This document shows, piece by piece, positions 1 to 64,000 of a DNA stretch of 64,000 nucleotides. Under the pieces are notes generated by a model, which worked only from the letters and a program-made list of their open reading frames with translations, was not told where the DNA came from and searched no databases. Source of the DNA: Roseibacillus persicicus (lineage in GTDB: Bacteria; Verrucomicrobiota; Verrucomicrobiia; Verrucomicrobiales; Akkermansiaceae); contig NZ_BMXI01000001.1 of assembly GCF_014651675.1 (NCBI RefSeq), forward strand, positions 65,968 to 129,967, written 5' to 3'. How positions within the stretch are numbered: the first letter of the stretch is position 1; every line of letters starts with the position of its first letter. Both the position numbers and the translations under genes were made by a program.

Positions 1-97
1 ATAATAGGCTTGGGCATGACCGGGGGGAACTTTGACGCGGGGCCGTCTCATTCCAAAATCCTGCCAAATCTAGCCCTCCGCGTCAATTCTCTTTGTA

Positions 98-150
98 AAG
101 GGTCAGGCATTTTTATTCTAATTCTTTGGAAGGGGTCAGGCATTTTTATT
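98..150 (+). repeat. Two direct copies of a GGGTCAGGCATTTTTATT repeat
   Basis: Two near-identical copies lie at 98-117 and 130-150, separated by 12 bases. Both contain GGTCAGGCATTTTTATT. A short inverted piece, ACTGACCCC, follows at 168-176, so a GGGGTCA/TGACCCC pairing is possible. Motifs of this kind often occur near REP-associated tyrosine (Y1) transposase genes, but no transposase is visible inside the window, so the link is an inference. The short plus-strand open frame covering the repeats only translates them and is not a gene. Confidence 0.55.
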
Positions 151-187
151 GATGGGTGCCATTCAAGACTGACCCCAGCGAAGCACC

Positions 188-658
188 TTATTTTGCCTTC
201 GAATCGGGATTCTTAACCAAAGGTATTTCTTGTTGTATTTTCGTAGCTACCGTTTGAAAAAATTTCCACAATCGAGAATCTACCACCTCATTCTCTAATT
301 TCCCAAACTCTCCATTTTGAACCTTAAGCAAAAACTGACTCAATTCACCTTCTTTCTTTGCAGACAAGGTAGGATGAGAGATACTTTTCCACTTTTTAAA
401 ATGAAAAAAAGTTGGGACAGAATCTGAAAAGCAAAGAAAAAATTCGGTGGTAATTTCACTATCCTGCACAAAACCTTCTGCAATTATCGGAATATTTTTG
501 CCTGCAGTAAAAACTCGGACATGAGTTTTCTCATATTCACTTTCGATTTCGATTGTTTTAAAAGAATAGCCTGCCTTATCCAAAAACGAAAAATCCTGCG
601 CCGCACTAAAGTTACTGAATAGGAGGCCCGCCAAAAAACATATTCTCAAATATTTCAT
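188..658 (-). CDS. Small secreted protein, candidate immunity partner of the RHS protein
   Basis: 156 residues from the ATG at 656-658; a TTG two codons upstream also keeps the frame open but would overlap the RHS stop. The N-terminus MKYLRICFLAGLLFSNFSAA reads as a Sec signal peptide, cleaved before QDFS. The mature part is about 135 residues, lysine- and glutamate-rich, with no motif I recognise and no further membrane segment. The gene starts two bases after the stop codon of the RHS gene, so the two are almost certainly co-transcribed. Its base composition is low (a hand count of the 60 bases at 421-480 gives 21 G/C, about 35%), unlike the RHS core. Position and composition fit an immunity gene for the RHS C-terminal tip, and a signal peptide would place protection in the periplasm. 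That role is inference; the family is unknown. Confidence 0.7.
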   Translation of the reverse strand: MKYLRICFLAGLLFSNFSAAQDFSFLDKAGYSFKTIEIESEYEKTHVRVFTAGKNIPIIAEGFVQDSEITTEFFLCFSDSVPTFFHFKKWKSISHPTLSAKKEGELSQFLLKVQNGEFGKLENEVVDSRLWKFFQTVATKIQQEIPLVKNPDSKAK

Positions 659-660
659 AA

Positions 661-3600
661 TCAATCAGGAGTTTCGGTTGTTGAATCCCAGTGCTCATCA
701 CAAATCCTATCAAGTTGAGACTGAGAAAATTCGGCCGTTCCCTCCACTGCTTTTTCGAAAAACTCTCCAAGGTCTTGATTAACACGTTCACTCAACTCAA
801 AGACCGTCGCCCAATCAATCTCAATATCATCAACGCTATTTGCAGCTCCTAGAGCGTTTTGGAGTAGTTTTAATTTGCCTATAATTCCAGGTGAAGCTCT
901 AAGTAAAACTGGAAATTCGAATTTGGGAACAGAGACTTTCTTTACAACTGGTGACATTTCCCACCAGTACCAGTAAATTGGTTCAGCGTCCCAGCAGCAG
1001 GTACAGCGTTCGCATTTAATTGTTACTTCAAGTTCGCCACCTATCTCAAAATCAAGACGGAAGAATCCAACACCTCTGATTTTTCGGTCATTAAACTGTT
1101 TGATAATGTCGGCAACAGTGCCTGGCTTTTGGTCTTTAAGATCCTGTAACGTGTTGGTCAGTCTAACATTGTCAATTACGAACTGCACCACAGAGATCGA
1201 ACCTCTCATTGTATTTCTATCGCTTCCCGCGCAGCGTTCACCTTCACAAAACCCAAGAAAATCCCATCGATCTAGACCGCTATTGCTTATGAAATTATAA
1301 AGATTAATTCCACCGTATTCCTCGATAGGGTCCCTACTTGGCCATCTCCCCGTCACCGGGTCATAATAACGATAGCCGTAATAGTAGAGTCCAGTATTAT
1401 AGTCCCTATGTTTCGTTGAAAAACGAAATCGGAGCCATTGATTCAAGCCATTATTCCCCTCATTCACCACGATACGCCCAAAAGAGTCATACTCGTAACG
1501 GGCATCTGTGTTTCCACTGCTATCGAGGTATTGGCAAATGTTCCCGTTGCCATCGTAAACGGGATAGTAATCATCCTGCATGACGTTGCTCCCATTCCTG
1601 AAGCCCACCGTTAGAAGCCCACCGACTCCGCCTGCACCTTGCGTGCTGCCACTAAGGTCGAGTCCCCATGTATAAGTGCGGGCCAGAGTCTCAAGTCCCA
1701 CACTCGTAAGATTTCTCTGTGCAATCAAATTCCAGCCATCATAGTAAAAATGCATTTCCAAATTGTCGCTTGAGCGACTTCGGACAATACGCCGCCCCAA
1801 GTAGTCGTAATCGTAGAAAAAGGTCTCGCCGCCAACCGTTATGGAAACCAGCCGATTCTCCGCATCCCACGTCAAGTCGGTCGCTGCCGCAAAATCGGGA
1901 TTATCCTCGTCCTCATACTCGGTGCCAGCCGCTCCCGTCTCTCCCGGCACGACCCCGGAGGTCATATTCCCGTCGTTGTCGTAGCTCGTAGTGCGTTCGA
2001 AGGGCGTGGAGGTGTATTCATTGACTCCATTCGCGACATACTCATCCAAGTCTTCAGGCTCCTCGGGCCCAGTAAAAGACGTGACGCGATTGCCAATGGA
2101 ATCATAGCGATAACGTTCATCGTTACTTTCGTAAGCACTGTCCCAACCGGCACTTCTGACTTGACCCAGGGAGTCATAACTCCAACTCACAAAAGGGGCG
2201 GTAGACACAGGGAAGGCGCTGCCCGTGCGATCGACCCGAGTGCGTTGACCGATGTCATTCACGGTGTAATCATACTCGGAAACGGTGACACTGCCAGTAT
2301 TTTTGACGTTTGACTTGGTATCGAGAACGTTACGATCCCCTTCCCAAGTATTTGTGACGGTGTGCACGGGCCCGGCGACTTCTTCAATGAGCCCATAGGA
2401 ATCGTCCTCGTAGCCATAGATGAAGTCAGCACTTCCCTGCGGCACGCCTGCAGTCAAGGAGGGATTGTGCCAAACCCGATTCAAGCGGCCAGCAGTATCG
2501 TAACCATAGCCCACCTTATGATCCGAGCCAAGCACGAGGCTTTGAGGACGAAGCAAGTCATCGTAGTGCCGCGTTAAAGTCCGAGAAACTGAGGTATCCT
2601 GATAAAGTTCCTCAGAGGTGACTTGGAAAGTGACAGGATCATATCCATAATCCGCATGGAGCTCCGCGCTGTTAAGGACGGTCAAATCGCTCCCGCGGTA
2701 GATTTTATCCAACTGACCGAATTTGGTGTAGGTGTAAGCGAGGTCAGGGGTCTCGTAACCTCCGTTGGCGGTGCTGTCGTTGTAGGTTACGGAAGTGAGC
2801 TGGCCCTCGTCGTAGCCGTAGGTGGTGGTGAGACGGGTTGCAGAGTTGGGCAGGGTCCGAGCCCACTGGCGGGTCTCGAGACGACCCGCATCGGTGTAAG
2901 TGTAATCGGCACCTTTGCCATCGGCATCGCGTTTGTAGTCGAGCCAGCCCCGAGTCGGGTTGTAGCTCCAGGTGCTGGTCGCGGAGGCATTTGCTTCGGC
3001 GGTGCTGAGTCCGTCCGAGAGGTCGAGAGACGAAGCGTCTTGCCAGGTGCGAAGCGTCGTCATGCGGTTTTGCTCGTCGTATTGGTAGAAGCGTGGGTAG
3101 ACGCCGTCTCCCCAGGTGGCCTTCACCTGCCCGGTGGGATAATAACTGGTGTGGGTGATGTTGTCGAAGTCGGTATTGTCCGGCGTGCCGGATGGGTCCT
3201 CAGTGTCGGGAGCATCGACTTGGATGCGTCGGCCGAGCTGGTCGTAAGCGTATTGCGTGAGTCGGCTGCCGGCGTCTTTCATTCCCAAGAGGTTGCCTGA
3301 TGGCGTGTACCCGGTACTGGCTACCCCGCTGTAGGTGGTAACACCGGTTCGGGAGTGGTTCGTGGTTTTCACCCGTCCCAGCAAATCGTAGGTATAGGTG
3401 GTGGAAGTGAGGTTGTCCAAACTATCATCGTCAGCTTCCTTCAGTTCGACGCTGTTTAACAGGCCATCCTTGTAGGTGCGCCGGGTGAAGGTGGTCGGGC
3501 TGGTGATCTTCTCAGTCCATTCCCCTTTCGTCGCGGAATAGATCCTCTTCGTGGTGGTTACCAATGAAGTCGAGGCATCATTCGGAAAGCTCTCCTGGCG

Positions 3601-6600
3601 ACTATACATCCCATCCCCGGAGCGGAAGGACTTGGAGGCGACGACCCCCACCATATCTCCTGCCCCGATCACCTCGGTAGTGGTCTCCAAGCCGTTGTAG
3701 CCGTCGCGAGTTACGGCTGCGGTGGTGGTCTTCGTGTCTTGCGATCCCGCGTGCCCTGGAATCGCCCGAGAGATGGTTTCGTGCTCACCCTCGGAGTTGT
3801 AGGTGTAGGAGGTGACCACCCCATCGGGGTCCGTTACAGACTGAAGGCGTCCCCATGACCCCGCAAAAGCACGGTCTGCGTGATGCACCTGATTCCCATT
3901 ATATCCTGAGGTGTAGTAGGAATAGGAGGTAAAGACGGAGGGAGACGAGAAAGAGGTTCGAGTCTTTCTTCCCGCAGTATCATACAAGTCTTCGGTCCAC
4001 TCCGAGACGATCTCGTCTCCATTGCCGTCGTATTGCAAACGGATGGAGCGAACTGTGCGCGGAGAGTAATCATACTTAATATCTGCCACGGCAGTGCCCT
4101 TTACCGAGTAGGTCCTGCCGTCACAGTAGGTGGTGACAACCCTCGTGCCTTGGAGAGAATCCGTGGTGGTCGTGACTTTGCCAAAACCATCAACTCCATA
4201 TTGGGTATCGATGGTTGTCTTCTCCAAATTCGAATCGCCGTCTTCATCGGCGGTCCAGGACTCTAGCACCAAGCCGTTGACATGCCGAACGGTCTTGGAG
4301 AGCAAAATCTCTGTTGTCGTTCCAGAAGCTTCGGTCAGATACCCGCTCCGAACCACTTCTGTAATGATGGTGGGATCCCCGTTTGCGGTTTGTCCGCCAT
4401 AGATTGTGTAAGTCGTTTCAAGATTCCAGTCGCCAGACACCACCCTCACCGAACTGGTGCGCTTCAGTTTGTCTTTGGTGGTGATAGTTTCGACTCCGTT
4501 CGGACTGGTTTCCGAGAGCAAACCGCAACAACCATATTCCCGGAGTCGAGGATGATCGACGTCCCCGTTCTCGATAATCCTGGTCGGTCTTCCCTGGGCA
4601 TCAAACTCGGTCGCCTCCCAAGAACTCAGGAGCTTTCCGGATTCAGAAATTTGTTGTTCTTGGGCGACACCAGCGGCGTTGAAAACGGTGATCTCAGTTG
4701 TCCCGGACGTGATATCGGGAGTATCCGTGATATCAGTAGTGGTCGTATAGGCCCCTCGTGTCTTCGTCACTTTGTAACGTCCCGTTACCCCATCATGGTC
4801 ATTAACGTAGGAATAGACTTCAGCGGTTCCGTCAGGAAACTTTTTCCAGGCCAAGCGCCCCGCATCGGGAGAATTGGCCACCGAACCAAACGTCGCAATG
4901 GTGGTCCGGCCTGCCTCGGTAATGCGCTGCTGCAGCCTTAATATGGAAATCGTAGGCTGATTGTGTCCCGGGGGTGCCTGCGTCGTAGTGACATACTCCC
5001 CGGTAAACGGGCTGTAGATTCCTTCGAGGTGATAATATTTCCGCTCCTCGGAGGATACGACGGTTCCCCCAATGGTGACCACTTCACTGATTGAAGATTT
5101 ATCCGGGCTGGTCAGGGTGGTCAGGCGATAGTTGTTCAACTCTTCCCCTTCTTCTGGAAAGTCTGTGGTGAAAGGCTGGTTCCCGATTGGCTCATAAATG
5201 CGTTCGTAGAGGAGCGTGGTGACCTCCGGAGTTTCGCCCTCGCCAGGAAGAACAAACTCGTTTCCATTGGACTGAACAATACCTACGGAAGTCGAATACT
5301 TGTGGACCTGCCAACGACCGTCTGGATGATGCACAAAGTGCAATCGACCATGTGTGTCCACATTGCCCGGGGTGGACATGTAGCCGTAGCGAGTGGTGAG
5401 TGGCTGGTCAGTATTGTATCCCCGAGTGTGAGCAACCAATCGCTTGACCCCTCCAAAGTAACGATGGCGAAGCAGCTCCTGGGAAGCGATGTAGTGAGAA
5501 GCCGGAGTCGTGTTCAGAGAGGGAAGCCAAACAGTTTTCACAAAGGCACCGTCAACAGTGTCTAGAAAGGCGATTTCCTCGCGAGGTCCGTCGCCTTGCG
5601 CGGTCAATGCTCCGGTCGGGGGAGTAAAATAGACGGTCTTGCGAACGCTTAGGCCGGCCTCAAGCATACCGATGGCAGGAGGAGTTTCACTTTTTGCAGT
5701 TGGCAAATCATAGCGAATGTAGCGCTGCTGGTTGTTGCTTGCGCCATCCTTCCAGACACTATGAACATCAACAAAGCGGTAGAAGCCCGGCGTCGGATTG
5801 CTCACGGTCACAGTCTTGGTCACAGCCGTATCCAGAGGGTCGAAACGATTGGTCGGCTTCCGGTGGTAATACTCTAGCTTGAATCCTTCATCGGGAGCAG
5901 AAAGCTCGGAAACCACCACCCGGTATTGCTTGGTCTTGAACTCCCTGACCCCGGCAGCAGGTCGGTCAACCTCCATATACACCGCATGATTGTAGGTCAG
6001 GATCTCCTCTGGGTCGAAGATGTCGGGATGGGCCCGGCTGACCCGCATGGTCGCATACGATGGCACCAGACCGCCCGTGGTGGCGGCATTGAAAAATGAC
6101 TCGTTCTCCTTCCAGCTGGCAGGCAGGTCTTCCTCCAAACTATTGACGCCACCAGCATAATAGAACGAGCGATGATCGGCTGGACGAGGACTGGCAACAT
6201 CCCCTAGAAAGAAGCGGACTTTCATCGCCGCGCCCCCTCCATTCGCGGCGGCGACAGTCAAGTAGGGTTTGCCTTGGGCAGCATTGGCCAAGTCAGCGGG
6301 ATAGAGGTCCTGCCCTCCCCCGTCAGTATTGGCAGCCATGTTGGTTGGGGCCTGCTCTCCGGTCTGTTGAGTCTGCGTTCCCGGAGCCGAGCCATCGGTC
6401 TCGCCTGGCTCGTCGTCGTCTTCCCCACCGGCATTCTCATCGGCGTTTGTTTGGTCATCCACGGAATCACTATCGTTCCCGCCAGACTCTGAACATCCAC
6501 AACTGCTGCAAGTGCTGCAGGCTGGCGATCCAACTGGAGGATTCGTCGCTTCCAATTGAGTTGCCCAAAAGAAGCAGGACAAACTCAGTAAAGAGATGGT

Positions 6601-6645
6601 TGCAGTTTTCGGGTAGAAAACAAATTTCGATAAAAACGGTTTCAT
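661..6645 (-). CDS. RHS/YD-repeat secreted protein with variable C-terminal tip
   Basis: 1994 residues. Residues about 1-33 are a signal peptide (basic start, then ATISLLSLSCFFWA). A cysteine-rich CSTCSSCGC stretch near residue 42 and a very acidic linker follow. A long region of YD repeats (many G..Y.YD....T) leads to the RHS core-associated end, where YYYGYRYYDPVTGRWPSRDP sits near residue 1767. After the core come about 200 residues unlike the rest, with cysteine pairs (CEGERC, CERCTCCW) and an aromatic YWYWWEM patch. In RHS proteins the core forms a shell around a variable toxic C-terminus; the tip here matches no toxin I know. The tip DNA is AT-richer than the core. The gene lies 12 bases after a HEAT-repeat-like gene and 2 bases before a small secreted protein gene. 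It could alternatively be a non-toxic wall-associated RHS protein. Confidence 0.9.
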   Translation of the reverse strand: MKPFLSKFVFYPKTATISLLSLSCFFWATQLEATNPPVGSPACSTCSSCGCSESGGNDSDSVDDQTNADENAGGEDDDEPGETDGSAPGTQTQQTGEQAPTNMAANTDGGGQDLYPADLANAAQGKPYLTVAAANGGGAAMKVRFFLGDVASPRPADHRSFYYAGGVNSLEEDLPASWKENESFFNAATTGGLVPSYATMRVSRAHPDIFDPEEILTYNHAVYMEVDRPAAGVREFKTKQYRVVVSELSAPDEGFKLEYYHRKPTNRFDPLDTAVTKTVTVSNPTPGFYRFVDVHSVWKDGASNNQQRYIRYDLPTAKSETPPAIGMLEAGLSVRKTVYFTPPTGALTAQGDGPREEIAFLDTVDGAFVKTVWLPSLNTTPASHYIASQELLRHRYFGGVKRLVAHTRGYNTDQPLTTRYGYMSTPGNVDTHGRLHFVHHPDGRWQVHKYSTSVGIVQSNGNEFVLPGEGETPEVTTLLYERIYEPIGNQPFTTDFPEEGEELNNYRLTTLTSPDKSSISEVVTIGGTVVSSEERKYYHLEGIYSPFTGEYVTTTQAPPGHNQPTISILRLQQRITEAGRTTIATFGSVANSPDAGRLAWKKFPDGTAEVYSYVNDHDGVTGRYKVTKTRGAYTTTTDITDTPDITSGTTEITVFNAAGVAQEQQISESGKLLSSWEATEFDAQGRPTRIIENGDVDHPRLREYGCCGLLSETSPNGVETITTKDKLKRTSSVRVVSGDWNLETTYTIYGGQTANGDPTIITEVVRSGYLTEASGTTTEILLSKTVRHVNGLVLESWTADEDGDSNLEKTTIDTQYGVDGFGKVTTTTDSLQGTRVVTTYCDGRTYSVKGTAVADIKYDYSPRTVRSIRLQYDGNGDEIVSEWTEDLYDTAGRKTRTSFSSPSVFTSYSYYTSGYNGNQVHHADRAFAGSWGRLQSVTDPDGVVTSYTYNSEGEHETISRAIPGHAGSQDTKTTTAAVTRDGYNGLETTTEVIGAGDMVGVVASKSFRSGDGMYSRQESFPNDASTSLVTTTKRIYSATKGEWTEKITSPTTFTRRTYKDGLLNSVELKEADDDSLDNLTSTTYTYDLLGRVKTTNHSRTGVTTYSGVASTGYTPSGNLLGMKDAGSRLTQYAYDQLGRRIQVDAPDTEDPSGTPDNTDFDNITHTSYYPTGQVKATWGDGVYPRFYQYDEQNRMTTLRTWQDASSLDLSDGLSTAEANASATSTWSYNPTRGWLDYKRDADGKGADYTYTDAGRLETRQWARTLPNSATRLTTTYGYDEGQLTSVTYNDSTANGGYETPDLAYTYTKFGQLDKIYRGSDLTVLNSAELHADYGYDPVTFQVTSEELYQDTSVSRTLTRHYDDLLRPQSLVLGSDHKVGYGYDTAGRLNRVWHNPSLTAGVPQGSADFIYGYEDDSYGLIEEVAGPVHTVTNTWEGDRNVLDTKSNVKNTGSVTVSEYDYTVNDIGQRTRVDRTGSAFPVSTAPFVSWSYDSLGQVRSAGWDSAYESNDERYRYDSIGNRVTSFTGPEEPEDLDEYVANGVNEYTSTPFERTTSYDNDGNMTSGVVPGETGAAGTEYEDEDNPDFAAATDLTWDAENRLVSITVGGETFFYDYDYLGRRIVRSRSSDNLEMHFYYDGWNLIAQRNLTSVGLETLARTYTWGLDLSGSTQGAGGVGGLLTVGFRNGSNVMQDDYYPVYDGNGNICQYLDSSGNTDARYEYDSFGRIVVNEGNNGLNQWLRFRFSTKHRDYNTGLYYYGYRYYDPVTGRWPSRDPIEEYGGINLYNFISNSGLDRWDFLGFCEGERCAGSDRNTMRGSISVVQFVIDNVRLTNTLQDLKDQKPGTVADIIKQFNDRKIRGVGFFRLDFEIGGELEVTIKCERCTCCWDAEPIYWYWWEMSPVVKKVSVPKFEFPVLLRASPGIIGKLKLLQNALGAANSVDDIEIDWATVFELSERVNQDLGEFFEKAVEGTAEFSQSQLDRICDEHWDSTTETPD

Positions 6646-6657
6646 GAATTAGGAGAA

Positions 6658-7593
6658 TTAGTCAGTTGTGACAGAATAGTTTTTGAGAGCCGCGGCGGCG
6701 GCGAAGCGGACTCGCTGGGAGCTTTGTGCCAGCTCAAGAAGAAAGGGTTTGTCGGCTGAGTCGGCAAAGTAGCCCAGAGCGGCCACACTGCTGAGTTGAA
6801 TGGAGGGATTGCTTGAGGGGTCCTTCGCGAGTTCGCGAACCACTGGAAGAAGGGAAACGAATCCCATGCGCCCTGAAGCCTGAATGGCAGAAATCTGATT
6901 GGCGAGGGTAGCCGGACGCTCCTGACTTGCGATGGAGAGAAAGATAGCCTCGAGGGAATCTCGATAGGGCTCCACGAGCTCGGGGCGCTTGGAAGACAAG
7001 TCACAAAGAGCCATCATCGCGGTACCCGTGACTTGCTCAAATGCTTCGCGCTCCCCCTGCAATAGGGCCAAGTAAGACTCCATGACCGGATCAATGACGG
7101 TCTGCTCAACTTCGTGCGACCTATCGCCAAGATAAAGTGCGAGGTGTTGCGCGGAGTAGTCACGCACGACAGGGTCGACATTGCGGTCGGCCATGAGAGC
7201 AGCCATTTCAACCGGGTATTGACTCCAATGAAATCTGGAGTCCCGGAGCACCTCCATGATCTCGTTTTGCAAGGTATACCAACGAGCCGCGTTGACGGTT
7301 GCCGGAGCGGGTTCTTTGATGATTTGAAAAAGAGAATCGAATTCCTCTGGAGACAAATCAGAAGGCAAGGCCCTCACGGCCTCGATTTGCTCTTCCAACA
7401 AGAGCTCATTTCTTAACAATTGCCGAACCAAGTGAGGAGTCGGAGAACCGCTTTCTACCGCCGATTTCTTCTCCGTGAGCACGACGGACCGGGCCGCAGG
7501 AGCAGACGCCTTTTTCAGTTGAAAAAGAAGCGCAAGAATCACCACCGATAGCGAGGCTATGGTCGATATTAGAATGTGACGGGTCAGGTTCAT
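6658..7593 (-). CDS. Membrane-anchored HEAT-repeat-like protein
   Basis: 311 residues starting at the ATG 7591-7593. A single hydrophobic segment, about residues 7-26 (ILISTIASLSVVILALLFQL), acts as signal anchor or uncleaved signal peptide. The rest is alpha-helical with a recurring pattern of about 35-40 residues (VRDYSAQHLALYL, TMMALCDLSSK, LSSVAALGYFADS, VRFAAAAALKNYS), which resembles HEAT/armadillo repeats used for protein binding. No catalytic motif is visible. It sits between the LamG/PA14-like gene (27-base gap) and the RHS gene (12-base gap) on the same strand, so it probably works with one of them, for instance as a periplasmic scaffold or chaperone for the RHS protein. That role is inferred from position only. 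Confidence 0.75.
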   Translation of the reverse strand: MNLTRHILISTIASLSVVILALLFQLKKASAPAARSVVLTEKKSAVESGSPTPHLVRQLLRNELLLEEQIEAVRALPSDLSPEEFDSLFQIIKEPAPATVNAARWYTLQNEIMEVLRDSRFHWSQYPVEMAALMADRNVDPVVRDYSAQHLALYLGDRSHEVEQTVIDPVMESYLALLQGEREAFEQVTGTAMMALCDLSSKRPELVEPYRDSLEAIFLSIASQERPATLANQISAIQASGRMGFVSLLPVVRELAKDPSSNPSIQLSSVAALGYFADSADKPFLLELAQSSQRVRFAAAAALKNYSVTTD

Positions 7594-7620
7594 TTCTCGA
7601 AGACTCGGATTTGCGCTCGA

Positions 7621-10600
7621 TTAATTGGTGCTGCCCCAAATCTTGACGCCGTCAGCATCAAAGACCTTGGAGTAATGGCAGGGGGCGCCGAGACGGCCGG
7701 CAGGGACTAGAAACTCCAGATAGATGAGTCCATTTTCATCAAAATCAGAAGCAGTCAGGGTCTTGAAAGTGGTTCCGTCCGGGAACATCACCCCCCCGGC
7801 AAATATCGTGATTTCCACGTAGGCTCCCGGAGGAAGATGCGTGACCAGGAAAGGAGAAATGACTTGAAACAAATCATCTCCAACTGGGACCGCATGGTCA
7901 AAGGCATTGCGCAATCCGTCAGAAACACCCACGACATGAACAAGTTCCTGATCAAGGATCGGTGCGGCATCTGACATCCGAGCGGCGGTACGATGAACGC
8001 CAGGAAACAGCCCCCCTAGCCCGGCTTCGCTGCCCGACCCCGTCCCTAAACTCATCAATTCATCAATTCGGATCTCTCCTCCGGAATCCAGAGCCAGTTC
8101 GGCCTCGACTCCCGGGAACTGAACCATTCGGTAGCGCTCCTCGCCCAAACCAAGATCAGGTTGCAACTGAGCATCCTGAACATAGACCGTCAGCGTATTT
8201 GATTGGCCCTGTGGATGCGACCCGGAAATCACATAGGTTCCAGCTTGGGCAAAATGCTCGACATGGGTTTCGGCTGCAGGGAAAGAGTGAACCTCTCCAT
8301 TGATCGAGAGTGACACCGTCGTCCAATCCCAATCCTGAATCCAAGCCCCCAACAGAAGATCTGAACCAACCGGAATGGTCAGTGAACCACCATCCAGAAC
8401 ATTATAAGGAGTCCAAACGATGACCCTGTTCTCAGCAATGCCAAGGTTCTCGAACTGGGCAACGTATCCAATTGCCTCGTTGCGCTGAAGAGGAAGCTGA
8501 GCAAACCACTTGGAGTGCCCCGGACCCGCTGAAGAGGATGCGAAGATTCCCTCCATTCTACCGTGACCGGCCCTCATTTGGTCTTGGAGGCGAGTTTGAA
8601 AGCTATCGAGACGGGTGTAGAAACCCGGAAGCATATTGTCCCACTGCTGACTATTATACCGCATCGAGCGATTGGTCTCTCCTGACCGAGTAATATAAGT
8701 CAGATCAACCAAGTTTGGGCTAGAAGCCACCCCTTCAACAAACGCGGGGGAAGTGTGGGTGAACGTGACGTGGGAAAAGAGATGACTCCGCTCCTCCAAG
8801 CTCTGCCTCACCCAATCGACAATCCCATCACCATCAGCATCCAAACCCCCTGGAGTTACCACTTTGATTGAAGTGACTTCGAGAGTCCTCCGCGCCGTGT
8901 AGTTATCTGCGAAGAGACTCAGCTGATGACTCCCTGCAAATAAGTAGGGAGTGAGGATCCGAATGGCTCCAGAATCGCCTTTTCTGAAAGTCATTTCTCC
9001 CCGGAGAACTTCGGTTCCATCAATACCGATCTGGACAGGGAGAATCTCATCCGCCCTCAGATCCCCTCGAAGGAAGCCCTCCACTTGGAGAACCCAAAAT
9101 CCGTCGGAAGGAACAGAAAAATCCCAAACGGCCTCGCCACGGAAGGAGGCCCCCACGACTCCATTCCCTCCAGTCGCGATCCACTTCGTCCCCAACCCTG
9201 AGACCGAAGCAGGCGATATGTTGGCCACCAAAGTCTCAGAGGAAACATCCGAAACCGCAGGATCTGACCCATAGGTGCGAACTTCCGCCAAATCACTGAG
9301 ACCATCTCCATCCGTGTCACTATTGGTTGGATCACAGCCATAGAGATACTCTTCACGATTCGTCAGCCCATCGGCGTCAAAATCACCATACTCGCCCTGA
9401 CGCTCTGCGTCGCTGCGACCATTGTCATGAATATCCAAGCCATATTGAAGCTCCCAAGAATCAGGCAAATAATCGTCGTCTGTATCCTCGTTCTCAAAGA
9501 CATACGGCCGAAGGTATTCAGTAGGAATGGCCTCTTGTTGCCCCCCTGGTCGCGCCCATGCGAGACTCAGGTGAGAGGTCAAACCCCGATTACGTTGCGT
9601 TTGTAGAACGTCAATATAGTATCGCTCCCCTTCCTCCAACCAAATGAAATCACTGAGTTGGCTCGAAAACACGTTCCAGATATTTCCCCATCGAATATCA
9701 ATCCCAGTGGCATTTCCATTCTCTGGCGAGAGCATGGCGATGGGCCTTTTGGTATACTTCTGAGAATCAGGAGAAAGTGAAAGCTCCACGCTAACTTGCC
9801 CGGATACCCAAAAATGATAGTAGCCCGTTTCCGGGGGGATAAGATAACCGCGCAAGTGAGTCGAACCGGCGTTTGTAACAAGAGCTCCGGTCGAGGAAGC
9901 AGGCAGAAAGTCTCCAATACCGGTCAAACCAGCAGCGTGAAATTCTCGATCTCGCGTGAGAGTAACAAGAGAATGATCTCCTGCTCCCACATTGCGGTGG
10001 TCGAATCGCAGGAACCCCTCCATTTCGACCGGTCCAACTGCGTCTGGAGCAAGTGATTGCCGATAAAGCGAATCCACTTCCGTCGAATCTAATGCTTCAG
10101 AAAGAATAACGACATCATCACAAAGGCCTTCGAAATTTCGGGAAAGGATGTTGCGATCACGCCCAAGCATCCACTTTTCAATGTCAACCACCCCTTGAGG
10201 AGGACTGGGCGACGATGCCACTTCGACTCCGTTTAGATAGAGCTTTTGAATTTCACCAGATTTCCAAACTCCGACGACATGATTCCACTGCCCGATTGGA
10301 CAAGAATAATCAGGCCCGGTCAGACGTTTGCTCTTCGCCCGAAATTCAATGGGATTTCCTTCCCCATACCCTGAAAGTAGAATTCCAAAGAAGTCAGCAC
10401 CGAGACTCGAAATCACTGCTGAGTTTTCGTTCTTCTTAAACGGATTGACCCATGCGGCAAGAGTCAGCTCATCGCTCCCTTGTTCTGCCCCTACCGCTAA
10501 CGGCTCACAATCGCGGTCACCATCGTAATAGAATGCAGTTCCAGCCACTCCCTCGAACCGAGCTCGAGCCCGGTACAACTTTCGCACAGAATAATCACTC

Positions 10601-11886
10601 AATGCACTTGGAAACAAAGTCACCTCATCAAGTGCTCCATCAAAAAACCTTCCCTCCATCAATCGATCGCTACCTAGAATCCAATCTTCAACGCTTACGG
10701 TTCCTCCTGGAGGAAAAGAATGTTGGGCCACCTTCTCACCGTTAAGGTAAATCTTCAGGGATTCTCCGGACTCCCAAATCCCAACTACATGAGTCCACTC
10801 GCCTATGGGGCAACTGAAGTCAGGGCACACCACAAACTGCTGTTTGGCCGAAAACTTGACCGGAAAACCGACTCCTTCATTCACAGGGGCAAATGTGAAA
10901 CCAAAATGATCGTTTCCCGTTGAACCAACAATTCCCTCCCTCTCGCCCTTGCTAGTAGGCTTAATCCAAGCTGATAACGTAAGCTGCGTTAGACCATCAC
11001 CTATATCCGTATTTTCAACCCTAACGTAGTCATTGATTCCGTCAAACATCCGCGCCTGATCGTGTATCCCCTGCACGGACTCTGTGTCCCGATTCATATC
11101 GTGAAGCACAGCGTGATTGTCTGACCCACTGAAGTCGGCCACTCGGCTTCGTCGATCGTACTGCACCCCATCAGAAGCCCACCCCGTAGGAAGGTCATTT
11201 CTCTCATCAAACGGGTAATGAAAGAGAGCGTCTGAAACATGGTTCTCTAATAGTACCCTAATCCCAACATGCGTCCAATCTGCATTCCCATTTCCGAGCG
11301 AATCGATCACAAAATCCAACTCATCCCCCTCCGAAACCTGACATGAAAATTGAGAAACAAGGTGATGAGACGCCTGAGAAAGCAGAAAAACATTCTCGAG
11401 CAGGCCATTCTTATAAAACTTGAAAGCCTGATTATTCACACTCTGCTGAATCTGCTGACAATCTACCTGAACAACGACGTCCCCATAGAAATCACTCGTC
11501 CACCTTCGAACTGCAGGCTCGGTAGAGCTAGGGGCAATTGCATACTTACCAATCCGAGGATAACCCGAGGAGTCCCAGATTTCTCCCAAAGCCCCGATCC
11601 AGCTATCGACCCCTCCATAATAAGTACGCCAAGTCCCTGACGCGACAAAACTGCTCGAATCTCCGGGCGCAGTATACCTACCAAATTGCCACTGCCCATC
11701 AGGCTGCAAGCCGTCCGCTTCCCAAGCCATAGAAGAATCGGCAATCACTCCGAATGGCAACTCTTGGGCTCGCAAATTCCCTAAGAAACAGACAACGCAA
11801 AAGCTCAAAAGATAACTTTTCGCACGAATCGCTAAAAAGGCATCTTCACTACCTTTTTGTTTCCCGGTCAAAAATTGGAATTTCAT
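7621..11886 (-). CDS. Giant secreted LamG/PA14-like/TSP3 surface protein
   Basis: 1421 residues from the ATG at 11884-11886; the open frame extends to a TTG at 11949 but the extra residues are arginine-rich and not signal-like. A long n-region precedes the hydrophobic core SYLLSFCVVCFLGNLRAQ, a probable signal peptide. Two LamG/concanavalin-like units follow (CPIGEWTHVVGIWESGE and CPIGQWNHVVGVWKSGE), then a PA14-like sandwich (GYYHFWVSGQVSVELSLS). Next are TSP3-type calcium repeats (DTDDDYLPDSWE, DFDADGLTNREE, DTDGDGLSDLAE), a carbohydrate-binding-like sandwich, a second acidic DADGDGIVDW motif and a C-terminal beta-rich region I cannot name. It is probably an adhesive, sugar-binding surface protein, and is the first gene of the RHS operon-like run. 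No enzyme motif is visible. Confidence 0.8.
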   Translation of the reverse strand: MKFQFLTGKQKGSEDAFLAIRAKSYLLSFCVVCFLGNLRAQELPFGVIADSSMAWEADGLQPDGQWQFGRYTAPGDSSSFVASGTWRTYYGGVDSWIGALGEIWDSSGYPRIGKYAIAPSSTEPAVRRWTSDFYGDVVVQVDCQQIQQSVNNQAFKFYKNGLLENVFLLSQASHHLVSQFSCQVSEGDELDFVIDSLGNGNADWTHVGIRVLLENHVSDALFHYPFDERNDLPTGWASDGVQYDRRSRVADFSGSDNHAVLHDMNRDTESVQGIHDQARMFDGINDYVRVENTDIGDGLTQLTLSAWIKPTSKGEREGIVGSTGNDHFGFTFAPVNEGVGFPVKFSAKQQFVVCPDFSCPIGEWTHVVGIWESGESLKIYLNGEKVAQHSFPPGGTVSVEDWILGSDRLMEGRFFDGALDEVTLFPSALSDYSVRKLYRARARFEGVAGTAFYYDGDRDCEPLAVGAEQGSDELTLAAWVNPFKKNENSAVISSLGADFFGILLSGYGEGNPIEFRAKSKRLTGPDYSCPIGQWNHVVGVWKSGEIQKLYLNGVEVASSPSPPQGVVDIEKWMLGRDRNILSRNFEGLCDDVVILSEALDSTEVDSLYRQSLAPDAVGPVEMEGFLRFDHRNVGAGDHSLVTLTRDREFHAAGLTGIGDFLPASSTGALVTNAGSTHLRGYLIPPETGYYHFWVSGQVSVELSLSPDSQKYTKRPIAMLSPENGNATGIDIRWGNIWNVFSSQLSDFIWLEEGERYYIDVLQTQRNRGLTSHLSLAWARPGGQQEAIPTEYLRPYVFENEDTDDDYLPDSWELQYGLDIHDNGRSDAERQGEYGDFDADGLTNREEYLYGCDPTNSDTDGDGLSDLAEVRTYGSDPAVSDVSSETLVANISPASVSGLGTKWIATGGNGVVGASFRGEAVWDFSVPSDGFWVLQVEGFLRGDLRADEILPVQIGIDGTEVLRGEMTFRKGDSGAIRILTPYLFAGSHQLSLFADNYTARRTLEVTSIKVVTPGGLDADGDGIVDWVRQSLEERSHLFSHVTFTHTSPAFVEGVASSPNLVDLTYITRSGETNRSMRYNSQQWDNMLPGFYTRLDSFQTRLQDQMRAGHGRMEGIFASSSAGPGHSKWFAQLPLQRNEAIGYVAQFENLGIAENRVIVWTPYNVLDGGSLTIPVGSDLLLGAWIQDWDWTTVSLSINGEVHSFPAAETHVEHFAQAGTYVISGSHPQGQSNTLTVYVQDAQLQPDLGLGEERYRMVQFPGVEAELALDSGGEIRIDELMSLGTGSGSEAGLGGLFPGVHRTAARMSDAAPILDQELVHVVGVSDGLRNAFDHAVPVGDDLFQVISPFLVTHLPPGAYVEITIFAGGVMFPDGTTFKTLTASDFDENGLIYLEFLVPAGRLGAPCHYSKVFDADGVKIWGSTN

Positions 11887-12529
11887 AGTAAGACATTTCC
11901 CGACATCACGGCGACGCCTCGATAGACAACTAAATATAGAACCGGACAAGACAAAAAGATGAAAAACAAGTTAATCAAAACATTTTTATTTTTTTCGTCC
12001 AATTTTCGATTTCAACCTCAGTTAACTTAATCCCTCTCTCAGAAATAGCCGAACTTCCACATAATTACACCTACTACAAAACCACTTCGTCGTCACCCAC
12101 CAATATCAATTCAAGAAAATCCAAACGAAAAAAAACAAAACCGAAGGCAACATGAAATCGAACTTCCATTACCCCGAGAAACGGTCAAATACATATAAGA
12201 AACCTTTCCGACGCTACCTACAGCTTCGGATCTACCCTCTTAGACAAGGTGAATTCACTTCGTAAACAGCTTAGACCCGGCATCTACTCGCAAAGAAAGG
12301 AGTATAGCAACGGATTATCAGCAATGCAGGCTGACTCCGAGACTGAGACTAACACTTGCCCTGAGCGGCAGCTGGAGTGGGTCACCCCACAACGATAGTT
12401 TGCGTCACTAGTATAACCAGTAGCAAGCCGCTCAAGCCTTGAGGCTCAGACCACAAGCCTGCTGCCAGCCCCCCGAAAGAGGCCTTAAAAAACACTCCCA
12501 CTCTTCCCCTTACTCGCTAGAGTCGCGCC
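11887..12529. other. 643-base gene-free region, AT-rich, with small hairpins
   Basis: No credible gene is visible. The left half is AT-rich and should hold the promoter of the minus-strand RHS operon and, further right, that of the ROK kinase gene. A GTGAATTCAC palindrome lies at 12249-12258. Between 12361 and 12470 several pairings are possible: GTGGG/CCCAC with a 4-base loop (12377-12390), CTCAAG/CTTGAG (12431-12443), GGCAGC with GCTGCC (12367-12372 and 12461-12466), and CTGAGC with GCTCAG (12361-12366 and 12444-12449). This could be a structured leader or a small RNA, but I recognise no known RNA family. Confidence 0.4.
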
Positions 12530-13459
12530 ATGAAACAGGCTATCGGCATCGACTTCGGAGGAACGACCGTGAAAATTGGCGTGGTGGAGGGCTCGCAAGT
12601 TCTCGACAAAGCACCGCCCATCGCGACTCAGGATTACCTCGATGCCACGACCCTCATCGACGACATCGCGCGCACCGTTCACACCCTGCAGGAGTCTTTT
12701 CCTAACATTTGCGCCATCGGAGCCGGAATGCCGGGCTTTGTCGACTTTCCCACCGGCCGGGTTCACAATCTCACCAACGTTCAGGGATGGAAGAACGTCT
12801 TTCTGAAAAAGGAGCTCGAAGACCGACTCCATCTCCCCGCCACCATCGACAACGATGCCAACGCCATGGCCTATGCAGAGTGGAAAGTGGGAGCGGGTAT
12901 GGGCATGAATCACCTTGTGGCCATCACTTTGGGTACTGGAGTCGGCGGTGGCCTCATCATAGATGGCAAGCTCGCCCGGGGGGCAAACTCCGTAGGCTCG
13001 GAGCTTGGCCACGTTTCCATCAACTACAAGGGCCGGACGGGCCCCTACGGCAATCATGGCGGCTTGGAAGAATATATTGGAAACAACGAAATCGTAGCCC
13101 GCGCTCGCGAGCTCTATCGCGAAGCTGGCCATCGCCTTTCACTCGACGACTGTTCCCCCAAGACACTTGCCGAGTCCGCGCAAGCCGGCGACCCCATCGC
13201 GCTGTTAGTCTGGGACGGGATTGCCGAGAAACTCGCCTGTGCCCTCACCTCAACCGTATTTCTTCTCAATCCGGAGGCCATTATCATCGGCGGAGGGGTC
13301 TCCAAAGCGGGACCACTTCTCTTCAAGCCTTTGCAGGAAAAACTCTTCTCCCAAATCGGAGACCCTTTCAAAGAGCACCTCCAAATTCTCCCCGCCCATT
13401 TTGGTAACGAAGCCGGTATGCTCGGGGCTGCTAATTTGGCTCTGGAGACTTTCGAATAA
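12530..13459 (+). CDS. ROK-family sugar kinase (glucokinase-like)
   Basis: 309 residues, usual length for ROK kinases. The N-terminal phosphate-binding motif IGIDFGGTTVKIGVV (residues 5-19), the GAGMPGFVD segment, the sugar-binding IDNDANAMAYAEW block with its catalytic aspartate, the LGTGVGGGLIIDGKL ATP-binding loop and SELGHVSI are all present. ROK kinases phosphorylate glucose, N-acetyl sugars, fructose or allose with ATP in the cytoplasm; the substrate cannot be read from the sequence. Unusually, the zinc motif normally written CxCGxxGCxE reads GPYGNHGGLEEY here, so the zinc-ligand cysteines are missing. The ATG start fits the glycine-rich first strand. It faces the GH115 cluster tail to tail, 53 bases away, and may feed sugars from it into glycolysis. 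Confidence 0.9.
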   Translation: MKQAIGIDFGGTTVKIGVVEGSQVLDKAPPIATQDYLDATTLIDDIARTVHTLQESFPNICAIGAGMPGFVDFPTGRVHNLTNVQGWKNVFLKKELEDRLHLPATIDNDANAMAYAEWKVGAGMGMNHLVAITLGTGVGGGLIIDGKLARGANSVGSELGHVSINYKGRTGPYGNHGGLEEYIGNNEIVARARELYREAGHRLSLDDCSPKTLAESAQAGDPIALLVWDGIAEKLACALTSTVFLLNPEAIIIGGGVSKAGPLLFKPLQEKLFSQIGDPFKEHLQILPAHFGNEAGMLGAANLALETFE

Positions 13460-13512
13460 GATAGGTCCCTCGTTCAACCTGACAACCTCAAGAACCTAAT
13501 CCGGCAATTTTC

Positions 13513-16500
13513 TCAGTCGGGACGAACAACCTGCAGTTGCAAGAAGCGGGTCGGACTGGCTGCCACGCTCTGGACATCGAAAACCGTTTCCTCAAAGGTT
13601 AAGAGTTCCCCTCCCGCATAAGGATTACTTTCGCTCGACCAAATTTCAGTCTCGGGAGGCAAAGTGTTGCCGGCCATCACTCGATAAACCACATCCGTTG
13701 CGACCTTTGCCCGATCAAATTTCAAGGTAAAGAAGTCGCCCACCCATTCCGAAGAAACGGGACTCGCGCTTGCCAAGGTCGGATAACTTCCAGTGGCGTA
13801 TTCCAACAGATTGGGAATTCCGTCGAAATCCGGATCAGCGTAATCCGAGGCGTCAGCTTCGTCATTGGGATTTCCAAAGTAGACGCTGCGCCAGTTTCGA
13901 AGAGGTAAACCGCTCACGGAATTCACTCGCTCGAATTTGAGATAATCGAGCAAGATCCAATAGTTGGTCGCAGCGGAGTTTTTCCCCACCACCGTGAATC
14001 GAAGATACTTGGTTCCATCGAAGTTGAAACTCACCGGTACAGACTCAAGTTCGACGTAAACCCCATTGCGATCATACAGATCGAACTCACCGCCAATGTT
14101 CTGATAGGGACCCGAAGGATTTTCGGCAATTGCCATCTGAATGATTCCCCGACTCGTCCATCGTTTCACATTCACGGTTAACTCGTAATCCCCGGCTTGC
14201 ATTTCGGGGAGACGCAAGATGGCAAAGTCATTCACGGAAGTTGATTGGATATGAAGTCCTCCCCCTTCACTCGCGGGTCCATCTGAGAACTCGACGACAG
14301 AACGATTCGAATTGTGAACTTCCAAGTCTTCCGCCTCGAATGTTCCCGAAGCAATCTCCATCGTCAGTTTGTCCAAAACCACTCCCGCGTCGACCATCCA
14401 GATTCGAACAGCCTGCATTCCTGGTTCGGCGATGTTGTGTTTGGAAACTCCAATCGATGCCGCTCGCAAAGTGTTGGCATTCCAAGCCGAGGAATACTCC
14501 ACGGCATTCACATCGATGATCTGCGGTTCATCTCCATTGAGAGAAATGGCATAGCGCAATCCCGGATGGTCGGAGGTGATGCGGTGCGTGGGCAAACACT
14601 GGGTCGAGATTTTAACAGGACCGGAACCAAAGGTATAAAACCGATAGGTCAGTGACGGGGTATCATCCGGCAGATTATTTGGATTGAGGCTATCCACCGT
14701 GACCGGCTGAATCGTCATGCCGTCCTCCGAAGCGGTCGCCTGATCGACCAATCGCCAACCAACCCCATCCGATGAATCGTCGCGTTCCGCAAAGTCTTCC
14801 GCTTCGATTTCCACGAGACCATTGTTCTCCACATGTTCGGGTAAATCGATTAGGTTCAGATCGAGAGGATAGAAGGCGCGAACATTCACCTGATATTGTC
14901 CCCCTAAACCACTGATCGTGATTTTACCCGGGACGGCATGACCGCGGGGGGCCTTCTTCCAATCGATCCGCACCCAGATCCGAGCATCTTCGCTTCCTTG
15001 GGACCCGCTCAAATTGATCCATGGGACACTAGTGGTCGCAGTCCAGTTCATGGTTCCGCTTTTCCGGTTGAATACATCGATGAAGTAACTCGGGTCGCTC
15101 GGCCTATTGAACATCGGCAACTCACCTGGCATGCCTGCCTCAAGTGGTTCCCGCGAGCCCTCAACGACCACTCCGAGGGAGCTTCCACCCGCAGCGTTGA
15201 AGCTTCCCACCTCAGGCATGATGAACGCGTTCTGAGTCTCGCGCGCCCAACCGGGGAGTTGCGAAATGGGCATGGGATCGATCATCAGGTTCCACTTCCC
15301 GTCTGCGTTCACTTCGTTGTAGAACTGATTCTCGGCCAACAGGGCGTCGTGAGCCGCTTCGGCTTCTGCTGCCACCGCGTTGGTCGATGCTCTCCCCTGT
15401 TCTTCCCACAGGCGGCTGCGCTCGGCGAGTATCACGCGACGATTCACCAGGTTGGAACCTCTCACCGGGTAGAGCACCATTTCGTAGAAAGCCGATTTCT
15501 GTTCCGCGGGCAACTGCTGATAGATCGCGTTGGCTTGCTCAGTCATGGTAGCAAAGTCATCCAAGCGCTTCTGCCCTTCATCCCCGTTGTCCACGAGGCT
15601 GAATCCACTGTTAGAGCGGTTGAGATGTTCGGGTCGCTTCGTGATATTAAGTCGGAAATACTCTTCGAGCACATCGGCAATCCCCTCCGCTTGCGCTGGA
15701 GAGAAAGTTCGGGAAGCCCATTGCTCAAAGAAAACCCGCTGATCAAAGTTCCGGAACCCTTCCGGATTGCGCGCCATGCGAAGGAAGAAATCTGTTCCCA
15801 GTTCGTGGGGCTTCAAATCACCCACATTGACCAACCAGATTTTATCAGCCTCGAAGTCCCAGGCCTTGATCATCTCCGAACAGGTCATCCCCGGCGGAGT
15901 GCTGTATAACCAGAGATAACTGGTGGGAACTCCCCAGTAGGACAAGTGATAGTAGACTCCCGAGCCACCTGAACGAGCTCTCTCCGCATCTGTGGAAAGC
16001 TGCCGGATGTATCCGTGATTGTCGTCCGGCCAGAGCATGGTCACATCATCAGGCAACTCGAGCCCAGCTTGATATTGGACCAAGGTCTCTTTGTAGGGGA
16101 TAAAGATTTGCGGAATCTCGGAAGCGTCAGCATTGACGTGGTCCGTGATCATTTGCCGCTGGTCGGGAATGATCTCGTTTTGGATTTTACGCGCTTTTTC
16201 CCGATTGCTGGTTCCCGAGGGGGCGAGCATCCCAGCATCGTCGCGACCTCTCATCCCCATGGTGTAGATATTCTCGTAGTCAGCTGTCTCAGCAACCCGC
16301 TGCTCCCAAAACTGCGCGATATTCTCGCGATTAGTCCAATAGTTGTAGGGGCCCAAGTCCCCCTCATCGTATTCGTAGCTGTTACGAAGCATGGGCTCAT
16401 GATGGGAGGTGCTAATGACAATCGCATAGTCGTCCGCCATCTCCTTGTTTCCCGGCACTTCATAGAATGGAGTGGTTTCAACTGGGAAGTGATGCATCGC

Positions 16501-18444
16501 TGGCCAGATCAAATTGCTGTGCAGACGAAGCAGCAGCTCGAAGATCGTCGCGTAGGTCTTGGGTCCGATATTTCCAACCTCCGGTTCAAAGGTATTTGCA
16601 GCCCAAGGCTGTAGTCCCCAGTCTTCATCATTGAGGAAGATGCCACGATACTTGACCCCAGGAGAATGCTGAACATGGCTCCCCGCGATGTGGATGGCTG
16701 ACCGCGATGGAGTCGGAACATTTGCCCACCAATACCACGGCGAAACGCCCATCGATTCCGAGAGAGCAAAGACTCCGAACGCGGTGCCCCGCCGGTCGCT
16801 TCCAGCAATGACAAGCGCGCGTGCCACGCCTGGCAGTGGGTTTTCGACCACAGTAGCCAGATACGCCTCCCACTTTCCCTCAATTTCGGAAGGGTCAATT
16901 TTCCCCGAAGAATGCAGCGAATCAATCAGGGGACTTGAACCAAGAGTGCCAACCAGAATGACTTCCCGATCGCTCGGGGTCGCGGTGGAAACTTCAGGTG
17001 CTAGTCCCGTAACTCGCTCGACATCGTCCCCCAAAGCTTCTGCCGCAATCTGAACCACCGCGGCATCTTCCAAGCTGTAATGAATGGTCGCCGTCTGTCC
17101 ACCTCCCGCAATCTTGAGGGACCCGGATGTCGCGTTCTCGGTCACGGGCATGAACGGGATCGCATAGTAGTCAGGATCCGAAGAGGGAGTGACCGCGGTC
17201 CCGTCATAGGGAACCCATTTGCGGGTGGAGCGATAGTTGGAGACGAGTTCCGGCTCATCCCCCACATTGATGGACCCCGAGCCCGTGATTCGACCACCGG
17301 AGTTCGCAGCGCTATACACCCCCTCGTCCTGCTCCACCCCATCGAAGTAGAGAGTCGCTATTGTATCGGTCTCGCCATGGGTTAAATGGAGAGAGGCTCC
17401 GGTGGTAACGGAGACCTCGGATTCATTTCCCAAGCTAGGCTCCGACAATTCGACGACTCCCTCCGCCACCAAAATTCGACAACCGTGGTCCGCTTCCCCC
17501 GAAAGGCGAAGTGTCCCCGCTCCGACCTTTTTCAAAACTCCGGGACCATCCAAAACGCCGTTGAAAGTGGAACTCGCCCCCGTTCCTCCTACTTCGAGCA
17601 CGATTTCGGAGTCGGTCGTATCCCCGAGCACCAGGGTGGCGTCTCCCTCCAAGGCCGCGATTTGAAAAGGCTCCGTATTGACTGAGGCCGCAAACGACAC
17701 TGGAGGCACACTGGTGGAATTGGTCGTGGTAAGATTCAGGGTCGCAAAGCGCAATGCCTCGGGATGAGCCAACTGCAAGCCCCCTCGAGTGGAATTGACG
17801 GGTCTGCCAGCCACTGTAACGTGCCCGTCGAAGCTGTTGGTGGCCGATAGCCGAATTGTTCCAGCAGCATTGCTGATTGCCGCGGTAGGCACGTCCAGTC
17901 CTTCCAGACTTGCCGCCCCCCAAGTTCCACCGATCTGAATTTCCCCACTCCCGGAAATGGAAGCAAGGATGTCCAAAGTCTCGCCTCCGGTGCCGGGCTG
18001 CGATGAACCTTCGGCGGTGAGGTAGCCTTTAAACTCGGGAAGGACCGTTATCGCTCCCGCGAGGTTGTTCGTGATCGTTCCGTTCCCCACCCCCATATCG
18101 ATCAGACCACCATCCAAAATAAGATTCCCAACCGTCAGGGTCGAGTCATCGGTCCCCTTGAGAAGAAGCCTTCCAATCGAGTTGGAACTCCGGCCGATAG
18201 TGAGTAAGTCCCCCGCGAAAGTGTGTGCCGAGCCAGATGAAGGAGTGCGAAGGAGATAAGCCTTATTGAAATAGGTATTTCCCGATTGAGGAGCAAGCCC
18301 ATCACTCCAACGGTTCAAATCACCGTTGAAAGAAGTGGTTCCCCCGTTACTGGTATCGCTCGCAGTCATCGCAACTTCAGCGGCAACGATCGGTATCGGT
18401 GTAAGCCCGAGTAATAAAAGAATCCTAAGACGAAATGGGATCAT
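13513..18444 (-). CDS. Secreted GH115 alpha-glucuronidase-like protein with beta-strand N-terminus (first copy)
   Basis: 1643 residues from the ATG at 18442-18444, chosen because MIPFRLRILLLLGLTPIPIV is a good signal peptide; an in-frame ATG at 18516 would put 24 extra residues before it. Residues about 25-400 are autotransporter-like beta-strand repeats (GPGVLKKVGAGTLRLSG). The middle part carries GH115 hallmarks: GSDRRGTAFGVFALSESMG, RGIFLNDEDWGLQPW, WPDDNHGYIRQL and YYHLSYWGVP. GH115 enzymes release (4-O-methyl)glucuronic acid from xylan side chains, including internal ones. A GH115-type C-terminal region, a carbohydrate-binding-like sandwich and a tail beginning NWRSVYFG and ending FLQLQVV follow. 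The protein is about twice the usual GH115 length. It is the last gene of the xylan cluster, downstream of a second GH115. Confidence 0.9.
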   Translation of the reverse strand: MIPFRLRILLLLGLTPIPIVAAEVAMTASDTSNGGTTSFNGDLNRWSDGLAPQSGNTYFNKAYLLRTPSSGSAHTFAGDLLTIGRSSNSIGRLLLKGTDDSTLTVGNLILDGGLIDMGVGNGTITNNLAGAITVLPEFKGYLTAEGSSQPGTGGETLDILASISGSGEIQIGGTWGAASLEGLDVPTAAISNAAGTIRLSATNSFDGHVTVAGRPVNSTRGGLQLAHPEALRFATLNLTTTNSTSVPPVSFAASVNTEPFQIAALEGDATLVLGDTTDSEIVLEVGGTGASSTFNGVLDGPGVLKKVGAGTLRLSGEADHGCRILVAEGVVELSEPSLGNESEVSVTTGASLHLTHGETDTIATLYFDGVEQDEGVYSAANSGGRITGSGSINVGDEPELVSNYRSTRKWVPYDGTAVTPSSDPDYYAIPFMPVTENATSGSLKIAGGGQTATIHYSLEDAAVVQIAAEALGDDVERVTGLAPEVSTATPSDREVILVGTLGSSPLIDSLHSSGKIDPSEIEGKWEAYLATVVENPLPGVARALVIAGSDRRGTAFGVFALSESMGVSPWYWWANVPTPSRSAIHIAGSHVQHSPGVKYRGIFLNDEDWGLQPWAANTFEPEVGNIGPKTYATIFELLLRLHSNLIWPAMHHFPVETTPFYEVPGNKEMADDYAIVISTSHHEPMLRNSYEYDEGDLGPYNYWTNRENIAQFWEQRVAETADYENIYTMGMRGRDDAGMLAPSGTSNREKARKIQNEIIPDQRQMITDHVNADASEIPQIFIPYKETLVQYQAGLELPDDVTMLWPDDNHGYIRQLSTDAERARSGGSGVYYHLSYWGVPTSYLWLYSTPPGMTCSEMIKAWDFEADKIWLVNVGDLKPHELGTDFFLRMARNPEGFRNFDQRVFFEQWASRTFSPAQAEGIADVLEEYFRLNITKRPEHLNRSNSGFSLVDNGDEGQKRLDDFATMTEQANAIYQQLPAEQKSAFYEMVLYPVRGSNLVNRRVILAERSRLWEEQGRASTNAVAAEAEAAHDALLAENQFYNEVNADGKWNLMIDPMPISQLPGWARETQNAFIMPEVGSFNAAGGSSLGVVVEGSREPLEAGMPGELPMFNRPSDPSYFIDVFNRKSGTMNWTATTSVPWINLSGSQGSEDARIWVRIDWKKAPRGHAVPGKITISGLGGQYQVNVRAFYPLDLNLIDLPEHVENNGLVEIEAEDFAERDDSSDGVGWRLVDQATASEDGMTIQPVTVDSLNPNNLPDDTPSLTYRFYTFGSGPVKISTQCLPTHRITSDHPGLRYAISLNGDEPQIIDVNAVEYSSAWNANTLRAASIGVSKHNIAEPGMQAVRIWMVDAGVVLDKLTMEIASGTFEAEDLEVHNSNRSVVEFSDGPASEGGGLHIQSTSVNDFAILRLPEMQAGDYELTVNVKRWTSRGIIQMAIAENPSGPYQNIGGEFDLYDRNGVYVELESVPVSFNFDGTKYLRFTVVGKNSAATNYWILLDYLKFERVNSVSGLPLRNWRSVYFGNPNDEADASDYADPDFDGIPNLLEYATGSYPTLASASPVSSEWVGDFFTLKFDRAKVATDVVYRVMAGNTLPPETEIWSSESNPYAGGELLTFEETVFDVQSVAASPTRFLQLQVVRPD

Positions 18445-18522
18445 GGTAATTTGAGAATTGAATTTAAGTGCTAAAAGGTTGTTCGGCGGCGGTGACATAT
18501 CCAACAAAAAGGCCATTTCTTC

Positions 18523-21500
18523 TCAATCGACCTGAATCTTGAAGAAGTTCTGAAACTCACTGATCGGGATTTGATAAGAGAGCCGTTCTGGATTTCCATT
18601 TTGCCCCAGTCCGGCGAGGAGACTCCCAACAGGAAACCAATCACCAGACTGCAAGGTCGCGCTTTCGTAAAGTTGATAGAAATGGCCTCGGTAGGAAGGG
18701 ACCTCGAAACGAAAGTCGCCTTCCGAAACTTGGAGGTTCTCCACACGGATGTCTTCCCGCATCAGCACATTGCCCAATTGCGAGACGCTGCCCGACTGAG
18801 CTCCCGACCAAGTGAGGAGATCCAGAAAGCCAAAGTTTGCGAGATTGCCACCAATATTGAGCTCGCTATCGCCAATCACCCGCACTGTTCCGTAGTTCCA
18901 GAGGTCACCCAACAAATGCAGATCGGCGTCGCGAACTTCCAGCGTGCCATAGTTGACAATCCTGCGGAAGCGGTCGGCGGACGAGACCGAAAGAGTTTCC
19001 TCCTCACCGATCACACTCACCGCGTCGATTTCAGCCGAGGTTTCCCGCGGGCCATTATAACTGTAGGGAATCGTCGAGGTGCTCAAGACCAGCCGATCCA
19101 AGACCAGCCCCGGATCCACCATCCAAACCTTCAAAGTGTGCACCCCGGCTGTCGAGATGGTATGGAGTGACTGACCCGCAATCTTTTTCTGAAGAACTGA
19201 GCGCGACCAATCGCTCCCTGATCCCGATTGCGAAGACAGGGAAACAATCGTTGGTTCGGCTTCATCGATAGACACTGCGAAACGGCGACCCCGTTCGTTG
19301 TTCAAAGACAGAGCAGGGAGAAAGTCTGCGATCACCTTCACCTCACCCAGATTCCTCAAGTAGAAACGATATTCCAACGACGGCGAGCTCGCGAGAATTT
19401 CCGGAGGGCTCTCCAAACTAGGCGTATCCGTCGGCGAGATGATCATCGCACCTTCCCCCCGACCCAAGTCAGGCAGAAACTGCCACTGGGCCGGAGCTCC
19501 AGGTCGAGTGGCAGACGCGTGCTCCGCCTCCATTACGACCACCCCGTTTTCCTCAATGAAATCAGCCGCCGGCAACGGCATCGGATTCCAGACGTTGAGA
19601 GGAACCTCGATCGACTCCGTCCCCTGCTCAATCTTCACTGTCCCCTGCAACTCCTCTTCAGCGGGCAAGGCATCCCAATCGATTGCGACTGTCAGCCGGT
19701 CGTCGCTTTCCAATTGACCGGAAGTTTTCGAAAGCTGAACCCACGGGTGACTGACGGATGCACTCCAAGCGACCGAATCCAAATTGGTATTGATGAGGTC
19801 GATAAAGAATGACCGCTTCGTCATGGAATTGAATTCGGGCAATCGAAAGTCAGCCAAAAGATCATCTTCTCCCAATTCGCCATTCTCCGACGAGTTCTCA
19901 ATGACGATTGCAGCGAAGGCAGCTCCGTCCTCCCGCTCATGCACCACGAGAGAATGCGCTCCAGCCTCCAGCTCGACACTCTTCCAAGTTCGCCAACGCC
20001 ACCCTGTCGGATTACCGACTCCCAGATTGTTCCATTCTTCCGGAGGAGAGCCGTTCAGGGAAAGATACCAAGAGTCATCATTGGGAGAAGGCGTCCTCAC
20101 CTGAAACCGAATCGAATACGTGCCGCTCTCTGCAATCTCGAAGTGATAGCTGGCACGTCCACCGGCCCCCGCTGGAGCGGCTCCTCCCGTGCCCGGGGTC
20201 CAGAGGCAACGCTGACCATCCAAAGTCGCCTCCTGCATTGGGCTCACGACCTCCGCATCATCAACCGCATGAAGTGAAGTCGAGAAACTCGCCACCGAAC
20301 CACCGATGAATTTCGGCTCCAATCGCCCTTCCACCGCCACGCCCAAACCTAGCGACTGAGCCCCTGGATCTTGAGGCTGATCAGGCAGATTGAAGACCGA
20401 CAGATTTCGAGGCTTCCAGTCCATCATCTCGTTCCATTTTCCAGCGGAGAGACTTTGATTGTAAAAATCGGTCTCGTCTTGAATCTCCTGGAAAGCAGCC
20501 TCCGCAGCAGCTGAGTCAGCGGCAACAGTCTTTCTCTTCTGCGCCACTCCCCGGTGTGCCCGCGCGGTGTGCAGGAACTTGCGGTTCATCGCGTCAGAAC
20601 CCAGCACGGGATAAACGACCAACTGATAGAACGCATCCCTTTGGCCGGCAGGAAGAGCTTGATAGATGGCCCCCGCACGCTCGGACAACAGCCTGAACTC
20701 CTCCAAGCGGTCTCCAGCCTCATCCCCATGGTGCACTTGGCTAAAGAGTGGGTAGTGGCTACCGGACGCCGGAGCGGGTGCACCGGGATCGTCGTTTCGC
20801 CAATCCATGTGCTCGGGGAGGCGGGCGTGATTCAGCCGAAAATAGTCATTCATCACCGAGGCAATGGCATCCGCAGCGTTGGCACCGAACTCGCGGGCAG
20901 CCCATTCCTTCAGGAAAGCCTGCTGACAATCCAGCCCATACGAATTCACGTTCCAAGCCAACCGCAGTGAGAACTCCATCGGCAATTCCATGGGCTTGAT
21001 GTCTCCCACGTTGAAGATCCAGACCCGGCGGCAACGGTTCTCATACGCCTTCATCATTTCCTCCCAAATCAAGGATGGCGGTATGGAAGCCAGCCACAGG
21101 TAATCAGCAGGCGCTCCCCAATAGGACAGATGATAGTAGACTCCCCCGCCTCCCGAGCGTTCCTGCTCAGCCGGATTGGAGAGACGGCGGATGTAACCAT
21201 GATTGTCATCCGGCCAAATCAGCGTGACGTCCTCCGGCACATCGACCAAGCCACTGTCGTAGATGCTCAAGACCTCCTTGTAGGGCACGAAGATTTGTGG
21301 GACGTGGGCTGGATTTGGGTTCACCCGATTTGCCAGAATCTGTCTCTGGTCGGCAAAGATCGTATTCAGCCAAGAAGCTTTCTCAGCAGTGCCAGAGCCC
21401 TCCACCATTCCGGAGTCATGGATCCCTCGCTTCCCTACCGTATAGATGGAGTCGAAACCCGCAGTCGCTTGCGCGCGCCGGTCCCAGTAGTCCACGATGG

Positions 21501-23529
21501 CCGCTTTGTTTTGGGCATAGTTCCAGTTGCTGGAATACCCGTTCTCGGAAGTGAAGCGGCTCCACTCGTCGACATTATTGCATAGCATCGGCTCGGCATG
21601 AGAACTCCCCATCACGATGGCGTAGTCATCAGCAACCACCTTGTTCTCCTCATAGAAATGAAAAGCCCGCGTGCTCGGGTGCATCCCGGGCCAGCAGTAG
21701 TTCGAGCGCAGACGCAGCAGCAACTCGAATATCTTGGCGTAGGTCTTGGGACCGATGTCCTTTACCTCATCCGGTCCAGCTTCATAGGTTTTCTCCGCCC
21801 ATTCCTGCAAGCCCCAGTCCTCGTCGTTGATGAAGATACCCCGGAAGCGAACACTCGGCGGAAGGGAATTCAGGGGAAGGCCCCCGATGTGAATCTCCTC
21901 CCTCGCTGGAGGAGGAACGTCAGCCCACCATGTCCAAGGCGACACGCCCAGGCATTCGGAAAGAGCTCCCAGACCGTAAGCCGTGCCACGACGGTCGCTT
22001 CCTGCCACAACCAAAGCTTCGGAAACCCCGGGAAAGGGATTGGCAACGAGCTCCAAGCGATAGCTCTCCCAACTGCCCAGAATCCCCGACACATCCAATT
22101 TACCCTCGTCGATCAACTGATCGACAAAGGCACTTTCTCCGATGGTCCCAGCGAGTAGAATCGGCCCGCTGAGCCCTTCCAGAGAATTTTGCCTCAAAGG
22201 CCTTGTTCCGGAAATCGCTTCCAAATCGTCGGCTAGCAGAGTTGCCGCGATTCCGACGACCTTTACGTCACCATCGTCGTAGACGAGAGTCACGGCTCCA
22301 GCATCACTGACAAGAGCAAAGCCCCCTTCGCCGCCCGGCACCACCGTAGGCAAGGAGCGCGGGTTGTCCGTTGCCAGAGTAGGAGTCTCCTCCTCCAAGG
22401 TCGGATCACTCCCCGCTGACACTTCCACCCCGTCACCAAAGCCATCCAAATCGCTATCCGGAGCCGTCGCGTCCGTCGTCCCGGCCAACTCGATTCCGTC
22501 GTTGAGACCATCGCCATCGGTATCGGGATTCGCCGCATTCGTCCTAGCCGCAAACTCATCAGCATCAGAGACCCCATCTTGGTCAAAGTCTGAGGTAGCA
22601 GGAGAATCCAGCGGCCCCAAGACATCAGCAAGGTCGACCACTTGGTCCTCAGGATCCAGGTCGATGAGCCTTTGCTCGAATTCATCCGGCAAGCCGTCCC
22701 CATCGCTATCGCCTGGGTGGTGACCATCACCAACCACAAGCACCCCTCCTCCATCCCGATAATTAGCTCCCAGAGCGCTCAGGCTATTGCCGGAATAGGT
22801 GCCAGAGGGAACAACCCCATTGACTGAATCAATCAAAGCCCCATCCGAAAAGACCAAGGTCTGATCAACGAGGAGAATCGACGAGCCCACCAACTCGATG
22901 GTCCCAGAAATATCAATATCAGATCCAAAGTCCAAGATAAGGCCCTCCGTCACTGAAAGCTTGCCCGTAAACCCTGCCTCGTCGACGGAGGTGAAAACAA
23001 TTGTGCGGTCTACGCTGAGCCCCGCATTCTCGTAGGCAATGAAAAGGTCGCCAGGGCCAGTCAGCGTGCCATCGATTGTCGAAATGTCAGCCGACGCTGC
23101 CACATCCAAGACCGAGCCCGAAGCCGAGGTGACCTCAAATTTGTCGACCTTCAGGGTCGCACTGTGACCAGAACCATCGGGAGCAAACGAAACCCTCCCC
23201 CCGTCGATGATGAGGTCCCCGCTACCCGACCGAATGGAAGCCACTTCACCATCGCTTTGTTTGATAAGAAACCGGGTGTCAGCCACCACCCTCACGGATG
23301 TTCCAGGGAAGTTCGCACTGCCATTGGCGGTGGTGCCCGCTGGTGAAGTCCGGACCAAATCTCCAGTCACACCACTCGCAGTCACGTATTGCTGACCAGC
23401 GACTGGTTCTTCCGCAGGCGATCCCCAAACGGCATTGAGCCAGCTCTGATTCCCAATCGTCAGAGCCAATTCATCCGCGGGACTGGCAAGAAGCAGTCCG
23501 GTCCAAACAAGTGCCGGGAGAAATTTCAA
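18523..23529 (-). CDS. Secreted GH115 alpha-glucuronidase-like protein with TSP3 repeats (second copy)
   Basis: About 1668 residues if translation begins at the TTG 23527-23529, which opens the signal peptide MKFLPALVWTGLLLASPA. There is no ATG in frame; the frame continues to a TTG at 23607, but that start would precede a terminator hairpin. After the signal come about 380 residues of beta-strand repeats and TSP3 calcium motifs (DSDGDGLPDEFE, DFDQDGVSDADE, DTDGDGLNDGIE), paralogous to the N-terminus of the next gene upstream. The GH115 catalytic part shows GSDRRGTAYGLGALSECLG, RGIFINDEDWGLQEW and WPDDNHGYIRRL. A GH115 C-terminal domain, more beta strands and a tail ending FFKIQV complete it. 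It probably shares work on glucuronoxylan with the neighbouring GH115, perhaps with different side-chain preference. Secretion and calcium binding are inferred. Confidence 0.88.
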   Translation of the reverse strand: MKFLPALVWTGLLLASPADELALTIGNQSWLNAVWGSPAEEPVAGQQYVTASGVTGDLVRTSPAGTTANGSANFPGTSVRVVADTRFLIKQSDGEVASIRSGSGDLIIDGGRVSFAPDGSGHSATLKVDKFEVTSASGSVLDVAASADISTIDGTLTGPGDLFIAYENAGLSVDRTIVFTSVDEAGFTGKLSVTEGLILDFGSDIDISGTIELVGSSILLVDQTLVFSDGALIDSVNGVVPSGTYSGNSLSALGANYRDGGGVLVVGDGHHPGDSDGDGLPDEFEQRLIDLDPEDQVVDLADVLGPLDSPATSDFDQDGVSDADEFAARTNAANPDTDGDGLNDGIELAGTTDATAPDSDLDGFGDGVEVSAGSDPTLEEETPTLATDNPRSLPTVVPGGEGGFALVSDAGAVTLVYDDGDVKVVGIAATLLADDLEAISGTRPLRQNSLEGLSGPILLAGTIGESAFVDQLIDEGKLDVSGILGSWESYRLELVANPFPGVSEALVVAGSDRRGTAYGLGALSECLGVSPWTWWADVPPPAREEIHIGGLPLNSLPPSVRFRGIFINDEDWGLQEWAEKTYEAGPDEVKDIGPKTYAKIFELLLRLRSNYCWPGMHPSTRAFHFYEENKVVADDYAIVMGSSHAEPMLCNNVDEWSRFTSENGYSSNWNYAQNKAAIVDYWDRRAQATAGFDSIYTVGKRGIHDSGMVEGSGTAEKASWLNTIFADQRQILANRVNPNPAHVPQIFVPYKEVLSIYDSGLVDVPEDVTLIWPDDNHGYIRRLSNPAEQERSGGGGVYYHLSYWGAPADYLWLASIPPSLIWEEMMKAYENRCRRVWIFNVGDIKPMELPMEFSLRLAWNVNSYGLDCQQAFLKEWAAREFGANAADAIASVMNDYFRLNHARLPEHMDWRNDDPGAPAPASGSHYPLFSQVHHGDEAGDRLEEFRLLSERAGAIYQALPAGQRDAFYQLVVYPVLGSDAMNRKFLHTARAHRGVAQKRKTVAADSAAAEAAFQEIQDETDFYNQSLSAGKWNEMMDWKPRNLSVFNLPDQPQDPGAQSLGLGVAVEGRLEPKFIGGSVASFSTSLHAVDDAEVVSPMQEATLDGQRCLWTPGTGGAAPAGAGGRASYHFEIAESGTYSIRFQVRTPSPNDDSWYLSLNGSPPEEWNNLGVGNPTGWRWRTWKSVELEAGAHSLVVHEREDGAAFAAIVIENSSENGELGEDDLLADFRLPEFNSMTKRSFFIDLINTNLDSVAWSASVSHPWVQLSKTSGQLESDDRLTVAIDWDALPAEEELQGTVKIEQGTESIEVPLNVWNPMPLPAADFIEENGVVVMEAEHASATRPGAPAQWQFLPDLGRGEGAMIISPTDTPSLESPPEILASSPSLEYRFYLRNLGEVKVIADFLPALSLNNERGRRFAVSIDEAEPTIVSLSSQSGSGSDWSRSVLQKKIAGQSLHTISTAGVHTLKVWMVDPGLVLDRLVLSTSTIPYSYNGPRETSAEIDAVSVIGEEETLSVSSADRFRRIVNYGTLEVRDADLHLLGDLWNYGTVRVIGDSELNIGGNLANFGFLDLLTWSGAQSGSVSQLGNVLMREDIRVENLQVSEGDFRFEVPSYRGHFYQLYESATLQSGDWFPVGSLLAGLGQNGNPERLSYQIPISEFQNFFKIQVD

Positions 23530-23556
23530 ATGGTGAGCCGTTCGTTTTGAGTTGTG

Positions 23557-23583
23557 AGAAAAGAGCCCCAAATTGGGGCTCTT
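23557..23583 (-). terminator. Intrinsic terminator after the 751-residue protein gene
   Basis: The plus strand carries AAGAGCCCCAA (23561-23571) and its complement TTGGGGCTCTT (23573-23583). Read on the minus strand this is a strong GC-rich hairpin followed by TTTTCTC. It lies 31 bases beyond the stop of the gene ending at 23615 and just before the TTG start at 23529. Because so little room is left for a promoter, it may act as a partial terminator inside an operon. Confidence 0.75.
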
Positions 23584-23614
23584 GAAGAATTCGCCATGCT
23601 TAAACAACTATCAG

Positions 23615-25870
23615 TTATTGCTCCTCCAAGCGGTAGAAGGCGCGAGAGCTCACTTCTTCAGCCAAGGGGTTGAAGTCAATAAAGGTGAAGGTCTCGGTAG
23701 TCGGCTGAAAAGTATCGACAATATCCGCGAAATTGACGAGGTCGGTTCCCCTTTTTAAGTCATAGGTAGCCGAAGCCTTGAGTCCCGAGAAGGTGACCTC
23801 AATGGTGCCTTCTTCTGTAAACACCAAGCTTTCAAACACAGGGTCGACCGATGGATCGCCCGCATCCAGAGGATCGGTTCCATTGGCAATCTCCACGTCA
23901 TCATCGATGCCGTCACCGTCCGTATCAGCGAGGGAAGGATCGGTTTGGAAGCCAAACTCCTGCAAATTCGACAAACTGTCGCTGTCGGGGTCACCTGCAG
24001 AATCATTAATGGTTAGATCCAAGCCATACAAAAGCTCCCAGTCGTCCGGCAAACCGTCATCATCTTGATCGAAGTCGACCAAACGGGCTCCGACATTATC
24101 AAAGGCCACGTTCCGAGCAGTTGTGGCGTTTACCAAAACCTTTCGGACTTCGAAGCCGAGCCTCACCATACGCGTTCCCGCTGGCGGGTAGGCCTGCTGG
24201 ACGGCGGAAATCCAATTCGACCCCATATTGACTCCAGTCTGGAATGTGAACGACCTCCCCAAATCCGCTCCCGAAGCATCGAGGAAGTTCATGGTGACGA
24301 ATCCTTCATCACTCGCATCAGCATCAAAGAAATCGAAGGTCAGTAGAATCGTTTGGTTGTCCTCATCAATCGCGGCGGCAAGTGACGTCACGTCGATTTC
24401 TTGTTGGAAAGACAGGGTCGCATCAATACCGCCCTCATAGGCAGCTGCATCAAGATCCGGATTGGGAGCCCGTCGATCCGCGGTCGCAAATTGGGTTCCC
24501 TCACTTGCGCCCGGAGGAGTTCCCGCATCAGCAAAACCAAGAGCATCGGTGACGTAAAAGTCATTGATGACCGCAGTCCACCCCGTGACGGTTCCGCCAG
24601 CCATGGAGATTCCTTCGGTGGTCGCGGCAACAGCAGGGTCCTCGAACCCTCCGTTGACCACCCCCAATGCAACACCCGGAAGAGAGCCGCCGTCATTCGG
24701 ATTCGAGTTGTATCGAATTTCCGTGAGGTCTCCCAGAGCATCGCCATCGCTGTTTGCATTCAGCGGATTGGTGGGGCCAAAGCCATGCGAATTCCCGTCG
24801 TTATCGGTTCCCGCGAGTTCCGGACCATCTTCGAGACCGTCGCCATCACTATCTGGATTTGTTGGGCTCGTACCAGCCACGAACTCATCAGCGTCGCTTG
24901 AACCATCTTGGTCAAAGTCGGTTGTGGTTGGAGCATCATTGGGTCCAGCAATATCTTCGAAGCCATCCACGTCGTCAGCGAGATCGAAGTTGATGATTTG
25001 ATTTTCATACAGATCAGGCAATCCATCGCCATCGGTGTCGCCAGGTGTTCCTGTTCCAACGATGATGGTGCCTCCACCGTCCGCGTAATTTGCACCCAGA
25101 GAGCTTAACAAACTTCCGCTATAGGTTCCCGAGGGGACTTCACCATTGACGGGATCGTAAAGCTTGCCAGCAGCAAAGGTCAGGGTCTGATCCACGTTCA
25201 GGATGGCAGTATCAAACAACTCTACCAGGCCTGCGAAGTTAACATCTGAACCGAAATCCAGAATCAACCCCTCCTGCACGAGGATCTCTCCCGTGAAACC
25301 AGTCTCGTCAACTTCAGTAATTGTGACTGTCCGCCCCGCACTGCTTCCTGCATTCTCGTAGTTGACGGTTAAAATGCCGGCTCCCGTGAGGACCCCATCG
25401 ATCACAGCGTTGACAACCGTGCCGTTGATATCGACAACTCCACCAGTGCCTTCATTCACCACAAATTGATTCACATCCAGGATAGGGCTGTTCGCCCCTG
25501 GATTTCCGCCAAAGGAAACCCGTCCTCCATCGACGAACAAATCCCCGGCCCCATTCCGAATCGAAACGGTTTCCGTCCCACCCTGCTTAATCAGAAGACG
25601 AGTGCCGGATACCACCGTGAGAGAGTTGCCGGGAAAGTCCGCGCTGCCAGCGCCAGTGGTATTCATCGGCGAGGTTCGCATAATCGCGTTGCCAACAATG
25701 GCGGTGAAATAATCGTTCGTATCGGATGGAGCTGTATCATCATCCCACACATTCGCGTTGAGCCAACTTTGGTTGGCCTCGTCCATCGTTACGTCTGCTG
25801 CCATGGTCCAGCTCACTCCGCAAAGGAGGAAGATGACAGCGACTTTCGTCTCAAAATTTTTTATATTCAT
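23615..25870 (-). CDS. Secreted beta-strand/TSP3 protein with carbohydrate-binding-like domain
   Basis: 751 residues. The signal peptide is VAVIFLLCGVSWTMAA within residues 10-25. Residues about 26-290 are beta-strand repeats (LFVDGGRVSFGG, LTGAGILTVNYENAG). TSP3 calcium repeats follow (DTDGDGLPDLYE, DFDQDGSSDADE, DSDGDGLEDGPE). The middle, beginning VNGGFEDP, is a sandwich with DEGFVTMNFLDASGADLGRS that matches the neighbouring PEP-CTERM protein. A second TSP3 block and a C-terminal module with YDLKRGTDLVNF and the ending AFYRLEEQ close it. No catalytic domain is visible. The first 390 residues are clearly paralogous to the N-terminus of the downstream GH115, so it may be a non-enzymatic partner that binds the same polysaccharide or surface. 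It is flanked by intrinsic terminators on both sides. Confidence 0.82.
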   Translation of the reverse strand: MNIKNFETKVAVIFLLCGVSWTMAADVTMDEANQSWLNANVWDDDTAPSDTNDYFTAIVGNAIMRTSPMNTTGAGSADFPGNSLTVVSGTRLLIKQGGTETVSIRNGAGDLFVDGGRVSFGGNPGANSPILDVNQFVVNEGTGGVVDINGTVVNAVIDGVLTGAGILTVNYENAGSSAGRTVTITEVDETGFTGEILVQEGLILDFGSDVNFAGLVELFDTAILNVDQTLTFAAGKLYDPVNGEVPSGTYSGSLLSSLGANYADGGGTIIVGTGTPGDTDGDGLPDLYENQIINFDLADDVDGFEDIAGPNDAPTTTDFDQDGSSDADEFVAGTSPTNPDSDGDGLEDGPELAGTDNDGNSHGFGPTNPLNANSDGDALGDLTEIRYNSNPNDGGSLPGVALGVVNGGFEDPAVAATTEGISMAGGTVTGWTAVINDFYVTDALGFADAGTPPGASEGTQFATADRRAPNPDLDAAAYEGGIDATLSFQQEIDVTSLAAAIDEDNQTILLTFDFFDADASDEGFVTMNFLDASGADLGRSFTFQTGVNMGSNWISAVQQAYPPAGTRMVRLGFEVRKVLVNATTARNVAFDNVGARLVDFDQDDDGLPDDWELLYGLDLTINDSAGDPDSDSLSNLQEFGFQTDPSLADTDGDGIDDDVEIANGTDPLDAGDPSVDPVFESLVFTEEGTIEVTFSGLKASATYDLKRGTDLVNFADIVDTFQPTTETFTFIDFNPLAEEVSSRAFYRLEEQ

Positions 25871-25900
25871 AGGTTTGCTCTTGCAGGGGGGAAGGTCAGG

Positions 25901-25946
25901 AAAAAAGAAAGCCTGAAGCCGGAATCACGATCCAGCTTCAGACTTC
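25901..25946 (-). terminator. Intrinsic terminator after the PEP-CTERM gene
   Basis: On the minus strand a long imperfect stem, with CTGAAGC pairing GCTTCAG (plus-strand 25936-25942 and 25913-25919) and inner GGA/TCC pairs, is followed by a run of T (plus-strand AAAAAA at 25901-25906). It begins 15 bases after the stop of the PEP-CTERM gene. The next gene on the same strand starts only 30 bases later, so this may reduce rather than end transcription. Confidence 0.75.
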
Positions 25947-25961
25947 CTAACATGAAAGAAT

Positions 25962-26690
25962 CTAACATTTACGGCGGCGACCGAAGAGGAGCCCGGCTCC
26001 ACAAAGACCGAGAAGTGCCGTCGATGGTTCCGGAATCGCATCGATGGAACCAGTGAAGTCGTCGAAATGAATATTTCCAGCAGAGCCAGAAGTGCGCACG
26101 ATCTCCAACTCAATCGACAACGAGCGTGCTCCAGCCGGGACGGCACCAGAAAGATCTTCAAGCACCCACGGAGCGGCGCTATTGCCAGTGGTGGAAGTGG
26201 CTGCGATGCCCCCGGTAGTCAAACTCGTACCCAGCGGAGTGGTGCCTGCCACGTCTGAGAAGAACGAGATGGTCACGAAGCCTTCATCGGCAGGATCGTT
26301 GTCGGCAAATTGCCAGGTCAGGCCAACAGTCGAAGAGCCGCTATCGATCAAGGCCGCATCGGCACTGATATCCACGACCTGAAACATGGTCTGGGTTCCG
26401 CCGCTACCACTGCTACCCGTTCCGGTGACCAATCGGTTGCCCGACAACCAATTGCTCCCGGCAGCCGCACTATCCGGGTCGACAGTGGAATCAGGAGAGC
26501 CTGCAGTCGCTACAAAAAATCCGTTTCCGCCAGTGGTGACGACCGTCCAGCCAGTCGCACCAACCGCCGGCGCGGTATCGTCCTCAAAGCTCGGATTGGC
26601 AATCACCAGCGCAGCGGCTGAAAGTGAACTTGCAGAAGCAGCAAAAAGCGTAAGCCCGGCAAGGAATTTAATATGGGTTGTTTGTTTCAT
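25962..26690 (-). CDS. PEP-CTERM sorted secreted protein
   Basis: 242 residues. The N-terminus has a basic start and the hydrophobic FLAGLTLFAASASSLSAAA, a signal peptide. The body opens with ANPSFEDD and contains DEGFVTISFFSDVAG and IHFDDF, a beta sandwich like small carbohydrate-binding or DUF642-type domains. The C-terminus, IPEPSTALLGLCGAGLLFGR plus basic residues, is a textbook PEP-CTERM signal: VPEP-like motif, membrane helix, arginine cluster. Such proteins are cut by an exosortase and exported to the surface or extracellular matrix; the exosortase gene is not in this window. The body is homologous to the middle domain of the 751-residue protein next door. It is the first gene of the GH115 cluster and transcribed away from the XylR-type regulator gene. 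Confidence 0.88.
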   Translation of the reverse strand: MKQTTHIKFLAGLTLFAASASSLSAAALVIANPSFEDDTAPAVGATGWTVVTTGGNGFFVATAGSPDSTVDPDSAAAGSNWLSGNRLVTGTGSSGSGGTQTMFQVVDISADAALIDSGSSTVGLTWQFADNDPADEGFVTISFFSDVAGTTPLGTSLTTGGIAATSTTGNSAAPWVLEDLSGAVPAGARSLSIELEIVRTSGSAGNIHFDDFTGSIDAIPEPSTALLGLCGAGLLFGRRRKC

Positions 26691-26822
26691 TATGGTTTTT
26701 TTATTCTTCCACGACGTGCTGTTGAAACAGCCGTTGAAGGTTGCTGAACTCCCAAATTACGTTTACTTCCTTGTTGCGCACAAGAGCTAGAAAGCGCATT
26801 CTCTGTAAAGTTTTGCGCAAAA
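26691..26822. promoter_or_regulatory. Divergent control region with a 12-base palindrome at the regulator start
   Basis: The region lies between the PEP-CTERM gene (minus) and the XylR-type gene (plus). TTTTGCGCAAAA at 26811-26822 is a perfect 12-base palindrome and overlaps the likely TTG start of the regulator, which suggests autoregulation. The overlapping TAAAGTTTTGCG (26806-26817) reappears exactly on the minus strand at 46998-47009 in another divergent intergenic region. Other GCGCA/GCGCA-like pieces occur at 26776-26780 and 26794-26798. Operator function is inferred from symmetry, position and recurrence. Confidence 0.5.
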
Positions 26823-28009
26823 CCACTCCCTACCGAATCGCCATCCTCTATCCCACCTCAGTCCCGTGGATGGCCCGCTGCCTCGACGGAATCCGCCAGT
26901 TCGCCAAGCAACATGGCGATTGGCACTTGTTCACGACCCCGCCCGCTATCCATGGCGTGGGCGAAGGGGCGGTCTCTCTCACCTCGCTCAAAGGCTGGCA
27001 CGGTCACGGAATCATTCTGGCCTCTAACAATACAAACGAGCTAACCCGCGCACGTCGGATGAAGATTCCCGTCATCAATCTAGCAGGGGGCCTGGAAAGC
27101 GGTCACGGTGTCCCCCGGGTCATGGTCGATCACCACGCTGCGGGAAGACTGGCTGCAGAACACCTGATTTCGCGCGGACTCACCAACTTGGCTTTCTTCG
27201 GTTGGGAAAATCTTGCCTATTCGGAGAAACGGCAACGCGGATTTGTCGAGCGAGCAGCGGAGTCCGGCTTGGAATGTGAGGTGATGCTGCGGGAGGCAGA
27301 CAAAGAAAAAGACCTCTCCTGGACGAGGCGAATCGCGGAACCCACCCGCTGGCTCTCATCACTCCCCAAGCCCTGCGGAGTCTTTGCGGTGCACGACTTT
27401 CGCGCTCAACTTCTGATGGAAGCTTGTCAAGAAATTGACCTCCTCATCCCGGAAGACATTGCTTTGGTGGGCATGGATAATGACGATATCATTTGCGAGC
27501 ACTCCATCCCGACCCTGACCAGCATTTCCCGGAGTTCCGTCGAGGTTGGCTATCGCACGGCCGCTCTTTTGGACCAACTGATCCAAGGGAACGAGCCTAC
27601 GGAGCAGGAGATCCTCGTCCCCCCGGCCAAGGTCTATGCCCGGCAATCCACGGACATGCATTACTGCAGTGACGAGCTTGTCGCCCAAGCCATTGCTTAC
27701 ATGACGAACCGCCTCAACAGGGATTTCGGGATCAGCGATGTGGCCGATGCAGTGAATGTTTCGCGGCGAAAGCTCGAGATGCGCTTTGCCTCCGCACTGG
27801 GTTCCTCCCCCCGCTCCTACCTCACCAAACTGCGCGTTCAGCGGGCACAGGCTTTACTGGAATTGGATCCCAAGCGAACCATTCAATCCCTTGTCGCAGA
27901 CTGTGGTTTTCGCTCCCGCCAAACCTTCTATGAAAGCTTCAAACGCGTGGTGGGTCATCCGCCGGAACGAACGAAAAAGGGTGAATTCATCAGCCCGGAA
28001 GATTCTTAA
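26813..28009 (+). CDS. XylR-type transcriptional regulator (LacI-like sensor plus AraC HTH)
   Basis: 398 residues from the TTG at 26813, which starts just before the first strand YRIAILYP; the frame is open upstream to 26741, but the extra residues look non-native. Residues about 8-270 are a periplasmic-binding-protein/LacI-like sugar sensor (NLAGG, VMVDHHAAGRLAAEHLISRG, FAVHDF, VGMDNDD). Residues about 295-395 are an AraC-type double helix-turn-helix (DFGISDVADAVNVSRRKLEM and CGFRSRQTFYESFKRVVGHP). This order and length match E. coli XylR, which binds xylose and activates xylose genes. Here it is divergent from the GH115 cluster, so control of glucuronoxylan use by xylose or a related sugar is likely. 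The inducer is inferred. The palindrome at its start points to self-control. Confidence 0.88.
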   Translation: MRKTTPYRIAILYPTSVPWMARCLDGIRQFAKQHGDWHLFTTPPAIHGVGEGAVSLTSLKGWHGHGIILASNNTNELTRARRMKIPVINLAGGLESGHGVPRVMVDHHAAGRLAAEHLISRGLTNLAFFGWENLAYSEKRQRGFVERAAESGLECEVMLREADKEKDLSWTRRIAEPTRWLSSLPKPCGVFAVHDFRAQLLMEACQEIDLLIPEDIALVGMDNDDIICEHSIPTLTSISRSSVEVGYRTAALLDQLIQGNEPTEQEILVPPAKVYARQSTDMHYCSDELVAQAIAYMTNRLNRDFGISDVADAVNVSRRKLEMRFASALGSSPRSYLTKLRVQRAQALLELDPKRTIQSLVADCGFRSRQTFYESFKRVVGHPPERTKKGEFISPEDS

Positions 28010-28177
28010 GCTCCCCAGCATCGGCAACCTCCGCCACCATCTTGATAGCGACTTGAACTTCCATTTGGAAAAGCAGAACCCCCAGATCTTCGCGACCGAT
28101 TATCCCTTCTCTTTTCGCCAGTGAACCCAACTGTTCGATTTAAACACCCCGACTCGTTAGAGAAAACTCAGAAGGCG

Positions 28178-30607
28178 CTATTTCTTCCTTAGCCTCTCGC
28201 ACCAGGCCAAGCCCGCGACATATTCCGGCTCTTCAGGGTCGGCGGCCCGCAGGAACTTCCAGGACTCGATGGCATCATCGAGAAACTCGTCGCGCTCCTG
28301 CTTCTTCTTCGCTGTTTCGCAAGCTTGCGCGAGGTCCCCGGAGAGATAGCCAATGACGTGGTGAACCTGAATCGCGCTCGGGCGCAATGAACTTTCCTCG
28401 AGGAGTCCGCGCATCATTTCGAGCGCTTCTTGGCCGACCGCCAATTCCTCTTCCGGTTTATCGGATTGGCCGAGCACTCCGGAGAGCTGCCACTTCAGGA
28501 TTCCCAAGCGATAGAGACGCCAACGCTCCTCCGCCGCGTCTTTGCGTGGTTCTTCCAAAAGAGAGAGGCCCGCTTGCAAAGACTCCCGCGCGGCTTCGGT
28601 CTGACCATTCTCGCGCTCGCATCCGCCAATCACAGCATGGTGCACGGCAAGGGCTATCTGAACGCGTGAGTGGGCGCTCTCGGGAATCAACTTGAGCGAT
28701 TCCAGCGAGAGAGCGCGCGCTTTGGCGAGCTCGCCACGGGAATAGTTTTGTTCGGCCAAGCCTTCCGCAGCGATGACGAATTGTTCAGCCAGCTCCTTCT
28801 TGATGTTCTCGCTCAACCCCTTTGCACCCAGTTCATTTCGCAGGTCGTTGACCATCTCTTGGCGGAACTCTGCCGCCAATTCCTCGCGCCCCGCGCCTTC
28901 GGCCACATCAGCGGCCTCGCGTTGCAACTGGGTACGCCAGAGAGAGATGGTGCCCGGCTCCGAGGAAGGAAGCTTGCCCACTTTGGCCGCCAACTCGGAA
29001 AGGAGCCGGAGAGAGCGAGCCTTCTGCCCATTACGCTCCAGGCTACGGACTTCGACCAAGTCGAGAGCAGCCTGCAACCAGGCGGACTGCGGACCATTGA
29101 CCTTCTTGGCCAAACTACGGGCTAGAGCCAAGTCTTCGCGAGAGGCTTCTTTGCTTCCCGATTCTTTCAGGAGGAGTCGAGTGAGACCGATGCCGCCCAG
29201 ACGGCTCACCTCATTCGAGACAAAGTCTCGGGCCTCCTCTGGTTCATCGCGGGCGAGGGCGAGGAGGGCACGTTCGGCTTGCCACTGCTCCTGCCACCTT
29301 TTGGCAAGGCTCCCCTGGGACTGGGCGAGCTTCTGATAATGCTTGTCGAGGAGATCCAATCGCCCGTCCCTTCCGATGAGAGTGGGTAAACCGTCTCCCC
29401 CTTCTGACAAGGCCCAGTCGAGAAGCTTTTCGCGGCTGGTTGCAAGCTCCTTGAGATCGAGCTGGGCTTGCTCGAGCTCGGACTCGGCCACGTCTTTGGC
29501 GATAGTGGCTTCTTCGCGCGCGTCGACCGCTTCGCTCTTCGCTTTTTGCGCAGCCGATTTTGCGAGGATTTCCACATCGAGCTTGCTGGCCATCTGATGC
29601 TCTCGCACGCCCCAACCAATCCCGGCTCCCGCTCCTGCGGCGAGACTAGCGGCGAGACCCCAGCCCAGACTGCGCTTCCAGCGACGGCCAACGCGCAACT
29701 TGCGAGCCACCACTTCCATTTCGGCGGCATGGCGGGCAATCAAGGTCTCGCGCTCCCAGACTTCGCACAGCTCGACCATGTCGCGAAAACGCGCTTCGGG
29801 GTCGAGACTCAGGCATCGCTCGATGATCGCCTTGAGCGCTTCGTCGTGCTCTCCCTCCCAAGGACGGATCTCTTCCTTGAGAAGCTCCTCGGCAACCCCG
29901 GCGTAGTCGGCCTCGATTCCCTCCTTGTGCAAGACCCCGGGGGCTGGCGCAACGTCTTCGAAACTTTCGTGGCAACGGGGAAACTTGCCCTCCAAGAGCC
30001 GATAGGCCAGCACCCCAAAGGAAAAAACATCCCAACGATAGCCCGCCTCCCGATAAAATCCGCTCGGCTCCCGCAATTGCTCGGGCGACATGTAGAGCAA
30101 GGCATCGCTAAAGCCCAGAACATCGATTCCAGGCATCCAGCCGAGTCCGTAATCTCCTACGAGGATTCGCCCTTCCTCACTGATGAAAACATTGCCCGGC
30201 TTCAAGTTGCCGTGAACGACCTGATGACGATGAAGCGAAGCCAGCGCTTTCGCCAAACACTTCACGACCGCCTGGGCCTCCCCCGTAGCCAGATAGTCGG
30301 AGAGCCGGGCTTGCAAATTACGCGGAATCACCTTCTCCTCGACTTCGTCTGCGATCAGGGGCGTAACCTCCATCGCTGGCTTGAGATCAAGCGCTTGCAG
30401 CCAGATCGGAATCGGTCCGTGCCCCTCCACCGTCACTCCGTGGAGCCGCCTCCCGACCTCACGCACGAGATCAAGATTCACCGAAAGGGCGTTGAGTGTT
30501 CGCACCGCGACCGCATTGCCAACCGGATCCTCCGCAGCCCAGACGCGTCCGCACACTCCTTCGCCAATGAGTTCTCCGATTTGGTAACCAGGAAGAGTGG
30601 GTTTCAT
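28178..30607 (-). CDS. Membrane-anchored Ser/Thr kinase-like protein, predicted pseudokinase
   Basis: 809 residues. Residues about 8-285 have a bacterial Ser/Thr kinase fold: glycine loop GEGVCGRVW (15-23), VHGNLKPGNVF (131-141), GDYGLG (151-156) and a MSPEQLRE activation-segment end. The invariant VAIK lysine is arginine (VAVR, R36) and the catalytic HRD aspartate is asparagine (HGN, N134). The DFG-equivalent aspartate D152 and N139 remain. Phosphotransfer is therefore doubtful. A single membrane helix (WGLAASLAAGAGAGIGWGV, about 315-335), a charged coiled coil (about 340-395) and a long TPR-like helical region fill the C-terminus. It could be a scaffold or sensor. It is divergent from a DUF1501 gene and convergent with the XylR-type gene, so no operon partner is evident. 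Confidence 0.85.
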   Translation of the reverse strand: MKPTLPGYQIGELIGEGVCGRVWAAEDPVGNAVAVRTLNALSVNLDLVREVGRRLHGVTVEGHGPIPIWLQALDLKPAMEVTPLIADEVEEKVIPRNLQARLSDYLATGEAQAVVKCLAKALASLHRHQVVHGNLKPGNVFISEEGRILVGDYGLGWMPGIDVLGFSDALLYMSPEQLREPSGFYREAGYRWDVFSFGVLAYRLLEGKFPRCHESFEDVAPAPGVLHKEGIEADYAGVAEELLKEEIRPWEGEHDEALKAIIERCLSLDPEARFRDMVELCEVWERETLIARHAAEMEVVARKLRVGRRWKRSLGWGLAASLAAGAGAGIGWGVREHQMASKLDVEILAKSAAQKAKSEAVDAREEATIAKDVAESELEQAQLDLKELATSREKLLDWALSEGGDGLPTLIGRDGRLDLLDKHYQKLAQSQGSLAKRWQEQWQAERALLALARDEPEEARDFVSNEVSRLGGIGLTRLLLKESGSKEASREDLALARSLAKKVNGPQSAWLQAALDLVEVRSLERNGQKARSLRLLSELAAKVGKLPSSEPGTISLWRTQLQREAADVAEGAGREELAAEFRQEMVNDLRNELGAKGLSENIKKELAEQFVIAAEGLAEQNYSRGELAKARALSLESLKLIPESAHSRVQIALAVHHAVIGGCERENGQTEAARESLQAGLSLLEEPRKDAAEERWRLYRLGILKWQLSGVLGQSDKPEEELAVGQEALEMMRGLLEESSLRPSAIQVHHVIGYLSGDLAQACETAKKKQERDEFLDDAIESWKFLRAADPEEPEYVAGLAWCERLRKK

Positions 30608-30705
30608 TTTTGACAGACAACCCGCAGTGAAAGGGGTATGGAAGAATGATCGTAATCGGTAAAGGCGTCAATCCAACGCCTGTGCAAATCCCTGTCTCTC
30701 TTGTC

Positions 30706-32040
30706 ATGAAAAACACCTCCTGCCCCGGCAACCCTCTTGTGAGACAATCCTCACGTCGCGAATTTCTCTACGTTGGACTGGTAGGTTCGATTGGCCTGAC
30801 TCTTCCGACCTTTCTGCGCCAGCAGGCTGGTGCGGCCATGAAGCAATACGACCTCCACGCTCCCGTGGCGCAATCCGTCATCAACATCTTTCTCCCCGGC
30901 GGAATGGCTCATCAGGAATCCTTCGATCCCAAGCCCTATGCTCCCTCGGAATATCGCGGGCCCTATGGCTCCATCGACACCGCGCTGGCTGGCGTCCGCT
31001 TCGGGGAAAAAATTCCCAAGCTCGCGAAGATTGCCGACCAGTTCACCGTTATCCGCTCCATGGCCCATGGCGAGGCAGCGCATGAACGGGGCACGCACAA
31101 CATGTTCACCGGCTACCGCCCTTCCCCCGCCCTGCAGTATCCTTCGGTCGGCTCCGTTATTTCCCATGAACTGGGACCTCGGAAAAACCTGCCTCCATAC
31201 GTCTGTATCCCCCAGGTTCCCAACGAGTTTGCGAACTCCGGTTATCTTTCCTCCGCGCACGGACCTTTCGCCATCGGCTCCGACCCTTCTCGAAAGGACT
31301 TTGAGGTCCGCGATCTCAATCTGCCCAAGGGAGTCTCCACCGAGCGCTTTGACCGTCGACGCTCCTTGCTTGATACGGTGGACGCCCACTTTCGCGACTT
31401 GGAGAACTCCGATCAAATCGCTTCCGTGGATGCCTTTTACGACCACGCCTACAAGCTCATCTCCTCGCAAAAGGCACGCGAGGCCTTCGACATCAAGCAG
31501 GAGGGCGACAAGACCCGCGACTTCTATGGCCGTCACGAACCCGGCCAACGCATGTTGCTTGCTCGACGACTCGTCGAGGCGGGAGTTCGCTTCGTGTCCC
31601 TCACTGCCGGTGGGTGGGACCACCACCAGAACATCAAGGATGGCTTTAACAAAAACATGCCCAATGTGGACCACGCAGTTGCGGCCCTGCTGACCGACTT
31701 GGGGAACAAGGGGATGTTGGATAACACCCTCGTGATGCTGACCACCGAGTTCGGCCGCACCCCGAAAATCAACAAGGACGGCGGACGGGATCACTGGCCG
31801 CGCGTCTTCTCGGTCATGCTCGCTGGTGGCGGAGTTAAGAAAGGAATGATCTACGGTTCCTCGGATTCCCTCGGAGGCGAGCCCGAGGAAAATGCCGTCA
31901 ATGCCGCCGACTTGATGACCACGGTTTATCATCAGTTGGGAATTACTGCGGACAAAGAACTGATGGCCCCCGGCGATCGACCCATTGAGATCGTCGACGG
32001 CGGAAATGTCATTGATGGAATTTTGGAAAAGAAGGCCTAG
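30706..32040 (+). CDS. DUF1501 protein with Tat signal (first copy)
   Basis: 444 residues from the ATG at 30706; an upstream ATG at 30646 would put 20 residues before the Tat motif and is less likely. The N-terminus has SRREFLYVG followed by a hydrophobic stretch, a twin-arginine export signal. The remainder is the DUF1501 fold, a sulfatase/alkaline-phosphatase-like relative (NIFLPGGMAHQESFDPKP, MAHGEAAHERGTHNMFTGY, TTEFGRTPKIN, GRDHWPRVFSVMLAGGGVK). These proteins are exported folded, are abundant in Planctomycetota and Verrucomicrobiota, and usually accompany a DUF1549/DUF1553 or PPC-domain partner; their biochemical role is not established. The PPC-domain gene begins 76 bases downstream and is probably co-transcribed. 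Confidence 0.87.
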   Translation: MKNTSCPGNPLVRQSSRREFLYVGLVGSIGLTLPTFLRQQAGAAMKQYDLHAPVAQSVINIFLPGGMAHQESFDPKPYAPSEYRGPYGSIDTALAGVRFGEKIPKLAKIADQFTVIRSMAHGEAAHERGTHNMFTGYRPSPALQYPSVGSVISHELGPRKNLPPYVCIPQVPNEFANSGYLSSAHGPFAIGSDPSRKDFEVRDLNLPKGVSTERFDRRRSLLDTVDAHFRDLENSDQIASVDAFYDHAYKLISSQKAREAFDIKQEGDKTRDFYGRHEPGQRMLLARRLVEAGVRFVSLTAGGWDHHQNIKDGFNKNMPNVDHAVAALLTDLGNKGMLDNTLVMLTTEFGRTPKINKDGGRDHWPRVFSVMLAGGGVKKGMIYGSSDSLGGEPEENAVNAADLMTTVYHQLGITADKELMAPGDRPIEIVDGGNVIDGILEKKA

Positions 32041-32116
32041 CCACGTGGCCGGCAAACTGAACCTCATCAACCCAGTTTGAACGACAAACCAAGCTCGGGC
32101 CCCTCGTATCAATCTT

Positions 32117-34486
32117 ATGCTCCCCGAGTTTCTTCCCCGCGCTTTCTGGTCACTAATTACTCTATTATCGTTGACCAACCTGGCGCACGCCTTTGATCCG
32201 GTTCTTAGCACTGTGACCCCGCGCGGAGGCCAAGCAGGGCAACAGGTCGAGGTCACTTTTCACGGGGACCGACTCGATGAGGTAGAGGAAGTTCTCTTCT
32301 ATCGCCCCGGGATCACGGTCTCGGATTTGAAAAACGAAAACAGCAAGCGGGCCAAGGGCGCCTTCAAGATTGCTGCCGATGCGCCCTTGGGAGAACACCC
32401 CTTTCGGGTCCGTACCAAACAAGGCGTAACCTACCAACGCACCTTCTGGGTCGGAGCCTTCCCTACCGTCACGGAAAAGACGAGCTACGATGAAAAGCGC
32501 AAGCGAACCAACGAGGAGAACGATACCTTTGAAGCCCCGCAGCGCATCGAGCTCAATCACATTGTCCATGGCATCGCCCGCAAGGAAGATGCCGACTACT
32601 ATGTTTTTAGTGGCAAGAAAGGCCAGCGTGTTACCGCGGAAGTGTTCGGCATGAGATTGGGCCGCGAAGTCTTCGATCCCTATCTGGCCATCTTGGACTC
32701 GAAGCGATTCGAGCTCGCGACTTGCGACGACCACGTCTTGAACAAGCGCGATCCATTCGTTTCCATCGTTCTTCCCGAGGATGGCGACTACACCCTGCTA
32801 CTACGCGAGTCGTCCTATCAAGGAAACGACAACTCCAACTACTTGCTGCAAGTATCGGAATCCCCCCGCCCCACCTCAGTTCACCCACCCGTCGGCCAGC
32901 CAGGGCAAAAACTGGAACTCACCTTCAAAGGAGACGCCGCTGGCGAAAGCAAACAACTCGTCACTCTTCCCTACACTCCCGGGCTGGCTTCCATCTACGC
33001 CAATGTCAACGGCAAGTCCGCTCCCTCTCCGAACCAAGTTCTCCTAACCCCTCACCCCATTCTTGGTGAAACGGAGCCGAACAATCAGCAGGGCCTGGCG
33101 AAAAAGCAAAAGCCTGCGGCACTCCCCGTCACCTTGCACGGAGTCATTGACAAGCAGGACGACGTCGACTGGTTTCTCTTTTCAGCAAAGAAAGGCCAAG
33201 ACATCCGAGTGCAAGTTCATGCCCGCGCCCTGCGGTCCCCCCTCGACCCCGTCATCCAAGTTCGCAATGCGAAGGACAACAAGAACCTCGGCAACAGTGA
33301 TGACGACGGTAACAACCCCGATTCCAAGTTCGACTTCAAGGCCCCGGAAGACGGTGAATACTTCCTGATGATTCGCGATCACCTCAATCGCGGTGGCCCG
33401 GACTTCACCTACACTATCGAGCTCGCAGCTCGCACTCCCAGCCTGAGAGCGGAACTTCCATACGCGTCTAACAACGACAGCCAGAAGCATCGCATGATCA
33501 CCATCCCCCGCGGCAATCATCTCGCCATTGTGCCCAATGTTGCTCGACAGAACACCAACTGCGACGTTGTCCTGGAACACGACCGGTTGCCGAAAGGAGT
33601 AACCATGAAATCCGAAGTGGCACCCCGCTCACCAGTCAACTTCCCCATCCTTTTTTCAGCCGCAGCAGACGCCCCATTGGGAGCCACTCTCTCCCGTTTC
33701 ACGATCAAGGATACCAAATCCGAGCTGCGCGGGCCCTTTGAGGAAAACATCCACCATATCGAGATCAACAACGCCGGCCCCCTCCACTCGACCCACAACG
33801 AACGACTCGCCATCTCCGTCATTGAAGAAGCACCCTTTCACCTCGAGATCGTCGCTCCTCCCGTGCCCCTGGTGCGCAGTGGAACGATGGATCTCGTGGT
33901 CCGGGCCAAGCGCGCAGAGGGCTTTACCAAGGCCATCAAGGTCAAACTCCCATGGCGGCCTGCGGGGGTGGGAGCTCCCCCCGAAGTCTCTATTCCGGAA
34001 GGAAAAAGCGAAGCCATCATTCCAATCAACGCCAATGGCGACGCCCCTTTGCGCACGTCCTCCATTTGCGTAACCGGCGAAAGCAATCCCGGCAACGGCA
34101 ACGTGCGAGTGTCTTCACCATTTGTCACTTTGGAGGTCGCCGAACCCTATCTAAACGGCAGCATCGATCTTGCAACCTCCGAGGTTGGTAAAGACGTTGC
34201 CCTCCTCTGCGAACTGGAAACCCTGCGGCCATTCGAAGGCGAAGCCGAGCTCACTCTCCATAGCCTTCCTCACAAAGTGACCGCCGCTCCCATCAAGATC
34301 AAAGCCAGCGACAAGAGCATCAAGATCCCCCTCACCATCCCCGCCGATGTCAAACCCGGGAAATCCAAGTCCATCTTTGCCCAAGTCCTCATCAAACAAG
34401 GCAATCACGTCATCCCCCATCAAATCGCCCAAGGCACCACCCTCGTCATCACCCCCAAACCCGCCGAGGTGACCGCAAAAAAATAG
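32117..34486 (+). CDS. Secreted protein with PPC-type domains, DUF1501 partner
   Basis: 789 residues with a signal peptide (FWSLITLLSLTNLAHAF). An Ig-like N-terminal strand set (TPRGGQAGQQVEVTFHG) precedes two bacterial pre-peptidase C-terminal (PPC)-like domains, recognisable by EENDTFEAPQRIELNHIVHG...DADYYVF and ETEPNNQQG...DDVDWFLFSAKKGQ, each with a D.YLAI/D.VIQV core and the DGDYTLLLR or DGEYFLMIRD ending. Several further Ig-like sandwiches follow. No protease domain is present. It follows a DUF1501 gene, the common genomic partner of such proteins in this phylum; the pair probably acts together on the cell surface. The last codons overlap the uxaC terminator hairpin from the opposite strand. 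Confidence 0.83.
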   Translation: MLPEFLPRAFWSLITLLSLTNLAHAFDPVLSTVTPRGGQAGQQVEVTFHGDRLDEVEEVLFYRPGITVSDLKNENSKRAKGAFKIAADAPLGEHPFRVRTKQGVTYQRTFWVGAFPTVTEKTSYDEKRKRTNEENDTFEAPQRIELNHIVHGIARKEDADYYVFSGKKGQRVTAEVFGMRLGREVFDPYLAILDSKRFELATCDDHVLNKRDPFVSIVLPEDGDYTLLLRESSYQGNDNSNYLLQVSESPRPTSVHPPVGQPGQKLELTFKGDAAGESKQLVTLPYTPGLASIYANVNGKSAPSPNQVLLTPHPILGETEPNNQQGLAKKQKPAALPVTLHGVIDKQDDVDWFLFSAKKGQDIRVQVHARALRSPLDPVIQVRNAKDNKNLGNSDDDGNNPDSKFDFKAPEDGEYFLMIRDHLNRGGPDFTYTIELAARTPSLRAELPYASNNDSQKHRMITIPRGNHLAIVPNVARQNTNCDVVLEHDRLPKGVTMKSEVAPRSPVNFPILFSAAADAPLGATLSRFTIKDTKSELRGPFEENIHHIEINNAGPLHSTHNERLAISVIEEAPFHLEIVAPPVPLVRSGTMDLVVRAKRAEGFTKAIKVKLPWRPAGVGAPPEVSIPEGKSEAIIPINANGDAPLRTSSICVTGESNPGNGNVRVSSPFVTLEVAEPYLNGSIDLATSEVGKDVALLCELETLRPFEGEAELTLHSLPHKVTAAPIKIKASDKSIKIPLTIPADVKPGKSKSIFAQVLIKQGNHVIPHQIAQGTTLVITPKPAEVTAKK

Positions 34487-34507
34487 CGCGACTCCCAAGA
34501 GCCGCGC
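34477..34507 (-). terminator. Intrinsic terminator for uxaC
   Basis: GCGCGACTC (34486-34494), loop CCAA, GAGCCGCGC (34499-34507) form a nine-pair stem with one mismatch. Read on the minus strand the stem is followed by TATTTTTTT (seven plus-strand A at 34477-34483). It lies 33 bases beyond the uxaC stop and overlaps the last codons and stop of the convergent PPC-domain gene. Confidence 0.78.
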
Positions 34508-34540
34508 CTAACGATTCAGTTCACCTAAAATCGCAATCGA

Positions 34541-35944
34541 CTACCCCAGCTCCAGACCGAAGTAGTCCTTGGCATTGCCGTAGCAGATGTCGCTCACCAT
34601 TCCTCCCAACAAGTCCATGTCGTGAGGCAACTCGCCATTGACGACATCTTTGCCGATCAGGTTGCAAAGAATACGGCGGAAATATTCGTGGCGCGGGTAG
34701 CTGAGGAAACTGCGTGAGTCAGTCAGCATTCCGACAAAACGACTCAAGAGACCCAAGTTGGAAAGGGCGTTGATTTGCATCTCCATCCCTTCCTTCTGAT
34801 CGAGGAACCACCAGCCGCTCCCGAACTGAATCTTCCCAGCCAAGGTGCCATCCTGGAAGTTGCCAATCATCGCCCCCATCATGTAGTTGTCGGCAGGATT
34901 CAGGTTGTAGATCACGGTCTTGGGCAACAGGTTGTCGCTATCGAGGCGGTCCAAATAGCCCGACAGCGCCTGTCCCTGGGGAAAATCCCCAATGGAATCG
35001 AAGCCGGTATCCGGACCCAGCTCGTTGAGAAGGCGGGTATTGTTATTCCGCAAGGCCCCGAGGTGCAGCTGCTTGGTCCAGCCCTTCTCCGCATCCAGAT
35101 GACCGAAGAAAACCATCAGATAGGTCCGGAACTTGGCCGCCTTTTCCGGCGAAACCTCACGCCCAGCGCGAGCTTCGTCGAAGATGACCGCGGCTTCCGT
35201 TTCGCTACAATCCTCGTTGTCCAAAGCTGACAAGCCGTGGTCGGAAAGCCGTCCCCCCATCTCGTGGAAAAAGTCGTGCCGCTGCTTCAAGGCATCGAGA
35301 AAGCTCCCGAAGCTGCCGCAATCCACGCCACTCGCTTCCGACAATTTGTCAGTCCAAGCATTGAAAGCTTCCGGCTGGTCCACCGCGAGCGCTTTGTCGG
35401 GACGGAATGTAGGATAGACCTTGGTCGACAGCCCACTGGCCTTGATCTGCTGGTGATACTCCAAGGAGTCCACCGGGTCATCCGTAGTGCAGACCGCCTT
35501 CACCTTGCTTTGCTCTAACAGAGTATGAACCGGGAGGTCCTTGAGCTGGCTATTGGCCTCATTCCAAATCGCATCCGCCGAGGACTCGTCGAGCAAATCA
35601 TCAATACCGAAGTAGCGCTGCAGCTCCAGGTGCGTCCAGTGATAGAGTGGATTGCGCAACGTCTTGGGAACAGTCTTGGCAAAGGCATCGAATTTCTCGC
35701 GATCACTCCCCTCCCCAGTGCAGTAGCGCTCACTGATTCCATTCGAGCGCATTGCCCGCCACTTGTAGTGGTCTCCGGCCAACCAAACCTGATAGAGATT
35801 CTCGAAAGTCCGGTTCTCCGCAATCTGATCGGGCGGCAGGTGGCAGTGGTAATCAATGATGGGCTGCTCTTTGGCGTAGTTGTGATAGAGCTCCCGAGCC
35901 ACCTCGCTCTGGAGAAGAAAATCGTTAGTGATAAAGGTTTTCAT
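34541..35944 (-). CDS. uxaC: Uronate (glucuronate) isomerase
   Basis: 467 residues, the normal length. The ATG at 35942-35944 (MKTFITNDFLLQSEVA) matches the family start; the frame is open further but the added residues are unrelated. IIDYHCHLPPDQIAENRTF holds the metal-binding H.H of this amidohydrolase-superfamily enzyme, followed by NLYQVWLAGDHYKWRAMR, VCTTDDPVDSLEYH and the C-terminal SYPRHEYFRRILCNLIG. It converts D-glucuronate to D-fructuronate, or D-galacturonate to D-tagaturonate, in the cytoplasm. It fits the nearby GH115 enzymes that release glucuronic acid, although it lies about 8 kb from the XylR-type gene and is monocistronic, with its own terminator. Later enzymes of the pathway (reductases, dehydratase) are not in this window. 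Confidence 0.95.
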   Translation of the reverse strand: MKTFITNDFLLQSEVARELYHNYAKEQPIIDYHCHLPPDQIAENRTFENLYQVWLAGDHYKWRAMRSNGISERYCTGEGSDREKFDAFAKTVPKTLRNPLYHWTHLELQRYFGIDDLLDESSADAIWNEANSQLKDLPVHTLLEQSKVKAVCTTDDPVDSLEYHQQIKASGLSTKVYPTFRPDKALAVDQPEAFNAWTDKLSEASGVDCGSFGSFLDALKQRHDFFHEMGGRLSDHGLSALDNEDCSETEAAVIFDEARAGREVSPEKAAKFRTYLMVFFGHLDAEKGWTKQLHLGALRNNNTRLLNELGPDTGFDSIGDFPQGQALSGYLDRLDSDNLLPKTVIYNLNPADNYMMGAMIGNFQDGTLAGKIQFGSGWWFLDQKEGMEMQINALSNLGLLSRFVGMLTDSRSFLSYPRHEYFRRILCNLIGKDVVNGELPHDMDLLGGMVSDICYGNAKDYFGLELG

Positions 35945-36208
35945 GCTGCGACCCCCAGCTTGATCCGTTCCCCCCACTGATTCAACCCACAATATGGGAA
36001 GCTTTCCCGCCAAGGGCCGAGGCCAGAGATTCATCTACGAAATCCCCCTGCACTTTCCGCTCATACCCTTTGGCCACCTCACCCTGGCTTTCCCCAAATC
36101 CTTGTCCTAAGTCCGCAAGCTTGGCCGAGGACGTGCGTTGCGATTACAGATTCGGAAAAATTCAGCTGGTAAAAGTTCCCCTCAACGTCCGTAAATCTCT
36201 GTCACAAA

Positions 36209-38758
36209 ATGATACGTTTTTCACAATTTTCCCTTTTCGGTCTGCTCCTGACCTCGGCCCAGGGCCAGCAGATTGACCTCGTGCAGCTCGGCGCGGAGAC
36301 TTTTCAGGCCGTTGGCTGCGCGGAATGCCATGCGGTGGCCAGCGACGACGCCTCCATCAAGACCGGCCCCAGCCTCTTCGGACGCTTTCAACCCACCCCC
36401 ATCGAAAAGTTGGTTCAAGGAGGTGACGCCCAGCACAAGGTGAAGTTCGATCTGAAGTATCTCACCGACTCCCTCCGCACCCCGACCCAAGACCTCGCCA
36501 TTGCCGAAAGCGGCCCCTCGAAGGGTCAGCCCTTTCTCCCCGTGATGCCGCCCTACGACGCGAGCATTCTTCCCGAGCAAAAAGTCGAAGCCCTTTACCA
36601 CTATCTGCAAACTCTCAACGAAGAAGGCCAACAAGGACCAGCGAAGGTGATGGCCGCCAAGAAGGCGGATGCCGCTCCTCTCACAGCCCTGACCGATCCG
36701 GCCGAGGTGCTTGTCGCTGATCAGACCCGAATTTTCCGCGCTCGTCTCGGCAAGACCTCCGCGCGGGCGGTCCACGTGGGCATGCCCAACGGCCTCAATT
36801 ACAGCTTCGATCCCCGCACTCTCTCCGTCGAGCGCATCTGGTGGGGCGGCTTTCTCAATCTCAAGCAAGAGATGACTTCCCGTGGCGGCAAAGACTCCAA
36901 TCTGGGCGAACAAGCAGAAGAAGTTAAACTCGGCTCATCACTGCTCGCCCCCCTTGACCCCACGACCGGCAAGCCAGTCGACTTGACCTTCAAGTCGCCA
37001 ACCTACGCGGACAATGCGCAAATCATCGCCAACATGAGCGATGACGTCGACTTCCTCGAACAAGTCGCTGCTTCGCAAAGCCATTTCCGTGGCTACATGC
37101 ATGCCGAGGTGCCCACCTTTTTCTATCAGATTGGCGACAACGAATTGGAGTTTCAGTTCACGGTCTCCAACGAAGGCGCGGCCAAGATTACAATCGACGG
37201 CAAGCTCTCTCAACCCCAGACCTTTCAACTCAGCGAAATCATCCACGGAAAGTCAGAGAAATGGACGGTCAGCGAACTCCCTGCCGAACTCGCCTTCCAG
37301 CTCCCTATCAAACCCGCGTGGCGCCCTTGGCAGGCCCAAACCAACCGGGCTCCTCAAGCGGTAAAGACCTCTGTTCCGGCCAAGCTTGAACTCCCAGCTG
37401 GCTACAGCGCCGAAACAATCGCTCCACCGCTCGATATCCATGGACGCGAACAACTCTTCGAGCCCATGGGCATGGACGAGGCCGCCGACGGCTCCCTCAT
37501 CATCTCTACCCGCACCAGTGGCTTGTGGAAATTGAAGGACGGAACTTGGACCCAGATTGCCGAGGGCTTGCTCGATTCCCTCGGACTCATCATCGAGGAC
37601 GAAAAGACCATCGTGGTGGGACAGAAGCCCGAGCTCACCCGCCTCCGCGATGTCGATGGCGATGGCTGGTTCGACCGCTACGAGACCATTTGGGACGACT
37701 TCCTCTTCACCCACAACTATCACGAGTATCTTCATGGCCCCGCCAAAGGCACGGACGGCAACTACTACGTTCAGCTCAACCTCGGCCATCGCGGAAAGCC
37801 CGAAGTCAACTACATGGCGGGCGGCAAATACATGGGCACCCAGGGCGGCCTGCGCGGTTGGGCTTTGCAAATTACTCCCGAAGGAAAAATGACTCCCTAC
37901 GCCAACGGATTGCGCAGTCCCGCAGGCTTGGCAACGGGGCCGGATGGCGCGCTCTATTACACCGAAAACCAAGGTGAATACGTCGGAACATCCAAACTCT
38001 TCCGGCTCGAGCAGGACAAGTTCTACGGCAATCCCTGTGGCCTCATCGACCTTCCCGGAATGACTCCCCAGTCCCCTGAAATCGCTTGGGACACCGTGAA
38101 AGGCACGAAGGAAAAGGCGCTCGCGCTGATGGCCCACTCCCACCTCGCCAATGCTCCCGGCAGTCCCGCATGGGCTCCAGCCGATGGAAAGTTCGGCCCC
38201 TTCGGAGGGCAAATGTTCGTCGGTGATCAGACCCTTTCCCAACTCTTCCGCATCCTGCCGAAAGAGGGTAACGAAGCCGCCCTCATCCCCTTTGCGAAGG
38301 GTTTTTCTTCCGGAGTGATGCGTCTGCTATTCGCGAAAGACCACAGCCTCTACGCTGGTCAAACTGGCCGCGGCTGGCGAGCGCAAGGAGGGCAGGAAGA
38401 CGGCTTGGTGCGAATCTTCCGCAACGAGCAATCACTCGGTAATGAACTCCTTGATATCACCCGCGACGGCAACGACTTCGTTCTCCATTACTCAAAAGAG
38501 ATCGAATCCGCTCCGACCGCCGAGCAGTTGCGAATCATGTCTTGGGACTATCACGACAGCCCCAACTACGGTTCCGGCGAGCTCAATAAAGCCACCCTCA
38601 CCACCACAAAAATCGAAGCCAAAGGAAAGTCCCTCCATATCTCGACCACCGGACTTTCAAAAAGCGACGACAACACCGTCATCCGATTCCAAAGCCTCAT
38701 CCCTGAGGAAGAAGAGAAAGAAGAGACCCTCGGCTTCTACTCCATTTCCCGGAGATAG
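36209..38758 (+). CDS. Secreted cytochrome c / beta-propeller (sorbosone-dehydrogenase-like) protein
   Basis: 849 residues. The signal peptide FSLFGLLLTSAQG is followed by one class I cytochrome c domain with heme motif CAECH (about residues 37-41) and PVMPPYD as probable methionine ligand region. A central region (IWWGGFLNLKQEMTSRGG and beyond) is typical of verrucomicrobial and planctomycete proteins but I cannot assign a function. The C-terminal half is a six-bladed beta-propeller like glucose/sorbosone dehydrogenases (GMDEAADGSLIISTRTSG, DVDGDGWFDRYE, LRSPAGLATGPDGALYYTEN). It probably oxidises a sugar or alcohol in the periplasm and passes electrons to its own heme. The cofactor of the propeller is unknown. 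It reads away from uxaC, with a 264-base gap between them. Confidence 0.85.
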   Translation: MIRFSQFSLFGLLLTSAQGQQIDLVQLGAETFQAVGCAECHAVASDDASIKTGPSLFGRFQPTPIEKLVQGGDAQHKVKFDLKYLTDSLRTPTQDLAIAESGPSKGQPFLPVMPPYDASILPEQKVEALYHYLQTLNEEGQQGPAKVMAAKKADAAPLTALTDPAEVLVADQTRIFRARLGKTSARAVHVGMPNGLNYSFDPRTLSVERIWWGGFLNLKQEMTSRGGKDSNLGEQAEEVKLGSSLLAPLDPTTGKPVDLTFKSPTYADNAQIIANMSDDVDFLEQVAASQSHFRGYMHAEVPTFFYQIGDNELEFQFTVSNEGAAKITIDGKLSQPQTFQLSEIIHGKSEKWTVSELPAELAFQLPIKPAWRPWQAQTNRAPQAVKTSVPAKLELPAGYSAETIAPPLDIHGREQLFEPMGMDEAADGSLIISTRTSGLWKLKDGTWTQIAEGLLDSLGLIIEDEKTIVVGQKPELTRLRDVDGDGWFDRYETIWDDFLFTHNYHEYLHGPAKGTDGNYYVQLNLGHRGKPEVNYMAGGKYMGTQGGLRGWALQITPEGKMTPYANGLRSPAGLATGPDGALYYTENQGEYVGTSKLFRLEQDKFYGNPCGLIDLPGMTPQSPEIAWDTVKGTKEKALALMAHSHLANAPGSPAWAPADGKFGPFGGQMFVGDQTLSQLFRILPKEGNEAALIPFAKGFSSGVMRLLFAKDHSLYAGQTGRGWRAQGGQEDGLVRIFRNEQSLGNELLDITRDGNDFVLHYSKEIESAPTAEQLRIMSWDYHDSPNYGSGELNKATLTTTKIEAKGKSLHISTTGLSKSDDNTVIRFQSLIPEEEEKEETLGFYSISRR

Positions 38759-38878
38759 ATTGAACAAATACTCGAGTCAGGTCTTTCACCCCTTGCTTCA
38801 AAGCTCACGAAACTCGACCCTTGATAAGGTTATAAAAAATACACTTACTGATTACAAAAACAGCAACGTTAATCACAT

Positions 38879-38894
38879 TTAAATACATATTTAA
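38879..38894. promoter_or_regulatory. TTAAATA-CA-TATTTAA palindrome upstream of a PEP-CTERM gene
   Basis: The two 7-base arms are perfect complements around a 2-base centre, in an AT-rich 187-base gap, 51 bases before the ATG at 38946. It could be an operator or part of the promoter. No regulator is indicated. Confidence 0.3.
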
Positions 38895-38945
38895 TCATCA
38901 TCCATACACTTGACTGCGTAAAACCCAAAAGATATCGAGAAGTGG

Positions 38946-39560
38946 ATGACAGCAACGTTCATTCCTACTCAAAAATCTATCCTCCGTGGCTTCAGCTTCC
39001 TGGCGATGACTACGGGGCTGCAAGCAGCACTCACCGTTAGTCTCCATCCCGATGGAGCAGGAGGCACCGTAGTCCGGGTCTTTGGGAGCGGCACCACCAC
39101 TACTGCGGGCAGTCAACTCACAACCACTACCCTTAGTGAACAATGGCTCAATCTCACTGGAAATCCTTTCGATGATACCATCGACCTCAACAATGCGGAC
39201 TATTATTTCGCCAGTCCCATTCAAATTGCTTCAGGAGTCAATATGATCGGCATCCAGATTGATAACGACCCAACTGATCCGGTGGGAGGGGATGGCGCTG
39301 ATGACTTCCGAGTCTACATCGACAACGCGATGTCACCCAACACACCCTACTCGGCGGACGGAGTGACAACCCTTCAAACATTTCTCCGCAATGACGCTTT
39401 GAAGGTTGGTTCATATTATGATGACTCAGACGGCGGGAGCCTTTTCCTCAACGGATTCACTCTGCAAATCTCCGATCAAGCAATCGTTCCAGAACCCTCC
39501 ACTTCTCTCATTCTTCTGTCCGGCCTCACTGCCTTGAGTCTTCGCCGCTCGCGGAGATAG
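38946..39560 (+). CDS. PEP-CTERM sorted secreted protein (second)
   Basis: 204 residues. The N-terminal RGFSFLAMTTGLQAA is a signal peptide preceded by a basic start. The body is a beta-rich domain of about 150 residues (VSLHPDGAGGTVVRVFGSG, DDFRVYIDNAMSPN) with no family I can name. The C-terminus VPEPSTSLILLSGLTALSLR plus RSRR is a PEP-CTERM exosortase signal. It is flanked by gaps of about 190 and 240 bases and appears to be a single-gene unit. Such proteins are usually exported to the surface or extracellular polysaccharide matrix; its partner is unknown. Confidence 0.82.
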   Translation: MTATFIPTQKSILRGFSFLAMTTGLQAALTVSLHPDGAGGTVVRVFGSGTTTTAGSQLTTTTLSEQWLNLTGNPFDDTIDLNNADYYFASPIQIASGVNMIGIQIDNDPTDPVGGDGADDFRVYIDNAMSPNTPYSADGVTTLQTFLRNDALKVGSYYDDSDGGSLFLNGFTLQISDQAIVPEPSTSLILLSGLTALSLRRSRR

Positions 39561-39801
39561 CTTTTCCTTCTTCAAACTGTTTCGTCAGAAGCTTCCGGGA
39601 GTCGGGCCTATTGGACCAGATTCCCGGGGAATTGCTCCCCTGCTTTTCGCAAATGAAACAAGAGAAGGATTTTGACAGCGCCAAGCTCTTCAACCGTTGA
39701 CGGTCAGACCCGCATGGTATATCCCCCGAGCTTGTGAGGGGCAAAACGACGGATTCCTAACAGGATAGAATCGACCACCCCTATCACAATCGAAATCAAA
39801 T

Positions 39802-39884
39802 GCCGCCGTGGCGGAATGGTAGACGCTGTGGATTTAAAATCCATTGACTGCAAGGTCGTGCGGGTTCGAGTCCCGCCGGCGGTA
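39802..39884 (+). tRNA. tRNA-Leu(UAA)
   Basis: 83 bases. The acceptor stem GCCGCCG pairs with CGGCGGT (one G-U pair), the T arm is GCGGG-TTCGAGT-CCCGC, and the anticodon loop TTTAAAA in the stem GTGGA/TCCAT gives anticodon UAA, reading UUA leucine codons. The long variable arm (GAC..GTC pairing) is typical of class II leucine tRNA. The discriminator base is A, CCA is not encoded, and TTTTT follows directly as a possible terminator. Confidence 0.96.
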
Positions 39885-39970
39885 TTTTTCGAAACCTTCT
39901 CCGGCTCCCGCCTCCGCCCCACTGGCTTCTGATGCCGTGGGACGAACTTTTCCTTGGGATTTCTCGAAAG

Positions 39971-41038
39971 CTACCCGTGTGGGAACATTTCGTGATACTT
40001 GATGGCCTCGACGCCCACTGCGGCAGCGGTACCGAGTAGGCCCCGTGGCGTCACGGTGCGTGGCACTTGGGCGGCGGGGCGAGTCAGCCCAAGGACCAAC
40101 TGACCATATTTGGTCGCTCCTCCGACGTGACGAAGCAACTTCATCGAGATGTGCGCGGCATCGAGATTGGGAAAAACCAGCACGTCCGCAGGAGGACGGT
40201 TCACCATCTGGGGCAGCTTGACCTCAGCCGCCGCAGGATCGAGGGCGACATCGGCTTGAAGCTCGCCATCGATCTCGATCTCATAGCGATTGTGGCTCAC
40301 CAGCGCGCGAGCCGCATCGGTGGCTGCGCGAACCCGTGCCGCGGAATCACTGGCCGCAGAGTTCATGGAGGAGTGACTCAACATGGCCACCCGCACGCGT
40401 CGGCCGACGTAGTGATGGGCCAAGCGACCGGTTTCGACCGCAATATTGGTGAGCTCGGAGACGGTAGGAATGTCGGTGATTCCACAATCGGCCAAAAAGA
40501 GCACCCCATCGGGACCGAAGTGAGGCAACTTCTCGGAAACCATGATGGCCGCCGTGAAGGGATGGGAGACCCCCGGCATCGGCTTCACCAATTGCACGAG
40601 CGCGCGGTGAATGGTCGCGGGCAAATTGATATTTCCCCCCACCATCGCATCCGCCTGACCATATTGGATCATCATGGCGGCAAAGAAATGACTTCGGCTC
40701 ACCGTCTCGCGCGGATTGGCCAAGTTGATTCCTTTCAGCTTTTCAATACGGATGAGCAGTTCGGTGAATAGGTCCAGGTCATCAGCGGTGTTGGGGTCGA
40801 TGACCTTCACGAAATCCATCTTCGCGCCTAGCTTGGTCGCCATCGCCCGGACTTTTTCCTTGTTCCCCAAGAGAATGGGGATGCCAATTTCCAGCCTAAC
40901 CATCTCAGCAGCAACCTGCACGACCCTTGGGTCTTCTCCTTCCGAAAACACGATCCGCTTGGGATGACGCTTTAAAATTTCGAACAAAGGTCCTGTAAAG
41001 ACATCCGGCTCTGCCCACCCGCTTCCGATTTCACTCAT
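39971..41038 (-). CDS. pta: Phosphate acetyl/butyryltransferase-family enzyme
   Basis: 355 residues, the size of the short single-domain phosphate acetyltransferases. Family features are KRIVFSEGEDPRVVQVAAEM near residue 27, PILLGNKEKV, QADAMVGGNINLPATIHRAL, a GVLFLADCGI segment, ARVRAATDAARAL, QADVALDP and NLDAAHISMKLLRHVGG. It would interconvert acetyl-CoA plus phosphate with acetyl phosphate plus CoA in the cytoplasm. The same fold also makes butyryltransferases and the C-terminal half of malic enzymes, but no malic domain is present. No acetate kinase gene is adjacent in this window. It is divergent from the PHP gene across a 143-base gap carrying a 9-base inverted repeat. Confidence 0.87.
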   Translation of the reverse strand: MSEIGSGWAEPDVFTGPLFEILKRHPKRIVFSEGEDPRVVQVAAEMVRLEIGIPILLGNKEKVRAMATKLGAKMDFVKVIDPNTADDLDLFTELLIRIEKLKGINLANPRETVSRSHFFAAMMIQYGQADAMVGGNINLPATIHRALVQLVKPMPGVSHPFTAAIMVSEKLPHFGPDGVLFLADCGITDIPTVSELTNIAVETGRLAHHYVGRRVRVAMLSHSSMNSAASDSAARVRAATDAARALVSHNRYEIEIDGELQADVALDPAAAEVKLPQMVNRPPADVLVFPNLDAAHISMKLLRHVGGATKYGQLVLGLTRPAAQVPRTVTPRGLLGTAAAVGVEAIKYHEMFPHG

Positions 41039-41125
41039 ATTCAGCCAATTCCCGAGGATTCAGTTCGGGTTCACTGGTGACTCTACGCACGACTGCGGCC
41101 AGCCACAATGGCAAAGCGTATCAAA

Positions 41126-41157
41126 TCAAGTCTCACACACCGTTCTTGGAGACTTGA
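41126..41157. promoter_or_regulatory. Inverted repeat TCAAGTCTC/GAGACTTGA between pta and the PHP gene
   Basis: Nine-base perfect arms at 41126-41134 and 41149-41157 with a 14-base centre, inside the divergent gap and 25 bases before the GTG start at 41182. It could be an operator or a leader hairpin for the plus-strand gene. No T-run follows, so it is not a terminator. Confidence 0.35.
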
Positions 41158-41181
41158 AAGGAAAGAGCTATCGTCGATGGC

Positions 41182-41976
41182 GTGACGAGCGACCTCCACA
41201 CCCACACCCCTCTCTGCCACCATGCAGAGGGCACGCCCCAGCAATACGTTGAGGCGGCCCTCACTGCCGGACTGCATCAGTATGGAATCTCGGACCACGC
41301 CCCGCACACGCCCGAGCCTTTCGACGACTGGCGCATGAGCATGTCCGATCTGCCCAAATATCTCGATTGGATTGGGACCGCTCGAGAACACGCGGGCGAT
41401 CGCTTGACGATTCGAGCCGGCATGGAGTGTGACTGGTTGGCGGGCTGCGAACCTCACCTCGACACTTTGCGGAGCTATCATGATTGGGACTACCTCATCG
41501 GTTCAGTCCATTATCTGCCCGGAGCCTCTGGGGACCGCTGGGATTTTGACAATCCAGCCCACCTTTCCCTATGGAAAGATCTCGGCGCCAGCGAGCTGGA
41601 TGACCTTTGGACCAATTACTGGGCAACTTACACCGGGATGGTGAGGGCCAAGCGGTTTGAGATTCACGGGCACCCCGATTTGATTAAAAAGTTTGCCTTT
41701 GCCCCAGCTGGAGATCTCCGGCGATTTTACGAACCAACAATTGAGGCTCTGGTCGCTACCGGCGGAGCCTTTGAAATCAACACCGCAGGCTGGCACAAGC
41801 CTTGTGCGGAGCAATACCCCGCACGCGGCTTCCTCGAACTCGCAGCTCAAGCCAACATCCCCATCTATATTAACTCGGATGCCCATGCTCCCGGCGAGGT
41901 CGCACGTGACTTCGCCCGAGCTCACACACTTGCCACTGAACTCGGTCTCACGGTTAGGGATTCACTACCGGATTGA
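41182..41976 (+). CDS. PHP-family histidinol phosphatase
   Basis: 264 residues beginning with GTG; a nearby ATG at 41177 is out of frame and stops at once. The PHP-type metal-binding motifs are all present: [51 protein letters not shown] and INSDAHAPG. The layout agrees with HisJ/HisK-type enzymes, which dephosphorylate L-histidinol phosphate in histidine biosynthesis. No other his gene is adjacent. The 3' end overlaps that of the convergent 1650-residue gene by 23 bases. Some PHP proteins act on other phosphates, so the substrate is likely but not certain. Confidence 0.88.
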
Positions 41977-44900
41977 CCAGCTCCACTCGCAGACGGAAAA
42001 AGCAGCGCTCCGGATTGGAAAGTCCAGCCGCCCCAGCTGCTGCCGCTAGTCCCGAGAAAGTCACGACCTCCTGATCCCCGATAGGATCATCCGTGGCCAA
42101 TGGGGCCGCAATTGGCGTCCAAGCACCCTCCAAATCTTCCGACGCCTCCACCGAATAAACCAAGTCCGGCAGATCAACCGGACGCTGGAAGATCAGGCTG
42201 AAGTCGCCCGCCCCATCTGCTTGAAAGCGCGGAAGCCTTTCCACATCAGCACTTTGTTCATCCCCACCCAACGCATACTCCATCAGGGTGACGATGCCGT
42301 CTCCGTCAATATCGCTGACAATACTCGACAAAGACTCAGGGTTGTTTCCGAGATAGTCAGCAAAGGACGGCACGGGAATGGAATTGGCACTGGCCACGAG
42401 GCGGTAGACGCCCACCGCCGAGACCTTGGGATTATCCACCCCGGTGTCAATCAGGGCGATATCGAGACTTCCATCCGTGACCACCACCTCCTCAACCAAA
42501 TAGTCATAGGCCGCGTCGTGTCCGACTTGAGCATGGATATCGAGGTCTGGATTGAACACGTTCCCCCCACCTTCAATCTGAACGTTCAACGTCCGACTAT
42601 CATCAGCGGTTTGATAGATTTCAGCAAAACGCAAGAGGACTTGATAGGTCCCGTCAGGGGCCGGAATGGTGTAGCCAAATCCTCCGCTTTGCCAACGCTC
42701 CGTCTGATAGAGGGCCTCATCATCGGTATTCGCGATGGGGTCATCCGTGGAATAGCTTCGGTCGCCATTGATTAGATACGGAATGGAACCACCCCCGGTA
42801 GTTGTAATGGAAAAACCATTCAATCCCGTAGTCGTCGTCCCTCCTTCGCCCCAATTCACAGTGATGGAATCCTGCCCACTGACCTTTTCAATCGTGAACT
42901 GGGCATATGAATTGGCAGGCGTTTCATAGTCGGTGGTTTGGGTGCCAACCACGGACCCATTGTAGACCACTTCGAAGGTATTGTCGGATTCTCCCGTATC
43001 CCCAACTCCATAGAGAGTCAGCTTCATGGGACTCCCCTCCTCCACCTCACCGAGACCTGCTATCGTCAGGGTGCTATCCGCTGCATCGGCGAAAGCTGCC
43101 GTCTCATACAAGTAGGAGCCGGTAATGGCAGCTCCCACGTAGTCACCTTTGTTGGTATTATATGATCCGTTTCCGCCCACATTAGTCACCGTCACGCCAG
43201 TAATGCCCGTTGCCGCCACCTCGGCATCGGTGGGATTATTCCCCGTGATCACTTGCACCACAGCATTGGACTGCACCGCAGGATCAGCGATCGCAAAGTC
43301 CGCCGCAGTCGCCTCGGTAGGATTACCGTTCGTGCCTTGAAAGTCGACCAGGACCGTCATTGCCACTCCCGTTCCTGCCGCAGAACCGCTATCCGCAAGG
43401 TAGAGGTTGCCAAGGGAATCCGTATAATCGGGGCCCCCACCATTCAGCCCAAGAAAGAACTCTGGCGAAGCGTTGATTTCGTTCAGGACTGTCACTTGTG
43501 CTCCCGACGCCATCTCGTCACCGGCCAAGTCTTCGATCCCTTCCATCATGATGGTGTAATAAGAGCCCGCACTGGCGCCACCGAGCGTCAAAAGAACGGA
43601 CTGTTGATCCGCGCTGGCCTCCGCGTTGGAGACACTCGCCCCGCCACTCACCTGATAGTTCCCTGCATCCGCCATTGTGGCTCGGTCCATCGCCTGATCG
43701 AAGGTGACCCGAACCTGCCCATAGTCAGGGACTTGAACCTCAGCAACCTGCGGACGGTTGGGGACGAGGGTTGCTCCCTGCCCCCGAAAGTTCACCCAGT
43801 TGACCCGCATGAGGTCTGCCCCCGAAGGAGCGTTTTCAAATACAAAGTAAAGGTCCTGCCCGCCCTCGGTCACATTGCTCAAAGAAGCAGTGTAATCAAG
43901 GTAGTCTACCCCATTCCCTGCCGTCACAGTGATGCTGGCTACTAGATTTCCCGTAGGTGACCCCTGCCGAACCTGCACCGTCCCCCCACCGTTGGAGGCG
44001 GCTCGAATCCGAATCGCTTCCATTCCTGCGAGATTCAATCCCCCAAAATAAAGGTAATCTCCGTGGTCCACATTGATCACATCCACATTCCCTCCCACCG
44101 GATCGCCGGAGTCGGCCACGTCCAATCCCGACTGACCGTCGAAAGTCTGCACCATGGTGACCTTGGGCTGAATCACCGTCTTGGCGTTCCCTTGAATAGG
44201 AGCAGTCCCGGGCGCGCCTTGGTCCGTATAATAGGCGTCAAAGACAAAAGCCAAGTCCGCGTCAAAGGCATGACTATCATCCCGGGGCACCTCGAGCACT
44301 CCGGACAAGCCGTTGAACTGAATCTCATTGTGCTGATGGTCATCATGTCCCAGGGATGCCTCGAACAGCACATCTTCATCCGTGATCTCGCCCGTCGCGC
44401 TGCTACCATCCTCCACATCGGTAACCGAGAAGCTGAACAAAACGCTATCACCCCAATCGAAGAAGGTGAAGGTGTCAGGCTCCACGAATTCCAGAACCGG
44501 CGCATTGTTTCCAGCTGTAATCGTCAGATTGGCGCGCGAAAAAAGCAGATCGCCATCGGTCACAGTCAACTGCACTTGATAGACCCCGGGGGTATCAAAG
44601 ACATAGGTGGGACTGGGCGAAGTTGAGTCAATGATCTGGTCACCGTTGAAGTCCCAGCCATAGGTCACGCTCGCGCTATCAGGGTCATAGCTCCCTGCCG
44701 AACTGAAGTTGACGGTCAAAGGCACTTGGCCGCTGGTCACATCAGCAGAAGCGACGGCAATCGGAGTGGCAGCCGCATCCGTGTACTGAATTTTCACCAA
44801 GGCAGTATCAGCCGAAGTGCCCGAGCCGAAGTTTTCTCCCCACTCGATCACATACATGGCCCCATTCGGGCCAAAGACCATGTCAATTGGTCGGCTCAGC

Positions 44901-46906
44901 GAGATGTGTGGAGCGAACTCCGTGATCTCGAAGATGGAGCCATCAGGATTATTCTTGACCTCCAAAATCATGTTCCGCGACCACTCCATGAGGAAAACGC
45001 TTTTCTCATAGTATTCGGGAAAATTCTTTCCGGGCTCGAAGTCATAGACCGCTCCAGCCATCGCACATCGTCCGCCGGAAGCTCCGACCTCGGAAAACTG
45101 CTCGGGAGCATTGCCCGCTCCATCAGGATACCAGATCCAAGCAGGCTCGGGCTCAGGCAAAAGACTCGGATCTCCCGCAGAAGCACCACTGGTGGTGAAA
45201 GAAGAAACGTTGGTCAAATAATTCGTCAAATCCGCGCGAAGGGTTGCCATGCTCCATGGATTGGCATCGCCATCCAGATACGGCTTGTTATCGGCAATGA
45301 AGTATGGCCAGCCAAAGAAACCTGCCTCTTTCACCTGATTGAATTCATCATGTCCCCGGGGTCCAGTGAAGGCAGTCGTTCCATCTCCTCCCGCATCCGG
45401 ACCCACATCACCGTAGTAAAGCCACCCTGTGAACGGGTCCAAACAGAAGCGGAAGCAATTCCGGCAACCCATCACATAGATTTCGGGACGGGCCGCCGCC
45501 GTTCCTTCCGAAAAGAGGTTTCCTGCCGGAATGGTGTAATTCGGGTGAGCTGCCGGCCCTCCCCCCACATCGGGTTTGATCCGCAGAATCTTTCCCCGGA
45601 GGTCATCGGTGTTTGGCGAAGCCTTCCGCGCATCACGCCCGATGAGATTGTCAAAACGCGGGCTATAACCACTCGCCTGGGTATTGTCCCCGATGGAAAC
45701 AAAGAGATTGCCCTCACTATCGAATCGCAAGCATCCCGCCTGGTGGTGCCCCGAATTCCCCGTTTCGGTCGGACGATTGGTGAGGTATTCCAAGATCACG
45801 ACCTCGCTGCTCAAATCCAGATTCCCCGCGGTATCCAAGGTGAACCTCGAGATTCGAGTATTGGTTCCGGACGATGGCGACCAGTGGATGTAGAGCTGCT
45901 GCGAAGTGGAAAAGTCGGGCGCAAGAGCTATCCCAATCAACCCATATTCCCCCCCACTATACTCAGCGAGATTCGCGATGGTGGTCGTCACCCCCGAACT
46001 TTCGTCGTGGACTTTCACCGCCCCTTTGCGCTCGACTAGAAAGATCCGTCCATCGGGGGCAATATCGATCGCCATGGGAGCCGCGAGACTATTATCGAGC
46101 ACCACTTTCTCATAGTTTTCCTCGATCGTAGCACCACTATCCCCTCCCAACTCCCCGGCAGCCCACTCGACGGAGTTGGTGATGAGACCGCGAAAGAGGT
46201 CTTCGGAAAATATCGCGCCGGGATGACCCATCGCCAGATAAGCTGATCGTCCTCCGTCAAACTCGTGACACCACATGATGGGATGGTCGTCCCCATGGGT
46301 TCCGCCATTATAGGTCGCTTCATCGACCTGAGCCAGCACATGAACCCTACCCCGCGGACTGGTGGCAAAGTTATACCACTCATCACTCACCGTCCAACTG
46401 GTGACCCGCTGTCCAGTGGACGGGTCCTGAACGTTGGTAATGGGATGAACCTGATCAAGAAATTCGATCGTCCCCGGCACCACCGCCGAGTGATTGACAA
46501 CCTCCGCGCCAACCATCTCAATATACCACGGCCACCCCTTTTCGGTGTCGGTTGCCGCATGAATGCCGACAAAGCCCTTACCAGACCGATACCAATTCTG
46601 AAACGCCGTTTGCTGAGTTGCGTCAAGAACGTCTCCCGTCGTATTAAGAAAAACAACTACCTGATGATTTGACAATTCCGAGGTAAACACCCCCGCGTCG
46701 TCCGTCACGGTCACCCCAAAGTCATGCTCGATTCCGAGCTCCTCCAAGGCGACCGCCCCCTCGGTCCTCGACGAATGCGCGAATCCAGCTGCTTTAGTAA
46801 ATACTAAGACTTCAAAGCCGTGTCCGTACACCGGCACCAAACTTCCTCCAATGAGAACAGGGAGGAGCAACAGGCTGGCCTTGGGGGGACGTTTCGCGAA
46901 TTTCAT
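41954..46906 (-). CDS. Giant secreted ThuA/glucose-sorbosone dehydrogenase/PKD/malectin-like protein
   Basis: 1650 residues. The signal peptide [18 protein letters not shown] is followed by a ThuA-like domain (about 30-255: [29 protein letters not shown]). A glucose/sorbosone-dehydrogenase-like propeller follows (about 265-720: [46 protein letters not shown]). Then come a PKD domain ([29 protein letters not shown]), a CBM6-like sandwich ([20 protein letters not shown]), an SbsA-type Ig strand set ([20 protein letters not shown]) and a malectin-like domain ([12 protein letters not shown]). The end has a [17 protein letters not shown] motif and a C-terminal module with [13 protein letters not shown] and FFRLRVELV. 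It likely oxidises and binds sugars at the cell surface. Overlap with the convergent PHP gene is 23 bases. Confidence 0.85.
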
Positions 46907-46997
46907 AGGTGGGTTTTCTATCTGAGAACATGGGAACTTTTTTGCCCTTCTCTCCTATGTGCCACCATCTGATGAAAGACCAGCCAGTGACGAATTT

Positions 46998-47009
46998 CGC
47001 AAAACTTTA
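46998..47009 (-). promoter_or_regulatory. TAAAGTTTTGCG motif shared with the XylR start region
   Basis: The 12 bases CGCAAAACTTTA (plus strand) are the exact complement of TAAAGTTTTGCG at 26806-26817. The copy lies in the 169-base divergent gap between the 1650-residue sugar-dehydrogenase-like gene and the Verru_Chthon-like gene. A TTGACA hexamer follows at 47035-47040, but no good -10 box is spaced from it. A regulator-binding role is inferred. Confidence 0.4.
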
Positions 47010-47075
47010 GACCAGAAGGGGAAAACAAGAAGCATTGACAATGTAAATCACACAAGCGAACTTAATTGAACTCCC

Positions 47076-50000
47076 ATGAAACTACACGCCTCCACCTCTC
47101 CACCCCGCAGAAAGGCCAAACTTGGCTTTTCCCTTATCGTGACTGTGACGATGCTGGTGCTTTTGTCTCTGATCGCCATCGGACTGTTGTCACTCTCCAG
47201 CACTGTTCTGCGTGGAGCACAAGGTGACGCGGCAATGGCTGAAGCCCGTGCCAACGCGCGCCTGGCGCTCAACCTGGCAGTGGGAGAGCTCCAGAAGCAC
47301 GCTGGTCCCGATACCCGCGTGACGGCCAGAGCGGACATTCTTCAGGGCAATGTGGCGAACCCTTATCTGACCGGGGTCTGGGAGTCCTGGCCAATTGACG
47401 CCAATTCCCCTCCAAGCTCCAACGAGTTCTCCCAGAGTTCCAAGGAAGACAAGCTTCTCAGCTGGCTGGTTTCGGGTGCCCCGGAGAGCAATAGCATCAC
47501 CAACCAGTTTGCCAAAAACAGCCTTTCAGACCAAGTCACTCTCTGGGGAGACGCCTCCCTCGGTCAGTCCACCGGCGACAACCTTCACGTGAAAGCTTCG
47601 CGGGTCGAGTTGAACGACAGCAATGGTTCCAACAGTGGTTCTTACGCCTGGGCTATCCTGGACGAAGGCGTCAAGGCCCGGGTCAACACCTTGACCAACG
47701 AGCGCGACCGGACCACCGGAGACAAGTTGGCTCAATTGGGCAGCGGCGTGCGCCCTTCCGCCGAATTCATTGAGGGTCTCGAGAACATCCGCTCGGAGAC
47801 TTTCGAAAAGGACTCTGAAGATTCCGAGGTCCTCGCCAAGTCCGTGACTACCCGGAACTTCGAGCTCGCCGCCGAGAAATTGGCCGGAACGGATTCGGAC
47901 ACTGCCAAGGGTCTGATGCACGATATCACCCTGTTTTCAAAAGGAGTCCTCTCCAACACCGCACACGGCGGGTTGCGCACCGACTTCAGCTTGTTCGCGG
48001 CCCAGCCCAACATTCCCTCCATCTATAGCCCCGTTAACGAAGAATACGCTAGCTTGGATGGTTCCAATGTTTACGAAACTTTGCTCGGCATGAGCGGCTC
48101 CGAGCGCTCCTCCAGCCCTCGCTGGAACGCCCTGTTCGACTTCGCCCGGCTGCACGAGGATGGTATCACGAAGGACAACAACGTTCCCTTGGTTTCGACC
48201 ACCTCTCCTCGCGGCTGGCAGGCAGCGGAAGAAGTTCGCTCCCGCACTGGCACGACCTACGTTCTCAACGAGGCCCCGCCCGAAGATCTGGTGCTCATGC
48301 CCACGATTGCAAAGGTCCAGATGATCTTCAGCTTGGTCGGACGTGACCTGTTCCGCCAGCCCCGGTATGCGGCCAACGCCGCGCCTATCAAGGCGAGCCA
48401 GTATCCGGTGATGCACAATCCGCAGGCCAACCACTTCAAGGACACAAACTACAACTACGATCTCCATCTCCTCTACACCCCGGTAGTGGTCCTCCACAAC
48501 CCTTACTCGGTCGCGCTTGAGTTCCAGAACCTGAAAGTTGAGTTCCACCACATTCCATTCGCCCTGCAGGTCTTCCGCAATGGAGCACCTCAAAGCCGTG
48601 ACCTCGTCCCCTTCGAGACGATGTTCGCCGACAATGACACCGAGGGTAAGAGCAAGGTCTTCGGCATGACCCTCAAGACAAATCGCTCCGGACGACCCGG
48701 CTCCACTAACTTCCAGATGCTGCCTGGTGAGGTCATTCTTTTCTCCCCCTACCTCAGCCCCCGTCTCACCTACCAGAGTAACTTCTCGGGTGGTCGCCAG
48801 AACTGGGACATCTACGTCGGCGACAACAAAACCGCAAACCTGGACGCAATGCCCGGATGGCGCGGCGACGGCATCGGCTTCGACTGTGACTGGCTCGCCG
48901 GTGCCCTTAAGATCGACGGCAACGCAGCCAATGGACGATGGAGCTCTTGTTTCGGACTCAGCCCCGATGACAAAATCCATGCCGAGTTCGCTCCTTTCTC
49001 CTCGACCTCTTCCGACAACAAATTCCTCGTCACCATGAGCGCGACCCCAACCGGCTCCCGCACCCCCTCAGTGGTCAATGCCATTGAGATCGACTACGGC
49101 AGCGCCGCCAACCTTCGGGAAACCATCCTCGGCAACCGGACCGGCACCTTGCGCTTCCCAGCCGAGGGAACAGTGGATGGACGTGAACTCCTCGATTGGA
49201 GCGGAACCCCCATCAGCGATATGGAAAACGTGAAGCCGCTGGCTGTTCTCAGCCTGCAGGCCAAGACCACCCACGGTGGTTACAATTCCGGAAGTGCCTC
49301 TCAAATCGATGGCCGCGTGGCCGCCAAGCCTTGGGCCTTCGCCCACGGGTCAGTCGGAGCATCTTCCGCTGACCTCTTGCTGGAGCACCCCTCCGCCCAC
49401 TCGCACGAGATTGACCTTCAGCCTCTCACTCTGGGGGAAGGCACCAGGGACATCATTGAGGTGCAAGGCGAGCGCGGAAACTTCATCACCGGCCACTCTT
49501 CTTTCAACGGGAGCAAGTTCGGGGTGAGCTACGAAATCCCAGTCACTCCCCTACAGTCGCTCTCCACTCTCAACGGAGCCAACCCCGGCGGAATCTCCAA
49601 CTTCCTCCCTCGCTTCGCCGCTCCGATCGGAAACTCGTGGGCCCACCCTCTTCTCTTGAGCAACGCCATCACCCAGACCGCTCCCCGCGGTTACCAGATG
49701 CTGGACCACTCCTTCCTCATGAATCTGGCCTTCTACGACCAGTTCTACTTCTCCGGTCTCGGCAGCCAGACCGGCCCGTTCGGAAATGGTCGCTCAACTG
49801 CCGATTCCATCCGCGAATTCTCTGAGCTCAACTCTCTTACCGACGATCGCCTGCAACTCTACAACCCCAGCACCCGGGATACCTCCGAGCTGGAGGAGCT
49901 CGCAAACGATGAATTGGCCCACGAGAAGATTGCAGCCTGGCAGATGATGGAAGGCGCCTTCAACGTGAATTCGACTTCCGTGAAAGCGTGGAAAGCCATG

Positions 50001-50750
50001 CTGGCTTCCATCCACGCTCCGGATGCCCTGCTCAATGAGCTTTCCCCCTCCAATTCCAGCTCCTCGCTCGAAGAGCTCGGCTCCACCGGTTCCGGTGAAA
50101 CCCGGCTCAGTCGCCTCCGCGTCCCACTATCCCGCTCAGCTGAAGATGGTGGGGAAGATAGAAGCGCCTACTGGCTTGCGCCGCGTGAATACACTGAAGC
50201 CCAGATCGAGGTCTTGGCCGAGAATATCGTCGAGCAAGTCAAGCAGCGGGGACCTTTCCTCTCCTTGGCCGAATTCGTCAACCGTCAGTTGGGCAACGAT
50301 GAGCTCGCGATGAAAGGAGCCCTCCAGGCCGCCATCGATTTGGCAAATCTGAACGAAGAGGTCGCCCAGCAGGCAACTGCAGGATACGAAATCGATAGAG
50401 CCGAAATTGCCGACTACAAATATTCCAACACCGAGGCCGCTGCTGGAGCCAGCTATCAGGGCGCTCCCGGTTACCTGACTCAGGCCGACCTCTTGAACAC
50501 GTTGGGCAACGCCGCAACGGCCCGCTCGGATACCTTTGTCGTCCGTGGAATGGGTGAGTCCCGCAACAAGGCCGGCAAGGTTCTCGCCTCTGCCGTTTGC
50601 GAAGCGGTCGTCCAACGTTATCCCGAGTGGCTCGATAGCCGCGACGCGGTCGAGACCAAGCCTGCGGATCTGACCAGCGATGATAACGAGAGATTCGGTC
50701 GCCGTTTCCGGGTCGTTTCCTTCCGCTGGTTGAGCCAAGACGAAGTTTAA
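47076..50750 (+). CDS. Verru_Chthon cassette protein A-like prepilin-type protein
   Basis: 1224 residues. The N-terminus is prepilin-like: basic leader, then GFSLIVTVTMLVLLSLIAIG with cleavage likely after the glycine, followed by a helix with AEARANARLALNLAVGELQKHAG, as in PilX/GspK-type minor pilins. The long remainder (HNPYSVALEFQNLKVEFHHI, MNLAFYDQFYFSG, VEQVKQRGPFLSLAEFVNRQ, FVVRGMGESRNKAGKVLA) fits, from memory, the verrucomicrobial Verru_Chthon cassette protein A family. That cassette normally has several short prepilin-like partners; none is adjacent here, only a small secreted protein 79 bases downstream. A role in a type IV pilus- or type II secretion-like surface structure is the usual inference; function is not established. 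Confidence 0.75.
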   Translation: MKLHASTSPPRRKAKLGFSLIVTVTMLVLLSLIAIGLLSLSSTVLRGAQGDAAMAEARANARLALNLAVGELQKHAGPDTRVTARADILQGNVANPYLTGVWESWPIDANSPPSSNEFSQSSKEDKLLSWLVSGAPESNSITNQFAKNSLSDQVTLWGDASLGQSTGDNLHVKASRVELNDSNGSNSGSYAWAILDEGVKARVNTLTNERDRTTGDKLAQLGSGVRPSAEFIEGLENIRSETFEKDSEDSEVLAKSVTTRNFELAAEKLAGTDSDTAKGLMHDITLFSKGVLSNTAHGGLRTDFSLFAAQPNIPSIYSPVNEEYASLDGSNVYETLLGMSGSERSSSPRWNALFDFARLHEDGITKDNNVPLVSTTSPRGWQAAEEVRSRTGTTYVLNEAPPEDLVLMPTIAKVQMIFSLVGRDLFRQPRYAANAAPIKASQYPVMHNPQANHFKDTNYNYDLHLLYTPVVVLHNPYSVALEFQNLKVEFHHIPFALQVFRNGAPQSRDLVPFETMFADNDTEGKSKVFGMTLKTNRSGRPGSTNFQMLPGEVILFSPYLSPRLTYQSNFSGGRQNWDIYVGDNKTANLDAMPGWRGDGIGFDCDWLAGALKIDGNAANGRWSSCFGLSPDDKIHAEFAPFSSTSSDNKFLVTMSATPTGSRTPSVVNAIEIDYGSAANLRETILGNRTGTLRFPAEGTVDGRELLDWSGTPISDMENVKPLAVLSLQAKTTHGGYNSGSASQIDGRVAAKPWAFAHGSVGASSADLLLEHPSAHSHEIDLQPLTLGEGTRDIIEVQGERGNFITGHSSFNGSKFGVSYEIPVTPLQSLSTLNGANPGGISNFLPRFAAPIGNSWAHPLLLSNAITQTAPRGYQMLDHSFLMNLAFYDQFYFSGLGSQTGPFGNGRSTADSIREFSELNSLTDDRLQLYNPSTRDTSELEELANDELAHEKIAAWQMMEGAFNVNSTSVKAWKAMLASIHAPDALLNELSPSNSSSSLEELGSTGSGETRLSRLRVPLSRSAEDGGEDRSAYWLAPREYTEAQIEVLAENIVEQVKQRGPFLSLAEFVNRQLGNDELAMKGALQAAIDLANLNEEVAQQATAGYEIDRAEIADYKYSNTEAAAGASYQGAPGYLTQADLLNTLGNAATARSDTFVVRGMGESRNKAGKVLASAVCEAVVQRYPEWLDSRDAVETKPADLTSDDNERFGRRFRVVSFRWLSQDEV

Positions 50751-50829
50751 GGAAAGTCCGCCCCTTCTTCTATTGCGCCTCATCGGCAAAAGCCCTAGTA
50801 GTTATTACCTAACAGATCCTATTTCACTC

Positions 50830-51522
50830 ATGATTCCATTTCGTAAATTCACCCTCGGACTCTCCGCCCTGCTCGCCCTTTCCTCGCTGGTTCAGGCGGA
50901 AACCCGGGCTCTGGAGTGTCGCTTCCTCGCTCTCGAAGAAGCCCCTCCCGCTCTCGTCAATACCGCGGGCGAAAAGAATCAAGTCGCTGTCAAAGTCATG
51001 AGGAACCGCATCTCCGACCCCATGGAATGCTACGCGGTCGACGGGAAGTTGAACTTCTTCGATGAAAAGTCAGGCGAACTGCTCACCTCCACCGCAGTTC
51101 CAGCCAAAATTAAGAAGGCCATCTTCATTTTCGTGAAAGGCAACCAGGGCGGCAAGACCGCTTGGAAACTTTTTCCCATCGACAATACCGAGGACAGCTT
51201 CCCTGCCGGTGGCACCCACGTCGTGAACCTTCACGCGGACGAAATCCGCTTCATTCTTGGACAGACCAAAGAAGTCCTCAAACCCAATCAGTCCAAAGGG
51301 TTCGAAATGCCAACCAACAGAGATGACTTCAATATGGCTCCCGTCGCCTTTCAGTTTAAGAACAGCCGCGACGAGTGGGTCAATGGCAAGGAAACCTCCT
51401 ATCGCTTTCTCCCCACCTCCCGCTATCTTCTGGTCGCCTACATCGACCCTCGCTCCAGCAGACCCCGGGTCAAGACCTTCAAGGACACCATCCGTCCCCG
51501 GGCTGCGGCTCAAGTGAGGTAA
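50830..51522 (+). CDS. Small secreted hypothetical protein downstream of the Verru_Chthon-like gene
   Basis: 230 residues from the ATG at 50830; the frame is open to a TTG at 50773, but the ATG begins a clear signal peptide (FTLGLSALLALSSLVQA). The mature protein is beta-rich, with two cysteines near the start of the mature region (LECRFL and MECYAV) and a basic C-terminus. A KKAIFIFVKGN strand and an SYRFLPTSRYLLVAYID strand stand out. I do not recognise the family. The 79-base gap after the Verru_Chthon A-like gene, on the same strand, suggests co-transcription and a shared periplasmic or surface role. Confidence 0.72.
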   Translation: MIPFRKFTLGLSALLALSSLVQAETRALECRFLALEEAPPALVNTAGEKNQVAVKVMRNRISDPMECYAVDGKLNFFDEKSGELLTSTAVPAKIKKAIFIFVKGNQGGKTAWKLFPIDNTEDSFPAGGTHVVNLHADEIRFILGQTKEVLKPNQSKGFEMPTNRDDFNMAPVAFQFKNSRDEWVNGKETSYRFLPTSRYLLVAYIDPRSSRPRVKTFKDTIRPRAAAQVR

Positions 51523-51597
51523 GTAGAACGCCTCCAATCCATCTGGACCAGAATGTAGCGTTGCGAGTGCTGACAACTTCCCCCTACACTCGCGCTC

Positions 51598-52962
51598 ATG
51601 CAGCAAGAGCTCATCGCCCTTCTCGGCGCGGACAAGGTTTCCGTAGCCACCGACGATTTGGCTACCCACGCCATCGACAAATGGAACTTTGCGGCCTCTC
51701 CCGAGGTCGTGGTCTTTGCCGAAAGCACTGACGACGTCTCCAAAGTCCTCGCCTTTGCCCATCAAAACAAGATTCCCGTTACAACTCGGGGAGCGGGAAT
51801 TGGGTATGTCGGGGGCGCCGTTCCCATTCAAGGCGGAATCGTCCTGTCCGTCGCCCGCATGAATCAGATTCTGGAGCTGGCTCCCGCGGACGGCTTGGCC
51901 GTGGTTCAACCGGGAGTCATCACCAAAACTCTCCAAGACTCCGCAGCCGAAGTCGGTTGGTATTACCCGCCTGATCCAGCTTCGCTAAAAGAGTGTTCAC
52001 TGGGTGGCAACATCGCCACCAATGCCGGTGGCCCCCGCTGTCTCAAATACGGGGTCACCAAGAACTATGTGATGGGCTTGGAAGTCGTCCTCGCTGACGG
52101 CACCATCACCCGAGTGGGAGGGCGCTGCCATAAAAATAAAACCGGCTTCTCTCTAACCGAGCTTTTTGTTGGCTCCGAGGGCTTGTTAGGTATCGTCACC
52201 GAAGCTACCCTCCGCATCATTCCCCACCCGCAACGCCGGGCGATGCTGACCGCCACCTTTGCGCAATTCAGCGAAGCTGCCGCTGCGGTGCAAACCATCC
52301 TCAACTCCGGCCACCTTCCTTCCGCGCTGGAAATCACCGATGCCTTCACTCTTCAAGCCGCCCGCGACTATCTCGGTGCTGATTCCCTCCCCGCTGGTGA
52401 AGCCCACCTCATCGTGGAAATCGATGGACGCAATTCAGCAGTGGAAGCCGAGCTCCCCGAGCTCGAAAGCCTCCTCTCCACCGCCGGAGCACTCTCCATC
52501 GAGACCCACCGGGACGACGCTGCCTGCGAAGCCGTCTGGAAGCTTCGCCGTGAGTTCTCCTATTCTCTGCGCGCTACCGGCCTCACCAAACTCAATGAAG
52601 ACATCGTTGTCCCCCGCTCCAAGCTCGTCGAGTTGGTGGAATTCGCGCAGGAACTCGCAGCCAATACCGGAATTCCGGTTGCTTGCTTTGGCCATGCCGG
52701 CGATGGAAACATCCACGTCAACCTCATGGTCGAAGACTACGACGATCCCGAGAAGAAGAAGCCCGCCGACGCGGCCCTCGACCAACTTTTCAATTGGATT
52801 TTAGCCAACCGTGGTGCCATCACCGGCGAGCACGGCGTCGGCCTAGCCAAGAAACGCTGGTTCCAGCAAGCGGTCGGCGAAGCCAATTTCTCGGTCCATC
52901 AGGCGATCAAAAACGCCCTCGACGTAGACGCCGTTCTCAATCCAGGCAAGTTCCTCGGCTAG
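51598..52962 (+). CDS. glcD: FAD-linked glycolate/D-lactate oxidase, GlcD type
   Basis: 454 residues, full length for GlcD. The FAD-binding PCMH/vanillyl-alcohol-oxidase fold shows VTTRGAGIGYVGGAVPIQGG, SLGGNIATNAGGPRCLKYGV and LFVGSEGLLGIVTEATLRI. The C-terminal FAD-linked oxidase domain shows CFGHAGDGNIHVNLM and ITGEHGVGLAKKRWF. The enzyme oxidises 2-hydroxy acids such as glycolate or D-lactate and passes electrons to the respiratory chain, usually with GlcE and the iron-sulfur subunit GlcF. Neither partner is next to it here. The ATG at 51598 is the only sensible start. Substrate choice between glycolate and D-lactate cannot be settled by eye. Confidence 0.92.
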   Translation: MQQELIALLGADKVSVATDDLATHAIDKWNFAASPEVVVFAESTDDVSKVLAFAHQNKIPVTTRGAGIGYVGGAVPIQGGIVLSVARMNQILELAPADGLAVVQPGVITKTLQDSAAEVGWYYPPDPASLKECSLGGNIATNAGGPRCLKYGVTKNYVMGLEVVLADGTITRVGGRCHKNKTGFSLTELFVGSEGLLGIVTEATLRIIPHPQRRAMLTATFAQFSEAAAAVQTILNSGHLPSALEITDAFTLQAARDYLGADSLPAGEAHLIVEIDGRNSAVEAELPELESLLSTAGALSIETHRDDAACEAVWKLRREFSYSLRATGLTKLNEDIVVPRSKLVELVEFAQELAANTGIPVACFGHAGDGNIHVNLMVEDYDDPEKKKPADAALDQLFNWILANRGAITGEHGVGLAKKRWFQQAVGEANFSVHQAIKNALDVDAVLNPGKFLG

Positions 52963-53046
52963 ATTTTTTTGAGAAAAAGGAGGATTCACCGTTAAATCGG
53001 GTCACCGGAGGCTATCTATAGGAGCGAACCACCGTTTCCTATCACC

Positions 53047-54498
53047 ATGTCCGACCCCTTTTCCGAATCCCAATTGCATCTCAATCGACGCCACTTCTTT
53101 GGAAAGTCGGCCAAAGGCGTGGGTGTAGCCGCCCTGGCCAACATGCTGGGCCAAGACCTACTCGCTACTGGTGGAGTGAAAATTCCGGACCAGTTTCGCA
53201 CCACTGCGCCCAAGGCCAAGCGCATGATCTACCTCTTCCAAAGTGGCGCCCCGTCCCAGCAAGAACTCTTCGATAACAAGCCTCAACTCGACAAGTACTT
53301 CGGCCAAGAACTCAGCGACCACGTCGAGATGAACCAGCGGGTCACTGGTATGACTGCAGGACAAAAGAGCTTCCCCCTTGCGGCCTCCAAGTATCAGTTC
53401 GCCAAACATGGCCAGGCTGGCACCGAGATCTCGGAACTCCTCCCGCACATCGCAGGTATCTCGGACGACATTTGCGTGATTCGCTCCATGTATACCGAGG
53501 CTATCAACCATGACCCCGCGATCACGTTCTTCCAAACCGGCTCGCAGATCCCCGGGCGCCCCAGTATCGGTTCCTGGATGTCCTACGGCTTGGGCTCCTC
53601 TAACAAGGACTTGCCGGACTTTGTCGCAATGGTATCGCGTGGCACGGGTCGTCCCAACTGTCAGCCCCTCTACGATCGACTCTGGGGCTCCGGATTCCTT
53701 CCCACCCAACACGCTGGGGTCAAGTTCATGAGTACCGGCGATCCCGTGCTCTATCTTTCCAACCCCAAGGGATTTCCCGCTCGTTCACGTCGGCGCATGT
53801 TGGACGACTTGGCCGAATTGAACGAAAAGAAGCTGTCGGAATTCGCTGATCCGGAAATTGCCACCCGCATCAAGCAATACGAACTCGCCTACCGCATGCA
53901 GACCTCGGTTCCCGAGCTCACCGACTTCAGCAACGAGCCCGAGAGCGTCTTACAAATGTATGGACCTAATGTCAGAAAGCGCGGCACCTACGCATACAAC
54001 TGCCTCATGGCCCGCCGACTGGCGGAAAGGGACGTACGCTTCGTGCAACTCTTTCACATGGGCTGGGACCAGCACTTCACCCTGCCCAAGCAGCTCCCCG
54101 GCCAATGCGAAGACGTCGATCAACCGACCGCCGCTCTCATCAAGGACCTCAAGATGCGAGGTCTGTTAGAGGACACCCTCGTAGTCTGGGGCGGCGAATT
54201 CGGTCGCACGGCCTACTGCCAAGGCACCTTGAAGCGTGACAACTATGGCCGCGACCATCACCCGCGCTGCTTCTCGATCTTTGCCGCCGGTGGTGGTGTG
54301 AAACCAGGCATGACCTACGGCGCGACCGACGACTACTCCTACAACATCACCGAGAACCCCGTGCACGTGCACGACCTGCACGCCACCATCCTTCACCAGA
54401 TGGGCATCGACCACGAACGCTTGACCTACCGTTTCCAAGGACGCCAGTTCCGCCTCACCGACGTCCACGGACACATCGTGAAGGACATTCTCGCCTAG
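53047..54498 (+). CDS. DUF1501 protein with Tat signal (second copy)
   Basis: 483 residues. LNRRHFFGKSAKGVGVAAL is a twin-arginine signal (RRHFF). The DUF1501 body has IYLFQSGAPSQQELFDNKP, TGSQIPGRPSIGSWMSYGLG, NRRGxx-free but typical WGGEFGRTAYC, GRDHHPRCFSIFAAGGGVKP and DLHATILHQMGID. The protein is exported folded to the periplasm or surface; the enzymatic role of the family is not established. It heads a cluster with an ECF sigma factor (47-base gap) and a DUF1549/DUF1553 cytochrome protein, the standard genomic partner of DUF1501. Compared with the copy at 30706 it belongs to a longer subtype. Confidence 0.88.
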   Translation: MSDPFSESQLHLNRRHFFGKSAKGVGVAALANMLGQDLLATGGVKIPDQFRTTAPKAKRMIYLFQSGAPSQQELFDNKPQLDKYFGQELSDHVEMNQRVTGMTAGQKSFPLAASKYQFAKHGQAGTEISELLPHIAGISDDICVIRSMYTEAINHDPAITFFQTGSQIPGRPSIGSWMSYGLGSSNKDLPDFVAMVSRGTGRPNCQPLYDRLWGSGFLPTQHAGVKFMSTGDPVLYLSNPKGFPARSRRRMLDDLAELNEKKLSEFADPEIATRIKQYELAYRMQTSVPELTDFSNEPESVLQMYGPNVRKRGTYAYNCLMARRLAERDVRFVQLFHMGWDQHFTLPKQLPGQCEDVDQPTAALIKDLKMRGLLEDTLVVWGGEFGRTAYCQGTLKRDNYGRDHHPRCFSIFAAGGGVKPGMTYGATDDYSYNITENPVHVHDLHATILHQMGIDHERLTYRFQGRQFRLTDVHGHIVKDILA

Positions 54499-54545
54499 TC
54501 CGGTCATTCCCACCCATCCCCGAAAAAAAACAATAACCATCCGAT

Positions 54546-55082
54546 ATGTTCGTGGCCGAAGAAGATTCTTCCCTCTCCCGATTCGAGCAAGATATTCGCT
54601 CGGTACAAAGCCGTCTCAAAAGCTATCTTTTTGCATCCGTAGGCAATCGTTCCGACGCTGACGATATCTTGCAGGAGACCAATCTAGTCCTCTGGCGGAA
54701 GCGCTCCGACTTTCAGGACGGCACCTCTTTTTGGGCCTGGTCCCAGCGGGTGGCCTTCTTTCAGCTGATGGCCTTTCGCAAACGCCGGAGCCAGAACCGC
54801 TTAATTCTGGATGACGACGTCGTCCACCTCATGGCAGCCGAAGCCCCCGACACTCTCTCGCACGAAAAGGAACCTCAGGAGAAGAGATTGCGCTCCTGCC
54901 TCGCCGCTCTTCCCGAGCGACAACGCCATCTCGTCGAAGGGCATTACTTCGAACGCAAAAGCCTCAAAACCCTCGCTAAAAATTTCGCCACCACCGTTCC
55001 CGCGGTGGGGCAGGCTCTCTATCGTGCCCGCCACAGTCTCCAACTCTGCCTCCAGAAAAAAAATTCAACTCCTTCTTCCTGA
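54546..55082 (+). CDS. ECF RNA polymerase sigma factor
   Basis: 178 residues. Region 2 (LKSYLFASVGNRSDADDILQ, LVLWRKRSDF, FWAWSQRVAFFQLMAFRKRR) and region 4 (ALPERQRHLVEGHYFERKSL, then a helix-turn-helix ending ALYRARHSLQLCL) are complete. It resembles the Rhodopirellula/Verrucomicrobium ECF group common in these phyla. It redirects RNA polymerase in the cytoplasm. The next gene starts 3 bases after its stop and begins with an anti-sigma-like domain, so the two should form a sigma/anti-sigma pair. Targets are not known; self-regulation of the cluster would be usual. Confidence 0.92.
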   Translation: MFVAEEDSSLSRFEQDIRSVQSRLKSYLFASVGNRSDADDILQETNLVLWRKRSDFQDGTSFWAWSQRVAFFQLMAFRKRRSQNRLILDDDVVHLMAAEAPDTLSHEKEPQEKRLRSCLAALPERQRHLVEGHYFERKSLKTLAKNFATTVPAVGQALYRARHSLQLCLQKKNSTPSS

Positions 55083-55085
55083 ATC

Positions 55086-58000
55086 ATGACCGACCACGAC
55101 CGCTCGCTCCTCACAGGATACCTCGCCGGCACACTCACTCCCAAGGAGTCCGAGGCCCTCAATCAATTGTTGCGCTCCGATCCCGAGGCCCGGGCCGCGC
55201 TTCTGCAGCAGGCTCATCTCGACCAACTCTTGCACGATGTCTCCGGTGAACCCGAAGTCTCCGTCATCCCCTTCAACACCAGCCCCCCGAAGGAGAATCC
55301 CCGGCGACAAAAGACTCTCCCGCTCGCCTTGGGAGCAGCTGCTGCCCTCACCATTGCTGGAATTTCCTTTGTCGCGCTGCGGCCTGACTCCGCCCCCCCG
55401 AAAGAGCTTGCCGTAAGGGACGAACAACTCGAAAAACCTAAACCAAACCCGACCCCTGAGGAAACTTACTCCCGCGCCATCGCGAAGCTTCAGGATTCCG
55501 GCAGCCAAAAACGCTCGGTCTCGCAAGCGCCCACCTTGGTTTCCGCACCCGGGAAAAAGATTAGCTACAACCAACACATCCGCCCCATCCTGTCGGAGAA
55601 CTGCTTCCATTGTCACGGGCCGGACCAGGCCAAGCGCGAAGCCGATATCGCCCTTCACGAACCCGAGGTGGCTTATGCCGCCATCAAGGGCATCGCCCCC
55701 ATCGTCCCTGGCAAACCTGACGAGAGCGAGGTCGTGCACCGGATCTTCGACGAGGATGATCCCATGCCCCCATCGGACTCCAACCGCTCTCTCACAGATG
55801 AAGAGAAGGAATTGCTCAAGCGCTGGATTGCAGAAGGAGCGGAGTATGAAAAACACTGGGCCTTTGTCCCTCCCGAAAAGCCAGCCCCTCCGACCGTCGA
55901 AGACCACTCGGTCCCCGTCCACAATCCCATCGACCACTTCATCCAAAGTAAACTGGCGGAAAAGGGGCTGAGCCCCTCCCCTGAGGCTAAACCCGAAGTC
56001 CTCGCGCGCCGCGCCAGTTTGGCACTCACCGGCTTGCAACCCGACCTCGACCTTCTCGACCAGTATCTCTCCAATCCGACTTCGCAAGCCTACGAGCAAT
56101 ATGTCGACCAGTTGTTAGAAAGTGATGCTTACGCCGAACGCATGGCGCTCTTCTGGCTCGATGCTGGACGCTACGCCGACACCGACGGCTACCAGAATGA
56201 CTCCCCGCGCTCGAACTGGCCTTGGCGCGACTGGGTGATCAAGGCCTATCGCGACAACATGCCCTTCGATCGATTTACCATCGAACAACTCGCTGGTGAC
56301 ATGTTGCCCGATGCCACCGAGACCCAACAACTGGCCAGTGCCTTCAATCGCAATCACCGCCAGAACAACGAGGGCGGCGCCTTGGCCGAGGAATTCCTGG
56401 TGGAAAACGTCATCGACCGCGTGGAGACCACCTCCACCATCTGGCTGGGTCTCACCACGGGATGTGCCCGTTGTCATGACCACAAATACGATCCCATCTC
56501 CCAGCGCGAGTTCTTCCAACTCTACGCCTACTTCAACAACATCAACGAACGCGGAATCGGTCGCGGCATCGAAGCTCAACCCGTCAAGCGTTTCACTTCC
56601 CCACTCAACAAAATCCCCGCCGACCTCCAGCGCAAGAAGGACTTGGCCGAGCAAGCGATCACTGACGCCAGAAAGACCGCGCCCGAGAGACTGCAAGAGT
56701 GGCTCGAGAATCATCATCAGCTGGCGTCCGAAGACTCAAACAGATGGAACCAAGCCTTTTTGCAATCTGCTTCCACCACCGAAGGGCAAGGAGCTCTAAC
56801 CGCTTTGCCGGATCACACCTACCTCTTCGAGGGCAACAACATCTCGCAGACCAGTTACTACTTGCAGTTGAAATTAGAAAAAGGCGAGCGACTCACCGGC
56901 CTACGACTCGACGCATTGGGCCATGATTCTTTCAAAGGACTTTCCCGCTCTAACAACGGCAACTTTGTCCTCACTGGAGTGAACCTCTCCCACACTCCTA
57001 CTCAGACGGAACAGGCCCTGTCAGTCAAGATTGCGAAAGCTGTCGCCAGCTTCGAGCAAAAGAACTATCCGGCTCAAAATGCCCTCGATAATAAAGATAA
57101 CACCGGTTGGGCGGTCAGTGGCAATCCCGACTCAGAGGCCTCTCTCGTCCTCGTCTTAGAAAAAGCACTGGAGGCTCAGGTCGCAGGTGAACTCGAGATT
57201 CATCTTCAGTTCAATTCTCCATTCGCGGATCACAACATCGGTCGCCTCCGAGTCCAGACCAGCTCCAGCAAGGATCTACTAAATGGACTCGGGCTCCAGA
57301 CCAACAAGCCCGTTTACGCCGCGATTCGCAAGAAAGAAGCCGACCGCAGCGCCGCCGAGAAGAAGCTTTTGCAAGACCACTTCAAGACCATCGATCCAGT
57401 GATGAAGAAGGCGGAAGAGAATCTCGCAAAAGTCGAGGGTGAGTTTGCGAGCAAAGGACTTGGAGCAGTTCCCGTGATGGTAATGAACGAGAGTTCCGGT
57501 GAGCCGGCTCCAGCCTACTTGCTCAATCGGGGGCAATACAACGAGCCCGACAAATCCGAAGCCCTGCCTCGCCGAATGCTCGAAGCTCTCCTTCCCGGTG
57601 ACGACCAACCCGCCGATCGCTTGGAACTGGCCCGCTGGCTGGTCAGCCGCGAAAACCCCATCACCGCCCGCGTCGTAGTCAACCGGATGTGGCAACGAAT
57701 GATGGGCGTGGGCTTGGTGAAGACCTCCGAAGACTTCGGCTCCCAAGGCGAACTGCCAGTCAACCCCGAGCTTCTGGATTGGCTCGCCTTGGAATTCATT
57801 GATTCCGGTTGGGATGTCAAAGGGCTCTATCGCACCATCGTGACCAGTCACACCTTTCGCCAATCTTCCCGCAGCAATCCCCGGCTCAACGAAATCGATC
57901 CCGAGAACCGCTACCTTGCCCGGGGACCGCGCTATCGGCTCGATGGCTTTGCCATTCGCGACATCGCCCTGAATGCCTCGGGTCTTCTGCACCCCAAGCT

Positions 58001-58559
58001 CGGAGGCGCTCCCGTGAAGCCCTATCAGCCGGCCGGTCTCTGGGCCAGCGTAGCTGCTAACAAGGGAACCAACTACATCGAGTCCAAAGGCCAGGACCTC
58101 TTCCGAAAAAGTATGTATACCTATTGGAAGCGAGCAGTGAATCCCCCCCGCCAAACCATCTTTGACGCCTCTGGTCGCGAGGTCTGCAATGTCCGGCACA
58201 AGATCACCAATACTCCGCTGCAAGCTCTTGCACTTATGAACGATGAGACCTTCCTCGAGGCCGCTCGCAACCTCGCAGCGCGCGGATTGCGCGAAGCTGG
58301 CGCTCAGCCTCAGGAACGCCTCGCCTACCTCTATCGTCTCGCCACCGGGTATACCCCCGACAGCGAAATGATGGCGATTTTCGAGAGTAATCACTCCCAC
58401 TTCGCCGAGCACTTTGCGCAGCACCCCGAGGAAGCCGATGACTTCCTCAACGTAGGCGCCTCTCCCCGGGATCCCCAGCTCGACCCCATCGAACACGCCG
58501 CCTACACCGCGACCGCCCACCTCATCCTCAACCTCGATGAGACCATCACACTTGAGTAG
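55086..58559 (+). CDS. Anti-sigma-like / PSD1 cytochrome c / DUF1549-DUF1553 fusion protein
   Basis: 1157 residues with no cleavable signal peptide. Residues about 3-55 (LLTGYLAGTLTPKESEALNQ, DPEARAALLQQAHLDQLLH) resemble the cytoplasmic part of FecR/RskA-like anti-sigma factors in this phylum. One membrane helix follows (about 78-98, LPLALGAAAALTIAGISFVA). Outside the membrane lie a planctomycete-type cytochrome c domain (heme motif CFHCH at 173-177, possible methionine ligand in DPMPPSD), a DUF1549 domain with a second CxxCH (CARCHDHKYDP), a carbohydrate-binding-like middle region and a DUF1553 domain (PITARVVVNRMWQRMMG, CNVRHKITNTPLQALALMND). The layout suggests a heme- or substrate-sensing membrane protein that holds the adjacent sigma factor. 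Heme attachment and sensing are inferred. Confidence 0.88.
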   Translation: MTDHDRSLLTGYLAGTLTPKESEALNQLLRSDPEARAALLQQAHLDQLLHDVSGEPEVSVIPFNTSPPKENPRRQKTLPLALGAAAALTIAGISFVALRPDSAPPKELAVRDEQLEKPKPNPTPEETYSRAIAKLQDSGSQKRSVSQAPTLVSAPGKKISYNQHIRPILSENCFHCHGPDQAKREADIALHEPEVAYAAIKGIAPIVPGKPDESEVVHRIFDEDDPMPPSDSNRSLTDEEKELLKRWIAEGAEYEKHWAFVPPEKPAPPTVEDHSVPVHNPIDHFIQSKLAEKGLSPSPEAKPEVLARRASLALTGLQPDLDLLDQYLSNPTSQAYEQYVDQLLESDAYAERMALFWLDAGRYADTDGYQNDSPRSNWPWRDWVIKAYRDNMPFDRFTIEQLAGDMLPDATETQQLASAFNRNHRQNNEGGALAEEFLVENVIDRVETTSTIWLGLTTGCARCHDHKYDPISQREFFQLYAYFNNINERGIGRGIEAQPVKRFTSPLNKIPADLQRKKDLAEQAITDARKTAPERLQEWLENHHQLASEDSNRWNQAFLQSASTTEGQGALTALPDHTYLFEGNNISQTSYYLQLKLEKGERLTGLRLDALGHDSFKGLSRSNNGNFVLTGVNLSHTPTQTEQALSVKIAKAVASFEQKNYPAQNALDNKDNTGWAVSGNPDSEASLVLVLEKALEAQVAGELEIHLQFNSPFADHNIGRLRVQTSSSKDLLNGLGLQTNKPVYAAIRKKEADRSAAEKKLLQDHFKTIDPVMKKAEENLAKVEGEFASKGLGAVPVMVMNESSGEPAPAYLLNRGQYNEPDKSEALPRRMLEALLPGDDQPADRLELARWLVSRENPITARVVVNRMWQRMMGVGLVKTSEDFGSQGELPVNPELLDWLALEFIDSGWDVKGLYRTIVTSHTFRQSSRSNPRLNEIDPENRYLARGPRYRLDGFAIRDIALNASGLLHPKLGGAPVKPYQPAGLWASVAANKGTNYIESKGQDLFRKSMYTYWKRAVNPPRQTIFDASGREVCNVRHKITNTPLQALALMNDETFLEAARNLAARGLREAGAQPQERLAYLYRLATGYTPDSEMMAIFESNHSHFAEHFAQHPEEADDFLNVGASPRDPQLDPIEHAAYTATAHLILNLDETITLE

Positions 58560-58635
58560 CGAAAAAAGCCGATACCCAGCCATTCCAGAGTGAGCCAGCC
58601 CCCCCAGGCGGGCCTGCTCCCCCACTCGCTACGAC

Positions 58636-58690
58636 CTATTGACCGGACGCACAACTGACGCTCCCACTTGGCCACAGGTCTATTGACCGG
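58636..58690. repeat. Direct repeat CTATTGACCGG, two copies
   Basis: CTATTGACCGG occurs at 58636-58646 and again at 58680-58690, 44 bases apart, in the 191-base convergent gap between the PSD1 fusion gene and the membrane protein gene. The spacing, about four helix turns, would allow a protein to bind both on one face. No function is known. Confidence 0.35.
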
Positions 58691-58750
58691 CTCGGGAATG
58701 GTAAGGCATTTTCAAGCCCCCGTTTTCAAAAGCGTCGTGACAGACGACCA

Positions 58751-59707
58751 TCAAGAACTCAGCGTCGCCGAGCCGAGTTTTCCTCTCACAAAAACGCCCA
58801 CTGCAAAGACAAGGATGACCACTGCAATGAAAACAGGCCATGAGAACTCCCGCTCTTTCTTGGCTGCTTCTCGGACAAGATGCTTGCGACTCGGTTCCGC
58901 AATTCTCTTTTTCGAAAATGGGTCTTTCGGCCACTGCTCCTTGGGCCTGATTCGGTATTTCCCCTTGTAGTATTCCCACCCACCCCAGTCGAAAACGTAG
59001 TCGCGTTCTCCCGCTTTGACTTCTTCCCACCAGTCACGATAGAGATCGACTTCCTGGTAGCTGGCACTGGAGGGAGTGCTTAGATTTTCAGCCCCGTCGA
59101 TGGGGCCAACGCGGAGTTGTTTCAAGGCCATCACCGCTTTGAGGGCATTGGAGTAATATTGGTCGATTGAACTTTGGGGTTCGGTTGGAAGAGGGCGCTG
59201 GAATCCGGTCCGTTCATCTTCAAGCAGTTCTCCCAGCACTTCAACCGTCTCATGCCCAGGGAGAAAACCGAGGGACTCGATGAACTTGCCGCTTTCAATT
59301 TCATAGTAGTACTCGGCACCATAGAGCGGCGAGTCTGGTTTCAGAAATTGACCGGGGTTTTCTTTTTTAAACTCCCGCTCGGCATACACCAGCTCGATCC
59401 GGCGGTCAATTTCACTGCGAACCCAGTGCGCGTAGCCGGGTTTCGACATCATAATTTCTTGAGCTCTTTGAAACACCGCTCGTTCGTCAGCATCCCGAGT
59501 TTCGGGATATCGCCCAAGAGCCAGCCATCTTCGGATAGCTTTAAATTGTTCGGGGTATTCCATAAGGCTGATTTGGTCGAGTTCTCGGTCCGCCCACGGT
59601 CGCCAAGCATCTCCTGTTGGAATATCTGGTCCAGTAACAGCTTGGCAGGTCCCTCCGCCCAAAACTAGAAGCGCAGCCGAAAGAAAAATATAAAGTCTGC
59701 ACTTCAT
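58751..59707 (-). CDS. Signal-peptide and membrane-anchored hypothetical protein
   Basis: 318 residues. The N-terminus MKCRLYIFLSAALLVLGGGT is a signal peptide. A mostly helical, charged middle region (about 30-270) has many tryptophans and tyrosines (DAWRPWADRELDQI, YRDWWEEVKAG, VFDWGGWEYYKGKYR). A C-terminal membrane helix (WPVFIAVVILVFAVGVFV) ends with a short basic tail, so most of the protein faces the periplasm. I do not recognise the family. Its ATG overlaps the stop of the upstream metalloprotease gene by 4 bases (ATGA), so translation is coupled. It may be an anchor, inhibitor or substrate adaptor of that protease; this is inferred from position. Confidence 0.75.
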   Translation of the reverse strand: MKCRLYIFLSAALLVLGGGTCQAVTGPDIPTGDAWRPWADRELDQISLMEYPEQFKAIRRWLALGRYPETRDADERAVFQRAQEIMMSKPGYAHWVRSEIDRRIELVYAEREFKKENPGQFLKPDSPLYGAEYYYEIESGKFIESLGFLPGHETVEVLGELLEDERTGFQRPLPTEPQSSIDQYYSNALKAVMALKQLRVGPIDGAENLSTPSSASYQEVDLYRDWWEEVKAGERDYVFDWGGWEYYKGKYRIRPKEQWPKDPFSKKRIAEPSRKHLVREAAKKEREFSWPVFIAVVILVFAVGVFVRGKLGSATLSS

Positions 59708-62700
59708 GGCGTTGCCTTAGCTGCTTCAAGCTCCTCAATCCAAACTGCAATTTTATCCCATTCACCTTTGACCAGCTGGGTTTTTCGTTTTTTCGGATCG
59801 GGAATGAGAGTTCCACTGGCCATGAGTCGGAGGCGGTGGTTCGTGCCTAGCAAAGGGGCCGGCAAGCGGCCTTCGTCCGGGTGCCCGAGGCCAAACTCGT
59901 GTCCCAGCTCATGGGCGGTGGTGATACAGAGCCCTTGCCGATGCTCCGCTGAGTCGTATTTGTATCCGGCAACGAAAACTATGCGAGGGCGTAAGGTCGT
60001 CTCGTTGAAGCCTGCAGCTTCAGCCAAAGAGTTGTAAGTGGGGTGCTGATACATGGGCTCGGGCATGACAACGACATGCAAATCAGCAACTTCCTTTATG
60101 AGCTCATCTTCGACAGCTTTCTTCTCACTTTCGCTTCCTACATTCATAGCTCCATCGTAGGGTTCAGGAAGTTGACTGCTCGAAGGCAGAGTACCGGAAG
60201 AACCTCCTGCCTCCTCGGGGGGTCCCACATCCCAATCCGGGGTGATCATGGGTTGGAGGGAGACGGTGAAAAAGGCGTTCACCTGTTTGCCGAAGATTTG
60301 ATTGAGTTGTTCTTCCAATTTGGCGCGAAAGGCTTCGTTGGCTCCAGAGAGAGGTTCCTTGTCGTAGATTCTTTGGCCTCCGTCCATGCGCCAGCCAGCC
60401 ACGGGCCAGATGGCAACGGTGAGATTAGGCCTCGGCATAATGGTCATCCCGATGGGGCTATTGAGGGCGGCCACGGAATGGGTGCCATCGGTGAGGACCA
60501 GCTCCATCTCCTCATCAAGGGCAGCCGTCACCCCATTGGGGTCGGACGAATTGACCAGAAACGGTTCCACCGGATTATCGGCAGTGTCATCAGAGAGAAA
60601 GTTCAGGCTGTCATTGGCAATCCGATACCGCTCGACCGCCCCAGCTGGAGAAAGAAGCGAGAACTCCCCAATCCCGTGAGCCGGAACCATCACCCAATAT
60701 CGGTCCCCCGCCACGCCAGGCTCGGACGAAGTGAGGGAAGTGGCATCCACTCCGGTGAATTCCTCATTGTCGATCACTGCGAAGGGAGTCCCCAACCAAG
60801 CCGTGCTGGTCGAGGCGGTATCAAAAGGCTCGGCCAGAATATGACCTCCCCTCCCCAGGCTCTCAATTCCAATACTTTCCCCGGGCTGAAAGCCGGGCAC
60901 AAGTTGCTCCCACTCATAGGTCTCCCCTTGAAACCAAAACGACCCGTCCTCCCGGTAACCCAGCCCATTCCCCCTGAACAAACGGAACGAGCCCAGAGAA
61001 GCCGTCCCCCAGGGAGCTTGGTCAGAAAAGAGCTCGGGATCGTATCCGCTCCGCTGTATCAACATTCCATTCCCCGGAGTAGGGAAAAGAAGGCCACCGC
61101 TCGTTCCAGCCTCAGACAAATGCTCATTGCCTACCTCGTCGAGAACTTGGGTATAAAGCTTGGAATCCAAGCTGCTGAAGGTTGGGCCATAATAGAAGGT
61201 GTGAATCGGTTGGAAACTCGGAAAACCTGTGTTCAAGCTTTCCGCGACGAACTCGTAGGGAGGGGTGACAACTTGTCCTACAGAGGTCTCTCCGGTGGCT
61301 GAAATGGAGAACACCTTGCGATCCTCCAAAACGGCAATGGTGTGAAACCCGTCTTCGGAAACATCCAACGAATAATGATGCCCAATGGCTTTTCCTCCTC
61401 CCGAAAGCAAGCCAGGGTGACCGGGAGCCAGTGCGGCATAGGACACCGGGGCCATGAAGCCACTTTCGCCTCCTGCTTTCTGCGGAGGCGAGCTGCGTTC
61501 CGGCCAGAAGACATAACAGTAGAATTGGTGGGTTCCATCAAACCGTTGGACTTCCCAGTCCCCAATGCCGAGGATCGAACCATCATCCGCAATCGCGGTT
61601 GGCTGGGCAGCAAGAATCCCACCGGTCCCAGCCAGGGCGAGGGGTTGAAAATTCCCTGCTCGCCAAACCCCGTTTTGGTAGAGGACTTCTCCCCGGGCAT
61701 TGACGCTCACGGGCCATTGTGGATTACCCGAAGCGTCGAGCGGAATCCCTTCCTGCTGAAACATCGCGTAGCGTGGCTGTGACTCCGCCAACCAGTCAAT
61801 CCGAGTGTCGCTTGGAACAGCATCCAAGGAATCCGGGATGCTGTCGCCATCGCTATCCAACTGCAAACCATCAGGGATTCCATCCCCATTCGTATCCGCA
61901 TTGAAAGCATCACCTGTTACCCCGTTCTGCCCACCACTGCCCGACGAGGCATTGCTAAACTCAATCCAATCGAGCGAACCATCGCCATCACTATCCAAAC
62001 TCCAATCGGTGACCACGCGGAAGAACTGTCGCGGACCTGGTGACGGAGGGACTGTGGGAGAATTGATTTGGCTGGCCAATTGAGCAGCCTGCGCGGCATT
62101 CATTTCGTCCAATTTGGCAATGACGAGATCGAGAACTTCCTGATTGCGCGGAGAAGGTTGGGAAACCTCCGGGGGCTCAATCGGATCCAAGCCCGGAGAG
62201 AGTGTGACCAGCATGTAGTCTTCAAAGTTCCAAACAGCAAGGGGAGTCGATGCCCAGGCGGGATCCAATTGACCTGCAATCAGATGGGAGTGAGACGAGG
62301 AAGTGGCTGAGTCTATCCAAGTAACCACAACTCCACCACCCGAAGCCACGTTCAATGTTACAGTTACGATTTCAGGGATGTTTTGAGAAACAAGAGGACT
62401 TGCAGGATTGCCACCAGAACCACTGGGCGGCGTTGAAACAACGATCTCACGAAGACCAATGGCAAGTTCGTGTCCCAGCCCATAGACGTGCTCCGTAACC
62501 GTCTCCCACTGGTTCAGATCGCTGCTACGCTCGACCTGATGGCCAACTCCGGGAATCGTTTCCACAACCAGAACCTCCAAGGTCTCGCCTTCGACCGTCA
62601 TCCGGTCCAACCTCCAGTCGAGGCTCGGTCGAAGCTCGGTCGAGGATTTGACTGGGCGAGTAATTGCGGAAAAGGAACCACTAATAGGACAACTGGAAAA

Positions 62701-62711
62701 ACTTTTCTCAT
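59704..62711 (-). CDS. Secreted TSP3/metzincin-like metalloprotease, frameshifted near its signal peptide
   Basis: The main frame runs from about 62640 down to 59704 and is open further up to an ATG at 62733, but that start gives no signal peptide. In another frame the ATG at 62709-62711 opens a textbook signal peptide, MRKVFPVVLLVVPFPQLLA, then stops after 37 codons. Deleting one 11-base unit of a tandem repeat at 62618-62645 joins the two frames exactly (998 residues). The mature protein has a VERSSDLNQWETV module, TSP3 repeats (DSDGDGSLDWIE, DTNGDGIPDGLQ, DSDGDSIPDSLD), a repeat region like HAF propellers (VSVNARGEVLYQNG) and, near the end, the metzincin zinc motif HELGHEFGLGH with a later LRLMASG Met-turn. 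It is probably an exported zinc protease. The frameshift may be phase variation, a recent mutation or a sequencing error. Confidence 0.8.
62618..62645. repeat. 11-base tandem repeat at a frameshift
   Basis: The plus strand reads GTCGAGGCTCG (62618-62628), GTCGAAGCTCG (62629-62639), then GTCGAG (62640-62645): about two and a half units of 11 bases with one mismatch. Because 11 is not a multiple of three, gain or loss of a unit switches the reading frame of the protease gene. Removing one unit restores the signal peptide to the protease frame. Confidence 0.8.
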
Positions 62712-63054
62712 CGCTTACCGAGTCTCTAGTCATTTGAACGAACACTGAACAGTAAAAACGCGCCGTTTGATCCACTTCATTAAGGGCTTCCTCACTGATA
62801 GCCTTATCAGTTCGTCGAGCGCCCCAAACGCTCCTCAAGGTCGTTCAAAGAGTATCGGTAAGACAATACCTTTGTATGCTCATAGCGAATCAGCAGACTT
62901 TGGAACCACTCAACCCGGCTCAACAAAGACTATCCATTCGCCCTCATTTGAGGCCGTAAAAAAACGCAATGAGAGTCTCATGTGAGACCATCACTGCATT
63001 CAACTTGATTCGAGCTGTTAAGACGATTGAAATACCGCCCTCAACCCGCTCTCT

Positions 63055-64000
63055 CTACTTCTTCCGGATCAACGCCAGCCAGTCTTCTTTGTCCGGTGCG
63101 GTGAGGGGTTTTTGCAGGGTAGTTGTCTGGCCCATTTCGCCAGTGCGGGGATTGAACCAGGTGAGGGTGAAGTCTCCTGAAGGAAGTTCGATCTTGGTCG
63201 AGCCTCCAGTGGGGAGATAGACGAGGTAGACTTCCCCTTCCTTCGCCAGGCAATACTTGGAGTTGTCGTCCTTGGTATTTCCCACCAAATCATTGCGGTT
63301 GACCATTGCCTCCATCGGGATGTTCTGGTCGCGGAAGAAGTTGAGGGCATGACGGCAGTAGTCCCAGCTGAGGTCGCGGGAACGCCAGTCTTCGCAGATG
63401 AGGTCGTTCTGGGGCAGCTTATAGCCGAAGTAGTATTCAACGCCCATTCCCCCAGCCATGAAGGTTCCCCAGAGGGTGTATTTGCGGCAATCGTGGATGG
63501 ACGGGCCTTGGTAATCCTTGGGCATGCCCGGATAGTCGGGGTCCGCCGGCATGCCGATGCTGGCGTCTCCGGGTTCGTCAAAGGCCACAGCCCAAGGCTG
63601 GCCCTTCTCATTGGAACGCTTGATCCACTTCAGGACCTGCTTGTGACAATCCTTCAGGTTGCTGTTTTGCAAAGACACGCCGGTGAAGGCTTTCTCGCCG
63701 AGAAGAGGATTGTAGACCTTGTCCTGCTGATCGGGAAAAGTGTGGATGACGACGTGATTGTCGTAGGGGTCGGTCGCTTGAACAAATTTCGCCATGTCCA
63801 TCTGCTGCTTGGTCGACTGGGTGTTTTCTTCCCCCAGGTTCCAGTTGAGCGCGAGGTGGTGGCCGAAGCGCGCAATCAGCTCGCGGCAATAGAGACGGCG
63901 CTCGGGTCCGAGGTCTCCCCCGTCGAGGGATGAGCGGATGATTCGGTCGTTGCCCTTGTGACCAGCGCGGTTGTCGTCAATCTCGGTCTCCTGCATCTTG
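63055..64000 (-). CDS. Glycoside hydrolase-like protein with collagen-binding-type C-terminus (5' end outside window)
   Basis: The frame is open to the right edge, so only the last 315 or so residues are seen. RFGHHLALNWNLGEEN, AVAFDEPGDA, MAGGMGVEYYFGYK and DLSWDYCRHALNFF look like the C-terminal half of a TIM-barrel glycosidase of the DUF4038/DUF5060 (apiosidase-like) type. The last 90 residues (VYLVYLPTGGSTKIELPSG, LTWFNPRTGEM) fit the small putative collagen-binding domain that follows such barrels. It would act on a plant or algal polysaccharide side chain, but the substrate and the exact glycosidase family cannot be decided from this half. Nothing readable as a terminator follows the stop at 63055. 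Confidence 0.75.
   Translation of the reverse strand, partial: KMQETEIDDNRAGHKGNDRIIRSSLDGGDLGPERRLYCRELIARFGHHLALNWNLGEENTQSTKQQMDMAKFVQATDPYDNHVVIHTFPDQQDKVYNPLLGEKAFTGVSLQNSNLKDCHKQVLKWIKRSNEKGQPWAVAFDEPGDASIGMPADPDYPGMPKDYQGPSIHDCRKYTLWGTFMAGGMGVEYYFGYKLPQNDLICEDWRSRDLSWDYCRHALNFFRDQNIPMEAMVNRNDLVGNTKDDNSKYCLAKEGEVYLVYLPTGGSTKIELPSGDFTLTWFNPRTGEMGQTTTLQKPLTAPDKEDWLALIRKK

What the first reader, a model, noticed from the sequence alone, without database searches (positions are those of the whole stretch)
62590..62733. An 11-base tandem duplication puts a signal peptide out of frame with a metalloprotease
The ATG at 62711 opens MRKVFPVVLLVVPFPQLLA, which stops after 37 codons. The protease frame lacks a signal. 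Removing one 11-base unit (62618-62645) fuses them perfectly to a 998-residue secreted protein. This could be on/off phase variation of an exported protease by slipped-strand copying, a recent loss, or a sequence error.
Basis: seen in the sequence. Interest (0 to 1): 0.66.

Follow-up and report, generated by a model that had tools for sequence, protein, structure and literature searches.

The report
Signal peptide out of frame with metalloprotease
In a marine Roseibacillus bacterium a secreted-protease gene is broken by a small tandem duplication just after its export signal, most likely an early step of ordinary gene loss, because the same gene family is broken or reduced to scraps, by different lesions, in close relatives.

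Summary
On the minus strand an ATG at 62711 opens a 37-codon ORF with a convincing Sec signal peptide. The metalloprotease lies one frame back (-1) and has no signal of its own. A 2.5-copy, 11-base imperfect tandem repeat sits exactly between them; one unit fewer gives 998 in-frame codons. About 25 relatives carry such a signal in frame at this place, so the 37-aa ORF is the detached true N-terminus. The switch reading is not supported: the repeat is short and imperfect, absent from 37 other related genomes, and no comparable repertoire was seen in 464 kb of the genome. In the genus, R. ishigakijimensis also has its signal out of frame but without any repeat, plus a decayed second copy; a third genome keeps only a 33-residue scrap; one looks intact. 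Elsewhere several copies are broken by small indels, and one has a stop inside the zinc motif. Best reading: recent, probably one-way inactivation of a dispensable secreted M12B-like metzincin (about 0.6). Phase variation stays possible (about 0.12). Unexplained: frame breaks in this family cluster in the first fifth of the gene (p about 0.001, small post hoc sample).

The parts
62598..62711 (-). 37-codon ORF with Sec signal peptide (MRKVFPVVLLVVPFPQLLA), the detached N-terminus of the protease; its stop TGA overlaps an in-frame ATG of the protease frame (ATGA)
   Evidence: signal-like score passed by 1.3% of ATGs; in-frame counterparts in relatives
62617..62645 (.). imperfect 11-bp tandem repeat, 2.5 copies, at the frame change
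   Evidence: absent from 37 other related genomes
59704..62628 (-). open reading frame of the mature metalloprotease (end includes the stop), in the -1 frame relative to the signal; the frame is open back to 62844
59707..60606 (-). C-terminal metzincin domain with HELGHEFGLGHP zinc motif and RLM Met-turn, intact
   Evidence: invariant columns in A2-A4; AF2 mean pLDDT 56.5, best solved matches ADAM10/TACE/ADAMTS
58751..59707 (-). partner gene, 318 aa, own signal peptide, start overlapping the protease stop; similar-sized genes follow the protease in relatives

Best explanation
The locus is a secreted M12B-like metzincin gene in an early stage of loss. A slippage event at a short direct repeat just after the signal-peptide codons added 11 bp (inferred), so a ribosome starting at the true start (62711) stops after 37 codons and the protease is not made with its signal and not exported. 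The catalytic frame is still open because the event is recent. Shown: the frame break, the repeat, the in-frame signal in relatives, and loss of the same gene by other lesions in congeners. Inferred: that the 11-bp gain is the causal change, that no in-frame product is exported, and that the change is effectively one-way.
For: Signal peptide in frame in about 25 homologues at the same place. Congeners: R. ishigakijimensis has the signal off frame in the same -1 direction without a repeat and a second copy reduced to an N-terminal remnant with TAG; G003 keeps only a 33-residue C-terminal scrap between partner-like genes; G002 has the signal in frame. Elsewhere G173:C303 has the signal off frame and a TAG in the zinc motif, beside an intact paralogue; G217, G189, G168, G204 and G154 carry other breaks. 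C-T-C in the array means at least one substitution besides the duplication, as expected of a change that has persisted.
Against: The active-site motif and 965 codons remain intact, so no second lesion proves decay. No reads, sister strains or expression data. Breaks cluster at the N-terminus, which plain decay does not predict.
Confidence: 0.6

Rival explanations
1. Reversible phase variation: slipped-strand gain and loss of the 11-bp unit switches export of the protease off and on.
For: Non-triplet tandem unit inside the 5' end of an exported-protein gene, the design of opa genes (PMC5354566); active site intact; frame breaks in the family cluster near the N-terminus.
Against: Only 2.5 imperfect copies, whereas phase-variable ORFs carry hypermutable SSR tracts (PMC11475388); repeat absent from relatives; relatives' breaks have no such repeat; no repertoire of similar loci in 464 kb.
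Confidence: 0.12
2. The gene is still expressed across the break: re-initiation at the ATGA overlap (62598-62602), an in-frame upstream start (62733 or 62838), or ribosomal frameshifting.
For: ATGA overlap; the protease frame is open upstream to 62844; the same -1 relation recurs in R. ishigakijimensis and G173:C303.
Against: No slippery heptamer in any of the three; no unusual RNA structure, z -1.1, -1.2 and 0.3; a stop of the form NTGA makes an overlapping start codon likely by chance; re-initiation would give a protein without a signal.
Confidence: 0.12
3. Sequencing or assembly error in the window's draft genome.
For: Draft of 92 contigs with no reads available; some breaks elsewhere in the family lie at short homopolymers.
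Against: An 11-bp gain with an internal mismatch is not a usual base-calling error, and a 29-bp array lies within one read (inference).
Confidence: 0.08

Closest known systems
Neisseria opa genes (CTCTT repeats in the leader-peptide region)
   Same: Non-triplet tandem repeat at the signal-peptide end of an exported-protein gene; gain or loss of a unit shifts the frame (PMC5354566)
   Different: opa tracts vary in length across a family of genes; here one 2.5-copy imperfect array, unique to this genome, with no variation seen
Frame-broken genes and pseudogenes of bacterial genomes (fs-gene classes of PMC3711429)
   Same: Single frame transition in an otherwise open gene, no recoding motif, relatives broken by unrelated lesions
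   Different: Breaks lie mostly in the first fifth of the gene
Metzincins of the M12B (reprolysin/ADAM) type
   Same: HExxHxxGxxH zinc motif and Met-turn; weak fold model closest to TACE/ADAM10/ADAMTS; two relatives match Reprolysin_3 and Reprolysin_4 at about 1e-6
   Different: Long N-terminal part with TSP3-like repeats, found mainly in one family of Verrucomicrobiota; the window protein itself passes no Pfam cut-off

Membership tests
Slipped-strand (SSR) phase-variable locus | Reiterated tract long and regular enough to be hypermutable | tested here: not met
   2.5 copies, 10 of 11 identical
Slipped-strand (SSR) phase-variable locus | Unit length not a multiple of three, inside the ORF | tested here: met
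   11 bp between signal and mature part
Slipped-strand (SSR) phase-variable locus | Repeat shared by relatives or by other loci of the genome | tested here: not met
   No match in 37 other genomes; no comparable repertoire in 464 kb
Slipped-strand (SSR) phase-variable locus | Unit number varies within a population | not testable with these tools
   No reads and no sister strain held
Programmed -1 ribosomal frameshifting | Slippery heptamer X_XXY_YYZ in the overlap | tested here: not met
   None in the window, R. ishigakijimensis or G173:C303
Programmed -1 ribosomal frameshifting | Stimulatory RNA structure downstream | tested here: not met
   z-scores -1.1, -1.2, 0.3; pseudoknots not covered
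Decaying gene (pseudogene) | Ancestral frame recognisable from intact relatives | tested here: met
   15 of 23 complete copies keep one frame
Decaying gene (pseudogene) | Further disabling lesions in the same copy | tested here: not met
   965 codons open, zinc motif intact
M12B-like metzincin | HExxHxxGxxH motif and Met-turn | tested here: met
   Invariant in 17 homologues
M12B-like metzincin | Fold of the catalytic domain | tested here: inconclusive
   pLDDT 56.5; best Foldseek hits ADAM/TACE/ADAMTS, E 8e-5 to 1e-3, TM-score about 0.4-0.5

The most novel reading that the evidence does not exclude
The N-terminal end of this protease family is a repeatedly used inactivation site: small indels at the signal peptide or the following linker switch off a costly secreted protease, reversibly or with selection for non-producers, so lineages toggle between secretors and non-secretors.
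Probability: 0.1. Interest if true: 0.55.

Novelty: new member of a known kind. Interest (0 to 1): 0.25.

Why it matters
It shows that an apparent phase-variation locus read from one genome is better explained, once relatives are read, as decay of a dispensable secreted protease. The repeated N-terminal breaks make a testable case for how such genes are lost in marine Verrucomicrobiota.

Tried and rejected
Programmed frameshifting (no slippery heptamer, no structure). A repeat conserved across relatives. A genome-wide set of contingency repeats (464 kb only). Codon usage to locate the frame change: uninformative over the short signal region. The first genome-contig scan with the window protein alone found nothing and the 17-row alignment was too diverse to scan with; the 3-row alignment gave named relatives. 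dN/dS was not attempted: no close orthologue. Papers on Roseibacillus pseudogenes or phase variation in Verrucomicrobiota: nothing specific found.

Full report
What is there. The window lies on contig 1 of a 5.28 Mb draft genome. A congener is Roseibacillus ishigakijimensis KCTC 12986: the 210,419-base contig G001:C104 has the length of NZ_JAENIO010000001.1 and the same junction sequence, so the window belongs to Roseibacillus in the taxonomy used. On the minus strand an ATG at 62711 opens a 37-codon ORF whose first 19 residues look like a typical Sec signal. The protease frame runs one base back, from 62844 to 59704, without a stop and without a signal. Between them lies an 11-bp tandem repeat of 2.5 copies.

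More than chance. In 464 kb of the same genome there are 19 TRF arrays of score 45 or more with period 4-60, so one falls in a given 100-nt interval with probability about 0.5%. Only 1.3% of ATGs open a signal-like peptide by a simple score that 10 of 11 tested family signal peptides pass. In about 25 homologues a signal peptide stands in frame directly before the conserved W...TIPGV...SSDL.W module. The 37-aa ORF is thus the true but detached N-terminus. That the 11-bp gain caused the detachment is an inference: the array reads C-T-C at its one variable position, which needs a duplication plus a substitution, and any net change of the right size modulo 3 would have the same effect.

What the protein is. 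It has about 970 residues after the signal, TSP3-like DSDGDG repeats, and a C-terminal domain with HELGHEFGLGHP and a Met-turn RLM. The zinc-motif and Met-turn residues are invariant among 17 homologues at 24-28% identity to the window protein. Two relatives match Pfam Reprolysin_3 and Reprolysin_4 at about 1e-6; a weak AF2 model (pLDDT 56.5) has ADAM/TACE/ADAMTS structures as its best matches. A partner gene of about 300 aa follows it here and in several relatives.

What relatives show. Of 260 family genomes 63 have a match, many partial. Among 23 copies complete within the fetched DNA, 15 have one continuous frame from signal to active site and 8 are broken (counted by hand). In the genus: the window (signal off frame); R. 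ishigakijimensis (signal off frame in the same -1 direction, no repeat, plus a second copy reduced to an N-terminal remnant with TAG); G002 (signal in frame; N- and C-terminal parts on two contigs); G003 (only a 33-residue C-terminal scrap between partner-like genes). Elsewhere: G217 (break at an A5 run), G189, G168 (break near a G run), G204 (several breaks), G154, and G173:C303, whose signal is off frame against its intact paralogue and whose zinc motif holds a TAG. These lesions differ in kind and place, which is the pattern of repeated loss.

Why not a switch. Known phase-variable ORFs use hypermutable simple-sequence tracts (PMC11475388); opa genes place CTCTT repeats in the leader-peptide region (PMC5354566), the nearest analogue in design. 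Here the tract is short and imperfect, unique to this genome among 38 searched, and not part of a repertoire in the DNA examined. Programmed frameshifting fails both sequence tests. In the scheme of PMC3711429 this falls with pseudogenes and indel mutations.

What stays open. Frame breaks cluster in the first 18% of the gene: 5 of 6 single-lesion copies, 8 of 13 lesions in all, p about 0.001. The sample is small, the zone was chosen after seeing the data, and many of the genomes are metagenome-assembled. The intact active site and open 965-codon frame mean that the loss is recent or that some product is still made. Reads would settle error and mixture at once.

Noticed in passing
58751-59707 (-); L014:1555-2520 (-); L015:6238-7080 (+): A partner gene of about 280-320 aa with its own signal peptide follows the protease in the window and in several relatives; it matches no NCBIfam model and stays behind in G003 where the protease is gone.
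   Followed up: partly
L114:8595-8921; L056:5070-5315: Short second copies of the protease's C-terminal zinc-motif region lie just downstream of full-length genes, suggesting tandem duplication followed by decay.
   Followed up: no
L014, L020, L062, L068, L069, L070, L072, L084: Frame breaks of the family lie mostly in the signal peptide or the first 150 residues, more than an even spread predicts; cause unknown.
   Followed up: partly
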